A DNA stretch of 51,264 bases from Anaerolineae bacterium (lineage in GTDB: Bacteria > Chloroflexota > Anaerolineae > DRVO01), in assembly GCA_013178015.1 (NCBI GenBank), contig JABLXR010000025.1, forward strand, positions 1 to 51,264, read 5' to 3'. Below, piece by piece: positions 1 through 51,264 of the stretch; position 1 is the first letter of the stretch; each line of letters opens with the position of its first letter. Position numbers and translations under genes: made by a program. The notes beneath the pieces are model-generated. The model made no database searches and was not told the DNA's origin. It saw only the letters and a list, made by a program, of their open reading frames with translations.

Positions 1-56
1 ATCACCTTGAGATACTCCTCACGGGACTGCCGACTCATCTTCTCCCTCGCAGACAT
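1..56 (-). CDS. 5' end of a probable transposase, cut by the window edge
   Basis: Only 18 codons are visible, read leftwards from an ATG at 54-56: MSAREKMSRQSREEYLKV. A G-rich ribosome-binding stretch (GGGGGGAG) sits just upstream. The opening resembles the N-terminus of ISNCY/integrase-core transposases that start with a short basic SREEYL segment, but too little is present for a firm assignment. It is divergent from greA. It could also be another small basic protein. Confidence 0.3.
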   Translation of the reverse strand, partial: MSAREKMSRQSREEYLKV

Positions 57-132
57 CGCTCCCCCCAGTAGGATTATCAATTGAGGGAACGATACCCGCT
101 CGGTAGGATTTTAGATGATAGGATGCGGACGC

Positions 133-161
133 TTGCGGCGTCGTGGGTATCAAGCTATAAT
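133..161 (+). promoter_or_regulatory. Possible sigma-70 promoter for greA-lysS
   Basis: A perfect TATAAT at 156-161 lies 17 bases after a weak TTGCGG at 133-138. This would start transcription near 168 and give greA a leader of about 145 bases. The -35 match is only three of six. Confidence 0.45.
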
Positions 162-312
162 TAGCCCGAACATTGGAGCGCCGGGCCGCCGATCGTGTCC
201 GAACGGGAGCGCGCAGCCGTCAGGTGGGCTGCGGCGCTTCTTTTCTATTGCCTCTTGACAGGAGGCGGCCTCAGGGCCGCATGGTCACCCAGGGCAAGGA
301 GTTGGGCTGAGC

Positions 313-780
313 ATGGACGACAGGCTGGTCTACCTCACCGATGCCGGCAGAGAACGCTTGGAGAAGGAACTCCACTATCTTCGCACGGTGCGTCGGGTGG
401 AGATCTCCGAGCGCATCCGCGAGGCGAAGCGCGAAGGCGATGTGGCTGAGAATGCTGGCTACGAGTCGGCCAAGCATGAGCAAGCCTTTGTGGAGGGACG
501 GATCGCCGAACTGGAGGACCTGCTCAAGCGAGCCGTCCGCATCGAGAGCGACACCGGCCGCGACCAGGTCACCGTCGGTTGCACCGTCACTATCTGCGAG
601 AACGGATCTCCTCCCGAAACCTACCGCATCGTAGGCTCCGCTGAGGCCGATCCCACGGACGGCAGCATCTCCAACGAGTGCCCCCTGGGCCGTGCTCTCC
701 TCGGCAGGCGAGTGGGGGATAGGGCCTCCTTCCGGGCCCCCGGCGGAATCGTCGAGGTCACGATAGTCAGCATCGACTGA
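313..780 (+). CDS. greA: Transcription elongation factor GreA
   Basis: GreA inserts its coiled coil into the secondary channel of RNA polymerase and stimulates cleavage of backtracked transcripts. The 155-residue product has the usual length (about 158). Residues 10-75 form the N-terminal coiled coil, and the tip carries the family signature EGDVAENAGYESAKHEQAF with the acidic pair that positions catalytic Mg2+. The second half is the FKBP-like globular domain. The ATG at 313 follows AAGGAG with good spacing. The longer overlapping frame from 195 has no family resemblance. lysS follows after about 15 bases, so the two are probably cotranscribed, a common bacterial arrangement. Confidence 0.95.
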   Translation: MDDRLVYLTDAGRERLEKELHYLRTVRRVEISERIREAKREGDVAENAGYESAKHEQAFVEGRIAELEDLLKRAVRIESDTGRDQVTVGCTVTICENGSPPETYRIVGSAEADPTDGSISNECPLGRALLGRRVGDRASFRAPGGIVEVTIVSID

Positions 781-795
781 ACCGGAGTGGGCCCG

Positions 796-2304
796 ATGGA
801 TGACGGCATCAGCGCAGACCGGCAGCTTCAGCTACTCTCCCCAGACGGGCAACGGCTGGAGAAGCTTCGCCGCCTGCGAGAGGAGGGGATAGAGCCCTAT
901 CCCGCCCGAGTGGAGCGTACCCACACCACCTCCGAGGCCCTGCGGGCTCTCGAGGAGTGGGAGAAGGACGCATCGGAGCCAGCACCCAGGGTGGCGGTCG
1001 CCGGCCGCCTCATGACCGAGCGGGTTATGGGCGGAGCCACCTTCGCCCACCTGGCTGATGGCGCCGGTAGGCTTCAGATATACCTTCGCCGCGACGTGCT
1101 CGGTCGGGACGCCTACGAAGCCTTCAGGCAGGCCACCGACATCGGCGACTTCGTGGCTGTCCAGGGAGAGATGTTTCGCACCCGCACGGGGGAGCCCACC
1201 GTCAACGTGCGATCGGCCCAGCTCGCCGCCAAGAGCCTTCATCCCCTTCCCGACAAGTGGCACGGGCTCACCGATGTGGAGGCGCGTTACCGACATCGGT
1301 ACGTAGACCTCATAGTCAACGATGACACCCGCCGCCTCTTCTGCCTGCGGGCCGCTATCATCTCTGCCCTCCGGCAGTACCTAGATGCCGAAGGCTTCCT
1401 GGAGGTGGAGACTCCCATCCTGCAGCCCATCTACGGAGGCGCCGCCGCTCGCCCTTTCGTCACCCATCACAACCAGCTCGACCAGGACCTCTTCCTACGC
1501 ATATCCTTCGAGCTCTACCTCAAGCGACTCATCGTGGGCGGGTACGAACGCGTGTACGAGATCGGGCGGGACTTCCGCAACGAGGGGGTCTCGTACAAGC
1601 ACAACCCCGAGTTCACCCAGATCGAATTCTACGAGGCCTACGCCGACTACCACGATGTCATGCGCCGCACGGAGACGATGATCGCCCACGTCGCCCATAC
1701 GGTCCTGGGAACCACCCGCATCACATACCAGGGGCAGGAGGTGGACCTGGCCCCACCCTGGATCCGGAGAGACCTCAGACAGGCGATCCGCGAGGAAACC
1801 GGCATCAATATCGAAGACCACGGCGACATCGAGAGCCTACACCGGGCCATCCTCGACATCGGCGGCCGGCCGGAGCCCAAGCCGACTATGGGCAAACTGG
1901 TAGACTACCTGATCGAGGGCTACGTCGAGCCCAGGTTGATACAGCCGACCTTCCTCATGGACTACCCGGTGGAGATATCTCCCCTGGCCAAGCGCGTCCC
2001 CGGCAGCGAGGGATGGGTGGAGCGGTTCGAGGGTTTCGTCGCCGGGATGGAGCTCTGTAACGCCTTCACGGAGTTGAACGACCCGGTCGAGCAATACGAG
2101 CGCTTCCGGGCTCAGCGGCGGGATTTCGAGGCCGGAGATGAAGAAGCTCACCAGATGGACGAGGACTTCCTTCTCGCCCTCAGCTACGGTATGCCACCCA
2201 CCGGCGGGTTCGGCATGGGGATAGACCGGCTGGTGATGCTGCTCACCGACCGCCCATCCATCCGCGAGGTTCTGCTGTTCCCTCACATGCGCAGCCTGGG
2301 CTGA
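796..2304 (+). CDS. lysS: Lysyl-tRNA synthetase, class II
   Basis: Charges tRNA-Lys with lysine in the cytoplasm. The 502-residue product has an N-terminal OB-fold anticodon-binding domain (about residues 55-160) and a class II catalytic core. Motif 2 is clear (FRNEG followed by HNPEFTQIEFYEAYADY), and motif 3 is near the C-terminus (GFGMGIDRLVMLLT). An in-frame GTG exists at 787, but the ATG at 796 is preferred because GGAG at 784-787 lies 8 bases upstream of it. It follows greA after 15 bases and is likely in the same transcript. The matching tRNA-Lys(UUU) gene is at 29.3 kb. No terminator hairpin is obvious after the stop. Confidence 0.95.
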   Translation: MDDGISADRQLQLLSPDGQRLEKLRRLREEGIEPYPARVERTHTTSEALRALEEWEKDASEPAPRVAVAGRLMTERVMGGATFAHLADGAGRLQIYLRRDVLGRDAYEAFRQATDIGDFVAVQGEMFRTRTGEPTVNVRSAQLAAKSLHPLPDKWHGLTDVEARYRHRYVDLIVNDDTRRLFCLRAAIISALRQYLDAEGFLEVETPILQPIYGGAAARPFVTHHNQLDQDLFLRISFELYLKRLIVGGYERVYEIGRDFRNEGVSYKHNPEFTQIEFYEAYADYHDVMRRTETMIAHVAHTVLGTTRITYQGQEVDLAPPWIRRDLRQAIREETGINIEDHGDIESLHRAILDIGGRPEPKPTMGKLVDYLIEGYVEPRLIQPTFLMDYPVEISPLAKRVPGSEGWVERFEGFVAGMELCNAFTELNDPVEQYERFRAQRRDFEAGDEEAHQMDEDFLLALSYGMPPTGGFGMGIDRLVMLLTDRPSIREVLLFPHMRSLG

Positions 2305-2961
2305 TTCGCCGGCGAGAGGCATTGTCCGCAGCCACAGGATGCGGTTTCCGCAAGGCCGCCCAGGGGACGTCCTTTGAGCCTCACCCAGGGCAACCCCAGC
2401 GTGCCCAGTCCCCACTCACGCAGTCCGCGCCCCCAGGCGTCAGGAGGCATGAATGAGAGGTTCGCCCCGAGAGCCGCAGGGGCAGGACCCAGGCGAGCCT
2501 CGTGTTCGCCCATACCGGTGGGGGGCCTGCCCCTGCATCGCTCCCGCAGGCTAATGGCACCCCGGTTCCAGCACGCACTCCAGAAGCGTAGGCCCGCGGC
2601 GCTTGACAGCCCATGCGGCTGATGCTATAAACGCCTGGGCCGCTGCAGGCTGGCTCTGGTGGGGGGACAGCAAGTTCCCGACGCAAGGGGGGCGGCGGCA
2701 TCCCCGCTTCCGAGCCTGGCAGGGCATCACATCCGCCATGGAGCCGGCGATGACGGCCGTCTGTGGGGCACGCAACACCTCCCCGGACGCGCCGCGCCAG
2801 GCAACCTGGCTGACTCTGCGACGTTGGCAGAGGAGTGCCTCGGAGAGGAGGTGGTGTACATCCGCCGAAACCAATTACGAGCTGCATAATGAGCAGGGCT
2901 GAGTAGTCAGCCGAAGTCTTTCGTATCGTGCACTATACGTAGCATGATCGAGGAGGATCAC
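2305..2961. other. Intergenic region with a promoter and a long leader
   Basis: No gene is supportable between lysS and the flavoprotein. Short open frames exist (for example 2603-2902 and 2659-2889), but their composition and lack of family resemblance argue against coding. The notable content is a strong promoter at 2603-2631, which leaves about 320 transcribed bases before the flavoprotein start. I compared this leader by eye with SRP RNA, tmRNA, RNase P and cobalamin-riboswitch signatures and saw no match. Confidence 0.5.
2603..2631 (+). promoter_or_regulatory. Strong sigma-70-type promoter
   Basis: Perfect TTGACA at 2603-2608, a 17-base spacer, then TATAAA at 2626-2631. It points towards the flavoprotein gene at 2962 and predicts a start near 2638. 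Confidence 0.7.
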
Positions 2962-4671
2962 GTGACAAAGAAGAAGGAAGTGTCTCGCAGAGTATCCAGA
3001 AGGCAATTCACCAGAGGCGCAGCTCTGGGTGCTGTAGGTGCAGCTGCCGCCGCACTCGGCGGCTCCGCCGAGGCTCAGGGCGTCACCGCAGCGGTTCCGT
3101 GGAGCCCTACGAAGTGGGACTACGAAACAGACGTGGTCATCTGCGGCATGGGCTTTGCCGGCCAAGCTGCGGCCATCGAGGCCGACCGGGCCGGAGCCGA
3201 AGTGATAATCCTGGAGAAGGGCGATGAGGACCACTGTGGCGGCAACAGCAGGGTCTGCGGTCAGGGCTTCGTCGCCCCATCTCCCGCCATCTGGGAGGGA
3301 TACACCGAGTACCTGAAGCGCGCCACCACCGGCGAGGGGTTCCCCCAGACCGACGAGTGGATCCAGTTCTTCCTGGAGGAAGGCTACAAGAACCTCGAGT
3401 GGTTCCGCGAGCTCGGGGCGGAGCCGGTGAGCGCCCCGCCGCCCTTTGGCCAGGGTGGTTGGATCCCGTTCTTCCCCCACTTCCCCGGGGCAGATGACGT
3501 CGCTTCCGAGCCATCGTTCTACTGGCTGGATCCCGAGCTGGGTCCAGGGCGGAACTGGTACTTCCTGGACACTTACATCAAGGAGAAGACCAAAGTCACC
3601 ATCATGTATGAGACCCCCGTCAAGCGTCTCATACAGGTTCCGGTGACCAGAGAGATCCTGGGTGTGGTAGCGGAGAAGGACGGCGAGGAGGTCTTCGTCA
3701 AGGCCAGAAGAGGCGTCGTGGTCTGCACCGGTGGGTACGAGTACAATGAGCAGATGATCCGCGACTACATTCACATCCCAGCCTTCCTCAGCCAGGGCAG
3801 CCCCCTGAACACGGGCGAAGGTATCAAGATGTGCATGGCCGCCGGCGCAGACCTGCGCAACATGGGCGCCTTCGCCGCCCCATCCGGCCTCGCCACCAGG
3901 TTCCCGGACTACGAATCGGCCATCCCCGTCGCTCTGCCTCAGGCTGGCGCTTGCATCATGGTGGGTGCCAACAACAGGCGCTGGCGGGACGAGTACAGAA
4001 AGGCCAAGACAGGCATCCAGAACAAGGACGTGGCGTGGAAAGAGGGTACGTTCAACATGGTGGGCTCCATCGTCGAGGGCGGCAAGTACGTCCGCGACAA
4101 GTACCCCTTACCCATACATATGATATTCAATGAGGAAGCCCGGCTGAGTGGGAAGCTGTTCGGCAGTTCCATGAGCTGGGCCGACAACATCGAGGGTTAC
4201 AAGTGCAGCGAGAACAATGAGGTCGAGGTAGAGAAGGGCTGGGTGGTCAAGGCCGATACCATCCGCGAGTTGGCGGAGAAGATCGGGCGCGACCCAGACC
4301 AGTTGGAAGACACCATCAAACGCTGGAACGACTCCTGCAAGGCCGGCAAGGATCTGGAGTTCGACACGGGAGACCCCAACTTCACTTCATATGACCGGCC
4401 GCCAGACCTCCTAGTACCGTTCACTGAGGGCCCGTTCTATGCGGTGGAGCTCTTCCCCGCGTGCCTGAACACCCAGGGCGGCATGGTCCGCGACACGGGT
4501 GGCCATGTGCTGGACACCGAGGGCAAGCCCATCCCCAGGCTGTATGCCGCCGGCGAGAACGGTGGGTTCTGGAACCACCTCTACCAGTGCATGTCGAACG
4601 TCGGCGCGGACTGCTACGCCATGGGCCGCATAGCCGGAACGAACGCTGCCAACGAGAAACCGTGGGGCTAG
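2962..4671 (+). CDS. Tat-exported FAD-dependent reductase (fumarate reductase flavoprotein family)
   Basis: Likely an exported FAD-dependent oxidoreductase of the FAD_binding_2 family (fumarate/urocanate reductase, ketosteroid dehydrogenase relatives). About 569 residues. The N-terminus is a Tat signal with a twin-arginine motif SRRQF followed by an alanine-rich hydrophobic stretch ending near AEAQG. The Rossmann dinucleotide motif GMGFAGQAAAIEA follows, with GGNSRVCGQG and VVCTGGYE further on; the C-terminal SNVGADCYAMGRIAGTNAA is typical of FAD closure. GTG at 2962 is chosen because AGGAGG (2951-2956) is 5 bases upstream; an ATG at 2944 would add six residues but lacks such a site. No heme domain, membrane anchor or electron-transfer partner is adjacent, so substrate and donor are unknown. 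Confidence 0.85.
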   Translation: MTKKKEVSRRVSRRQFTRGAALGAVGAAAAALGGSAEAQGVTAAVPWSPTKWDYETDVVICGMGFAGQAAAIEADRAGAEVIILEKGDEDHCGGNSRVCGQGFVAPSPAIWEGYTEYLKRATTGEGFPQTDEWIQFFLEEGYKNLEWFRELGAEPVSAPPPFGQGGWIPFFPHFPGADDVASEPSFYWLDPELGPGRNWYFLDTYIKEKTKVTIMYETPVKRLIQVPVTREILGVVAEKDGEEVFVKARRGVVVCTGGYEYNEQMIRDYIHIPAFLSQGSPLNTGEGIKMCMAAGADLRNMGAFAAPSGLATRFPDYESAIPVALPQAGACIMVGANNRRWRDEYRKAKTGIQNKDVAWKEGTFNMVGSIVEGGKYVRDKYPLPIHMIFNEEARLSGKLFGSSMSWADNIEGYKCSENNEVEVEKGWVVKADTIRELAEKIGRDPDQLEDTIKRWNDSCKAGKDLEFDTGDPNFTSYDRPPDLLVPFTEGPFYAVELFPACLNTQGGMVRDTGGHVLDTEGKPIPRLYAAGENGGFWNHLYQCMSNVGADCYAMGRIAGTNAANEKPWG

Positions 4672-4701
4672 TGCTCTAGCAGCACGCTAGGCAACACCGG
4701 C

Positions 4702-4735
4702 GGGGGAGCCTGACTCTTCAGGCTCCCCCGTTTGT
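4702..4735 (+). terminator. Intrinsic terminator after the flavoprotein gene
   Basis: A perfect 12-bp stem (4702-4713 with 4718-4729) closes a 4-base CTCT loop and is followed by GTTTGT. It lies 30 bases after the flavoprotein stop, between convergent genes, and may also act on the opposing peptidase transcript. Confidence 0.75.
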
Positions 4736-4875
4736 ATCCCTGAGTGCGGACGCCATGCTTCACACTCGCGGGCACGCCAGCCAGTGTGGGCTCACAGCGA
4801 GCGGGGACAGGCTGCTTTCCGGGTACTGAGGCCGGGGAAACGACGGGCAGACCGACCACTACGGCTCAGGAAGCC

Positions 4876-5997
4876 TCAGGGCAAGTACGAGAACGGGTTT
4901 CGGTGCACGCCGTCCTGGCGCACCTCGAAGTGTAGATGCGGCCCGGTGGACCGGCCGGTTGACCCCACCGCCCCCACCTCTTGCCCCTGCTTCACCACCT
5001 CGCCCGCCTCCACGCTGATGGCGCTCAGGTGGGCGTACAGAGTCTCCCTGCCGCCGCCGTGGTCCACAATCACGTGGTAGCCATAGCCGTAGTTCTGCCA
5101 CGACACCAGTGTGACCGTCCCAGCATCGGCCGCCACCACCGGCACGCCCGCTTTGGTGTGAATGTCAATGGCTGGGTGGTAACCGCTATAGCCCTGGGTG
5201 ATCAGGCCACTGAGGGGCCAGATCAGAGCGCCCGTGCCGGGGGCCGGTTCTGCCACCTTCGCCTGCTGCACCACGGGGCGCGCCGGCACCGCGGTCGGTA
5301 CCACTCTGGCCGGCGGATCAGGGAGGTAGGCGTTCGGGACCACCAGAAGTGCCCCCACCACCAGGCGTTGGTCCGCCTCCAGCACGTTGCCAGGATAACG
5401 GGCGATGTCATCGGGAGACACGCGGTACTTCTCGGCTACGCTCTGCAGGGTGTCACCCTCCGCCACCCGATGGAGGGCGCCGTCCATCGGCAGGATCACC
5501 AATTGCTGCCCCACCGACAGGAGATCCTGCTGTTGTACCAGCGATTCATTGGCCCAGATCAGTGTCTTCTGGGAAAGCCCGAAAGCCTGAGCCACAGCAG
5601 AGAGGGTGTCACCTGGCTGCACCACGTAAAGGCTGGGCTCATACTGGGGATAGCGGCCCTCTGTCGTCCTCACTACCGCCAGGCGATCGAGCACCATGCG
5701 CGGCCGAACGACGGCCTGCTGGCGCACACCGCGAGAGGCCAGAACCTGGTCGTCCAGGGCCACTGCGGCACGGAGATACTCAGGCTTCTGCGGAAGAGAT
5801 ATTGCAAGGAGCGAGGAGGTGTCCTTCGGCAGCAACCACAATGCCGACACCGTCACCAGAATAGCGACGTGAAGGGCATATCGCCTGCTATCGGAGTCTC
5901 TGCTCCCCCAGCGTTCGTTGATGAGGGTGCGGACACGCTTCGACCATCGCCAGAGGTGAGGCCGTCGCCGACCTTCCATCACACCCGGCGATCTCAC
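4876..5997 (-). CDS. Membrane-anchored LysM / M23 metallopeptidase
   Basis: Probably a peptidoglycan hydrolase or cell-envelope organiser. The 373-residue product has a basic N-terminus, one hydrophobic segment (about residues 44-68) acting as an anchor or uncleaved signal, then two LysM modules (about 122-168 starting YVVQPGDTLS, and 174-218 starting HRVAEGDTLQ). A proline-rich linker leads to an M23 lysostaphin-like domain. The zinc ligands are visible: HPAID supplies H and D, and the HLHFE motif near the C-terminus supplies another H. The GTG at 5997 is used; an in-frame ATG lies six codons later. It is downstream of rho on the same strand (166-base gap) and ends convergent with the flavoprotein gene. 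Confidence 0.88.
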   Translation of the reverse strand: MRSPGVMEGRRRPHLWRWSKRVRTLINERWGSRDSDSRRYALHVAILVTVSALWLLPKDTSSLLAISLPQKPEYLRAAVALDDQVLASRGVRQQAVVRPRMVLDRLAVVRTTEGRYPQYEPSLYVVQPGDTLSAVAQAFGLSQKTLIWANESLVQQQDLLSVGQQLVILPMDGALHRVAEGDTLQSVAEKYRVSPDDIARYPGNVLEADQRLVVGALLVVPNAYLPDPPARVVPTAVPARPVVQQAKVAEPAPGTGALIWPLSGLITQGYSGYHPAIDIHTKAGVPVVAADAGTVTLVSWQNYGYGYHVIVDHGGGRETLYAHLSAISVEAGEVVKQGQEVGAVGSTGRSTGPHLHFEVRQDGVHRNPFSYLP

Positions 5998-6163
5998 AGC
6001 CAGGCCAGCCGTACGCGCCTCCCAGTGTTCACCTTCCAGGAAAGGGAAGGCTCGACGAAACTTCAGCGTGCGCCAGCCCCGATTGGGCCGGCTTCCTGGG
6101 ACTACCGCCTCGACTGCTCGTTCTCAGCGAGTCTAGCCGCCCGGCTAGCTGCTGTCAATAGCT

Positions 6164-7417
6164 CTATATGGCCTCTTTGTTGAGCGTGAGCAGGAACTCC
6201 CGGTTGCTGGAGGTCTTCCGCAGCCGATCCAGGATCAGCTCGGTAGCTTCAGTGCCTCCACCCAAGGCCGAGACCATCTTGCGCAGGGTCCACACCCGGC
6301 TCAGCGTATCCGCATCCAGGAGGAGCTCTTCGCGCCGGGTGCCGGAGCGATCAATGTCTATGGCCGGGAACACCCGCCGTTCCTGCAGCCGGCGGCTCAA
6401 ATGCAGCTCCATGTTGCCGGTGCCCTTGAACTCCTCGTAGATCACGTCGTCCATGCGGCTGCCCGTCTCTACGAGGCAGGTGGCCACGATGGTGAGGCTG
6501 CTCCCCTCCTCGGTGTTGCGCGCGGCGCCGAAGAACCGCTTTGGCGGATACAGGGCGGACGGATCCAGGCCGCCGGAAAGCGTACGGCTGGAAGGGGGCA
6601 CGACCAGGTTATAGGCTCGCGCCAGGCGGGTGATGCTGTCCAACAGGATAACCACGTCCTTGCCCGTCTCCACCAGCCGCTTGGCCCGGTTAAGAGCCAT
6701 CTCGGCTACCCGACAGTGATTCTCCACCTCGTCATCGAAGGTAGAGGCCACCACCTCTGCGTCTACCGAGCGGTCCATGTCCGTCACTTCCTCGGGACGC
6801 TCGCCCACCAGCACCACTATGAGGTGCACGTCGTCGTAATTCGCAGATATGGCGTTGGCGATGTGCTTCAGGATGGTGGTCTTGCCGGCCTTGGGCGGAG
6901 AGACGATCAGCCCGCGCTGGCCCCGGCCGATGGGAGCGAACATGTTGATCATGCGGGTGGTGAGGATATCGGGCGAGGTCTCCAGGTTCAGAAGCTCAGT
7001 GGGGAAAGTAGCCACCAGGTCGTCGAAGTTCGGCCGAGCTCGGGCCACCTCGGGGTCCATGCCATTGACCGCCTCGACCCGCAGCAGGCCATAGTACTTC
7101 TCCGAGTCCTTGGGTGGCCTGACCTGCCCTACCACCAGGTCCCCAGTGCGCAGTCCGAAGCGACGGATCTGTGACTGCGAGACGTACACGTCATCGGAAC
7201 TAGGGAGGAGCTTGCGCGAGCGCAGGAAGCCGATCCCGTCCTGGACGACGTCCAACACGCCCCCGCCGAAGGCGTACCCTTGGCGCTCGGCATTGGCTTT
7301 CAACAGCTCGATGACCAGTTCGTCCTTCTTCTTGCGGCTGAAGCGCGCGATCCCGTAGTCGCGCGCCAGGGTGCGCAGTTCACTAAGAGTCTTTTCTTCT
7401 AGTTGAGCAATGTCCAC
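6164..7417 (-). CDS. rho: Transcription termination factor Rho
   Basis: Hexameric RNA-dependent ATPase that terminates transcription. The 417-residue product matches the family's usual length: an N-terminal Rho_N helical domain (residues 1-45), an OB-fold RNA-binding domain (about 50-120), and a RecA-like ATPase with Walker [10 protein letters not shown] and Walker [11 protein letters not shown]. The [22 protein letters not shown] stretch is diagnostic. A sigma-70-like promoter at 7697-7726 gives a leader of about 270 bases, long enough for the attenuation control known for some rho genes. No N-terminal insertion domain is present. Confidence 0.96.
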
Positions 7418-7696
7418 TTATACCTCTCCGATTCCATATTGAGTTGACGTCTTGGGCATGGCGGCACCTGCAAAGGGACCAAGCAGAGACACCAGGCGTG
7501 GTGACGCGGCCGCATGGATGGGACGCTCCACACTGGTAGTGCACATCATGGCCTTGGCCTCAGGGAGATTGGTCCACCGAGTTTCCTCGTGTCATGCGCT
7601 TGGGGGAATCCATCAGTTGATGCCACAACTCCCGATCAGGGTGTGGCTACCCTCTGTGGGGTGACATAGGGAATAGGGAACAGTGAGGTCGCTCCT

Positions 7697-7726
7697 ATTA
7701 TAGGCAACCGCTCCCTTGCACGTCAA
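7697..7726 (-). promoter_or_regulatory. Promoter for rho
   Basis: On the minus strand, TTGACG (7721-7726) is separated by 18 bases from a perfect TATAAT (7697-7702). Transcription would begin near 7690. Confidence 0.7.
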
Positions 7727-8407
7727 GCGTGCTTCTGGCCTTCACGGGCCTCGACGCGCCCGGCGACCTGCAGGATCAACACCGGGAGAGGTGCTCTCCT
7801 TCGAACAACTCACGCACCTTGGGATACGACTCCTCGGACCAGCCTAACCGATCTGTGGTGCCGCCCGCGGGCGTGCGTGCTCCTCATGTAGGTGCTTACT
7901 GAAGTGAAGCCCGGCCAAGCGCCAGGGAACGAACGCTTGATACGCACCCCCGGGCCCGAGGGCCTACCCTGGGCACCGCTGACCCTGATGGACCCGCAGC
8001 CTCGACCTGCCCTGTGTCGCTGATGACTCCCCAAGGGCTAGTCAAATCGGGGACAGACACTAACGACGCTGAGGTTGACTTGGAGTACGGAGGCGGGATC
8101 TCAAGCATCGGTGATGGCAACCGAGCCTAACTCGCAGACGGAGCAGACCACCGCCACCACATGCCATCTCCGGACACATTCTACAGCGTCCCGCTCGCCA
8201 CCGCAACTGCAACGCCGCAGCTCAGAGCCGAGGGGACACCTGCTTACCAGCGCCGCCCCTCAAGGCCTTCCCTCCCCTCAGACTAGGCGAGCCAGCCCCC
8301 ACTGCACCACAGGGACACCTTCCTTCGAGGATTGCCCGCCCCCACGCGCCGCCGCCCAAGTGCCTACCGCGCCTGGGGCACCTGCCTGGGGCACCTTCCT
8401 TCGAGGC
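7727..8407. other. Non-coding stretch, nothing recognised
   Basis: No credible gene, RNA or hairpin with a U-tract was seen. A 14-base word, ACCTTCCTTCGAGG, occurs twice, near 8322 and near 8394, just before the IS256-type fragment. This may be an insertion scar or chance. Confidence 0.4.
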
Positions 8408-8690
8408 TAGAGTCCCCTCATGTGGTGGAAAAGTGGGTTGACGAAAGGGCCACCATGTGCTTCTTGAGCTTGTCGGGTAAGACAGCAGCAAGGAGGACAC
8501 AGTGGCCGAGGAAAGGATGGGGGCAGTTGAGCGGTGGTGCCAGGGGCAGGGAGGGGAGCTGAACTTCCTGCGAGAGGCGGTGCGCCAGTCTGTGCCTGAG
8601 CTGATGGAAGAGGAGGTGAAGGCCCTGGTGGGGGCCGGTCGCTATGAGGGCACCGAGGAACGTACCACCTACCGCAACGGGGTCGGTCCG
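8408..8690 (+). mobile_element. IS256-family left-end fragment with a transposase remnant
   Basis: The sequence from TAGAGTC at 8408 is nearly identical to the left end of the second copy at 24301: the same terminal GTGGTGGAAAAG, the same leader and the same GTG start for a transposase (8502). The visible peptide includes FLREAVRQ, LMEEEVKALVGAGRYE and RTTYRNG, which is the N-terminal region of IS256-type (mutator) transposases. Similarity to copy 2 stops about 8685-8690, in the middle of the N-terminal domain, and the frame closes at 8741. The DDE catalytic domain and right end are absent, so this is a dead fragment. Confidence 0.8.
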
Positions 8691-9300
8691 ACCGACAACC
8701 CTGGGGCCTACCGGCAGCATCAGTCCAAGAAGGGGATATAGCGCGGCAAGAAGCCTGAGCCGGAATCGGGTGAGGGAGATCGACAAGCACTCGCCCTCAA
8801 TGCGTCTCCTGCTTCGCGCAGACGGCTTGACCGATGCAGCGGAGCGGAGCGCAGGTCACGCATTGAGGCAGTGGCGGCCGCGCAGGCTCGGCATCCGAGA
8901 GGCACCGGTACGGCCGAACCGACGCCTGGCTTGGCCAATCCCGAGAGGCCGACACTCGGCGGCAGGACGGCCACTGCCTTGACAGGTACCGGGCGCCTGG
9001 GTAAGCTCCGGCCGGAGTCTGCCGCGGGCGTGTCTCAGCTTGGCATCCCACACGGCGGGCTAGTAGTGTCTGGCTCTGCAAGCGATTGGAGAGAGTTAGC
9101 CGAGAGTGGCTTCCCGCGCGCGATGGCCGGCGTGGGCACTTCGGCTCCGCGTGGTGATTGCGGGGCCGTTGTCTTGATTAGAATGGTTGGTGCCCGCGGG
9201 CTGGGGTGAGGCCGTGCCGGAGCCAGCACCTCTGTGTAGCGCCCTGCCAGTTGAGGTTGGCGAAGGCGGTTGGAGGCCACTGCATCCATGGAGGCAAGGA
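8691..9300. other. Non-coding stretch before the Lon-like gene
   Basis: No gene is supportable. Open frames here lack family resemblance. A weak -10-like TAGAAT at 9179-9184 could belong to the promoter of the protease gene, but no convincing -35 element is correctly spaced. Confidence 0.4.
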
Positions 9301-11748
9301 ATGCCGAGAGAAGACTACGCCATTAGCGCCGAGCAGTTGCGTCGCGTGTGTGACCCGTCGCAGTTCGATTTCTCCAGCACGGCAGAGCTGGCCCCTTCGG
9401 ACGAAGTCATCGGGCAGGATCGGGCTGTCAGAGCCATCTCGTTCGGCATAGACATCGAGAGCCCTGGCTATCACATGTACGCCTTGGGACCGACGGGCAC
9501 GGGGAAGACCACCCTTGTGCGCAAGTTCCTGAGCCGCAAGGCGCAAGAGCAGCCGGTGCCGGATGACTGGTGCTACGTCAACAACTTTGACGACTCGGAC
9601 CTTCCTCGCGCTGTGCGGCTACCCGCTGGCAAAGGGCAGCAACTGCGCGCCGACATGGATCGTTTCGTAGACGAGCTCCGGGTGGAAATCCCGCGGGCGC
9701 TGGAGAGCGAGCAGTACCAGCAGGAGCACGAGCGGATAGATCTGGAGTTCGCCCGCCGGCGCCAGGAGTTGCTCCGAGAGCTGCAGGAGGAGGCGGAGGC
9801 GCGCCGATTCCGGCTGCTTCAGACGCCGCAGGGACTCGGCTTCGCCCCCGTGTTGGACGGGGAAGTCATGACCCCAGACCAGTTCGCGGCGCTGGACGAG
9901 GACACCCGCCAGCGCATCGAGGAAGCCCAGCGCGAGCTTCAAGAGGCACTGCACGAGCGACTCAGACGGATTCCTCAGTTGCAGAAGGAAGCCCGCGAGC
10001 GGCTACAAGAACTGGACCGCCGCACCGTCGGGTTTGCTGTCAGTCACCTGGTGGACGAGCTGAAGGAGAAGTACCGGGAGTTCGAGGATGTTATCCGATT
10101 TCTGGACGAAGCCCAGGCCGACATCCAGGAGAACGCCGAAGCATTCAGGCAGATGGAGCAGCTAGAGGAGGCCAGACAGCAGATCCCCTTCGGCCGTCTG
10201 CTGGACGTGCAGGAGAACCGGTTTGACCGCTACCGGGCCAACTTGTTGGTGGACAATAGCGGGCTCACGGGCGCACCCGTCATCCTGGAGAGCAACCCCA
10301 ACTACTACAATCTCGTCGGGCGGGTCGAGCATCAAGTGCAGTTCGGGGCCCTGATCACCAACTTCACCATGATCCGGGCTGGGGCTCTGCATCGAGCCAA
10401 CGGCGGCTACCTGATCCTCAACGCCCGCGATGTGCTCAGCAAGCCGTTCGCCTGGGATGCGCTCAAGCGGGCGCTTCAGGATAAGGAGATCGTCATCGAG
10501 ACCATGGGCGAGGAGATGCGCGTGGTCTCCACCCGTACTCTGCAGCCGGAGCCCATCCCGCTGGACGTCAAAGTGATCCTGATCGGCGATCCAATCCTCT
10601 ACTACATGCTCTATGCCCTGGACGAGGACTTCCAGGAGCTTTTCAAGGTCAAGGCCGACTTCGCCACTGAGATGGACTGGGGGCCGGAGTGCCCCACGCA
10701 GTACGCCCGCTTCATCGGCACCGTGTGCCACGAGGAGGGGTTGCGTCACTTTGCTCCCTCAGGAGTGGCGCGGGTGGTGGAGCAGGCAGCTCGAGTGGTG
10801 TCGGATCAGAACAAACTGGCGGTGCGGTTCGGCGATGTGGTGGACCTGGTGCGACAGGCCAACTACTGGGCGGGGCAGAACGGCAATGAGCTGATAGAGG
10901 CTGCAGACGTGCAGCGCGCCATAGACGAAATGATCTACCGCTCCAACCGGATAGAGGAGCGGCTGCGCGAGCTCATCGAAGACGACGTGATCATGATCGA
11001 CACCGAGGGCTCGGTGGTCGGTCAGGTGAATGGAATCTCCGTGGTGCCGATGGGGGACTACGCTTTCGGCAGGCCGTCGCGCATCACGGCCCGCACTGCC
11101 ATGGGCCGGGCTGGCGTGGTCAACATAGACCGCGAGATCGGGTTAGGGGGGCGCATCCATAACAAGGGCGTGATGATCCTGGCGGGGTATCTGCAGGGGA
11201 AGTACGCGGAAGAGGTGCCTCTGACGCTGAGCGCCAGCATCACTTTCGAGCAGATGTACGAGGAGGTCGAAGGCGACAGCGCCAGCTCGGCGGAGCTCTA
11301 CTCTCTGCTCTCCAGCCTATCCGGGTTCCCCATCACCCAGGAATTGGCTGTGACTGGATCTGTGAACCAGCTGGGCCAGGTCCAGGCCATCGGCGGAGTG
11401 AACGAGAAGATCGAGGGGTTCTACGACGTGTGCCGGGCCAAGGGGCTGACGGGCAGCCAGGGCGTGCTTGTGCCTCGCAGCAACGTCCAGAATCTGATGT
11501 TGCGGCAAGACCTGGTGAAGGCGGTGGAGGAGGGAAGGTTCCACATCTACGCCGTCTCCACCGTGGACGAGGGCATCGAGATACTGACGGGCAAGCCCGC
11601 CGGTGAGCGGGATGCCGAGGGCCGATATCCCGAGGGTACGGTCAACTATGCTGTCCAGGAGCGTCTGCGGCAGCTGGCGGAAAGGGAGCGGGAGTTCCGC
11701 CGGACGGAGGGAGAGGAAGCGGAGAACGAAGACCCTCAGAAGTCGTGA
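9301..11748 (+). CDS. Lon-like ATP-dependent protease (AAA + S16 domain)
   Basis: Probable ATP-dependent protease of the Lon-related family seen beside classical Lon (LonB/LonC/YcbZ-like). About 815 residues: AAA module with Walker A GPTGTGKT at residues 63-70, interrupted by a long charged coiled-coil insertion (about 120-260), a second AAA part, and a C-terminal S16 peptidase domain. The catalytic serine motif EGDSAS is around residue 660, and the catalytic lysine is K703 in VNEKIEGF. The GTG start at 9187 is rejected in favour of ATG 9301, because GGAGG lies about 6 bases upstream of it. The gene is monocistronic; a nested inverted repeat follows it. Confidence 0.88.
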   Translation: MPREDYAISAEQLRRVCDPSQFDFSSTAELAPSDEVIGQDRAVRAISFGIDIESPGYHMYALGPTGTGKTTLVRKFLSRKAQEQPVPDDWCYVNNFDDSDLPRAVRLPAGKGQQLRADMDRFVDELRVEIPRALESEQYQQEHERIDLEFARRRQELLRELQEEAEARRFRLLQTPQGLGFAPVLDGEVMTPDQFAALDEDTRQRIEEAQRELQEALHERLRRIPQLQKEARERLQELDRRTVGFAVSHLVDELKEKYREFEDVIRFLDEAQADIQENAEAFRQMEQLEEARQQIPFGRLLDVQENRFDRYRANLLVDNSGLTGAPVILESNPNYYNLVGRVEHQVQFGALITNFTMIRAGALHRANGGYLILNARDVLSKPFAWDALKRALQDKEIVIETMGEEMRVVSTRTLQPEPIPLDVKVILIGDPILYYMLYALDEDFQELFKVKADFATEMDWGPECPTQYARFIGTVCHEEGLRHFAPSGVARVVEQAARVVSDQNKLAVRFGDVVDLVRQANYWAGQNGNELIEAADVQRAIDEMIYRSNRIEERLRELIEDDVIMIDTEGSVVGQVNGISVVPMGDYAFGRPSRITARTAMGRAGVVNIDREIGLGGRIHNKGVMILAGYLQGKYAEEVPLTLSASITFEQMYEEVEGDSASSAELYSLLSSLSGFPITQELAVTGSVNQLGQVQAIGGVNEKIEGFYDVCRAKGLTGSQGVLVPRSNVQNLMLRQDLVKAVEEGRFHIYAVSTVDEGIEILTGKPAGERDAEGRYPEGTVNYAVQERLRQLAEREREFRRTEGEEAENEDPQKS

Positions 11749-11756
11749 CGCCCACA

Positions 11757-11868
11757 GCCCGGGCCGCCCGCGCGCGAGCGGGCTCCCGGGCGTGTAGCAG
11801 CGGAGAGTGACTGAACACAGAGACAAGTGCCCTGTGACTCTCGCTGTGTTCTTTGCGTGCACTGCTAC
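11757..11868. repeat. Two adjacent stem-loops after the Lon-like gene
   Basis: The first pairs GCCCGGG (11757-11763) with CCCGGGC (11785-11791), with a GC-rich interior. The second is nested: GTAGCAG (11794-11800) with CTGCTAC (11862-11868), and inside it GAACACAG (11813-11820) with CTGTGTTC (11844-11851). No U-tract follows either. The position fits a transcription end or mRNA 3' stabiliser. The CACAGAGA-type words resemble those in the repeat at 51.1 kb. Confidence 0.6.
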
Positions 11869-11871
11869 AGT

Positions 11872-11898
11872 TTGAGATGATTGGGCATCTGACATAAT
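11872..11898 (+). promoter_or_regulatory. Possible promoter of the response regulator
   Basis: TTGAGA at 11872-11877 and CATAAT at 11893-11898 with a 15-base spacer, slightly short. It lies about 90 bases upstream of the regulator start. Confidence 0.4.
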
Positions 11899-11986
11899 GC
11901 GGGCGCGCAGAACGGCATCGGCCCAGGTCTCCACTTCGCGGGGGGTGGCGCGTCCGGCGGTAGTCCACACGAGGAGCGGACTAGGG

Positions 11987-12688
11987 ATGCAGAGCAAGAA
12001 GGTGCTGGTGGTTGACGACGACCCCAAGATGCACCGCCTGCTGGAGTACGCCCTGACGCAGGCCGGAGCGGAGGTCTTCATCGCCACCGACGGGGAGGAG
12101 GGACTACGCAGCTTCTACGCGCGCCGGCCCGACCTCGTGATTCTTGACCTGATGATGCCCAACATGGATGGGTGGCAGACCTGCCGCCGGATCCGGGAGC
12201 TATCGGAGGTGCCCATCCTGATCTTGACCGCGCGAGGACGGGAAGAGGACGTTCTGCGCGGGTTTGAGTACGGAGCGGATGACTACGTCACCAAGCCTTT
12301 CAGCCTCAGGGTGTTGGTGGCGCGGGTGCAGGCTCTCCTGCACCGGGCCTCGCTGCCGCCCATCTCGGAGAAACCGGTCACCTACAAGGACGACTACCTG
12401 ACCATAGATCTGGGCGACAACCGGGTGTTGGTGAACGGCGAACCTGCCCGCCTGACGGCCACGGAGTACCGGCTGCTGGCCTACCTGGTGGAGAACGCGG
12501 GCAGGGTGCTGTCCTCCCGGCAGATCCTGGAGAAGGTGTGGGGCTGGGAGTACACCGACGACGTGGACTACGTCCGGGTCTACATCTGGCACCTGCGCCA
12601 GAAGCTGGAGCCGGACGCCAAGAACCCCAGATACCTGGTCACCGAGCACGGGTTGGGCTACCGCTTCGAGAAGCAATCCCCCAGTTGA
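11987..12688 (+). CDS. OmpR/PhoB-family response regulator (orphan)
   Basis: DNA-binding two-component regulator, 233 residues. The receiver domain (1-120) has the acidic pocket D10-D12, phosphoacceptor D54 in LVILDLMMPNMDGW, T81 and K103 in DDYVTKPF. The C-terminal winged helix (about 135-230) ends with the typical YVRVYIWHLRQKLEPD and TEHGLGYRF. ATG 11987 is preferred over the upstream frame start at 11897 because GAGGAG lies 10 bases before it and the receiver domain begins at once. No histidine kinase is adjacent, so partner and targets are unknown. Confidence 0.93.
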   Translation: MQSKKVLVVDDDPKMHRLLEYALTQAGAEVFIATDGEEGLRSFYARRPDLVILDLMMPNMDGWQTCRRIRELSEVPILILTARGREEDVLRGFEYGADDYVTKPFSLRVLVARVQALLHRASLPPISEKPVTYKDDYLTIDLGDNRVLVNGEPARLTATEYRLLAYLVENAGRVLSSRQILEKVWGWEYTDDVDYVRVYIWHLRQKLEPDAKNPRYLVTEHGLGYRFEKQSPS

Positions 12689-12984
12689 TCTCTGTCGGTG
12701 CCCGCCGGTGGCGGCTCCGGCCTGTCTATGAGTTCAGAGTCGAGGGGAACTGAACACGTTAAGGGCCTCGCCCGACCACGAGTGGCAGGGCGAGGCGAGA
12801 GTCACCATCGTGGGGGGAGGGCTTCGGCAGCCGGCGGGATAGCCTCCGTTGAAGGAGTGAAGGAGCCGGCTCCTCATGTCTAGGACGCGGATTTACTTCT
12901 GCGGCCACTGCCTGCATCCGCTCGTCTCCCGAACCTGATCTGTTGCCGGCCCGCTGCTGCTGCAGAACAGCCCTCCAGTGTTGC
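12689..12984. other. Non-coding; one hairpin
   Basis: A 9-bp stem (GCCTCGCCC at 12765-12773 with GGGCGAGGC at 12788-12796) lies about 80 bases after the regulator stop. It lacks a U-tract, so it is at best a weak terminator. Nothing else is seen. Confidence 0.4.
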
Positions 12985-13216
12985 TGTAGGCCCCGTCATA
13001 TGTTGCCCTAACCCCATAGGTCTGTGCCTCCGCCGGTGTTCGCCACTGGTGGGGAAGGACCTGGCATCAGCTCATCGCGGTAGGCCGCGGAGGACTCCTA
13101 CGTCCCGGTGGCGCCGGCCACCGTGCTCGCCCGCACTGGATGCCGCCGAAGGTGGCCTGTCTGGGGCGTTGGGCCTCGCCGTTGGCCCTTGTTGACTGTG
13201 CCTGAGTTAGCACCTG
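12985..13216. repeat. Direct repeat, copy A
   Basis: The segment 13087-13215 closely matches 17360-17489 in the same orientation, from GCGGAGGACTCCTACG to GAGTTAGCACCTG. Weaker similarity extends left to about 12985, interrupted by about 46 bases present only here (about 13040-13086). Copy A ends 8 bases before the stop end of an IS630-type transposase remnant, so it is probably the terminal non-coding part of that element. Confidence 0.7.
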
Positions 13217-13223
13217 CGCATGA

Positions 13224-13734
13224 TCAAGCGGCCTTCTCAGGCATGGTCGGATGCTCTTCGTGCCGGCACCCGAAGTAGACATAGACACGGTCAGCCAGCT
13301 CCCAGGCGGGGAGCAGGCGGTCGGGCTCGACCACGTTTCGCTTGCTGTGGACCCAGTGGGGCTCGATGCGGTTGGGCCAGGAACTCTTGATGGGCGGCAG
13401 GCACGACCAGGATGCGGACGCTCCTGCCGGTGTGCTCGACTGTTTGATTGTGGCGGCGCGGCCACTCTTTCGCCTCCCGGCCCATAGGCCGGGAGGCATT
13501 GTCGCCCAGCTTGAGCACGGCGCTCTTGCCCTCCAGCGCCAAGGGCTCGGCACACCAGGCCAACAACTGAGTGGTGGTGGCACTCACTGGCCGGCCATGG
13601 ACGAAGGGCAGGCATCTCGCGTCCGTCTCGAGGCGAGGCCAGCCGCAGACATTGGGGCCTGCCCCCACGGCACCGTTCTCCTTTCCTGTGGTGCCCTGGG
13701 GGGCATGGGCTCGGCGTTCTCTCCACCTCTTCAC
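13224..13734 (-). pseudogene. IS630-type (DDE_3) transposase remnant
   Basis: Two minus-strand frames together encode the C-terminal half of an IS630-like transposase. The upstream frame has FVHGRPVSATTTQLLAWCAE and LKLGDNASRP with the catalytic Asp. The downstream frame has PNRIEPHWVHSKRNVVEP with the catalytic Glu region, then FGCRHEEHPTMPEKAA before the stop. The switch of frame near 13375 is a frameshift, and the N-terminal DNA-binding domain is missing. The remnant cannot be active. It stands directly upstream of, and divergent from, the SBBP propeller gene. Confidence 0.75.
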
Positions 13735-13903
13735 CCAGTAATAGGTCTAAAGTCCTACTCCCTTCGCCCGATACATAGATAGCCAGTACCGACGGTAGGT
13801 GGGGAGGACTGCCCGCCGTCCAACATGAGCTTGACTGTCAACAGGGGGCAAGACGGGCTGGCCATGGCGACTGGCACTCATATAGCGACGAGGAGGATAC
13901 ACC

Positions 13904-16777
13904 ATGGTTGCCTGTTTCCCCCTTACCCGTCGGTGCGCCGCCTTGCACTGCTTGCTTGTAATCGCCCTGGTGCTGTTGCCGCTGCCCTGGAGCGCGGCAG
14001 CAGCGAGCATCAGCGTGTCTTCTTTCTCACAGCCGGTGCAGACCACCGGCTTGCAGTACCAGGCTGGCGGGCACGTGCTCGCCTTCGAGGTGGGTAGGGT
14101 GTACCTGGCTTCCCTGGGGCACGCCCTGGCGGTGGAGTTTGTGGGCGGCGCCGCCGTTATGCCTGTGGCCGAGGGAGAGAGTGGCAAGGCAGAAGCACTG
14201 CCAACCGTCACCTATAGGGAGCTTTGGCCAGGCATCACTCTCACCTATGAGTCTACCCCAGGCGGCATTGCCAAGAGCACCTATCAGGTGGCTGCCGGTG
14301 CTGACCCGAGCCGGATTGGCCTACGCTACAACCTGCCTGTCTCCGTGCAAGAGGATGGGTCCCTTTCCTTTCGCGTTCCCTCGGGGCGGGGAGCCTTGAG
14401 CGAGAGTGCCCCGATTGCCTGGCAGCAGACTGGTGGTGAGCGGGTTGCGGTGGCGGTAGCTTTCACTCTCTCCCAGGAGGGAGTAGTGGGCTTTCGCCTG
14501 GGTGACTATGACCCGCGCTACCCCCTCACCATTGACCCTGCCTACCTTTGGCACACCTTCTACGGCGGCAGCGACGAGGACGGAGCCGCTGCCATCGCTC
14601 TGGACGGCGACGGCAACATCTACGTGGCCGGCGGTAGCGCCGCCGCCTGGAATGGCCCCGATGGGCAAGAGCCCCTGAACGGCTTCAGCGACGGAATACT
14701 ATACGACATCGTGGTGGTGAAGCTCGATAGCGGCGGCGCCTACCTTTGGCACACCTTCTACGGCGGCAGCGATACCGACGCGGCCAATGCCATCGCTTTG
14801 GACGGCGACGGCAACATCTACGTGGCCGGCGACAGCGCCGCCACCTGGAATGGCCCCGCTGGGCAAGCGCCCCTGCACGGCTTCAGCGGTGGCTATGACA
14901 TCGTGGTGGTGAAGCTCGCTGGCAACGGCGCCTACCAGTGGCACACCTTCTACGGTGGCAGCGACGTAGCCTTTGCCATGGCCCTGGATGGCAGCAGCAA
15001 CATCTACGTGGCCGGCTCCAGCCGTGCCACCTGGAATGGCCCCGGTAATGAACCGCCCCTGAACGGCTTCAGCGGTGGGGACGACATCGTGGTGGTGAAG
15101 CTCGATGGCAACGGCGCCTACCAGTGGCACACCTTCTACGGTTGTGTCTGGTTTGACGGGGCCTATGCCATCGCTTTGGACGGCGATGGCAACATCTACC
15201 TCGCCGGCCACAGCCTCGCCACCTGGAATGGCCCCGCTGGGCAAGCGCCCCTGCACGGCTTCAGCGGTGGCTATGACATCGTGGTGGTGAAGCTCGCTGG
15301 CAACGGCGCCTACCAATGGCACACTTTCTACGGTGGCAGCAACGTGGCCTATGCCATGGCCCTGGATGGCGACGGTAACGTCTACGTCGCCGGCTCCAGC
15401 GCCGCCACCTGGAATGGCCCCGGTGATAAAGCGCCCCTCCACGCCTTCAGCGGTGGGGACGACATCGTGGTGCTGAAGCTCAATGGTGAGGGCGCCTACT
15501 AGTGGCACACCTTCTATGGCAGCAGCGACTACGACTGGGCCAATGCCATCGCCCTGGACGGCAGCGGCAACATCTACCTGGCCGGCCTCAGCAACGCCAC
15601 CTGGAATGGCCCCGGAGATGCAGCGCCCCTCAACGGCTTCAGCGGCCTCTCATTCGACATCGCGGTGCTGAAGCTCAATGGTGAGGGCGCCTACCGGTGG
15701 CACACCTTCTACGGCGGCAGCGGCGACGACCACGGCGGTGCCATCGTTTTGGACGGCGGTGGCAACATCTACGTGGCCGGCGTTAGCGACGCCACCTGGA
15801 ATGGCCCGGATGGGGAAGCGCCCCTCAATGCCTTCAGCAGTATCCAACATACCAGTGACATCGTGGTAGTGAAGACGAGCCCTAAGGATAGGAGCACCAC
15901 CATCGTGACCTCTTCCGCCAACCCCTCCAGCTTTGGCCAGTCCGTCACCTTCACGGCCACGGTCACTTCTGGGGTTGGCACGCCCACGGGCATGGTCACC
16001 TTCAAGGATGGCGGCGTTACCCTGGGCACGGGCAGCCTCAACGGCAGCGGCGTGGCCACCTATGCTACCTCGGCCCTTGCCGTGGGCAACCACGCCATCA
16101 CTGCCGAGTACTCAGGCGACGGTAACTACCTGGGCAGCGCGAGCGACACACTTGCGCAGGTGGTGAACAAGGCGGGCACGACCACGACACTGCAGTCCTC
16201 GGCCAATCCGTCCACCCTTGGCGAGGAGGTCACCTTCACGGCCACGGTGAGTGGTGCAGGTAGCACACCCACGGGCAGCATCACCTTCAAGGATGGCGGC
16301 GTTACCCTGGGCAGCGGCAGCCTCAACGGCAGCGGCGTGGCCACCTACAGCACCTCAGCTCTTGCGGGGGGCAGCCACAGCATCACTGCCGAGTACGGCG
16401 GCGATGAGACTTACCTGGGCAGCAGCGACACGCTTGAGCAGACAGTAAACAAGGCGGCCACCACCACGACACTGCAATCCTCGCTCAATCCGTCCACCTT
16501 CGGCGAGGAGATCACCTTCGCGGCCACGGTCACTTCTGGGGTTGGCACGCCCACGGGCAGCATCACCTTCAAAGATGGCGGCACCACCCTGGACACAGTC
16601 TCGCTCGTTGGTGGTGTAGCCACCTACAGCACCTCAGCTCTTGCCGTGGGCAACCACAGCATCACTGCCGAGTACTCAGGCGACGGCAACTACCTGGCCA
16701 GCACAGGCACGCTCGAGCAGGTGGTGCAGATGGCACTATGGCTACCATGCGTACATGTTTCACACTCAGCGGGATAA
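13904..16777 (+). pseudogene. Secreted SBBP seven-blade propeller / Ig-repeat protein, interrupted by a TAG
   Basis: Probably a large cell-surface or secreted adhesin-like protein. The reading frame spans 958 codons with one in-frame TAG at 15500-15502. Order: signal peptide (about 1-33), an N-terminal domain typical of SBBP proteins (about 35-215), seven repeats of about 63 residues (starts near 14541, 14743, 14933, 15118, 15308, 15497 and 15692) with core WHTFYGGS, ALDGDGNIYVAG and ATWNGP, then three Ig-like Big_3-type repeats of about 93 residues (15895-16740) with VTFTATV and TFKDGG. The stop falls where sister repeats read TAC CAG TGG, so it is a single CAG-to-TAG change. RBS GAGGAGG precedes ATG 13904. 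The final residues after the third Ig domain look unlike a normal end. Translation would give a 532-residue truncated product with five blades. Confidence 0.85.
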
Positions 16778-16795
16778 GTGATGCCCCATAAGGGA

Positions 16796-16830
16796 GAGGA
16801 TGCCCAGGGCCGCCTGCCTTGGGCATCCTC
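16796..16830 (+). terminator. Terminator-like hairpin after the propeller gene
   Basis: GAGGATGCCC (16796-16805) pairs perfectly with GGGCATCCTC (16821-16830), and four more pairs including one G-U extend the stem to 14 bp with a 7-base loop. There is no U-run after it. Confidence 0.55.
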
Positions 16831-17306
16831 ACAAGTCCCAATCGGCTCCTATGAAGACCGGGACACCCAACTCGATCCACACCCGCAAGCTGTAGCACGG
16901 CGGCCTCACCTCAAGGGGAGCTGGGTCGGTAATGTCTGCCTTGTTTCACGACCGACTCACCCTGTGGCGGGCCCCGCTCTGCGCCTTGCCGGCCGGGGCT
17001 CTGGGTTCTAGCCTCGTTGGGCAGTCTGGCCCTGGTAGGTGTTCATGGAACGGCGGCCCCGGCCACCGGCTCCTACCAGACCAGTCGGGCCAAGAAGGCG
17101 GTCTAGCTCGCCTAGCTCCTGGCTGCCTTGAGGGGCTCGGCCACGCTGTACAGAGACAGATGTATGAGCTGGGCGCGCGGGGCGCCGGTCTCGCTCATTG
17201 GCTGGCCTTCAACAGCCTCCAGTAGATGTCCACATCCACCCCTACACTGCTGAGGGCCACGGCTGAGGCAGGATCGGCTGCAGCATGGCATAGTGCTAAT
17301 GCGACT
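16831..17306. other. Non-coding stretch, nothing recognised
   Basis: Open frames here (for example 16932-17225) show no recognisable family. Given the nearby repeat it may be eroded mobile-element DNA, but no transposase motif is visible. Confidence 0.35.
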
Positions 17307-17490
17307 GTAAGCTCTCCTTTATGTCGCCTTAACCCCGCGGGCGTATGCTTCCACCGGTGGCGGAGGACTCCTACGCCCCGGTGCAGCGGACCGCCGCGCT
17401 CGCCCGGACTGGATGCCTCCATAGGTGGCCTGTCCGGGGCATTCGGTCTCGCCGTTGGCCCTTGTTGATTGTGCCCGAGTTAGCACCTGG
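17307..17490. repeat. Direct repeat, copy B
   Basis: Same orientation as copy A at 12985-13216. The best-matching core is 17360-17489. Here no transposase follows; the next gene starts 100 bases downstream. The two copies bracket the IS630 remnant and the propeller gene. Confidence 0.7.
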
Positions 17491-17589
17491 CTGGCTGATC
17501 TATTCTGGCTCTTGTAGGTGGGCGCCGGCGCATCGGCCCTTGGTGCGCCGCTGCCCCTAAGCCAAGCCTCGTCTGGAGAAGGTTGTCCC

Positions 17590-18090
17590 ATGATAGTGTT
17601 TGCACAACGGGCGGCTGTGCGCCTTCTGCCGTGGGTGCTGGTGGCGATGGTCGCCGGCCTTCCCCATCCGCGTTTACGCCCGGAAGCCAGTTCGGCGATG
17701 GCCGCCGGCCCTATCCGCGCCGACGGGTTGGTGCAGGCGCTGGGCGCGCGGGGGGCTGCGGTGAAGGTAGTGCGTCGGGTAGAGCAACCCTTCCTCCAGG
17801 CTGCCGCCGGGTGGCTGATCCAGGTCTACGGGGTGCCGGTGCAGGTGTACGAGTACGCCACAGAAGCAGAGCGGCTGCGCGACTCGATGGCCGTATCGGC
17901 GGATGGCTATCGGGTGTCCCGCACTGAAGTGGCCTGGGTGGACCGGCCCAACATCTGGGCCGAAGGGAACCTGCTGGTCGTCTACCTGGGCCGCAACCAA
18001 GCCATGACCGATCTCCTCAGCGGCATCCTCGGCGAACCTATCACTGAGGGAGGAGGCGTTCCCGCCCTGCGGGCAGACGTGCCCCACTGA
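17590..18090 (+). CDS. Small secreted protein of unknown function
   Basis: 166 residues. The N-terminus is a plausible signal peptide (basic start, hydrophobic LLPWVLVAMVAGLP). The mature part has no family I can name; its core reads FLQAAAGWLIQVYGVPVQVYEY, and it ends with NLLVVYLGRN followed by LLSGILGEP. Such an end, giving a short predicted value or bond string, recalls small exported proteins found in Chloroflexota, but this is only an impression. ATG 17590 follows GGAGAAGG; the frame extends to 17518 without a better start. It is monocistronic and ends at a strong hairpin. Confidence 0.6.
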   Translation: MIVFAQRAAVRLLPWVLVAMVAGLPHPRLRPEASSAMAAGPIRADGLVQALGARGAAVKVVRRVEQPFLQAAAGWLIQVYGVPVQVYEYATEAERLRDSMAVSADGYRVSRTEVAWVDRPNIWAEGNLLVVYLGRNQAMTDLLSGILGEPITEGGGVPALRADVPH

Positions 18091-18117
18091 TCGGCGCTCC
18101 AGGGATGCCGGAGTACC

Positions 18118-18154
18118 AGGGGCTTCCCCGGCTCAGCCAGCAGGGGAAGCCCCT
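18118..18154. terminator. Hairpin between convergent genes
   Basis: A perfect 12-bp stem, AGGGGCTTCCCC (18118-18128 region) with GGGGAAGCCCCT (18143-18154), and a 14-base loop. It lies between the small secreted protein (plus) and the membrane protein (minus), so it may serve both directions. Confidence 0.6.
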
Positions 18155-18178
18155 CTCGTTCGCCTCCGGACGGGAGGC

Positions 18179-19153
18179 TCAGGCGGCTAGCTCACGGTAG
18201 GTCAGGGTCCAGAGGGTGGAGCGGAATACCGCTGCCAGGGACGACAGAAACAGCAGGGGGAGCACCAGCACCGTGAGCCCGACGGGTACTCCCAGCAGAA
18301 CGCCGAGCACGGCCGGGGTGGAGCCGTAGAAGACGAGCGAGGCCAGGGCGTAGGTGACCCATCCGAGCAGCCCGCCCACCATCAGGCCGAGGATGGCGAG
18401 AACGATAGCCGCCAAGACCACCGCGAGCCCGTAGGCGATCCGTATCGCTAGCAGGATCAGCCACATGACGGCTGCGTCCTTGAAGCGATCTCGGACCACC
18501 CGGAACCCGCGGCCGATAGCCTCGAACACGCCTCGGTCCTCTAGCACTGCGGCCCGCCAGAAGAACGGGCGCAGGAGCGAGAGCGCCAGTGCTACCAGGA
18601 GACCGAGCATGATCACCAGGACCACCAGTCCCACTGTGGTCACCGTACCGATGATGCCGGCGGTATCGGAGCCGGTGGCCCACAACAGGAGCGGGGCAAG
18701 GGCGAAGAAGAAGAGGGCCACGAACAGGATCCCCGTGGGTATGGTCACGACCAGGTCTATTAGGAATAGCCGGGCCGCCCGCCAGGACCAGCCGATGCGG
18801 ATTCCTTCGCCCAGGCTGCGCCGGATTCCGGTCACCTCGTAGTCGTCCACTGCCCGTATGAGGGCGGTATGGGACAGGTAGCTGATCACGGTTGCCACCA
18901 GCCCCAGGAAGATGGCCAGTATGCCCACCACCACGACCACAGCGAGCACCACCCCCAGGATGGCCATCAGGTCCGGTTCCGCCAGACGGGGGACGCCATA
19001 TCGCTGCACGTCGCTGGCGTCAAAGCGGTATCCGGGTCCGGTCCCCCCGCCACCGGACCCGCTACAGGCTGCCAGCAGCAAGCCGAAGACCCACAGCATG
19101 CGGTATCGAAGGGTGATCCGCAGCGCTCGCCGGACGATTCCGAAATGATCCAT
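18179..19153 (-). CDS. Multi-spanning membrane protein in a sigma/anti-sigma locus
   Basis: 324 residues with about six or seven hydrophobic segments, including very Val/Leu-rich ones (about 65-100, 133-160, 170-200, 230-265, 275-310). There is an exposed loop near 35-60 containing a glycine-rich CSGSGGGG stretch. The conserved-looking cytosolic segment FEAIGRGFRVVRDRFKDA resembles DUF975/YciC-like membrane proteins, but no family is certain. ATG 19153 is preferred over GTG 19156 because AGGAGG lies 6 bases upstream. It follows the anti-sigma gene by about 60 bases on the same strand and may belong to the same stress regulon. Confidence 0.75.
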   Translation of the reverse strand: MDHFGIVRRALRITLRYRMLWVFGLLLAACSGSGGGGTGPGYRFDASDVQRYGVPRLAEPDLMAILGVVLAVVVVVGILAIFLGLVATVISYLSHTALIRAVDDYEVTGIRRSLGEGIRIGWSWRAARLFLIDLVVTIPTGILFVALFFFALAPLLLWATGSDTAGIIGTVTTVGLVVLVIMLGLLVALALSLLRPFFWRAAVLEDRGVFEAIGRGFRVVRDRFKDAAVMWLILLAIRIAYGLAVVLAAIVLAILGLMVGGLLGWVTYALASLVFYGSTPAVLGVLLGVPVGLTVLVLPLLFLSSLAAVFRSTLWTLTYRELAA

Positions 19154-19215
19154 CACTAACCTCCTTCAGCTTCGGACTGCAGACACGAAGGCCGAGGCGC
19201 GGCAGACGCCTATGC

Positions 19216-19809
19216 CTACTGGGAACGGAGGTGCAAGTGGCGCTCGAAGGCGTGCCAACCGGCCAGCCAGCTCCACAGCCCGGCGCCCGCGAGGAGCAGC
19301 ACCGCGACCTCAAGGACCAGGCCTGCCGCCAGCGCGCCTACGGGCTCCAGCCACCAAGCGGACGCCGACGGGGCCACAAGCAGCTCCGACAGGAATCCCC
19401 CTGCATTGTCCAGGGGCAGCCACTGCTGGACGCTCTCGAGGAAGGTTGTGGCCGGGCCGACGCGCGCCACCACCTGCACCACCTGCGCCACGGCCAGGAC
19501 TGCCTGCACGAAGGCCCAGGCCGTCACTATGGCGCAGGGAAGCAGCCACCACAGCTTCGGGCTGGGTGACCGCTCGGGCGCCGACTGGCTCGGCAAGCGG
19601 GCCAGCACTTCCTGTACGAACTCCTCATCGGCAGCGGCAGGTGCAAACGGCAGGCTCTCTCGCACCAGGTCGTCGAGTGCTCGCATCTGCTCCAGCTCGG
19701 CCGCGCAGGCAAGGCACCGGGAGAGATGGTCGCGAGCCTGCCTTAGCCGGCCTCCGCTGAGCTCGCCGTCCAGGTAGGCCGATAGCCAGGAGCGATCGTG
19801 AGCAGTCAT
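19216..19809 (-). CDS. Zinc-finger anti-sigma factor, membrane-bound
   Basis: Regulator expected to hold the ECF sigma factor encoded just upstream. 197 residues: N-terminal ZAS zinc-finger domain with the H-x3-C-x2-C signature (H28, C32, C35) following SAYLDGELSG, a charged linker, one or two transmembrane stretches (about 85-115), then an extracytoplasmic region with another hydrophobic segment near the C-terminus (about 155-180). The start overlaps the sigma-factor stop by 4 bases (ATGA), indicating translational coupling and fixing the partnership. The stimulus sensed is unknown. Confidence 0.87.
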   Translation of the reverse strand: MTAHDRSWLSAYLDGELSGGRLRQARDHLSRCLACAAELEQMRALDDLVRESLPFAPAAADEEFVQEVLARLPSQSAPERSPSPKLWWLLPCAIVTAWAFVQAVLAVAQVVQVVARVGPATTFLESVQQWLPLDNAGGFLSELLVAPSASAWWLEPVGALAAGLVLEVAVLLLAGAGLWSWLAGWHAFERHLHLRSQ

Positions 19810-20372
19810 CGCGCCTCCATCTCGGGTGCCAGTGTCCGACGCAGGGCCTGACGAGCGTAGTGCAGGCGGGACATCACGGTCCCCACCGGGACGTCCAGCA
19901 CTTCAGCGATCTCGGCATAGCTGAAGCCCTCGAACTCCCTCAGGATCAGGGCCGCCCGTGCGGCGGGCGGCAGGTTCAGCACCGCCTGTCGCACCCGGGC
20001 CCGAAGCTCGTGCCGCTCCGTGGCCTCCCAAGGCGACTCCTCCGGCGATGGAAGGTCGCTCGGATCGAGGTCGGCCGGCTGCGGCTGGCGGAGCGAATCG
20101 GTGACCACGTTGGTGACGATGCGCAGGAGCCAGTTGCGCATAGAATCCCGATGTTCGTACCTCGCCAGAGCCCGCCAGGCCCGCAGGAAGGTCTCCTGGG
20201 CAGCGTCGTCGGCCAAGGCGGCGTCGCCACAGAGGCGGTACGCAAGGCTTCGGACCGATCGCTGATGCAGACGCACCAAATCGCCGAAGGCGCTTCTGTC
20301 GCCCTCGAGCGCCTGTTTGACCAGCCGGGCTTCCTGCTCGATCACCGTCTCCTGCCTGCCATCACGCTCCAA
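19806..20372 (-). CDS. ECF-type RNA polymerase sigma factor
   Basis: 188 residues, alternative sigma factor of the sigma-24/RpoE class. Region 2 (about 35-100) contains DDAAQETFLRAWRAL and NWLLRIVTN; region 4 (about 125-180) contains LPPAARAALILREFEGFSYAEIAEVL and GTVMSRLHYARQALR. The start at 20372 is TTG with no clear ribosome-binding site; GTG at 20345 is an alternative, though its AGGAG is very close. The 4-base overlap with the anti-sigma gene supports cotranscription. cobU ends 146 bases upstream on the same strand, so read-through from the cob operon is possible. Confidence 0.9.
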   Translation of the reverse strand: MERDGRQETVIEQEARLVKQALEGDRSAFGDLVRLHQRSVRSLAYRLCGDAALADDAAQETFLRAWRALARYEHRDSMRNWLLRIVTNVVTDSLRQPQPADLDPSDLPSPEESPWEATERHELRARVRQAVLNLPPAARAALILREFEGFSYAEIAEVLDVPVGTVMSRLHYARQALRRTLAPEMEAR

Positions 20373-20518
20373 CCAGTTAACGAGCGCGCTGGGGATGCTA
20401 TTCGGTTTCGGGGCTAAGCGCAGCGTCCGACACGGTGGATGGGCCGGCGCAGTGGCCTGCCGCTACCCGAGGCAGGACCTGGTAGGAGCAGACTGCTGCG
20501 TCCACTCTCGGTCTACGT

Positions 20519-21106
20519 TCAGCCAGGGTCAGGGGGAGAAGGGCCCTGTAGGGAATCGGCCAGCCGCTTGAGGTCAACCGGGATGCCGGCCACCAGGAAG
20601 TAGACCCGATCGGCTCGCTCGGCGACGATCTGGTTGGCCCGGCCCAGGCTGTCGCGGTAGAGGCGGCCGAGAGGGTACTCGGGCACCAGGCCCAGGCCGA
20701 CCTCGTTGCTCACCACGATGAGGTGTGGGCCCAGAGAGGTGCAACGGAGCAGGGCTTCTACCTCTGCCTCCACCGCGGCCGCCGCCGCGACCGGCTCTCG
20801 CTCACCGCCGGCGGCTATGATGGCGTTGCTGACCAGCAGGGTAAGGCAGTCCAGCAGGATGGCCTTCTCGCTACCGGTGAGAGCCTCCGCCACCCGGGCA
20901 CCGGCATGAAGGGGGGCTTCCAGGGTACGCCAGGCGGGAGGGCGCTGGGAGCGGTGATGGCGGATGCGGGCCTCCATCTCTGGATCAGAGGCCTCGGCGG
21001 TGGCGACGAAGAGCACATCGTCTCCCGCCATCCGGCAGGCGAGTTCCTGGGCGAACGTGCTCTTGCCGCTGCGGGCTCCTCCCAGGATGAAGTGGAGCTG
21101 GCCCAC
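20519..21106 (-). CDS. cobU: Adenosylcobinamide kinase / adenosylcobinamide-phosphate guanylyltransferase
   Basis: Bifunctional CobU/CobP: phosphorylates adenosylcobinamide and adds GMP to give AdoCbi-GDP, the activated corrinoid for nucleotide-loop assembly. 195 residues, normal for the family. The P-loop GGARSGKS is at residues 9-16, followed by the ARIRHHRSQRP segment that carries the guanylylated histidine region, and LLDCLTLLVSN with VSNEVGLGLVPEYPLGR, both characteristic. The start is GTG 21106, one base after the cobC stop, so the genes are translationally coupled. Last gene of the riboswitch-controlled cobT-S-C-U operon. Confidence 0.93.
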   Translation of the reverse strand: MGQLHFILGGARSGKSTFAQELACRMAGDDVLFVATAEASDPEMEARIRHHRSQRPPAWRTLEAPLHAGARVAEALTGSEKAILLDCLTLLVSNAIIAAGGEREPVAAAAAVEAEVEALLRCTSLGPHLIVVSNEVGLGLVPEYPLGRLYRDSLGRANQIVAERADRVYFLVAGIPVDLKRLADSLQGPSPPDPG

Positions 21107-21107
21107 G

Positions 21108-21839
21108 TCAAGCCTTCGCCCGGTGTGCAGTGCCGCGAGCTCTCTCGGGGCGGTGCCGGGCCGCCCGGGAGGGGCAGCCGAGACTGGTGAGGTGATGGGT
21201 GTCGTTGTGTCGCATCAGAATGGCGCCCTCCGAGTAGAGGAGTAGCTCCGACAGGGCAGCGTGGTTGAGGCGCAGTTGCCAGCGGCGCTCGGGAGGTAGG
21301 CCCAAAGCCAAGGAGAGGAACACACCGAGAGACCCGCCGTGTCCCACCAGGAGCAGTGACTGCCCGGCGGGGCCGTGCCGAAGCTCCTCCAGCAGCTGTC
21401 TCACTCGGGCAGCCACCTGAGCCAGCGTCTCCCCGCCCGGCGGGGCGCAGGTGAGGGGGTCGGTCCGCCAGGCCCGCAGAGCCTCGGGGTAGGCCCGCGC
21501 GATGTCGGTATGAGTCAGCCCCTCCCAGTCGCCGAAGCAGATCTCGGCAAGGCGAGGCTCGGTCTCGATGGACAGCGGCGAAAGTGCCTCCCCGCAGGCC
21601 GGGCGGCTGCCGGCTATAGCCTCGGCCGTCTCCTGTGCCCGGCGGAGGGGGCTGCATAGGATGCGGTCCAGCGTCTCGGAGCTCAAGGCAGCGGCAGCTG
21701 CCCGAGCCTGGGCCTGGCCCCTCTCGCTCAGGGTGGTGTCGGTGGAACCCTGATAGCGTCCGGCGGCGTTCCAGTCTGTCTCTCCGTGGCGAAGTAGGAG
21801 GAGCCTGACCCCGCCGCCACGCGGCCGCCAGGGCCTCAC
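21108..21839 (-). CDS. cobC: Histidine phosphatase, probable alpha-ribazole-5'-phosphate phosphatase
   Basis: Phosphoglycerate-mutase-superfamily phosphatase; its position in a cob operon suggests it dephosphorylates alpha-ribazole phosphate (or cobalamin phosphate). About 243 residues. The phosphohistidine motif LLRHGETDWN is near residues 15-24 (H18), SPLRRAQETAEAI follows, and the second catalytic His is in LLVGHGGS. The start is taken as GTG 21839, which overlaps the cobS TGA as GTGA; a GTG two codons earlier is possible. A tail of about 30 residues after the fold (rich in Arg/Ala) is longer than usual. A broader phosphatase role cannot be excluded by sequence alone. Confidence 0.85.
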   Translation of the reverse strand: MRPWRPRGGGVRLLLLRHGETDWNAAGRYQGSTDTTLSERGQAQARAAAAALSSETLDRILCSPLRRAQETAEAIAGSRPACGEALSPLSIETEPRLAEICFGDWEGLTHTDIARAYPEALRAWRTDPLTCAPPGGETLAQVAARVRQLLEELRHGPAGQSLLLVGHGGSLGVFLSLALGLPPERRWQLRLNHAALSELLLYSEGAILMRHNDTHHLTSLGCPSRAARHRPERARGTAHRAKA

Positions 21840-22627
21840 GCCCACAGCCTCGCGGACAGAAGCAGCAGGACGCTCGTTTCCACCAGGACACAGGTGGCGC
21901 CATAGGTGTCGCCCGTCATGCCGGGCAGCCGCCGCATGACCACCGCTGCCCAGGCGGCGGCGGTCACTGCCCCGAGGGCGAGGGCTATCAGCCCCGTCAC
22001 GCCGCTCAGAGCCACCAGGGCGGCCACTGCAGTGACGGTGGCCACGGCGGCTTGGGCGGGGCCGGCGTGGTCCTTCATGGCCCGGCCCAGCCCGTCAGGC
22101 CGGGCATAGGGTAAGGCCACCAGAGATAGGCTGATGGCCCAGCGACCGCACACTGCTGCCAGGACCAGCCCGGTGAGGGGCAGCCCGGCGGCCAGCAGGG
22201 CAGAGTAGCGCAGGAGCAGGATGGTGACGCCGCCGGCGACGGCGTAGGCTCCCACGTGGTGATCGCGAAGGATGCGCAGCCGGTCTTCTAGGGTCCGGCC
22301 GCCAAACAGGCCGTCGCACGAGTCGAGGAAGCCGTCCAGATGGAGGGCGCCGGTGAAGAGCTCCCACACGCCGATGACGAGGACGCAGGCAACCGGCAGA
22401 GGAAAGATTGCCCTCGCTACCCAGCCGAACGCGGCCAGGCTCAGGCCCAGGAGCAGTCCCGCCAAAGGGAAGTAGCCTACGGAAGCTCCCAACTCCTGCT
22501 CCGCGAAGCGCGATCGCACCAATGCCGGGTATACGGTCAGGAACTGAAGAGCGGCCGCCGCCCCGCGCGCCTGCAAGCGCAGACCGGTGGCCGGTGCCGT
22601 CTCTTGGGTCAGGGAGCTTCCGGTCAC
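21836..22627 (-). CDS. cobS: Adenosylcobinamide-GDP ribazoletransferase (cobalamin synthase)
   Basis: Integral membrane enzyme joining AdoCbi-GDP to alpha-ribazole to form adenosylcobalamin. 263 residues, with the signature GALHLDGFLDSCDGLFGG and the downstream DHHVGAYAV, plus GDTYGA near the C-terminus. At least five hydrophobic helices are visible. It overlaps cobT at the start (ATGA, 4 bases) and cobC at the end (GTGA, 4 bases), so translation of the operon is tightly coupled. Confidence 0.93.
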   Translation of the reverse strand: MTGSSLTQETAPATGLRLQARGAAAALQFLTVYPALVRSRFAEQELGASVGYFPLAGLLLGLSLAAFGWVARAIFPLPVACVLVIGVWELFTGALHLDGFLDSCDGLFGGRTLEDRLRILRDHHVGAYAVAGGVTILLLRYSALLAAGLPLTGLVLAAVCGRWAISLSLVALPYARPDGLGRAMKDHAGPAQAAVATVTAVAALVALSGVTGLIALALGAVTAAAWAAVVMRRLPGMTGDTYGATCVLVETSVLLLLSARLWA

Positions 22628-23688
22628 GTCTGGCTCCTACCGGCCACGCCGGCTTCTTCGAAGGTGGCCATCTCGGCCAGTATGCGGCAGGCAGCCTCCG
22701 CCAGGAAGATGCCCAGAGCGGCGCCCGTCCCCTCTCCCAGCCTCAGGTCCAGGTCGAGCAGGGGGCGGAAGCCGAGCCATTCGAGCATCAGCCGGTGACC
22801 GAGCTCGTGGGAGCGGTGGGAAGCGATCAGGTAGGGGCGCACCTGAGGCGCCAGCGAGGTGGCCACGAGGGCGGCGGCAGTGGATATGTAGCCATCTATC
22901 ACCACCGGCCGGGAAAGGGCGGCGGCAGCGAGTATGGCGCCAGCAATCCCGCCGATTTCGAAGCCGCCCACTTTGGCCAGCACGTCCAGCCCGTCGTCTG
23001 GGTCGGGGCGGTTGACGTCCAGTGCTCGGCTAACGGCGTTCATCTTGCGGGCCTGGCCGGCATCGTCCAGGCCCGTGCCCCTGCCCACCAAGTCGGCCGG
23101 GGGGAGGCCGGTGAAGGCGGCGGCGATGGCGGCCGAAGGGGTGGTGTTGCCGATGCCCATGTCGCCCGTACCCAAGATGTCGAGCCCTCTGGCCAGCTCC
23201 GCCTCCACTACCTCGGCGCCGCTCAGCAGGGCCTGGACGGCCTGCTCGCGCGACATGGCCGGTCCGCCAGTGATGCTGGCCGTACCGGGCCCCACCCGGC
23301 GGCTGATGAGAGCCGGATGCGGCGCCAGGTTGGTGGCCACACCCATGTCCACGACGACCACTCGGGCGCCGACCTGACGGGCCAACACGTTGATGGCTGC
23401 CCCGCCGCGAAGGAAGTTGGCCACCATCTGAGCTGTCACCTCTTGAGGGTATGCACTCACCCCCTCCCGGGCCACCCCGTGATCGCCGGCCATGGTGACG
23501 ATGACTTTGTGCTGCAAGCTGGGACAAGGCGAACGGGCTATGCCCGCCAGCTGGACGGACAGTTCCTCCAGGCGGCCCAGGCTGCCCCGGGGCTTGGTAA
23601 GCCGGTCCTGGCGCGCCTGGGCCTCAGCCTGGGCGCGGGTGTCCAGAGGGGCGATACGGGAGATGAGATGGTGCAGGCGAGTCTCCAT
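22624..23688 (-). CDS. cobT: Nicotinate-nucleotide-dimethylbenzimidazole phosphoribosyltransferase
   Basis: Activates the lower-ligand base to alpha-ribazole phosphate using nicotinate mononucleotide. 354 residues, normal for CobT. Recognisable segments are TKPRGSLGRLEELSVQLAGI near the N-terminus, VTMAGDHGVAREGVSAYPQEVT, DMGIGNTTPSAAIAAAFTG, and the C-terminal RLGEGTGAALG with the catalytic-Glu region. ATG 23688 has GGAGG 13 bases upstream, a little far. First gene of the operon, about 130 bases below the end of a cobalamin riboswitch. Confidence 0.94.
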   Translation of the reverse strand: METRLHHLISRIAPLDTRAQAEAQARQDRLTKPRGSLGRLEELSVQLAGIARSPCPSLQHKVIVTMAGDHGVAREGVSAYPQEVTAQMVANFLRGGAAINVLARQVGARVVVVDMGVATNLAPHPALISRRVGPGTASITGGPAMSREQAVQALLSGAEVVEAELARGLDILGTGDMGIGNTTPSAAIAAAFTGLPPADLVGRGTGLDDAGQARKMNAVSRALDVNRPDPDDGLDVLAKVGGFEIGGIAGAILAAAALSRPVVIDGYISTAAALVATSLAPQVRPYLIASHRSHELGHRLMLEWLGFRPLLDLDLRLGEGTGAALGIFLAEAACRILAEMATFEEAGVAGRSQT

Positions 23689-23814
23689 GCCGTAGAGCAG
23701 ACCTCCCCAAGTGGTGCCGCGCTAGCAAGAGGGTTCTCAGGTGTTGCCCTGAGGCTGAGAGGGGAACAGCTGCCTAGCTCCCTCCCCCCTTCCGCGAGGC
23801 TGACGGAGCGCAGC

Positions 23815-23940
<126 letters not shown>

Positions 23941-23954
23941 GCTCTGACTGGCAC

Positions 23955-23983
23955 AGCATAGGTCGGCCCAATCCGTGGGGCAA
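23955..23983 (-). promoter_or_regulatory. Likely promoter of the cob operon
   Basis: On the minus strand TTGCCC (23978-23983), a 17-base spacer and TATGCT (23955-23960). It would start transcription just upstream of the riboswitch. Confidence 0.5.
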
Positions 23984-24300
23984 ATGCTGGGGAGACTCCC
24001 TCTGGCCGAGGCGGCAGGGGCGCACCTCGATGCGGGGGCAAGCAATGAGCCGGCACTCAGGGCGACGCCTAGCCGCCTGGCCTCACTCGAGGCGTGCGCA
24101 TCCCCAGACGCGGAGCCGCCTTGAGGAGGAGCGCGCTTCATCGAGAGGCCGAGGACCTACGCACCGCTCCTGCAGGCTACCGGTGTCCCGGACTTGCTCC
24201 CATTCTGAGATGCATCCAGTGGCAGGTTGCAGCGCAAGAGCTCAGGATCGGGGGGACGGGTGTGTTCAGCCCGCAGTCGCGCGCCGGTGGTTTCCCCAGT
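23984..24300. other. Non-coding stretch before the IS256 element
   Basis: Short open frames only; none shows a recognisable motif. Confidence 0.35.
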
Positions 24301-25147
24301 TAGAGTCTACTCATGTGGTGGAAAAGTGGGTTGACGAAAGGGCCACCGTGTGCTTCTTGAGCTTGTCGGGTAAGACAGCAGCAAGGAGGACACAGTGGCC
24401 GAGGACAGGATGGGGGCAGTTGAGCTGTTGTGCAAGGGGCAGGGAGGGGGCTGGACTCCCTGCAAGAGGCGGTGCGCCAGTTTGTGCCTGAGTTGATGGA
24501 AGAGAAGGTGAAGGCCCTGGTGGGGGCCGGTCGCTATGAGGGCACCGAGGAGCGCACCACCTACCGCAACGGGGTGGGACGGCCGAGTGGACACCCTGGA
24601 CGCAGGGATCCCCAAGCTGCGCTCGGGCAGCTACTTCCCCGGGTGGCTAGAGCCCAGGCGCCGCTCCGAGCAGGCTCTGGTTACGGTGGTGGCAGCCACG
24701 GTGAGGCCCATCTTGGAAGCAACAGAGTCGAGAGCAGGCTCAGGCGCAGTTGGCCCAGGTGTGTGTCCTTCTGCGGCCTCGCTTCCCCAAAGCAGTGGAG
24801 CTGCTAGAAGAGGCGGAGGAGATCCTCGCCTTCTACGACTTCCCTGCCGAGCACTGGCGTCAGATCTACTCCACCAATCCCCTGGAGCGGCTCAACAGAG
24901 GACTCAAGCGCCGCAGCGCCGTGGTGGGCATCTTCCCCAACAGGCAATCCGTCATCCGACTCTTGGGAGCCTTACTGGCAGAGCAAAACGACGAGTGGCT
25001 GGTGGGGCGTCGCTACTTCAGTGAGGCGTCCATGAGAAAGATCGGACAGCCGGCCGGCAGGCCCGATCCGGCTCTGGTGGCGGCCTAGACATGCACCCAA
25101 CCAAGCTCCGAGGCACCGGCTCTTTTCCACCACTTGACGGGACACAA
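24301..25147 (+). mobile_element. IS256-family element, internally deleted, both ends present
   Basis: The left end TAGAGTC at 24301 and right end (reverse of TTGTGTCCCGTCAAG...) at 25147 form an imperfect inverted repeat of about 26 bp sharing GTGGTGGAAAAG. At about 847 bp it is far shorter than a complete IS256-type element (roughly 1.3 kb). The left 130 bp is nearly identical to the fragment at 8408. The right end directly abuts a truncated brxL at 25148, which places the insertion or an IS-mediated deletion inside that gene. Confidence 0.82.
24395..25088 (+). pseudogene. IS256-family transposase, frameshifted and internally deleted
   Basis: It starts at GTG 24395 after AAGGAGGACACA. A one-base loss relative to copy 1 near 24447 shifts the frame; the peptide resumes as LQEAVRQFVPELMEEKVKALVGAGRYEG, shifts again near 24590 (LDAGIPKLRSGSYFPGWLEPRRRSEQAL), then jumps to the C-terminal region ([50 protein letters not shown]). 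The catalytic middle is missing (about 150-200 residues). Inactive; movement would need a transposase in trans. Confidence 0.8.
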
Positions 25148-25152
25148 CCCCC

Positions 25153-26181
25153 ATGCCGAAGGAGATGCGGGACGACACAGCCCTGATGGACCGCATCCAT
25201 GCCTATCTTCCCGGTTGGGACGTGCCTAAGACCGACAAGGCCCTACTGACCAGCCACTTCGGACTGGTGAGCGACTTCTTGAGCGAGTGCTTGACTCAGT
25301 TGCGGGCCGAGGATCGACTGTCGGCGGTGCACGGCCGCTATCGTTACGGAAGCGCTCTGAGCGGAGGGGACACTACAGCGGTCAACAAGACGGTCGATGG
25401 GCTGCTGAAGCTGCTCTACCCGGACAGAGAGATGCCTATCCCGGATGAGGACCTTGAGTGGGCCATACGGCTGGGCATGGAATGCCGCAGGAGGGTGAAG
25501 GAGCAACAGAAGCGGATCGGCAGCGCGGAGTTCCGCAACACTGCCTTCAGTTACCTGATAGGAGAGAGCGGGGTAGAGCGGTTCGTGGCGACGCCCGAGC
25601 TCTACAGCGAGAGCGCCATCGGAGGCGACCCCTTGCCCCCCGGCCAGGTCTGGGCCATTAGCTCAGGCGGCGTCAACGAGGGGTTGGGCCTGTACAAGAT
25701 CGACGTCACGGTGGGGCCGGGCTCAGGGGTGAGGATCGTGAACGTGCCGGCGCCCGGTCCCTTCCGCGAGAGCGTCAAGTGCGCGGAGCAGAACCTGTTT
25801 GGCCACGTTCGGGAGCTGGTGGGGGACAGGGATCCGCGGTTGCACGAGTTCACGGTGCAGTTGCGGGCTTTCGATGTGGCGCGCAGCGGGACAGATCTGG
25901 GAGTGCCGACGCTGCTGGCCTTGTGCGGCGCCTTGCTGGGAAGGAGCTTGAGAGGTGGCCTGGCGGTGGCCGGGGGACTGAACCTGGGCGGAGGCATTGA
26001 TCCACTGTACAACGCGGTGGGTGTGGCGGAACTGGCAGTGGAGAAGGGCGCAGTGACGCTCCTGGTGCCCATCTCGGCGCGGCGGCAACTCAACGAGCTG
26101 TCGGACGAGATGGCGGCAAAGGTAGACATCGTATACTACCGGGACGCAGCCGAGGCTCTTGCGAAAGCGCTGGCGGACTGA
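25153..26181 (+). pseudogene. brxL: C-terminal half of BREX protein BrxL (Lon-like), 5'-truncated
   Basis: BrxL is an AAA+/Lon-like component of BREX phage-defence systems, normally about 670-700 residues. This 342-residue frame matches only its C-terminal part: the post-ATPase region (AYLPGWDVPK, HFGLVSDFLSECLTQLR, AVNKTVDGLLKLLYPD, RRRVKEQQKRIGSAEFRNTAFSY) and the Lon-protease-like end (GLYKIDVTVGPGSG, FRESVKCAEQNLF, RDPRLHEFTVQLRA, GVPTLLALCGALLGR, GGLNLGGGIDPLYNAVGVAELAVEKGA). The AAA+ module with Walker motifs and the N-terminal domain are absent; the IS256 right end is 5 bases before the apparent ATG. As in other BrxL proteins the usual Lon catalytic Ser/Lys pair is not obvious. No other brx/pgl gene is in the window. 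Assignment is from memory of the family. Confidence 0.75.
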
Positions 26182-26354
26182 GGATGGGTGGCGACAGGCA
26201 AGCCCTCGGCCCCGGACCTATGTGGACCTGTGGGAGGTGCTGTTGTGAATCCTGTTCTCAACGAGATACACCTTCTCGACGGACTCGCCGACACCATGCC
26301 GCTGGCGGACGCAGACCGGCGGCGCAAGAGCAAGACCTGCCACGGAGGGGCAAG

Positions 26355-26906
26355 ATGCCCAGCAGCAGCGAGGATCTTGAGCGTCTAGCCGAAGTCATCC
26401 GAGCTCGCAACGCCATCGAGACTGAGATAGCGGCCATCACCGGCCGACCCGCCCAGCTCGGCCACGTTGGCGAGTACATGGCCCCAAGGGTATTCGGAAT
26501 CGACCTGGTCGAATCTGCCTCCCAGCGGTCCATAGACGGCTACTTCAGGCAGGGACCGCTGGCCGGCAGCTCTGTAGACGTGAAATCGTCCACGAAGCAG
26601 GACGGCTTGCTCAACCTGTCCACTTCTGCTGAGCCCGACTTCTACCTGGTGCTGACTGGCTCCAGGCAGGCTCCTGGACCCTCGCGCGGCCAGACCCGGC
26701 CCTGGACTATCGAGTCGGTGTATTTGTTCGAGGCCCGGGAGTTGATCGCGGCTCTTCGTGAGTTGGGAGTCGGACTGGGGATAGCCACCGGTGTCAGGCG
26801 ACATCTGTGGCAGCGAGCCGAGCCGTGCCCAGTGCAGCGGAACCTGCGCCCGCCACTCAGCGAGCAACAGCGCCAGTTCCTTCGTCGCTTCGCCGGCCAA
26901 GCCTGA
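26355..26906 (+). CDS. Uncharacterised 183-residue protein, possible nuclease-like fold
   Basis: The ATG at 26355 has GGAGG 6 bases upstream. The protein begins with a helical segment (LAEVIRARNAIETEIAAITGRPAQLGHVGEYMAPRVFG), then SIDGYFRQGPLAGSSVDVKSSTKQDGLL, a beta-rich core (DFYLVLTG, SVYLFEARELIAALRE) and RRHLWQRAE. It resembles a family I remember as DUF6998, which has no assigned function. The ID...(about 14)...VDVK spacing recalls the D...D/E-x-K pattern of PD-(D/E)XK nucleases, which is inference only. It lies in the decayed island directly after the brxL remnant and appears intact, so it may be a surviving defence or mobile-element gene. Confidence 0.65.
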   Translation: MPSSSEDLERLAEVIRARNAIETEIAAITGRPAQLGHVGEYMAPRVFGIDLVESASQRSIDGYFRQGPLAGSSVDVKSSTKQDGLLNLSTSAEPDFYLVLTGSRQAPGPSRGQTRPWTIESVYLFEARELIAALRELGVGLGIATGVRRHLWQRAEPCPVQRNLRPPLSEQQRQFLRRFAGQA

Positions 26907-27470
26907 GGTGCCCAAGTGCCTGCCAATGGTGATCATGAGGCCTTCAGCGCCCTCTGGCACCACATCCCGTTTCAGCTCAGCCGGCAATCCCTCCGCCTCT
27001 TACGGTACCTCGTCACCCACCCCCAACCGCCGGCCGCGATCAGTGACTGCCGCGAGCTCTGGCGCCGTCATCGTGCCAACACCGAGGCCCTCTAGCATGC
27101 CTGTCCCTTCCTCGAAGTCGCGCCCCTGGCCTTCATCGGCTTCATAGCCGGCCACCGCCAGCTTCCTGCTCCGGATCAGGCGGTAGACGGTGTCTGTGCT
27201 GGATGACCGGGCGGGATGTCTGATCGAAGGCCCCAGAACGAGATGAACTACCTGGCCATGTCTGACTCCTCTGCCGATCCCGATCTGACCGTTGAGGAGT
27301 TCGAGCCCCAACACGCGGCCCGCCGCAGGGAGAATGGCGCTAGAGAAGGCCGGGCCCGCCTGAACCGCATGCTGGCGCCCGGCGCTCGCACACCTTCGCA
27401 GACGTGGCGAGAGACCCGACGTCTGCCTTGGCAGCCAGGCGTTAGCCAAACGGACAGGAGCGGGGTCCTC
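26907..27470. other. Non-coding or eroded stretch
   Basis: No intact gene is supported. A minus-strand peptide near 27140-27190 reads STDTVYRLIRSRKLAVAGYE, similar to the helix-turn-helix of excisionase-type proteins, but it has no start, continuation or proper C-terminus. It may be the fossil of an excisionase next to the integrase. Confidence 0.35.
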
Positions 27471-28270
27471 TCAATCGGGTAGCTCGGCGTCGCCCATCAG
27501 CAGGGCCCACAGCGCCCGGCCCCCAAACCGCCGCGCATGGTCAGGGGAGCGGCCAAACCAAGAGAGCTCCAATGTGGCAACCCGAGCTCCGAACTCGCGG
27601 CGAATGTAGGCAGCTAGACTCTCCTCGGAACCTGGCGAAGCACAAGGCACATGCGGGTCCCCAAAGTGCCAGCGTTTGCCTTGTTGGCTATCGCCAGGCC
27701 TGTAGTAGAGGAACCTCTCGCGGCGCTGGATTTCCATGCCCAGTAAACCATCGCCGCACTTGCGCTGCCAGTTGTGCACGTCAACGAACCGAGCGGGCCG
27801 CACTCTCTCCCCTGCCTTCATCATAGCCTCGTACGCGCTGTCAGCCGAGGCCGGCTTAGCCAGCAGGAGGTGCACGCCGCGGGGCCCAGTCAGCAGCGTC
27901 ATGCCGTTGTGGGCCCCGGCCGGGTTGGCCATAGGCACGATGAAGAAATCGTAGTCACGACGAGCCGCCGCTGCCCAGGGGTCATCGCTGAGCAGGTAGT
28001 TCACCATACCTTCCATGGCGGAGCTACCTGCGCTCTCATAAGCACACGTGCGGGCCCGCATGAGAAAGCTCTTGTTGGCGCTTGATCGCCCCATGGACCG
28101 CCGCGGTCCGGTCTTATCGATCTCCTCCAACACCCGCATGTGCACTTCCACGTAGTACTGAACCGCCTCATCGATCTCTCCCATCGACCCCTCGTAGGCC
28201 CTCGCCCAGCGCTTCCGCCGGCCCGGCTCCGACCACCGCGTCGCCAACCGAAAGGTCTGCTCCTCGATCC
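27471..28270 (-). pseudogene. M14-type zinc carboxypeptidase fragment, 5'-truncated and degenerate
   Basis: The minus-strand frame carries M14 peptidase landmarks: an AYESAGSSAMEGMVNYLLSDDP segment, then DYDFFIVPMANPAGAHNG, GPRGVHL, and FVDVHNWQ with the third ligand histidine. The first metal-ligand motif (normally HxxE) reads CAYE, so the His is replaced by Cys, and the NPDG/DLN region is altered. The N-terminal part is missing: upstream the frame runs into integrase sequence (FLTLGC), so a deletion has joined the two genes near 28270. An active peptidase is unlikely. Confidence 0.65.
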
Positions 28271-29008
28271 AGCACCCAAGGGTGAGGAACACGTTCTCTC
28301 TATCCCCGGATAGGCCGGCTCTCCCCGGAAGTAGCAGATGTAGCGCTGTAAGGCCGAGCTCACCGTCGCCCCCAAAGGGGCGATCCTCTCCTTGCCTCCC
28401 TTGCCCAACGCCCTGACGTAGCCACTCTCAAAGAGCACGTTGCCTATCTCCGGGTCGGCCACCTCGGAGAGGCGGAGGCCGGTGTCCAGGAGCATGGTCA
28501 GGATGGCCAGGTTCCTGGCGCCACTTGCCGTGTCCCGGTCGATGGCTCCGATCAGGCTCTCTATCTCCTTAGCTAGCACGGGCGCCAGCTTCTGGGGCGC
28601 CTTGGGCACCTTCAGCTCAGCCGGTAGGTCTTCCTCGGTGAAGCCCTCCCTGTGCAGCCAGGCGAAGAAAGCCCGGATGGCCCTCACCCTGGTGCCCACG
28701 CTTATGGCCGAGAGCCCCACGCCGCGACACGGTGTAGTGGGGTGGCCATCCCACTTGTCCTTCGATTGCAGGTACAAGACGAAACCTCGCACCTCCTGGA
28801 TGCCGATGCCGCCCAGTCTGGCCGGCAGGCCCTCGGCTTCCAGGTAGGCCTGGAACTGGTTGAGGCTCTCCTCGTACCAGTCGCGCGTCTTCCTGGACTT
28901 GCCCTCGATCTGGTTGTAGACATTGAACTGGCCCACCAGTGTCTCGAGAGGGATGGTGTCCTTCTCCATGTCGGCCCAGTTCAGGTTGCGGATTCCCTTT
29001 GGGGACAT
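28271..29008 (-). pseudogene. Tyrosine recombinase (integrase), C-terminally truncated
   Basis: ATG 29008 has GGGAG upstream. The N-terminal core-binding (SAM-like) domain is present (KSRKTRDWYEESLNQFQAYLEAEG ... AIRAFFAWLHREGF), followed by the start of the catalytic domain with the first catalytic Arg in LLDTGLRLSEV and the beta-hairpin Lys in ALGKGGKERIAPLG. The coding sequence then shifts frame near 28300 (YPGIE... against NVFLTLG) and ends in the M14 fragment. The HxLRH box and the nucleophilic Tyr are absent, so it cannot recombine. It stands 230 bases from tRNA-Lys, the usual kind of integration target. Confidence 0.82.
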
Positions 29009-29132
29009 GATACAACTCTCCCTGCCGTACCGGCGCCGAAATGGGACGTGTCTGTGATGGGCGCGAGGTACGGGTGTAATGTCAGGGCGAGCTGAGTGTG
29101 AGGAAAGATCGAAGGCGAGGCAGGGTAGCAAA

Positions 29133-29160
29133 AGCGCCCTCCTCAGTTGAGGAGGGCGCT
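29133..29160 (-). terminator. Intrinsic terminator downstream of tRNA-Lys
   Basis: A perfect 13-bp palindromic stem (29133-29145 with 29148-29160) followed, on the minus strand, by TTTTGC. It would end the tRNA-Lys transcript before the integrase remnant. Confidence 0.7.
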
Positions 29161-29240
29161 CCACAGGCTGCCAGATGACACAATATGTTGTGGGCTCGAG
29201 CGCGGTGGGTACTAGGTATTGTGGTTCAAATCGCGATAGG

Positions 29241-29312
29241 TGAGCCGTGTTGGATTCGAACCAACGACACCCTGCTTAAAAGGCAGGTGCTCTTCCACTG
29301 AGCTAACGGCCC
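29241..29312 (-). tRNA. tRNA-Lys (anticodon UUU)
   Basis: A 72-nt cloverleaf can be drawn on the minus strand: acceptor GGGCCGT with ACGGCTC (one G-U), D arm GCTC/GAGC, anticodon stem CCTGC/GCAGG around the loop CTTTTAA, variable GTGTC, and T arm GTTGG-TTCGAAT-CCAAC, with discriminator A. CCA is not encoded. It sits at the edge of the decayed island with the integrase remnant on its 3' side. Confidence 0.95.
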
Positions 29313-29323
29313 TCTGTTCACTC

Positions 29324-29353
29324 AGTATAGCAGGGATAAGGTTCAGCGGGCAA
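29324..29353 (-). promoter_or_regulatory. Promoter of tRNA-Lys
   Basis: On the minus strand TTGCCC (29348-29353), an 18-base spacer and TATACT (29324-29329), placing the start about 5 bases before the mature tRNA 5' end. Confidence 0.65.
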
Positions 29354-29365
29354 TGAACCCTGGCC

Positions 29366-30637
29366 TCAGGCCATTTCCACCCGCTCCTGCCGAACCGACA
29401 CCCCCAGCTCGTCGCACAGCTCCCTCAGAAACAACTCCGCGTCCGTCACCAGCCCCAGAGCCTGAAAGCTGCCCCGGTCGGCCAGCTTGGTCACCACTGC
29501 CGGGTTTATGTCCACCACAGCCACGCGCACCGTCGCCGGCAGCAAGTTGCCCACCGCGATCGAATGCAGCATGGTGGCCACCATGACCACCAACCCCGCT
29601 CCCTTCAGGCTCTGACGCATGGCCTTCTGGGCCGCCACCACGTCCGTGATCACATCCGGCATGGGGCCGTCATCGCGGATCGAGCCGGCCAGCACCACGT
29701 CGACCCCCTTGCGGATGCACTCGTACATCACGCCCCGGGTCAGTATCCCCTGTTCTACTGCTGCCCGGAGCGAGCCAGCCTGCCGGATGACGTTGATGGC
29801 CCGCATGTGATTCTGGTGGCCGCCCTCCACCGGTATTCCGTTACTCAAGCTCAATCCCAGCGAGGTGCCGAACAACACCGACTCCACATCGTGAGTGGCT
29901 ATGGCGTTGCCGCCAAACAGCACCTGCACCAGGTCAGCGCGAATCAGAGAAGCCAGGTACTCCCCCGCCCCGCTATGAATCACCGCTGGGCCCACCACGA
30001 ACACGATCCGCTCGCCCCTCTCCCTGGTGGCTCGCATCTCCCGGGCGATGGCGGCGATGGCGATCTTCTTGGATCGCTCCGACGACACCGAGCTCTGCAT
30101 GAAAGAGAACTCCTCTCGCTGCCGCTCACGCTCTAGCGGGATGACGCGGATCCCCCCGTGACCGACCACCACCTCATCGCCCCGGCGCACCTCCGCCATG
30201 GGCACGCTCCGGGCCGACCCAGCCTCCCGGTCGATCACAATGGCCAGGTCCATCTCCGTGCCGTCCACGTCTACCCAGACACCGCCGATACGCACCTGAG
30301 TAGGCAGATTGGTGGTGGAGTAGAAATGTGAAGGGAGCACGCCATCCGCCGGGGCCGCCTCCGTGCGAGCGTCGTCGGGCGATAGCAGCTCAGCGCCATA
30401 TCCCTGGAGGCTGGTGATGATCCGGTGAAGCTGTGCTTCCGACCCAGCAAAGACCTTCAGCCGGGCGTAGCTCGGCTCCTGCTTGTGCCGGCCCACCCGA
30501 ATCTCCTCCACCTCGAAGTCCCCACCCAGGTCCATGATCGCATCCCAGACCCGGGGGAGGATGAGGGAGTCGATAATGTGCCCCTCAAGACTGACCGCTT
30601 CCTCGAACACTCTTTCGCCCAAAGCCCACTCCGGCAT
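29366..30637 (-). CDS. LOR/SDH-type (TIGR00300) protein, probable ornithine cyclodeaminase
   Basis: 423 residues. Members of this family (archaeal-type ornithine cyclodeaminase, and the C-terminal part of cyanobacterial AgrE/ArgZ) convert ornithine to proline and ammonia. The N-terminal domain (SLEGHIIDSLILPRVWDAIMDLGGDFEVEEIRVG) and the central and C-terminal NAD-binding-like parts (VVGPAVIHSGAGEYLASLI, LFGGNAIATHDVESVLFGTSLG, VEGGHQNHMRAINVIRQAGS, GSIRDDGPMPDVITD) are all recognisable. ATG 30637; the -10 TATAAT lies 24 bases upstream. No arginine dihydrolase domain is fused. Substrate is inferred from the family. Confidence 0.82.
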   Translation of the reverse strand: MPEWALGERVFEEAVSLEGHIIDSLILPRVWDAIMDLGGDFEVEEIRVGRHKQEPSYARLKVFAGSEAQLHRIITSLQGYGAELLSPDDARTEAAPADGVLPSHFYSTTNLPTQVRIGGVWVDVDGTEMDLAIVIDREAGSARSVPMAEVRRGDEVVVGHGGIRVIPLERERQREEFSFMQSSVSSERSKKIAIAAIAREMRATRERGERIVFVVGPAVIHSGAGEYLASLIRADLVQVLFGGNAIATHDVESVLFGTSLGLSLSNGIPVEGGHQNHMRAINVIRQAGSLRAAVEQGILTRGVMYECIRKGVDVVLAGSIRDDGPMPDVITDVVAAQKAMRQSLKGAGLVVMVATMLHSIAVGNLLPATVRVAVVDINPAVVTKLADRGSFQALGLVTDAELFLRELCDELGVSVRQERVEMA

Positions 30638-30660
30638 TGAAGGGGATATGCACCTCGCCC

Positions 30661-30666
30661 ATTATA
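30661..30666 (-). promoter_or_regulatory. -10 element of the ornithine-cyclodeaminase-like gene
   Basis: Perfect TATAAT on the minus strand, 24 bases before the start codon. No good -35 hexamer is at standard spacing, so strength is uncertain. Confidence 0.45.
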
Positions 30667-31213
30667 GCTGCCTGCCCCAACCAGGCGCACCTTGCGGACA
30701 ACTCGGGATCGGCGCTACCGATGCCCACCAGCGCCGTCTTCTAGGCCTTCCTGTGCCCCCAGATTACCGGAGCCAGCGCCTCGTTGGCCGCCGGCTCGCC
30801 TCCCCCTGAAGAGTGCGCCCGCCCCGTCGCCATGTGCCTACCGCGCCCGGGGCGCTGACCCCCCAAAATGGCACTCGAATGCCATCGCCTTACCTTCGTA
30901 GATGGCCGGAGAGCTTGCCCATAGGGCCTGCGAAAAGGCCGCAAGTGCGCGTCTGCCACACAGGACTGCCCGCTCAACACTCCGCCTCTGTCCAGCCTCA
31001 GCTCTCACCAGGTGGGCTAGCCCATCCTCCGGGTAGGTCATGAGGCTGACCTCCACTGGGCCAGCGATGCCAGGCCCGCGATGGGCGCGGGCCGACCCTG
31101 AAGCGAGGCCGACGTGCCTGGCGACGTGCACTCGCTAGCCGGGGCCATGACCAGGAAAGGCCTGCGTCGGCGCGTACTAGCGGCTGGCCTGGGCAAATCC
31201 CCACCGGCAGCAG
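30667..31213. other. Non-coding stretch, nothing recognised
   Basis: About 550 bases between divergent transcription units. Open frames are short and unlike known families. Confidence 0.35.
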
Positions 31214-31243
31214 TTGACCAGTTTCGTTGCTGTGTTGTATGAT
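31214..31243 (+). promoter_or_regulatory. Promoter of infC-rpmI-rplT
   Basis: TTGACC at 31214-31219, an 18-base spacer and TATGAT at 31238-31243. A GC-rich hairpin (31253-31273) stands right at the predicted 5' end of the message. Confidence 0.65.
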
Positions 31244-31323
31244 AGCCTCCGAGCCCGGCGGGGCACCCCGGGCATGGTGTTTGTCCGCAGTGCCATTAGC
31301 CAGCCGACGGGAGAGGTGAACCA

Positions 31324-31842
31324 ATAGGCAGCAGAGACTACCGCGTCAACGAGCAGATCCGCGTGCCAGAGGTGCGCGTCATTGATCACGACGGGAAGCA
31401 GTTGGGTGTCATGCCGACGCGGCAGGCTCTAGCGGTTGCGGCGGAAAGGGGTCTCGACCTGGTGGAAGTAGCCCCTAACGCGGATCCTCCCGTAACCCGG
31501 ATCATTGACTACGGGAAGTTCGCCTACCAGCGGGCTCGGCGGGAGCGGGAAGCGAGGAAGGCCCAGAAGACCACCGAGGTCAAGGAGATTCGCCTGCGGC
31601 CAAAGACGGGCGAGCACGACATAGGCTACAAGATGCGCGATGCTCGCCGCTTCCTCCAGCGTGGAGACAAGGTGCGCCTTCGCGTCATCTTTCGCGGCCG
31701 AGAGATGGCCCACATGGACATCGGCCGCGACATGCTGAATCGGCTGGCGTCGGATCTGAATGACGTGGGCACAGTCGAGCAGCCACCTGCCATGGAAGGC
31801 CGCACCATGAACCTGGTGCTGGCACCGCATAAGGGCAGGTAG
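31324..31842 (+). CDS. infC: Translation initiation factor IF-3 (ATA start)
   Basis: Binds the 30S subunit, keeps the subunits apart and proofreads start codons. Started at ATA 31324 the protein has 172 residues (normal about 170-180) and begins IGSRDYRVNEQIRVPEVRVID, the standard IF3 opening; starting at the first ATG/GTG (31363) would remove the RVNEQIR core. In-frame upstream codons reach a TAG at 31297 without any other start. GGGAGAGGTGA lies just upstream. A rare start codon discriminated against by IF3 itself is the known basis of infC autoregulation. The linker helix (ARREREARKAQK) and C-terminal domain (RPKTGEHDIGYKMRDARRFL) are clear. Confidence 0.93.
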   Translation: MGSRDYRVNEQIRVPEVRVIDHDGKQLGVMPTRQALAVAAERGLDLVEVAPNADPPVTRIIDYGKFAYQRARREREARKAQKTTEVKEIRLRPKTGEHDIGYKMRDARRFLQRGDKVRLRVIFRGREMAHMDIGRDMLNRLASDLNDVGTVEQPPAMEGRTMNLVLAPHKGR

Positions 31843-31941
31843 CCCGCATACACTCTCCCGCACAGCCAGGCCTGAGCAGTCCCTGACGGGATGAAGCCTT
31901 GCCGGCTGTCGTTTGTTGTGCACCTGTGGAGGTAGTCTTTC

Positions 31942-32145
31942 ATGCCGAAGATCAAGACACACAAGGCCACGGCCAAGCGTTTCAAGTACAGCGGTGCGGG
32001 CAAGCTCATGCGCACCCGTGGCCCCAAGAGCCACCTGCGTCGCCGTAAGGCGCCCAGGGTGAAGCGGATGCTGTCCGAGATGATCATAGTCGAGGACCAC
32101 GCCACTCGGGTCCGGGTGCGGCGTCTGGCCCCGTACCTAGACTGA
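31942..32145 (+). CDS. rpmI: Ribosomal protein bL35
   Basis: 67 residues, beginning MPKIKTHKATAKRF and rich in Lys/Arg, the classic bL35 sequence and length. It lies 99 bases after infC and 22 before rplT in the conserved infC-rpmI-rplT order. An upstream GGAGG serves as ribosome-binding site. Confidence 0.96.
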   Translation: MPKIKTHKATAKRFKYSGAGKLMRTRGPKSHLRRRKAPRVKRMLSEMIIVEDHATRVRVRRLAPYLD

Positions 32146-32167
32146 GAGCGGACTGAGGGGGTGCTAA

Positions 32168-32518
32168 GTGCCTAGGGTTAAGGGCGGACCGGTTACCCGT
32201 CGCCGCCACAAGAAGATCATCAAGATGACCAAGGGCCAGTATGGCAGCCGCGGCAAGCTCTGGCGCCGCAGCAACGAGGCCATGCTCAAGTCCTTGTCCT
32301 ACGCCTACCGCGACCGCCGCAATCGCAAGCGGGACATGCGCCGCCTGTGGATCACCCGCATCAACGCCGCCGCCCGCCAGCACGGTCTGAGCTACAGCCA
32401 GTTCATGTACGGCTTGTCTCAGGCCGGCGTTGAGCTCGACCGCAAGACCCTGAGTGATCTGGCTGTGCGCGACCCGGAGGTCTTTGCCAAGCTGGCTGCT
32501 ACCGCCGCCGGCGTCTGA
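32168..32518 (+). CDS. rplT: Ribosomal protein bL20
   Basis: 116 residues from a GTG start ([30 protein letters not shown]), with the globular [26 protein letters not shown] segment and the usual ending. Needed for early 50S assembly and, in well-studied bacteria, a repressor of its own operon. GAGGGGG lies upstream. It ends the operon, followed by a large self-complementary repeat region. Confidence 0.96.
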
Positions 32519-32595
32519 TCCGCTGACACTCTCTTGCCCGGCGCTGCCCCTCGATGCGTCCTGGTCGAGGGGCTTTCTGCGTTCCCCAGCGTCGG

Positions 32596-32768
32596 TGGAG
32601 ACGGGGAGACACGGAGACGGGGAGACGGGGAGATACGGCTGCAGCGAGAGGGGATACGCGAAGAGCCAAATGGGGTCCGACCCTTCATGTCTCCCCCTCT
32701 CCCCGTCTCCCCGTCTCCGCGTCTCCCCCTCTCCCCCTCTCCCCGTCTCCGCGTCTCCCCCTCCCCCC
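32596..32768. repeat. Self-complementary low-complexity repeat (GGGGAGAC word)
   Basis: The left arm (32597-32637) reiterates GGAGACGG/GGGGAGAC; the right arm (32689-32768) reiterates its complement, GTCTCCCC/CTCTCCCC. The arms can pair over some 40 bases with few mismatches, around an irregular loop of about 50. It lies between rplT and the promoter of the Rrf2 gene. The 29 bases 32711-32739 recur exactly at 39470-39498. Confidence 0.85.
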
Positions 32769-32777
32769 AGCGGTCCG

Positions 32778-32806
32778 TTGGCCCGCCCCGGCGGCGATGC
32801 TATAAT
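32778..32806 (+). promoter_or_regulatory. Promoter of the Rrf2-led operon
   Basis: TTGGCC (32778-32783), 17-base spacer, perfect TATAAT (32801-32806). The predicted start is only about 12 bases before the coding start, so the leader would be very short. Confidence 0.6.
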
Positions 32807-32824
32807 CCCGCCGGAGTCGCTACC

Positions 32825-33250
32825 GTGTTTGTCAGCAAGAGCACCTACTGGGCCCTGAAGGCCCTCATCTACTTAGCCTCTCAGCCACCCGGCTCGGGGC
32901 CTCATCTCTCGGCCCAGGTCGCTGCAGCTGTGGGCGCTCCCGCGGCCGGCACCGCCAAGGTACTGCGCCGTCTCTCTCTGGCCGGCGTGTTGGCGTCCCT
33001 GCGCGGCTCAAAGGGTGGATTCCTGCTGGCCCGGTCTCCTCAGGACTTGACCGTGTATGACGTGTCCTGCGCCGTGGACGGAAGGCTGCCCGACGGGCAC
33101 CAGCCGGCAGCCGACCCCGCCCTGCCTCTTGCCGCCGGCCTCGAGGCCTTCCTCGCCACGGCCCAGGCGCAGGCAGTCGCCGCCATGCGCTCCACCACCA
33201 TCGCCGATCTCCTTACCGACTGCGGCCGCACCGAGGCCGAGCGCCGATGA
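32825..33250 (+). CDS. Rrf2-family transcriptional regulator
   Basis: 141 residues from GTG 32825 (FVSKSTYWALKALIYLASQP); the open frame begins earlier inside the repeat, but GGAG at 32812-32815 and family alignment favour this start. The winged-helix domain is typical: an ALKALIYLA helix, then HLSAQVAAAVGAPAAGTAKVLRRLSLAGVLASLRGSKGGFLLARSP. The C-terminal half lacks the usual three-cysteine Fe-S cluster motif (only two scattered Cys), so it probably senses something else or acts without a cluster. It precedes four metabolic genes on the same strand with short gaps and may control them. Confidence 0.85.
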   Translation: MFVSKSTYWALKALIYLASQPPGSGPHLSAQVAAAVGAPAAGTAKVLRRLSLAGVLASLRGSKGGFLLARSPQDLTVYDVSCAVDGRLPDGHQPAADPALPLAAGLEAFLATAQAQAVAAMRSTTIADLLTDCGRTEAERR

Positions 33251-33299
33251 GCTGCCGGTGCACTGGGCTGCAGGCCGTCCACTCGCCGAGGCATCGCTA

Positions 33300-34565
33300 G
33301 TGACCCTCCCGCCCTTCCGTTGGCTGAGGCAGCAGTTGTTCTCCCATCCCCTGCGCGACATTGCTGCCGCCGTTGCCGCCGAGATGGCCCGGGTGCTTCC
33401 CGTCCTGGCTCCCGGGGCGCAGGTCGCCGTCACGGCCGGCAGTCGGGGTGTCGCCAACATCACCCTTATACTTCGCTCCGTCTGCGACGCCATCCGCGCC
33501 CGCGGCGGGGAGCCTTTCCTGGTTCCCGCCATGGGCTCCCATGGCGGCGCCACTGTCGCCGGCCAGCTGGAGTTGCTCGCCTCCCTGGGCGTGACCGAGG
33601 AGAGCGTGGGGGCACCCATCCGGGCCACCATGGAGGTGGAGACCCTGGGGACGTCCGCTGGCGGCACCGAGGTGGTCCTCGACCGGAACGCCTTCACCGC
33701 CGACGGCATCGTGGTGGTGGGTCGGGTGAAACCGCACACCGACTACGAGGGCCGCTGGGAGAGCGGGCTGGCCAAGATGATGGCCGTCGGCCTGGGCAAA
33801 GAGGCCGGCGCCACCCGCATCCACCGTCTGGGAGCGACCGGCTTGCGCGACGTCATCCCCGAGGCTGCCAGGCTCATCTTGGCCCGTGCCCCGGTGATCG
33901 CCGGACTGGCCGTGTTGGAGGATGCCATGGGCCAGACGTGGCGCGTGGTCGGGGTGACGCCTCAGGAGCTGCTGGAGCGCGAGGCGGAGCTCCTCGAGGA
34001 AGCCAAGAGCCACGCCCCTCGTCTTCCCTTCACTGAGGCCGACTTGCTCATCGTGGACTACCTGGGTAAGGACGTCAGCGGCACCGGCATGGATACCAAG
34101 GTGATAGGACGAATGCGCCTTGAGGGCCAGCCGGAGCCCGTGCGTCCCCGAATCCGCTATCTGGCAGCGCTCGACCTGACCGACGCCTCCCACGGAAACG
34201 CCAACGGCCTCGGCCTCGCCGACGTGATCACCGAGCGACTGCTGGCCAAGACCGACCTGAACGCCTTACGGGTCAACGCCGCCGCCTGCGGGTTCTGGGA
34301 GCGGGCCAAGGTGCCGGTCGCCTTCGCCAGCGACGCCGCTGCCATCGCGGCCGCTCTGCGCTCCACCGGGCTCCCACCTGAGGTAGCACGCGTGTGCCGC
34401 ATCCGGAATACCCTGCGGTTGGACCAGATGGTTGTCAGCGAGGCACTGGTGCCTTCGTTGGAGGGAGAGGTGCAGTTGGGGCCAGAGTATGAACTTCGTT
34501 TTGACGCCGCTGGCAACCTAACCGACCACGAGCACTTTCCCGACACTGGCAGCCCCACCTGGTGA
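33300..34565 (+). CDS. LarA-like (DUF2088) domain protein
   Basis: 421 residues from a GTG at 33300 preceded by GAGG; an earlier in-frame region reads through the Rrf2 gene and is rejected. The N-terminal part resembles the nickel-dependent lactate racemase (LarA) domain: VAVTAGSRGVANI, PFLVPAMGSHGGAT, and the segment VGRVKPHTDYEGRWESGLAKMMAVGLGK. Related proteins are racemases or epimerases on hydroxy-acids, but the substrate here is unknown. It is the first enzyme of the Rrf2-zinc dehydrogenase-araB-esterase series (20 bases before the dehydrogenase), so a sugar-acid substrate would fit. LarB/C/E maturation genes are not in the window. Confidence 0.72.
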   Translation: MTLPPFRWLRQQLFSHPLRDIAAAVAAEMARVLPVLAPGAQVAVTAGSRGVANITLILRSVCDAIRARGGEPFLVPAMGSHGGATVAGQLELLASLGVTEESVGAPIRATMEVETLGTSAGGTEVVLDRNAFTADGIVVVGRVKPHTDYEGRWESGLAKMMAVGLGKEAGATRIHRLGATGLRDVIPEAARLILARAPVIAGLAVLEDAMGQTWRVVGVTPQELLEREAELLEEAKSHAPRLPFTEADLLIVDYLGKDVSGTGMDTKVIGRMRLEGQPEPVRPRIRYLAALDLTDASHGNANGLGLADVITERLLAKTDLNALRVNAAACGFWERAKVPVAFASDAAAIAAALRSTGLPPEVARVCRIRNTLRLDQMVVSEALVPSLEGEVQLGPEYELRFDAAGNLTDHEHFPDTGSPTW

Positions 34566-34584
34566 CCGGCCCTGGAGAGCAACC

Positions 34585-35619
34585 TTGAGAGCAGCCTACC
34601 TAGTACGTCCAAGAACCATCGAGATCCGCGAGGTGCCCATCCCTCAGCCGCAACCGGGCGAGGTGCTGGTGAAGGTCCGAGCCGTGGGTGTCTGCGGCTC
34701 CGATGTGCACTACTACTTGCAGGGGCGCATCGGCGAGAACGTCGCCACCGAGCCCCACATCATGGGACACGAGTTCGCCGGTGAGGTCGCCGAGCTGGGT
34801 CCCGGAGTCCAGGGGCTGTGCGTGGGGCAGATGGTGGCGGTGGAGCCGGCCATTTCCTGCGGCCAGTGCGAGATGTGCCGCGAGGGGCACCCCAACCTCT
34901 GCCTGCACATTCGGTTCATGAGCGTGCCTCCCGATCAGGGCGCCCTGGCCGAGTACGTGGTGGTGGAACGGGAGCGGTGCTTCCCCCTGCCCGAGGGCCT
35001 CACCGCCGAAGATGGCGCCATGCTCGAACCCCTGGGAGTGGCCCTGCACGCCATGCGGTTGGCCAAGATGCTTGTCGGCGATAGCGTGGCGGTGGTGGGC
35101 TGTGGGCCCATCGGGCTCTTGGCCCTGCAGCTGGCCCGCGTTTCGGGGGCGGTGACCCTGTTCGCCACCGACAGGCACGACTACCGGCTGGGGTACGCCC
35201 GCCGCTATGGCGCCGGCACCGTCGTCAATGTGGACCGAGAGGATCCGGTGGTCCGTCTGGCCCAGGTCACCGAGGGACGAGGCGCCGACCTCGTTATCGA
35301 GGCCGCCGGCTCGGCCGAGGGCCCCGAGCAGGCCATCCGGCTGGCCCGGAACGGCGGGAAGGTGCTCCTCATCGGCATTCCCGCCGAGAACGAGTTCACC
35401 CTGACCGCCAGCACTGCCCGGCGCAAGGGCCTCACCATCAAGATGGTGCGCCGCATGAAGCACACCTACCCCCGCGCCATCGCCCTGGCCCAGGCAGGGA
35501 TGGTGGATCTGCGCAGCATGGTAACCCACCGCTTCCCTCTGGAAGAGACCGGCCGCGCCTTCGAGCTGGTGGCCGAGGAAGGCGACGGCGTGGTGAAGGC
35601 AATGGTGGAGATGCTCTAG
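34585..35619 (+). CDS. Zinc-dependent medium-chain dehydrogenase (sorbitol/xylitol type)
   Basis: 344 residues from a TTG start after GGAGAG. It oxidises a polyol or secondary alcohol with NAD(P). Catalytic zinc site: C in VGVCGSDVHYY and H-E in GHEFAGEVAELG. Structural zinc cysteines: CGQCEMCREGHPNLC. Rossmann motif: VAVVGCGPIGLLALQLARV, with an acidic residue after the second strand (FATDRHD) suggesting NAD preference. Placed between the LarA-like gene and ribulokinase with 16-20 base gaps, it likely converts a pentitol or related sugar alcohol to a ketose. The exact substrate cannot be read from sequence. Confidence 0.88.
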   Translation: MRAAYLVRPRTIEIREVPIPQPQPGEVLVKVRAVGVCGSDVHYYLQGRIGENVATEPHIMGHEFAGEVAELGPGVQGLCVGQMVAVEPAISCGQCEMCREGHPNLCLHIRFMSVPPDQGALAEYVVVERERCFPLPEGLTAEDGAMLEPLGVALHAMRLAKMLVGDSVAVVGCGPIGLLALQLARVSGAVTLFATDRHDYRLGYARRYGAGTVVNVDREDPVVRLAQVTEGRGADLVIEAAGSAEGPEQAIRLARNGGKVLLIGIPAENEFTLTASTARRKGLTIKMVRRMKHTYPRAIALAQAGMVDLRSMVTHRFPLEETGRAFELVAEEGDGVVKAMVEML

Positions 35620-35634
35620 AGCCGGGAGGCACAC

Positions 35635-37320
35635 ATGACCGACAAGTACACCGTGGGAGTGGACTTCGGCACTGAGTCGGGCCGCACTGTCCTGGTGCGG
35701 GTGAGCGATGGTGAGGAGGTGGCCTCCCACGTTCACCCCTACGCCGACGGCGTCATTGACGAGGCCCTCCCCACTACCGGCCAGCGCCTAGAGCCGGACT
35801 GGGCCCTGCAGAACCCGGCCGACTACGTCGAAACGCTGCGTCGGGGGGTGCCCGCCGTCCTCGAACAGGCCGGGGCCAGCGCCGACGACGTCATCGGGGT
35901 GGGCATTGACTTCACCGCCTGTACCATGATGCCGATAGACGATCGCGGCACTCCCCTGTGCCTGCGCGAACGCTGGCGAGGCGAGCCCCACGCGTGGGTG
36001 AAGCTGTGGAAGCACCATGCCGCCCAGCCCGAGGCCGATCGGGTCAACAAGGTGGCCCGGGAGCGAGGCGAGGCCTTCCTCCGTCGCTACGGCGGTAAGA
36101 TCTCCTCCGAGTGGTTCATCCCCAAGGCGCTCCAGATCCTGGAGGAGGCACCTCACGTCTACGATGCCGCCCACAAGCTGATCGAGGGCGCCGACTGGAT
36201 CGTCATGCTCCTTACCGGCCAGGAGAAGCGCAATGCCTGCACCGCCGGCTACAAGGCCATCTGGAGCAAGGCCGAGGGTTACCCCAGCGAGGACTACTTC
36301 GCCGCCCTGAACCCGAGAATGCGCCGCATCGTGGACGAGAAGATGTCTCGCGATATCTATCCCCTGGGCGCCCGGGCCGGAGGCATCACCCCCTACGCCG
36401 CCGAACTCACCGGGCTGCGCCAGGGCACCGCGGTCGCCGTGGGCAACGTGGACGCCCACGTCTCCGTCCCCGCCACCACCGTGGTCGAGCCCAATCGCCT
36501 CGTCATGATCATGGGCACCTCCACCTGCCACATGGTGTGCGGCACTGAAATGCGCGAGGTGGAGGGAATGTGCGGCGTGGTGGAGGACGGCATCCTCCCC
36601 GGATACTTCGGCTTCGAGGCCGGCCAGTCTTGCGTCGGCGATCATTTCGCCTGGTTCGTGGAGAACGCCGTCCCCGAGGAGTACGCTGCCGAAGCCAGAC
36701 GCCGCGGACTCAGCCTGCACCAGTACCTGGAGGAGAAGGCGTCCGCCCTCAGAGCCGGGCAGAGCGGGCTTCTGGCCCTGGACTGGTGGAACGGCAACCG
36801 TTCCGTCCTGGTGGACGCCGACCTCACCGGAGTGCTACTGGGGGCCACCCTGGCCACTCGCCCCGAGGAGATCTACCTGGCACTCATCGAAGCCACCGCC
36901 TACGGCACCCGAGTCATAATAGACGCCTTCAAGAACAGCGGGGTGCCCATCAACGACGTGGTCACCTGTGGCGGGCTGCCCGGCCGCAATCGCCTGCTCA
37001 TGCAGGTCTATGCCGACGTCCTAGGGCGCGAACTCAAGGTGGCCGCCAGCCAGCAGGCGGGCGCGTTGGGCAGTGCCATGCACGGCGCGGTGGCCGCGGG
37101 CAAGGCGGCTGGGGGGTACGATACCATCCAGGAGGCCGCAGCCCACATGGCCTACTTGGCGGATGTCACTTACCGGCCCGACGAGCGAGCCCATGCCGTC
37201 TACGACCGCCTCTACGCCGAATACCGCACCCTTCACGACTACTTTGGCCGAGGACAGAACGACGTCATGAAGCGCCTCAAGGCCCTGAAGATCGAAGTCC
37301 TGGCCGGCTTGGGCGCCTGA
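35635..37320 (+). CDS. araB: Ribulokinase (FGGY family)
   Basis: Phosphorylates L-ribulose (and related ketopentoses) with ATP. 561 residues, the usual AraB length. The N-terminal phosphate motif [16 protein letters not shown] is AraB-like; [32 protein letters not shown] and [12 protein letters not shown] are characteristic of ribulokinase rather than xylulokinase; the C-terminal FGGY part includes [33 protein letters not shown] and [27 protein letters not shown] lies upstream. No araA or araD is adjacent, so the kinase probably serves the ketose made by the neighbouring dehydrogenase. Confidence 0.92.
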
Positions 37321-37355
37321 CCGAGGCCGGACGCATTCACAAGGGGGAAGGATCC

Positions 37356-39323
37356 ATGAGCGACAGCGAAAGCACTCCGTCCTGGGCGGGCCTCGTACTC
37401 CCACAACCGTATCCCGACATGATGCGTCAGCACCTGTTCCGGGCTGCCGATCGCGTGCTGCGCCGACAGATGCCCATCTACAGCCTGCGGTCCTGGGAGG
37501 TGCGTCGCGAACAGATCCGCGCCCAGCTGATCCACTCCCTGGGCGGCTTCCCCGAGCGCACTCCCCTCAACGCTCAGATCACCTCGACCCACCAGCGGGA
37601 GGGCTACCGCATCGAGAACGTGGCCTTCGAGAGCCAGCCCGGCTTCTACGTCACCGGCAGCGTCTTCGTCCCCGACCGGCTCACCGGGCCTGCTCCCGCC
37701 ATCCTCTGCCCCCACGGTCACTGGCCCCTGGGCCGCTACCAGGAGCCAGTGCAGCGGCGCATGGTGGGGCTGGCGCGGCGCGGATACGTGGTCCTCTCGG
37801 TCGATGCGGTGGGCTACAACGACCGCGAGCCCATGGGCCACCGACGGTCCTGGTATCTGTTCGCCGCCGGGCAGACCCTCCAGGGCGTCCAGCTGTGGGA
37901 CAACATCCGCGCCATAGACTACCTCTGCTCCCGCGACGACGTGGACCCGGAGCGCATCGGCTGCACGGGCTGCTCTGGCGGCGGCAACCAGACCATGTAC
38001 GTCTCCGCTCTGGACGAGCGAATCAAGGCCTCCGTGCCCGTTTGCTCGGTGGAGATCGTGAGTGACTACATGGAGAAGGCCTTCTGCACCTGCGAGACCA
38101 TCCCCGGCCTGGTCGGCATCGCCGACCTGACCGAGATCACTGCCATGATCGCGCCCAGGGCCCTGCTCCTCATCCACGGCATCCTGGACCGAGGCTTCCC
38201 CATCCTCTCGGCGCGCCTGGCCGCCGACCGGATCGCCGAGGTGTACGCCCTATACGACGCTTCCCGGTTCGCCACCTTCGAGAGCTACGACGAGCACGCC
38301 TATAACGAGGAAATGCGCCGCGCCATGTACGCCTGGTTCGACCGTTGGCTGATGGGGCGGCCCCAGGTGGCGAGCCACTTGGCGCTGGAGGCCGAGGGCA
38401 AAGAGGAGGCACCCGGCGAGAGCTACCTGCGCGTCTTCCCCGCCGGCCTTCCCGCAGGAGCCATCGGCCTGGCGGACCTGTTCGCCGCTCGCGTCGAGTG
38501 CCTGCCAGAAACGCCCGAGCCGGAAGACGCTCAGGGCGTCCGGCAGCGGCAGCAGTCGCTGGCCGAGGCCCTGTGGCAGATCCTGGGAGGCCGACCGCTC
38601 GACGTTCCCCTCGACGTGCGCCTGGTGACGGAGGAACAGCGGAAGGGTTACCGACTGGAGCGGTTCTGGTTCCGCAGCGAGCCCGACATCGTCCTGCCCG
38701 CAGTTCTGGCGCGGCCTGACTCAGGCGAAGCACCCGATGTCTACCTCTATCTGCTAGAGGGGGGCAAGGATGCCCTGCCCGAGGCTGAAACACTCTCCCT
38801 GCTCGATCAGGGCCATGCCGTCTACGCCTTCGATCCCCGAGGCGTGGGCGAGACCAAGCCCGACCGCGACCACGACTTCCTCTCTGCCTTGGCCCTGGGC
38901 CGGCCCCTCGTGGGCATGCGCGCCTGGGACACGATGTGCAGCGTCAGCTACCTCCTGGGACGAAAGGACATCGGTCGCGTGCACCTGGTCGCACGCGGAT
39001 CGCTCGCCGCCTCGATGACTGGGCTCTTGGCGGCGGCCCTGGATCGCCGGATCGCCTCGGCCACCTTGGAGGCGCTTCCTGCCACTCTGTGCCTGCCCTT
39101 CGCCGCCGAGGAGGCAGACCCTCTATACTTGCCCGGGCTTCTCTTGGTGGCAGACGTGCCCGACATCCTGGGAATGGTAGCGCCACGGCCACTCAGGCTG
39201 GAGCGCGCGCTGGACGGGGAACTGAAGTCCCTGTCTCCGGACGCGGCCCGCCAGGCCCTGGCTTCGGCCCTGAGCGCCTACCAGCTGCTGGGCGCTCCCG
39301 GAGCCCTGGCGCTGGGCACATGA
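37356..39323 (+). CDS. Tandem alpha/beta-hydrolase, acetylxylan-esterase-like
   Basis: 655 residues from ATG 37356, preceded by AAGGGGGAAGG; the open frame begins far upstream inside araB as a shadow. The first hydrolase domain (about 30-350) has PHGHWPLGRY, the nucleophile elbow GCTGCSGGGNQ, and a late Asp/His region (HGILDRGFP, YDEHAYNEEM). The second half (about 420-640) repeats the fold (AVYAFDPRGVGET, MRAWDTMCSVSYLLGR, VHLVARGSLAASM), but its elbow is degenerate and it probably lacks activity. Likely removes acetyl or other ester groups from plant polysaccharide fragments. Last gene of the sugar operon, 35 bases after araB. No signal peptide is visible, so it is probably cytoplasmic. Confidence 0.78.
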   Translation: MSDSESTPSWAGLVLPQPYPDMMRQHLFRAADRVLRRQMPIYSLRSWEVRREQIRAQLIHSLGGFPERTPLNAQITSTHQREGYRIENVAFESQPGFYVTGSVFVPDRLTGPAPAILCPHGHWPLGRYQEPVQRRMVGLARRGYVVLSVDAVGYNDREPMGHRRSWYLFAAGQTLQGVQLWDNIRAIDYLCSRDDVDPERIGCTGCSGGGNQTMYVSALDERIKASVPVCSVEIVSDYMEKAFCTCETIPGLVGIADLTEITAMIAPRALLLIHGILDRGFPILSARLAADRIAEVYALYDASRFATFESYDEHAYNEEMRRAMYAWFDRWLMGRPQVASHLALEAEGKEEAPGESYLRVFPAGLPAGAIGLADLFAARVECLPETPEPEDAQGVRQRQQSLAEALWQILGGRPLDVPLDVRLVTEEQRKGYRLERFWFRSEPDIVLPAVLARPDSGEAPDVYLYLLEGGKDALPEAETLSLLDQGHAVYAFDPRGVGETKPDRDHDFLSALALGRPLVGMRAWDTMCSVSYLLGRKDIGRVHLVARGSLAASMTGLLAAALDRRIASATLEALPATLCLPFAAEEADPLYLPGLLLVADVPDILGMVAPRPLRLERALDGELKSLSPDAARQALASALSAYQLLGAPGALALGT

Positions 39324-39376
39324 GGGGCGGAGAGCAGGCCCAAGCGCCATAGATCGTGCCCACACGAGGGGCCCTG

Positions 39377-39498
39377 CCCCTGCGACGGACCAGTCCGGAG
39401 GGCGGCGACAGGTGCCGCCCTACAGAGCGGCCTGTCGCAGGGGCCAGACCCCGCCGGACCAAACGATGGCCGTCTCCGCGTCTCCCCCTCTCCCCCTC
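39377..39498. repeat. Nested inverted repeat and GTCTCCCC tract
   Basis: CCCCTGCGAC (39377-39386) pairs with GTCGCAGGGG (39434-39443), and inside it GGCGGC (39401-39406) pairs with GCCGCC (39414-39419), a cruciform-like layout. A pyrimidine tract, 39470-39498, follows; it is identical over 29 bases to 32711-32739. It lies after the esterase and before the glutaredoxin. Confidence 0.7.
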
Positions 39499-39573
39499 CC
39501 CTTGTCCGCCGCTCGCGCCCCTACCGCCCAGATGGTACACTGTCCGTCGCTGCAACAATGGAGGTGAGTAAGC

Positions 39574-39864
39574 ATGGCTGTGGAAGTGAACCAGGTTGAA
39601 GGCAAGGACGTCGGTGACATCTTCATGTATGCCCTCAGCACCTGCGTGTGGTGCCGGAGGACTAAGGCCCTTCTGAACGAGTTGGGCCTTGCCTACCGGT
39701 ACGTGGATGTGGACCTACAGCAGGGCGAGGACCGCCGCAAGGTCATAGAGGACGTGAGCCGCTGGAACCCAGCCCGCTCCTTCCCCACCCTGGTGGTGAA
39801 CCAGGAGCGGGCCATAGTGGGGTTCGACGAGCGTGCCATCCGGGAGCTGGCCCAGGATGACTGA
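39574..39864 (+). CDS. Glutaredoxin-like protein
   Basis: 96 residues from ATG 39574, with GGAGGTGA upstream. Thioredoxin-fold oxidoreductase with active site C24-V-W-C27 in [13 protein letters not shown], cis-Pro region SFPTLVV and C-terminal [11 protein letters not shown]. This is the NrdH/glutaredoxin-like type. It overlaps the next gene by 8 bases, so the two proteins probably work together: the FTR-like reductase may reduce this glutaredoxin from ferredoxin or rubredoxin electrons, a pairing known in anaerobes. Confidence 0.88.
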
Positions 39865-40369
39865 GCCAACCCAGGTGACCGCCGAAGAGGTGGATCGGCT
39901 CTACGAGAAGCTCACTCGGGAGCAGGGTGCCTCCGCCTACTATCTCAACCCGGACGTGGCCTTCACCAAGGAGCTGGTGCACGGCCTGCTGGTCAACGAG
40001 AGGCGGTACGGCTATCAGAGTTGCCCCTGCCGACTGGCTTCGGGGATCGAGGAGGAGGATCGCGACATCATCTGCCCGTGCGACTACCGCGACCCCGACC
40101 TCAACGACTACGATACCTGCTACTGCGGCCTGTACGTGACCGAGCCCGTGGTGCGGGGGGAGAAGACCATTGGCTCCATTCCCGAGCGGCGGCCACCCCC
40201 TGAGGTCCGCCAGAGAGAACGAGAGGAGGCCCAGCGCCGGGGTATCGAGTCGCTCGCTTACCCCGTGTGGCGCTGTCGGGTGTGTGGCTACCTCTGCGCC
40301 CGGGATGAGCCTCCCGAACGGTGCCCCATCTGTAAGGTGAAGAAGGAACGCTTCGAGCGCTTCATGTAA
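39857..40369 (+). CDS. Ferredoxin-thioredoxin reductase catalytic subunit fused to a rubredoxin-like domain
   Basis: 170 residues from ATG 39857, overlapping the glutaredoxin stop. The FTR-beta cysteines are visible: CPC (56,58), CPC (73,75) and CYC (88,90), expected to bind a [4Fe-4S] cluster next to a redox-active disulfide. Spacing (14 and 12) differs slightly from the plant enzyme (16 and 8). After a charged helix (about 110-135) comes a rubredoxin-like zinc/iron domain, [10 protein letters not shown] ... [16 protein letters not shown]. The fusion suggests electrons pass directly through a built-in rubredoxin rather than the usual FTR variable subunit, which is absent. A large inverted repeat begins 11 bases after the stop. 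Confidence 0.87.
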
Positions 40370-40380
40370 CGCCTTGGGAC

Positions 40381-40577
40381 CTCACCGCAGAGGCCGCTGA
40401 GACCGCGGAGAACAACACACGAAGGACCCAGAAGAGCGCGGCTCGATGACGAGCGCCAGGCTTCGTGAGCTGCCGGCCTGGTTTCCTTGCCGTCTGCGCC
40501 TGTGCCCCTCCCCTGTGTTCCCCTCTCCCTTGCTCTCCTTATCTCCTGTCTGCGGTCTCTGCGGTCTCGGCGGTGAG
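40381..40577. repeat. Long imperfect inverted repeat (GCAGAGGCCG word)
   Basis: The left arm 40381-40411 and right arm 40543-40577 are near-complements: left CTCACCGCAGAGGCCGCTGA, right ending GGTCTCGGCGGTGAG. A smaller hairpin, GCGC-GGCTCGATGACGAGC-GC near 40436-40458, is inside. It begins 11 bases after the FTR gene. A 3' terminator-like or mRNA-stabilising structure of about 200 bases is likely. Confidence 0.75.
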
Positions 40578-40646
40578 CCTCCGCCCCGGCTTGCACAGGT
40601 CGTCTCCAACCCGCACAATCGTCGCAGTGATCTGCGGCGACCAAGC

Positions 40647-40721
40647 TTGTCCACAGGGTAGGTGCACAGCTCTGTGGATAGGCTCTGCGCTTATCCACAG
40701 CTTTACATGTAGTTATGCACA
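40647..40721. other. Cluster of DnaA-box-like sites
   Basis: Four 9-mers match or nearly match TTATNCACA within 75 bases: TTGTCCACA (40647-40655), CTATCCACA on the minus strand (40673-40681), TTATCCACA (40691-40699) and TTATGCACA (40713-40721). Two are perfect. A degenerate fifth (TGCACA) lies at 40663. The region is between the FTR gene and the UroD-like gene. It could be a replication origin, a DnaA-titration or regulatory site, or chance clustering; no dnaA, dnaN or rpmH is in the window. Confidence 0.55.
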
Positions 40722-40802
40722 GAAACCCCTTCGGGCCGGCATTCGCCGCAGCCAACGCCGCGATAGCGGTGAGGGTCTCCAGGCGGTGGGGAGGAGGCGC
40801 TG

Positions 40803-41918
40803 ATGGACCCAATGGAGCTGCCTGACAAGCTGGACTGGCCTCTCATCCAGCAGAGGTACGAGGCCTGGTGGGAGGGCGAGGTGGTGGACCGCGTCCCCAT
40901 CGCCGTGCATGCGCCCAAGGCCGCCCTGCCGGAGGAGGACGTCGCCCCGGAGCAACTGGTCGCCTACTGGACCGACCCCGAAACGGTGATGGAGCGCCAG
41001 CGGCGAGTACTGGCGGCCACTTACTACGGCGGCGATGCCTTCCCCGTCCTGCGGCCCGTGTCCGGGGGCATGGTGGCCGTCCTGGCCGCCTTCCTGGGGG
41101 CACCCCTCCACATCCTCAACCGTCAGACAACCTGGACCGAGCCCATCATCGCCGACTGGGATTACTGTCCCCCCCTGGGCTTCGACCCCACCAATCCCTG
41201 GTGGATGAAGGTGAGTCGTCTCCTGGAAGCCGGAGCGCGGGAGGCGCCCGGGTACGCTTACGTCTCCATCCCCGACCTCAACGGTCCCGGTGAGATCCTG
41301 GCCCGACTGCGGGGCGCCGAGCGTCTGGCCGTGGACCTGATCGAGCACCCCGGCGAGGTCCTCGCCGCCCTGCCCAGGATCAACCAGGCCTGGTACCGGT
41401 ACTGGCAGGCCTGCAACGGCATCATCCATCAGCACGTGGGCGGCTACGTGTTCTGGATGGGGCTGTGGTCGGAGCGCCCCGCCGTGGACTTGCAGACCGA
41501 CTTCTCCATCATGATCTCACGGGAGATGTTCGACCGCTTCTTCCTCCCCTTCGTTGAGGAGCAGACTCGCCTGGTCCCCCGGACGGTGTACCACCTGGAC
41601 GGGCCCGGCGCAGCCCGTCACCTGGATTCCCTGCTGGCCCTCCCCCGGCTCACCGCCATCCAGTGGGTGCCCGGTGCTGGCGCTCCGCCCATGAGCCGGT
41701 GGCTGCCACTGCTACGGCGGGTGCAGGCCCGGGGCAAGGGCCTGTGCCTGTTCTGCGAGCCCTGGGAGGTCTCGGTGCTCCTGAACGAGCTGGAGCCGGA
41801 GGGCCTCTTCCTCTCCACCAGCTGCGACTCGCCCGAGGAGGCAGACGCGCTAGTGGCGCTGGCGCAGCACGCCCATCGCCGACGAAGCTGGTTGGTGCCC
41901 GGTACGGAAGAGGAGTAG
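40803..41918 (+). CDS. Uroporphyrinogen decarboxylase-like (UroD/MtaA family) protein
   Basis: 371 residues from ATG 40803, preceded by GGGAGGAGG. UroD-fold protein; many such stand-alone members are cobalamin-linked methyltransferases rather than heme enzymes. Recognisable parts: WEGEVVDRVPIAVHAPK, DPTNPWWMKVSRLLEAG, YVSIPDLNGPGEILARLRGAERLAVDL, SIMISREMFDRFFLPFVEEQTRL, and a YHLDGPGAARHLDSLL segment that is common in this subfamily (His and Asp at the metal site). No corrinoid protein or reactivase is adjacent. It ends 9 bases before the YYY membrane protein gene. Confidence 0.78.
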   Translation: MDPMELPDKLDWPLIQQRYEAWWEGEVVDRVPIAVHAPKAALPEEDVAPEQLVAYWTDPETVMERQRRVLAATYYGGDAFPVLRPVSGGMVAVLAAFLGAPLHILNRQTTWTEPIIADWDYCPPLGFDPTNPWWMKVSRLLEAGAREAPGYAYVSIPDLNGPGEILARLRGAERLAVDLIEHPGEVLAALPRINQAWYRYWQACNGIIHQHVGGYVFWMGLWSERPAVDLQTDFSIMISREMFDRFFLPFVEEQTRLVPRTVYHLDGPGAARHLDSLLALPRLTAIQWVPGAGAPPMSRWLPLLRRVQARGKGLCLFCEPWEVSVLLNELEPEGLFLSTSCDSPEEADALVALAQHAHRRRSWLVPGTEEE

Positions 41919-41927
41919 GCTCCATCC

Positions 41928-44375
41928 ATGCTCCCCCTATCTGACGTCCTGGCCGCTTTGCGCTGGCTTCTGGTGCTGGAGGTGGTGGGGCTGGCCGGCT
42001 TGCCCCTGGCCCGCCGCCTCTTCATCCACCTGCCTGGCGCCAGCTTCGCCCTGGCCCGGCCCCTCGGCCTGTTGGCCGCCTCATACGGGCTCTGGTTGCT
42101 CTCCGCCCTGGGCTTCCTGCGGGTCGAAGCGACTGCCTTCGCCTTCTGCCTGGCCCTCGTCTTCGCTCTGGGATGGGCGATGGGCGGACGGCTACGCCCG
42201 CAGCCGGGGGAGGTGCAGCCGGCGGTCATCGCCGAGGCGCTGTTCGTGGGGGCCTTCGTCCTGGCGGTGCTGACCCGCTCGTACATGCCCGAGATCGAGG
42301 GCACCGAGAAGCCGATGGAGTTTGCCTTCCTCAATGCCTTGCTCCGTGACGGGTCGGTCCCTCCTCACGATCCTTGGCTTGCCGGCTACGCCATCAGCTA
42401 CTACTACTTTGGCTACCTCATGATGGCTGCCCTGGCTAGGCTCTCCGACGTGGCTCCAGCGGTGGCCTTCAACCTGGGCATTGCCAGTCTGTTCGCGCTC
42501 ACCTTGGCCGGCGCCTTTGCCGTGGTGCGGGGGATGGTGGCCCACCACCATCGCCGCTCTCCTGTAGGCAGGGTGCCCGTCTCGTTTGGACTGCTGGGCA
42601 GCGTCGCCTTGACGGTGATGGGCAACCTGGAAGGCTTCCTGGAGGTGATCCACTCCCGCGGGTTGCTGCCGGCCAGCTTCTGGCGCTGGCTGGACATCAA
42701 GGACCTGCTGGAGGCACCGCAGCCGGGGCCTTGGCTACCGGATCGCTACCTCTGGTGGTGGCGTGCGTCCAGGGTGATCAACGATCGCTCCCCCCTGGGG
42801 GAGCCTATAGAGGTCATCGACGAGTTCCCCTTCTTCAGCTTCCTCCTCGGCGACATGCATCCTCACGTCCTGGCCCTGCCCTTCGCCGCCCTGGCGGCAG
42901 CGCTGTGCGTAGAGTGGACGCTGCGCCTGCGGAGGGAGCCGGTGCCGAGGGCCCATGAAGCTTTCCTGGGCATGGCCGCCGTGTCGCTGGGGGCCCTCGG
43001 TTTCCTGAACACCTGGGACTGGCCTATCTACTTAGCACTGTTCGCCGCCGCCACCTGGATCGGTCTCCCCCATTCCGGCCGGCGCGGCCGGATCACCGTG
43101 GCGGTGGCTGTGGGCATGGGCCTCGGGGGTCTGCTGGCCTACCTGCCTTTCTACCTGTCGTTCCAGTCTCAGGCATCCGGGATTGTCCCCAACTTCCTGG
43201 GCCACACGCACCTGCACCAGTACCTGGTGATGTTGGGCCCGCTCTACTTTGTGGCCGCCGCGTATGCCGGCTGGCACCTGTGGCACCACGGGCGGGCGGC
43301 GCTGCGCCCTGCTGGTCTGTGGTGGGCTGCCCTCTTCGCCACCCCGTATCTCTTCCTGCTCGCCGTCGGCCTGGGACTGCTGGCGCTCCCCGCCGGTCGC
43401 CAGGTCCTGTCCCAGCTCCGGGGCATGGAGCAGTTGAGGCAGCTGGTGGGGAACGAACCGTGGGGCCAGGTCCTTGCTCGCTCCCTGGTCACCAGGCTCG
43501 GCTCGCCCTGGATGCTCCTGGCGGTCAGCGGCGTCATGGCGGCTGCCCTCGCCCGCCTGATCCGGAGGCCAGGCGACAACTCACCCGGGGAAGACCAGCA
43601 AGCCGCAGCCTTGGGTCCCCTCTCCCCTACCGCCGCCCTGAGCCTGGCCATGATGGCTCTCGCCCTGGGGCTCACTTGGGCGGTCGAGTTCGTCTACCTC
43701 CGGGATTACTTCGGCACACGGATGAACACCGTCTTCAAGTTCTACTATCAGGCCTGGGTGCTGCTGTCGCTAGGATGCAGCTACGCCGCGTACTGCCTCT
43801 GGAACCAGTGGCGCGGTTGGGCCCGGCTCACCTTCGCCGTTCCCGCGCTCGCTCTCCTGCTCATGGCTTTGGTCTACCCACCCCTCAGCCTGTGGACGCG
43901 CGCCGACGGGTTCTCCGGGAGCCCCACCCTGGACGGCACCGCCCACCTGGCTCGGCACCGGCCGGCGGAGTACGAAGCCATTGCCTGGCTACAGGCCAAC
44001 GTCCGGGGAACGTCCGTCATCGCCGAGGCGCCTGGCGGATCGTACACCGCCTTCGGCCGCGTCAGCGCCAACACCGGCCTTCCTACGATCCTGGGCTGGG
44101 ACTTCCACGAGATGCAGTGGCGGGGTACCTCCCGCTTCAGCGAACGTCAGGCAGACGTCGAGCGCCTCTACACCGCCCGTTCATGGGAAGAAGCGAAGGC
44201 AGTGCTGGATCGCTACAGCGTGGCTTACGTCTACGTGGGGCCGCTGGAGCGGCAGGCCTACGGGCCCGAGGCCGGCGCCCTTCTGGCTCAGCGGCTGCCG
44301 GCCGTCTTCGAGTCCACGGCGCCGGGCGACCCGGTCCTCATCGTGCGCGTGCCCGGCGTCACGATAGAACGATGA
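41928..44375 (+). CDS. Chlor_Arch_YYY / DUF2298 polytopic membrane protein
   Basis: 815 residues from ATG 41928 with GAGGAG upstream. Mostly transmembrane: at least 12 helices. The diagnostic AISYYYFGYLMMA motif is at about residues 153-165, with ADRSPLGEPIEVIDEFPFFSFLLGDMHPHVLALPF next, and a soluble C-terminal part (about 680-815) with AIAWLQANVRGTSVIAEAPG. The family resembles glycosyltransferase-C/PMT-like membrane enzymes and is reported mostly from Chloroflexota and archaea, which makes it the best lineage clue in the window. A role in lipid-linked sugar transfer is plausible but unproven. The gene ends inside the arm of an inverted repeat shared with the convergent HAD gene. Confidence 0.85.
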   Translation: MLPLSDVLAALRWLLVLEVVGLAGLPLARRLFIHLPGASFALARPLGLLAASYGLWLLSALGFLRVEATAFAFCLALVFALGWAMGGRLRPQPGEVQPAVIAEALFVGAFVLAVLTRSYMPEIEGTEKPMEFAFLNALLRDGSVPPHDPWLAGYAISYYYFGYLMMAALARLSDVAPAVAFNLGIASLFALTLAGAFAVVRGMVAHHHRRSPVGRVPVSFGLLGSVALTVMGNLEGFLEVIHSRGLLPASFWRWLDIKDLLEAPQPGPWLPDRYLWWWRASRVINDRSPLGEPIEVIDEFPFFSFLLGDMHPHVLALPFAALAAALCVEWTLRLRREPVPRAHEAFLGMAAVSLGALGFLNTWDWPIYLALFAAATWIGLPHSGRRGRITVAVAVGMGLGGLLAYLPFYLSFQSQASGIVPNFLGHTHLHQYLVMLGPLYFVAAAYAGWHLWHHGRAALRPAGLWWAALFATPYLFLLAVGLGLLALPAGRQVLSQLRGMEQLRQLVGNEPWGQVLARSLVTRLGSPWMLLAVSGVMAAALARLIRRPGDNSPGEDQQAAALGPLSPTAALSLAMMALALGLTWAVEFVYLRDYFGTRMNTVFKFYYQAWVLLSLGCSYAAYCLWNQWRGWARLTFAVPALALLLMALVYPPLSLWTRADGFSGSPTLDGTAHLARHRPAEYEAIAWLQANVRGTSVIAEAPGGSYTAFGRVSANTGLPTILGWDFHEMQWRGTSRFSERQADVERLYTARSWEEAKAVLDRYSVAYVYVGPLERQAYGPEAGALLAQRLPAVFESTAPGDPVLIVRVPGVTIER

Positions 44376-44454
44376 TGACACTGACATTACGCTGATCACA
44401 CAGGTCTAGTACCACGGGATCGGCGGGAATCAGCGTAGTATCAGCGTCATCAGC
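44371..44454. repeat. Inverted repeat between convergent genes (ATCAGCG word)
   Basis: The left arm 44371-44396 (GATGATGACACTGACATTAC then GCTGAT) pairs with the right arm 44429-44454 (ATCAGCGTAGTATCAGCGTC then ATCAGC) over 26 bases with few mismatches. The left arm includes the stop codon of the YYY gene; the HAD gene stop is 9 bases after the right arm. It is a likely bidirectional transcription end. Confidence 0.75.
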
Positions 44455-44462
44455 GCACCATT

Positions 44463-45119
44463 CTATCCGGGGCAGCCAAGCAACTCCGGCAGCTCGGCCA
44501 GGGAGGGGAGCACGGCCACTGGGGCATAGGGGCCAAACTCCCCGGCCTCGGTGGCGCCGGAGAGGACGGCGACGAAGTCCACCCCTGCCCTGCTGGCTGT
44601 CTCGGCGTCCACCACGCTGTCGCCCACGTACAGCGCCTGCTGCCGGACGACCCCCAATCGAGCGATGGCATCGACAAGGCCGTAGGGGTCGGGCTTGGGC
44701 ACAGGCACGTCCTCCCGCCCCACTACCACGGCGAAGGCGGTCCTGAGCCCCTCCGATTCGAGGAACCGCTCGATGCGATAGCGGTACTTAGTGGAGACGA
44801 TGCCCAGCCTCAGGCCGCACTCGAGCAACTCCTCAATGGCAGCGCGCGCCTCGGGGTACAGGCGGGTCATCTCGTTCATCACCCGATCGGCCCGGTCCAC
44901 GAAGAGGCGCCCAAACTCGTCGCTGCGGGCGGCCTGCTCCGTGCCGGCCAGCTCCACGAAGATCTCGGGCAGGGAGAGGCCGATGGTGCGGCACGCCCGC
45001 TCCGCCGACACGGCAGGGAGGCCCAGCTGGTCCAGCGCGTAGCTGATGCAGTCCAGAATCCCCTCGGACGAGTCCACCAGCGTGTAGTCAAAGTCGAACA
45101 CCACGGCACGGTAGTCCAC
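44463..45119 (-). CDS. HAD-family phosphatase (Gph/PpaX-like)
   Basis: 218 residues from a GTG at 45119 with AGGAGAGG upstream. The haloacid-dehalogenase fold is clear: motif I DFDYTLVDS (D9, D11), motif II LGIVSTKY (Thr/Ser), lysine in PKPDPYGLVDAIARLG, and motif IV YVGDSVVDAETASRAG. A helical cap (about 15-80) marks it as subfamily IA, typical of phosphoglycolate or pyrophosphate phosphatases. The substrate cannot be inferred further. It is convergent with the YYY gene. Confidence 0.87.
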   Translation of the reverse strand: MDYRAVVFDFDYTLVDSSEGILDCISYALDQLGLPAVSAERACRTIGLSLPEIFVELAGTEQAARSDEFGRLFVDRADRVMNEMTRLYPEARAAIEELLECGLRLGIVSTKYRYRIERFLESEGLRTAFAVVVGREDVPVPKPDPYGLVDAIARLGVVRQQALYVGDSVVDAETASRAGVDFVAVLSGATEAGEFGPYAPVAVLPSLAELPELLGCPG

Positions 45120-45184
45120 AGCCTCTCCTGCTTGCGACGACCGCGCTAGTACACACCAGTCCCCACATTCCAGGCAAACCGCAA

Positions 45185-45302
45185 GGAATGGAACGCGGAT
45201 GACGCTGAGCTAGAGCCAATCTGCGCCAACCGGAGGGATAAGGAGAGGAAGAAGATCAGTGGGAAGCTGCGTCGCATAGGCGTCATCCGCGTGCCATTTC
45301 CC
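45185..45302. repeat. Inverted repeat (GCGGATGACGC word)
   Basis: The left arm 45185-45205 (GGAATGGAACGCGGATGACG) pairs with 45280-45302 (complement GCGTCATCCGCGTGCC), a stem of about 21 bases with one small bulge and a loop of about 75. It lies between the divergent HAD and small membrane-protein genes. Confidence 0.7.
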
Positions 45303-45392
45303 ATGGCGCCTTGACACGCTAGAGGTCCACCCGCATCATCTCCCAAGGGCCGCCGTTTTCACGCTGGACGCATCTCCAGGAGGGCACTAGCG

Positions 45393-45832
45393 ATGTCCGA
45401 TGACTACCCCCCTCGCGAACCTAGTGAGTATCGCACCCGCGGCGAGAAACAGGAGAAAGAGGAGAAGGAGCGGCGAGACCGCCAGGAAAAGGAGGAGAAG
45501 GGGGCCAGCGACCGCCCTGGCACCCTCACTCTAGCTCTGGCGCTCATCTTCGCCGGGCTGGTGCTTCTGGCCGAGAATGCCGGCCTGATCCCGGGGTTGG
45601 AGGGGATAAGCACCTTCGGCATCATTCTGATGGGGGCAGGGGTGATCGTGGGCCTGGAGGTGCTGTTCCGGTATCTGAGGCCCGAGTATCGCCGTCCCCT
45701 TTCGGGGAGGCTGGTGCTGGCGATCGTCCTCTTCCTCGTTGGGGCGGGGGCGGTCATAGGTTGGGGCAGCGTCTGGCCTCTGATCCTAATAGGAGTGGGA
45801 ATCGCCATTCTGGTGGGAGCGCTCACGCGGCG

Positions 45833-45836
<4 letters not shown>
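45393..45836 (+). CDS. Small membrane protein with a charged N-terminus (LiaF/DUF5668-like)
   Basis: 147 residues from ATG 45393 after AGGAGGG. The first 45 residues are almost wholly Lys/Glu/Arg (EKQEKEEKERRDRQEKEEK), a likely cytoplasmic charged helix; then four hydrophobic segments (about 46-66, 72-92, 104-121, 124-142) rich in Gly/Leu/Ile. The pattern resembles the LiaF N-terminal membrane domain (DUF5668), a cell-envelope stress component, but no LiaF C-terminal domain is present. The gene ends inside the repeat at 45833. Confidence 0.7.
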
Positions 45837-45950
<114 letters not shown>

Positions 45951-45953
<3 letters not shown>

Positions 45954-47099
45954 GAGTCGGTTGAAGTCCCAGTTCACCAGCCCGTCCCACAAGTGCCGCA
46001 GGGGCGTCCAGGGGGTGTCGCGGCCGATGCAGCGGAAGTAAGGCGGTTCGTAGGCGCGGATCAGGTCGCCGATGCGGTAGCGAGCCAGGATCGGGGTAGA
46101 TGCTACCAGGCTTCCCGTCTCGCCGGGCTGCATCTCGTGCAGCATCTTGACGCCCGTTCGCGTTTCCACCTCCAGGAAGAAGAGGTCGTAGTTGGGCACC
46201 CAGGCGCGTTTCTCGTCCCGTTGCTGGCCGAACATCCCCTCGGTGGCGCCGTAGATCTCGTACACGTCCACCGGGCCATATAGCGCCCGCAGCACCGGCC
46301 TGTATCGGGTGTTGATCCCCGGAACGCTGCCCAGGGTCATCACCTGCACTTGCCACAGGTCCTTGGGGTAGACTCCATGCTCCCGGCGGAGGTATCGTCC
46401 GAAGTCCACCGCCGTCGGGGCCACGCCTCCCACTAGCTTGACGTCTTCCTGCCGGCAGCGTTCATAGGCCAGCTCGAAGCGGCGGTCCCAGTCAGCGATG
46501 GTCTTGCCACCGCCCAGCGCATCTATCTCCTCCTGGGTCGGGAGGGAGCGCACGGGCGTCTGCGCCGAGACATGCTTGACGTAGATGCCGGAGCTGTAGC
46601 CGTACTCCACCTCCCGCTCCCCCACCCGTATGGTGCCCACCACGGAGGGGAAGTTGAGATTCAGGTTGACCCCGCGGAACACCTCGAAGCGCTTCGTCTG
46701 CAGGGCGTAGTTCACCACCGCCCGGGCGGCGCTCACCCGCACCCTGAGGTCGGTGGGCGTCATGGGGATGAACTTGGAGATGCCCTTGGTGCTCCCCCGA
46801 GTGATGGCCCACCCAATGGGCTCCTCGTAAAGGAGAAGCTCCGTCTCGCCCCCCATCACCCGCCGGATGAGAGGCTCGTAGGACTCGTAGGTCATTACCG
46901 GGAAACGCCGCCGGTATTCCTCGATGGACTCGACGGAGGAAGCGCCGCGTTCCCGTCCGTAGCCCGTCCGGGCGTAGCCCTGCAGGAGCCGGTTCAGCAC
47001 TGCCTCCTGCGCCGCCGCTGGGTTGGTGACCCCCTCGTGCCAGGGTTGCACCATCTGGGTCAGGCGCTCCATCATGGCTGCCACGTCGGTGGGCTGCAT
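45951..47099 (-). CDS. GH3-family acyl-adenylate-forming protein
   Basis: 382 residues from ATG 47099, with GGAGGCGCAAG upstream. GH3 proteins adenylate carboxylic acids and often conjugate them to amino acids. Recognisable segments: YGRERGASSVESIEEYRRRFPVMTYESYEPLIRRVMGGE near the N-terminus, the ATP loop ITRGSTKGISKFIPMT, IYGATEGMFGQQ in the motif-2 position, and a late YRIGDLIRAYE. The protein is shorter than plant GH3s (about 600) and lacks the C-terminal cap region. Substrate unknown. It is alone apart from a possible small gene upstream. Confidence 0.75.
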
Positions 47100-47120
47100 C
47101 TTGCGCCTCCTTCGGAGAGC

Positions 47121-47360
47121 TCAACAGCGGGAGATCGCTCCCGCTCGTACGTCGCGATCGTAACCCGAAGCGCCCCATCCGTCACGCCGCAGGCGCAGGG
47201 CCTTCCTCAGGTGCACCTGGAACAGGGTGGTCTTCTGCAGCAGGTCTCCGAGAGTCGGACGAACGAAAGGCAGGCCCAGCGCTCGATCGTCCCACCGCAG
47301 GAGAAGCTGTTTGATGCCGTCGGACGTCCCTTCTCGGATGTGCCTATCAGCATCCGCCAA
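47121..47360 (-). CDS. Possible small gene upstream of the GH3-like gene
   Basis: A 79-residue frame with a TTG start preceded by GGGAGGAGAGG ends 21 bases before the GH3-like ATG. Its peptide (ADADRHIREGTSDGIKQLLLRW, then DLLQKTTLFQVHLRKALRLRR) is more protein-like than the surrounding frames, and its third-position GC is high, but I know no family. A second, overlapping frame uses an ATG after the same ribosome-binding site. The rest of 47361-47557 holds nothing recognisable. Confidence 0.3.
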   Translation of the reverse strand: MADADRHIREGTSDGIKQLLLRWDDRALGLPFVRPTLGDLLQKTTLFQVHLRKALRLRRDGWGASGYDRDVRAGAISRC

Positions 47361-47557
47361 ACCTCTCCTCCCGCACCGGCGGGAAAGGGCCCGAGCGCAG
47401 CAGGCACCGGGAGGCAAGGCGCGCACGCGCACCCATCGAGCGGAGGCGCACCTACAGTGCATTCGGGCCTCTTTTCGCAATCTGAGCGCAGCGCAGGACC
47501 TGAGCAGCGGTGCACATCGGGATCCGTACCGTCAGCCCCCGGCGGTCACGTGCTCGG

Positions 47558-47586
47558 TTGACAGGAGACGCCCGGAGCTCTATAGT
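47558..47586 (+). promoter_or_regulatory. Promoter of the bactofilin gene
   Basis: Perfect TTGACA (47558-47563), 17-base spacer, TATAGT (47581-47586). It starts transcription about 33 bases before the GTG. Confidence 0.75.
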
Positions 47587-47625
47587 GCCCTTACCAGCAT
47601 CCAATCTCCGCCCCGAGGTGCGCTC

Positions 47626-48081
47626 GTGTTCAGAAAGGCCGTCTTCGACCCGGCTCAGCTCATAGACACGAACATCCCCGAGAACACCACTCTCAGGGGT
47701 GAGCTCAAGTGCGATGGGAACCTCCACATCGGCGGCCTGATCGAGGGCGGTTCCGTCGAGTGCTCCGGCAACGTCATCGTCAGCGAGAGGGCCGTGGTCA
47801 AGGCCGACGTTAGGGCGCGCAACGTCTCGGTCATGGGCACGGTGGAGGGTAACATCCTAGCGGATAAGGTTGAGATCCTGGATGGCGGCCGTGTCGTGGG
47901 AGACGTAGACGTGGTGGACCTGCTGCTCGACGAGGGAGGCATCGTTCGGGGACACGTGCTCATGCGCAAGGGAGAGCCAGCCCAGCCCGAGCCCCTGCCC
48001 CTTTCCGAGTCGAGCCCGTCGGTCGACGAGCCCAGGCCGGACGGAATCAGCCCACCCACGGCCGACTCGGCTGGGAGTTGA
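47626..48081 (+). CDS. Bactofilin-family cytoskeletal protein
   Basis: 151 residues from GTG 47626 with GAGGTG upstream; the frame extends further left, but the family and promoter favour this start. Bactofilins polymerise into filaments that organise envelope synthesis or cell shape. The beta-helix core is clear: ENTTLRGELKCDGNLHIGGLIEG, CSGNVIVSERAVVKADVRARNVSVMGTVEGNI and DVDVVDLLLDEGGIVRGHVLM. The tail is proline- and serine-rich. The last 35 bases overlap the antisense end of the glycosyltransferase gene. A role in positioning polysaccharide export is suggested by the neighbouring glycosyltransferases, which is inference. Confidence 0.87.
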   Translation: MFRKAVFDPAQLIDTNIPENTTLRGELKCDGNLHIGGLIEGGSVECSGNVIVSERAVVKADVRARNVSVMGTVEGNILADKVEILDGGRVVGDVDVVDLLLDEGGIVRGHVLMRKGEPAQPEPLPLSESSPSVDEPRPDGISPPTADSAGS

Positions 48082-49537
48082 GCGCGGCCCGACGCGCTCC
48101 CGCTCGCTCCGCCCGCGCCTCGCTCAGGCTGCTTGCCGCCACATAGAGGAAGCCCGCCGCGTACAGCGCCAGGAAGGGAATGGCGTAGACGCTGCCCCGG
48201 CTCGCCGCCACGGCGATCGCCACCAGCGCGTAGGCCGCCATCCCTAGTTCCCCTAGCGTCCAGCTATCGGCCCCCACCACGTAGTGTCGCCCCCGCCAGT
48301 CGCCCCTCCTTCCCACCAGGCTGTACTTGGGGGTGCGCTCGAAGGCACCCCCGTCCGACCGCAGAGCGCGGATCACGGCGCGCGTGCTGCTCACGGCCAG
48401 TCCCGTCCCCAGCAGCACCAGAACGGGCAAATACGCCAACCGGCGCCATCCTGCGCCTCCCTGCATGGCTTGCGACAGGATGTAGAGAGTGGGAGGGCCC
48501 AGACTGGCCAGGCCCAAGAAGGTCAGGTGGAAGCGCAAGCCGCCATCCAGCAGCAGCAGTGGCAGAGACACCAGGAGCAGCACCAGCATCAGCGGGTGGC
48601 CCAGGTACCCGCCCATGTGTATCAGGCTCTCCACCTTCTGGCCCAACGATAGGCGGGAACGTAGCACGGGCCCGGCCAGGTAGCGCAGGCACTGGACGCT
48701 GCCAGTGGCCCAGCGTCGCTGCTGGCTCTTGAAGGCCGAGACCGTGGGCGGCACCTCTGCCGGCACCACCACCTCGGGCAAGTACAGCCCGCGCCATCCC
48801 GCCAGCTGGGCCCGGTAGCTCAAGTCCAGGTCTTCGCAGAGGGTGCGCGCGCTCCAGCCGCCTGCCCCTTCGATGCAGCGGCGCCGCCATATCCCCGCCG
48901 ACCCGTTGAAGTTCATGAGCAAGCCGCTTCGCTGACGGGCCGGCTGCTCCACCACGAAGTGACCGTCCAGCGCCAGAGCCTGGGCCCGCGTCGGCACAGA
49001 GTAGCCCTCGTTGATGTGCCCCCAGCGCGTCTGCACGAACCCCAGCCCCCTGTCGGCCGCCAGGTAAGGCACCACGCGTCGAAGCCAGTTGGTAGGCGGG
49101 ACGAAGTCGGCATCGAAGATGGCGATGAACTCGCCTCGGGCCGACGCCAGGCCGTTCGCCAGCGCTCCGGCCTTGTAGCCGGAGCGCTCGGTGCGATGCA
49201 GCACCGTTACGTCCAGCCCGCGCCGCCGAAGCCGCGCCGCCATCGAATCTACCATGGCGTGGGTGTAATCATCGCTGTCGTCCAGAACCTGGATCTGGAG
49301 CCGATCGCGAGGGTAGTCCAGCCGGCTCACTGCCTCCAACAGACGTCGCACCACCCAGCGCTCGTTGTAGACCGGAAGCTGCACCGTCACCGAGGGCCAC
49401 CATCGAGGCTCCTCGGCCCTAGACCCACGCCGATGGCGGAGGAAGAGGGCGGTCAGCACCAGCGAATTGAAGCCGTAGGTCGCCAGCAGCAGGGCCGCCA
49501 GCAGGTAGATTGCACTAAGGAAGTAGGACAGGTACAC
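48047..49537 (-). CDS. Membrane glycosyltransferase family 2 (cellulose/mannan-synthase-like)
   Basis: 496 residues from GTG 49537 with AAAGGA upstream; the frame could start at 49585, but then the extension overlaps the promoter. Processive GT2 enzyme: one N-terminal transmembrane segment, a cytosolic catalytic domain with the D, DxD, ED and QxxRW motifs (QVLDDSDD, IFDADFV, CEDLDLSYRAQLAGW, QQRRWATGS), and about four C-terminal membrane helices. Closest by memory to CslA-type beta-mannan synthases and related bacterial GT2. It is divergent from the GT4 gene with the purine/pyrimidine repeat between them, and convergent and overlapping with the bactofilin. Confidence 0.87.
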   Translation of the reverse strand: MYLSYFLSAIYLLAALLLATYGFNSLVLTALFLRHRRGSRAEEPRWWPSVTVQLPVYNERWVVRRLLEAVSRLDYPRDRLQIQVLDDSDDYTHAMVDSMAARLRRRGLDVTVLHRTERSGYKAGALANGLASARGEFIAIFDADFVPPTNWLRRVVPYLAADRGLGFVQTRWGHINEGYSVPTRAQALALDGHFVVEQPARQRSGLLMNFNGSAGIWRRRCIEGAGGWSARTLCEDLDLSYRAQLAGWRGLYLPEVVVPAEVPPTVSAFKSQQRRWATGSVQCLRYLAGPVLRSRLSLGQKVESLIHMGGYLGHPLMLVLLLVSLPLLLLDGGLRFHLTFLGLASLGPPTLYILSQAMQGGAGWRRLAYLPVLVLLGTGLAVSSTRAVIRALRSDGGAFERTPKYSLVGRRGDWRGRHYVVGADSWTLGELGMAAYALVAIAVAASRGSVYAIPFLALYAAGFLYVAASSLSEARAERAGARRAALNSQPSRPWVG

Positions 49538-49568
49538 GACAGAGCTATCCTTTCGCCGGGGCCAGGCT

Positions 49569-49596
49569 AGTATAGCACCCCCCACAAGTCGGGCAA
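49569..49596 (-). promoter_or_regulatory. Promoter of the GT2 gene
   Basis: On the minus strand TTGCCC (49591-49596), a 16-base spacer and TATACT (49569-49574). It lies at the edge of the repeat region. Confidence 0.55.
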
Positions 49597-49977
49597 GGGG
49601 AGGAGACAGGAGGAAAGGAGGGAAGGAGGAAAGGAGACAGGAGGAAAGGAGTGAAGGAGACAGGAGACAGGAGGCGAGGAGTAGAGGAGACGGAAGGGGA
49701 GGAGCCGGGCGGTGGCCGCGGGGGCAGCCGCTCTATCGTCAGGTGGCTGGCTGCTGCGAGGCCAAGCAAGGGCAGGCTAGAACTGTGCTCCAGCGAAGGG
49801 GGTACCGCCAACCACCCCGCCGAATGACCGCCCCGTCCTCTCCCTGCCAGCGAGCACCTTCCCTTAGCCGCCTCCAATCATTCCCTCCTGTCTCCTTCAC
49901 TCCTCCCCCTCCTGTCTCCTTCCCTCCTTTCCTCCTGTCTCCTCCCCTCCTTCCCTCCTTCCCTCCTTCCCTGCTAT
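49594..49977. repeat. Purine/pyrimidine inverted repeat between divergent glycosyltransferase genes
   Basis: The left arm (about 49594-49710) is reiterated GGAGACAGGAGGAAAGGA; the right arm (about 49883-49977) is its complement, reiterated TCCTTTCCTCCTGTCTCC. The middle 170 bases hold ordinary sequence. On its top strand the left arm is almost all purine and the right almost all pyrimidine. Each arm sits just upstream of one of two divergent promoters, with a -10-like TATACT at 49975-49980 for the GT4 gene. Confidence 0.85.
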
Positions 49978-50000
49978 ACTCGCGCCCACGGAGGCAGCAG

Positions 50001-51113
50001 TTGCGCTTGGCCCTCGTCTGTTCCTGGCTCAACCAGTATGGCGGCGCTGAGCGGGTCCTAGAAGCGGTGCACGAGATCTGGCCCGAGGCCCCCCTCTACA
50101 CCAGCATCTACGACCCCGGGGCATTGCCTCCCCACTTCCGGAGCTGGGACATCCGGCCCACCTGGATGAACCGCCTGCCAGCGGTCAGCCGCCGCAGCCG
50201 GCTGTACTTGCCCCTCTATCCCCTAGCATTCGATACCCTTCACCTGGAGGGATTCGACGCCGTCGTCAGCATCAGCAGCGGATTCGCCACCGGAGCCCGG
50301 TGTCGGTCCGCGCCTCACATCGCCTACTGCCTGACCCCTCCTCGGTTCCTCTGGGGCTTCCAGGACTACCTAACCCGCGAGGGCATGGCCAAGTGGCAGA
50401 GGGTGGGGGTGAGGGCACTGATCCCCCTTCTGCGCCAGTGGGATCTTCAGGGGGCCCGACGGGTCAGCCACTTCATCGCCATCGCCGGAGAGGTCCAGCG
50501 GCGCATCCGGGCTATCTATGGGCGAGAGGCACCCATCATCTACCCTCCCGTGGACACAGACCGCTTCCGACCCGGCTCTCACATGGACGATTACCTGCTG
50601 GTGGTGGGGCGGCTGGTGCCCTATCGCCGAATGGACTTGGCCGTGCGTGCCTGCAGCGAGCTTGGGCTGCCCCTCAAGGTGGTGGGCGAGGGCCGCGCCC
50701 GCCCTCAGTTGGAGGCCCTGGCCGGTCCCACCGTGGAGTTCCTTGGCTGGCTGCCCGACGAAGAGGTGACCAAGCTGGTGCAGGGATGTCGAGCCCTGGT
50801 GTGGCCCGGGCTAGAGGACTTCGGCATCGCCCCCGTCGAGGCCCAGGCCGCCGGCCGACCGGTCGTAGCCTACGCCGGGGGTGGCTCACTAGAGACTATC
50901 GTGGACGGGGAGACGGGCATCCTGTTCTCGGAGCAGTCGGTGGAATCACTGTCGGCGGCCTTGCGCCGATTGGACCAGACCGCTTTCGATCCGGAGGTCC
51001 TGCGCCGCAGTGCCCTTCGCTTCGACAAGGCCATCTTCCAGCAGCGATTGTGCCAGTTCGTGGAGAGGGCCGCTACAGAGGCACAGAGGCACGGAGAAGG
51101 GTCTAGGAAGTAG
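50001..51113 (+). CDS. Glycosyltransferase family 4
   Basis: 370 residues from a TTG at 50001 with GGAGG 6 bases upstream; the longer frame runs through the pyrimidine repeat and is rejected. GT-B enzyme: N-terminal acceptor domain (SWLNQYGGAERVLEAVHEIWPEA) and the sugar-nucleotide domain with VVGRLVPYRRMDLAVRA, VEFLGWLPDEEVTKLVQGC, and the EX7E-type segment LEDFGIAPVEAQAAGRPVVAYAGGGSLETIVDGETGILF. The last residues, ATEAQRHGEGSRK, come from the ACAGAGGC repeat and are probably not functional. Likely adds a sugar to an exopolysaccharide or lipid carrier, consistent with the chain-length gene that follows. Confidence 0.87.
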   Translation: MRLALVCSWLNQYGGAERVLEAVHEIWPEAPLYTSIYDPGALPPHFRSWDIRPTWMNRLPAVSRRSRLYLPLYPLAFDTLHLEGFDAVVSISSGFATGARCRSAPHIAYCLTPPRFLWGFQDYLTREGMAKWQRVGVRALIPLLRQWDLQGARRVSHFIAIAGEVQRRIRAIYGREAPIIYPPVDTDRFRPGSHMDDYLLVVGRLVPYRRMDLAVRACSELGLPLKVVGEGRARPQLEALAGPTVEFLGWLPDEEVTKLVQGCRALVWPGLEDFGIAPVEAQAAGRPVVAYAGGGSLETIVDGETGILFSEQSVESLSAALRRLDQTAFDPEVLRRSALRFDKAIFQQRLCQFVERAATEAQRHGEGSRK

Positions 51114-51202
51114 ATTCTGCCTCCTGGGAGTCAGCTTGGCATACGTCCTGATTCCCTGTAACCTGTGGCCTGTTTCCTATCTCTGTGTCCCGTGCCTCTG
51201 TG
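51082..51202. repeat. Inverted repeat of ACAGAGGC words after the GT4 gene
   Basis: CACAGAGGCACGG (51082-51094) pairs with CCGTGCCTCTGTG (51190-51202); nearby TAGGAA/TTCCTA adds pairs. The left arm is the 3' end of the GT4 coding sequence. It lies 25 bases before the next gene. Confidence 0.7.
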
Positions 51203-51226
51203 GCGTCTTTGCTTGAGTAGGTGACG

Positions 51227-51264
51227 ATGGAACTACGCGAATACTGGCGCATATTGCGGCGCTA
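51227..51264 (+). CDS. Start of a probable Wzz-type chain-length protein, cut by the window edge
   Basis: ATG 51227 begins MELREYWRILRR before the window ends. Polysaccharide co-polymerases of the Wzz/tyrosine-kinase type usually open with a similar (L/I)xxYWxILRRR segment just before the first transmembrane helix, and two glycosyltransferase genes precede it. The ribosome-binding site is weak (GGTGA). Only 12 residues are visible, so this is tentative. Confidence 0.5.
   Translation, partial: MELREYWRILRR

Follow-up and report, generated by a model that had tools for sequence, protein, structure and literature searches.

A conserved cluster of predicted DnaA-binding sites outside the candidate replication origin of an Anaerolineae bacterium

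Introduction

Sites outside the replication origin oriC that control the initiator DnaA are known in detail mainly from Escherichia coli, and less from Bacillus subtilis and Streptomyces. In E. coli, datA and DARS2 use IHF, and the DARS core is defined by three DnaA boxes, of which box I is oriented opposite to boxes II and III (PMC5742627). For oriC, datA and the DARS sites of E. coli, it has been reported that the binding sites are retained while the spacers between them drift (PMC4585315). The deletion of six B. subtilis DBCs leads to early initiation (reviewed in PMC5295017, which also covers the DnaA-trio motif), and an analogous DnaA-box cluster of Streptomyces coelicolor is cited in PMC5742627. 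In the literature searched, no description of an origin signature was found for Anaerolineae.

Here, we describe a cluster of DnaA boxes in a stretch of 51,264 nt (hereafter the window), which is contig C25 of a 97-contig, 4.57-Mb Anaerolineae assembly (G000). We propose, with a probability of about one half, that this cluster is a non-oriC DnaA-binding locus whose main role is the control of initiation or the titration of DnaA.

Results

Box cluster and its surroundings

Two perfect DnaA boxes and two with one mismatch lie within exactly 75 bp of a 433-bp intergenic region (Table 1), as an earlier note on this DNA had reported. The note had also held that these are more boxes than chance would give. 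This proved correct for their density, whereas the total for the whole window is at chance level, with six boxes at one mismatch or less compared to 8.0 expected. It is therefore the clustering that stands out: not a single group of at least four boxes in 75 bp was seen in 40 Mb of sequence simulated with a first-order Markov model of the window's composition. Pattern searches of the whole genome returned only nine perfect boxes (seven for the reversed-pattern control). Five of these sit in two clusters, the window cluster (two boxes) and a cluster at C26:25597-25676 (three boxes), and the rest are single. The genome furthermore contains 77 TTNTNCACA sites, and three or more of them within 1 kb are found only at these same two places.

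Table 1. Position of the DnaA boxes and neighbouring features in the window.
Feature	Position	Strand	Remarks
Ferredoxin-thioredoxin reductase (FTR) beta-like domain fused to rubredoxin-like domain	39857..40369	+	Pfam PF02943, PF21349; upstream of cluster
Intergenic region containing the cluster	40370..40802		433 bp; from ORF list and sequence
Dispersed inverted-repeat element, 29-nt arms	40381..40577	.	Adjoins boxes; outside conserved core
DnaA box TTGTCCACA	40647..40655	+	One mismatch; not kept in sister species G001
DnaA box CTATCCACA	40673..40681	-	One mismatch; box 1 of conserved core, forms divergent pair with box 2
DnaA box TTATCCACA	40691..40699	+	Perfect; conserved core box 2
DnaA box TTATGCACA	40713..40721	+	Perfect; box 3 of conserved core, 22-bp step after box 2
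Conserved 49-bp core, (-)18(+)22(+)	40673..40721	+	From comparison with G001
371-aa protein gene	40803..41918	+	Downstream of cluster; 78% identical orthologue in G001
DUF2298 / Chlor_Arch_YYY membrane protein gene	41928..44375	+	Synteny preserved in G001

When the 433-bp intergenic DNA was used as a search query, it matched the dispersed inverted-repeat element only, and an Rfam search gave no credible match. The arms of this element, CTCACCGCAGAGGCCGCTGAGACCGCGGA, recur often in the same genome and in other members of the class, and the element may be MITE- or REP-like. The upstream FTR beta/rubredoxin-like fusion gene directly follows a glutaredoxin gene, and the two might form a redox pair. 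The downstream 371-aa protein has no match in Pfam, NCBIfam or the PDB sequences; several paralogues are present per Anaerolineae genome and relatives occur in archaeal MAGs.

Conservation of the core

Among the genomes compared, G001 is the only other species of the genus, and conservation at the genus level rests on these two species. Contig C283 of G001 carries the same run of five genes with 62-78% protein identity, and the search for the cluster in relatives, which the earlier note had suggested, recovered the three-box core between the same two genes, FTR and 371-aa, as CTGGGGATAG-N9-TTATCCACA-N13-TTATGCACA. Order, orientation and spacing are those of the window core. In a gapless alignment of the two cores, 26 of the 27 box positions are identical, compared to 8 of 22 spacer positions and 25-30% of the flanks. 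The box positions have been kept while spacers and flanks diverged, and we therefore conclude that the cluster is, to judge from this comparison, selectively maintained. In G002, which belongs to another genus of the same family and is 80% complete, the cluster is absent at both orthologous places, and its FTR gene has a different neighbour. A scan of genome contigs with the 371-aa protein found one close locus, L129 (Anaerolineae MAG AS06rmzACSIP_193), which is apparently the same contig as G001:C283, the match position and identity being equal, and it did not enter the comparison as an additional species. The DnaA protein of the genome under study has a full-length domain IV match (PF08299), and the cluster is very probably a conserved DnaA-binding site.

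A candidate origin on a different contig

The earlier note had placed the cluster away from dnaA, and indeed dnaA lies on contig C5, at about 88.8 kb, with one weak box near it. The cluster on C26 extends over positions 25341-25700 (approximately L013:7342-7700), where nine boxes at one mismatch or less are located; the genes on either side code for an ABC permease and an NfeD-type protein. Its steps follow the direct + 20 + 22 + array that is found beside dnaA in many members of the class. Beside the box TGTGGACAA, C26 carries the triplets TAG TCC TAG TAG, which correspond to DnaA-trios of the B. subtilis type, and their polarity agrees with that of the B. subtilis unwinding element. A cluster of the same type with identical 29/20/22/22 spacing and the triplets TAG TCG TAG TAG TAG adjoins the same ABC permease gene on contig C36 of G001. 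Due to the nine boxes, the class-type step pattern, the trios and the conservation in G001, the C26 cluster is a candidate for oriC and likely serves as such, in which case oriC would be unlinked to dnaA in this genus. We also tried to place the origin by the GC skew of C5, C25 and C26, but the skew is too weak for this purpose on all three contigs, which are moreover unordered.

Box pitch and dnaA-distal clusters in other Anaerolineae

The 22-bp pair TTATCCACA-N13-TTATNCACA is present in 44 of 396 genomes of the class, compared to a single site for the reversed control, and 13 of 30 inspected pair loci have dnaA within approximately 1.5 kb, often in a + 20 + 22 + array. Since the pair is this widespread relative to the control and frequently lies beside dnaA, the 22-bp pitch represents an origin-type DnaA geometry.

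Clusters of this pitch are also found far from dnaA. In genus g63 of family f15, a perfect (-)17(+)22(+) cluster is present in the four genomes that were read (G267, G229, G122 and G079), where it adjoins a methyltransferase gene, an ABC-ATPase gene, or both. The pair search detected the 22-bp pair in two further members, G249 and G198, the flanking genes having been read in the other four only. G229, G122 and G079 possess a separate dnaA-linked array with 20-21-bp steps. Similarly, G103 has a dnaA-distal array of five boxes with 21-22-bp steps in addition to its dnaA-linked array, and in G277 a dnaA-linked cluster is accompanied by a second pair at a distance of about 0.5 Mb. The distal array of G103 (L174; G103:C406:4322-4417) consists of five direct boxes between PAP2-like and aminotransferase genes. 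In genus g89 (G126 and G312), a conserved (-)18(+)44(+)22(+) cluster, which may be their oriC, lies near nuoE, and there are hardly any boxes at dnaA. In g63, G103 and G277, the dnaA-distal clusters of this pitch adjoin unrelated genes. Across the phylum, the divergent three-box pattern was found in 2 of 400 genomes, one of which is the genome studied here; this sample is listed without the cluster-bearing g63 genomes.

Discussion

From its boxes and their arrangement, the window cluster seems to belong best with the non-oriC DnaA-box clusters of the DBC type, to which it would add a new geometry and a new phylum. As in the B. subtilis DBCs and the S. coelicolor cluster, several consensus boxes form a small cluster outside oriC; it differs from these in phylum, genes and geometry. 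With E. coli datA, it shares a non-coding location outside oriC, conserved sites with drifting spacers, and the common direction of the two + boxes of the core, whereas the remaining core box is opposed. An IHF site between the boxes is needed in datA. At the window cluster, the only IHF-like match has two mismatches and overlaps a box, and no protein of the HU/IHF family (PF00216) was found in the genome, which is 95% complete, while the control search was positive in 9 of 14 genomes. The lack of a detected HU/IHF-family protein is unusual for bacteria.

A strict DARS or datA orthologue, acting on DnaA by nucleotide exchange or by IHF-dependent ATP hydrolysis, respectively, appears quite improbable. 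As in the DARS cores, three boxes with fixed, conserved spacing are present and one is opposed to the other two, here in the order (-)(+)(+). However, the DARS1 and DARS2 cores of E. coli, which we measured from NC_000913.3, are both + 14 - 12 -, that is, convergent, compared to the divergent - 18 + 22 + of the window, and identity with DARS was rejected due to this difference in polarity and spacing; that no HU/IHF-family gene was found speaks against datA. Of the earlier suggestion that the cluster could be a datA- or DARS-like regulatory or titration site, the general role is therefore possible, but the strict forms are not supported: the core geometry differs from that of DARS, and datA or DARS2 in the strict sense would require IHF, for which no gene was found. 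It is very unlikely that the window cluster is itself a replication origin, either oriC or a second active one, and this part of the earlier note found no support. The number of boxes and the 22-bp pitch do resemble origin arrays, and the divergent leading box has a counterpart on C26. Compared to the dnaA-linked arrays and C26, however, the window cluster has fewer boxes; the AT fraction per 40 bp reaches at most 0.33 in the right and 0.43 in the left flank, the sole 40-bp interval at 0.60 being the box core itself; and the best DnaA-trio match in the region comprises 2 of 7 triplets that overlap the boxes, compared to 3 of 7 and 4 of 7 at the C26 and C36 clusters. There is also no skew minimum at 40.6 kb, the skew being weak throughout the genome, and it is C26 that combines the hallmarks of an origin with conservation in the sister species. 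The earlier note had named an origin elsewhere together with unconserved boxes as the outcome that would speak against its reading; a candidate origin does lie elsewhere, but the boxes are conserved in G001. Chance or a decaying, functionless relic would fit the absence of the cluster from G002 and most of the more distant relatives, but is extremely unlikely given the simulated chance rate and the selective conservation in G001.

The strongest competing explanation is that the cluster controls the transcription of the gene downstream. DnaA could act as a transcription factor and the boxes as an operator for the 371-aa and YYY genes, coupling their expression to the level of DnaA-ATP, and we regard this as a serious possibility, short of probable. 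From the cluster to the start codon at 40803, which lies downstream, the distance is 82 bp (approximately 55 bp in G001), both species of the genus have the same gene at this place, and most of the g63 genomes read have a similar cluster just upstream of the ABC-ATPase gene. On the other hand, a scan of the cluster region for sigma-70-like promoters gave no hit, although this evidence is weak and the scan may not fit the phylum, and the neighbours of such clusters vary by lineage with no evident common function. G122 lacks the downstream ABC gene of its congeners, yet the cluster is retained beside the same methyltransferase gene.

For the preferred role in the control of initiation or titration, we envisage DnaA monomers at the divergent pair as well as at the direct box that follows after 22 bp, or about two helical turns. 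A small cooperative DnaA complex would form, with the same pitch as in the box array of the origin. Since an AT-rich unwinding stretch and a DnaA-trio are both absent from the cluster, the complex would not be expected to open the DNA. Most likely, it would store or modify DnaA and thereby tune when initiation takes place at the true oriC, in the manner of datA or of the B. subtilis and Streptomyces clusters. In this model, we infer that DnaA occupies the boxes, that it does so cooperatively and that initiation is affected.

One might speculate further that Anaerolineae possess an undescribed class of IHF-independent DnaA-control loci, which are built on the 22-bp pitch of the origin, recur in different families and tune initiation. 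Under the same tentative proposal, such dnaA-distal loci would often carry a divergent leading box and sit at different chromosomal sites depending on the family. Conserved sites of this kind in Chloroflexota, in a genome with no detected HU/IHF gene, would suggest that loci for the titration or control of the initiator occur widely and that IHF is dispensable for their function. A usable origin signature for Anaerolineae is also provided by the oriC candidates and their array spacing. A very dense arrangement was noted at a locus of the low-GC family f41 (L135; G260:C44), in which approximately 25 boxes are placed within about 800 bp, mostly in 11- or 21-bp steps.
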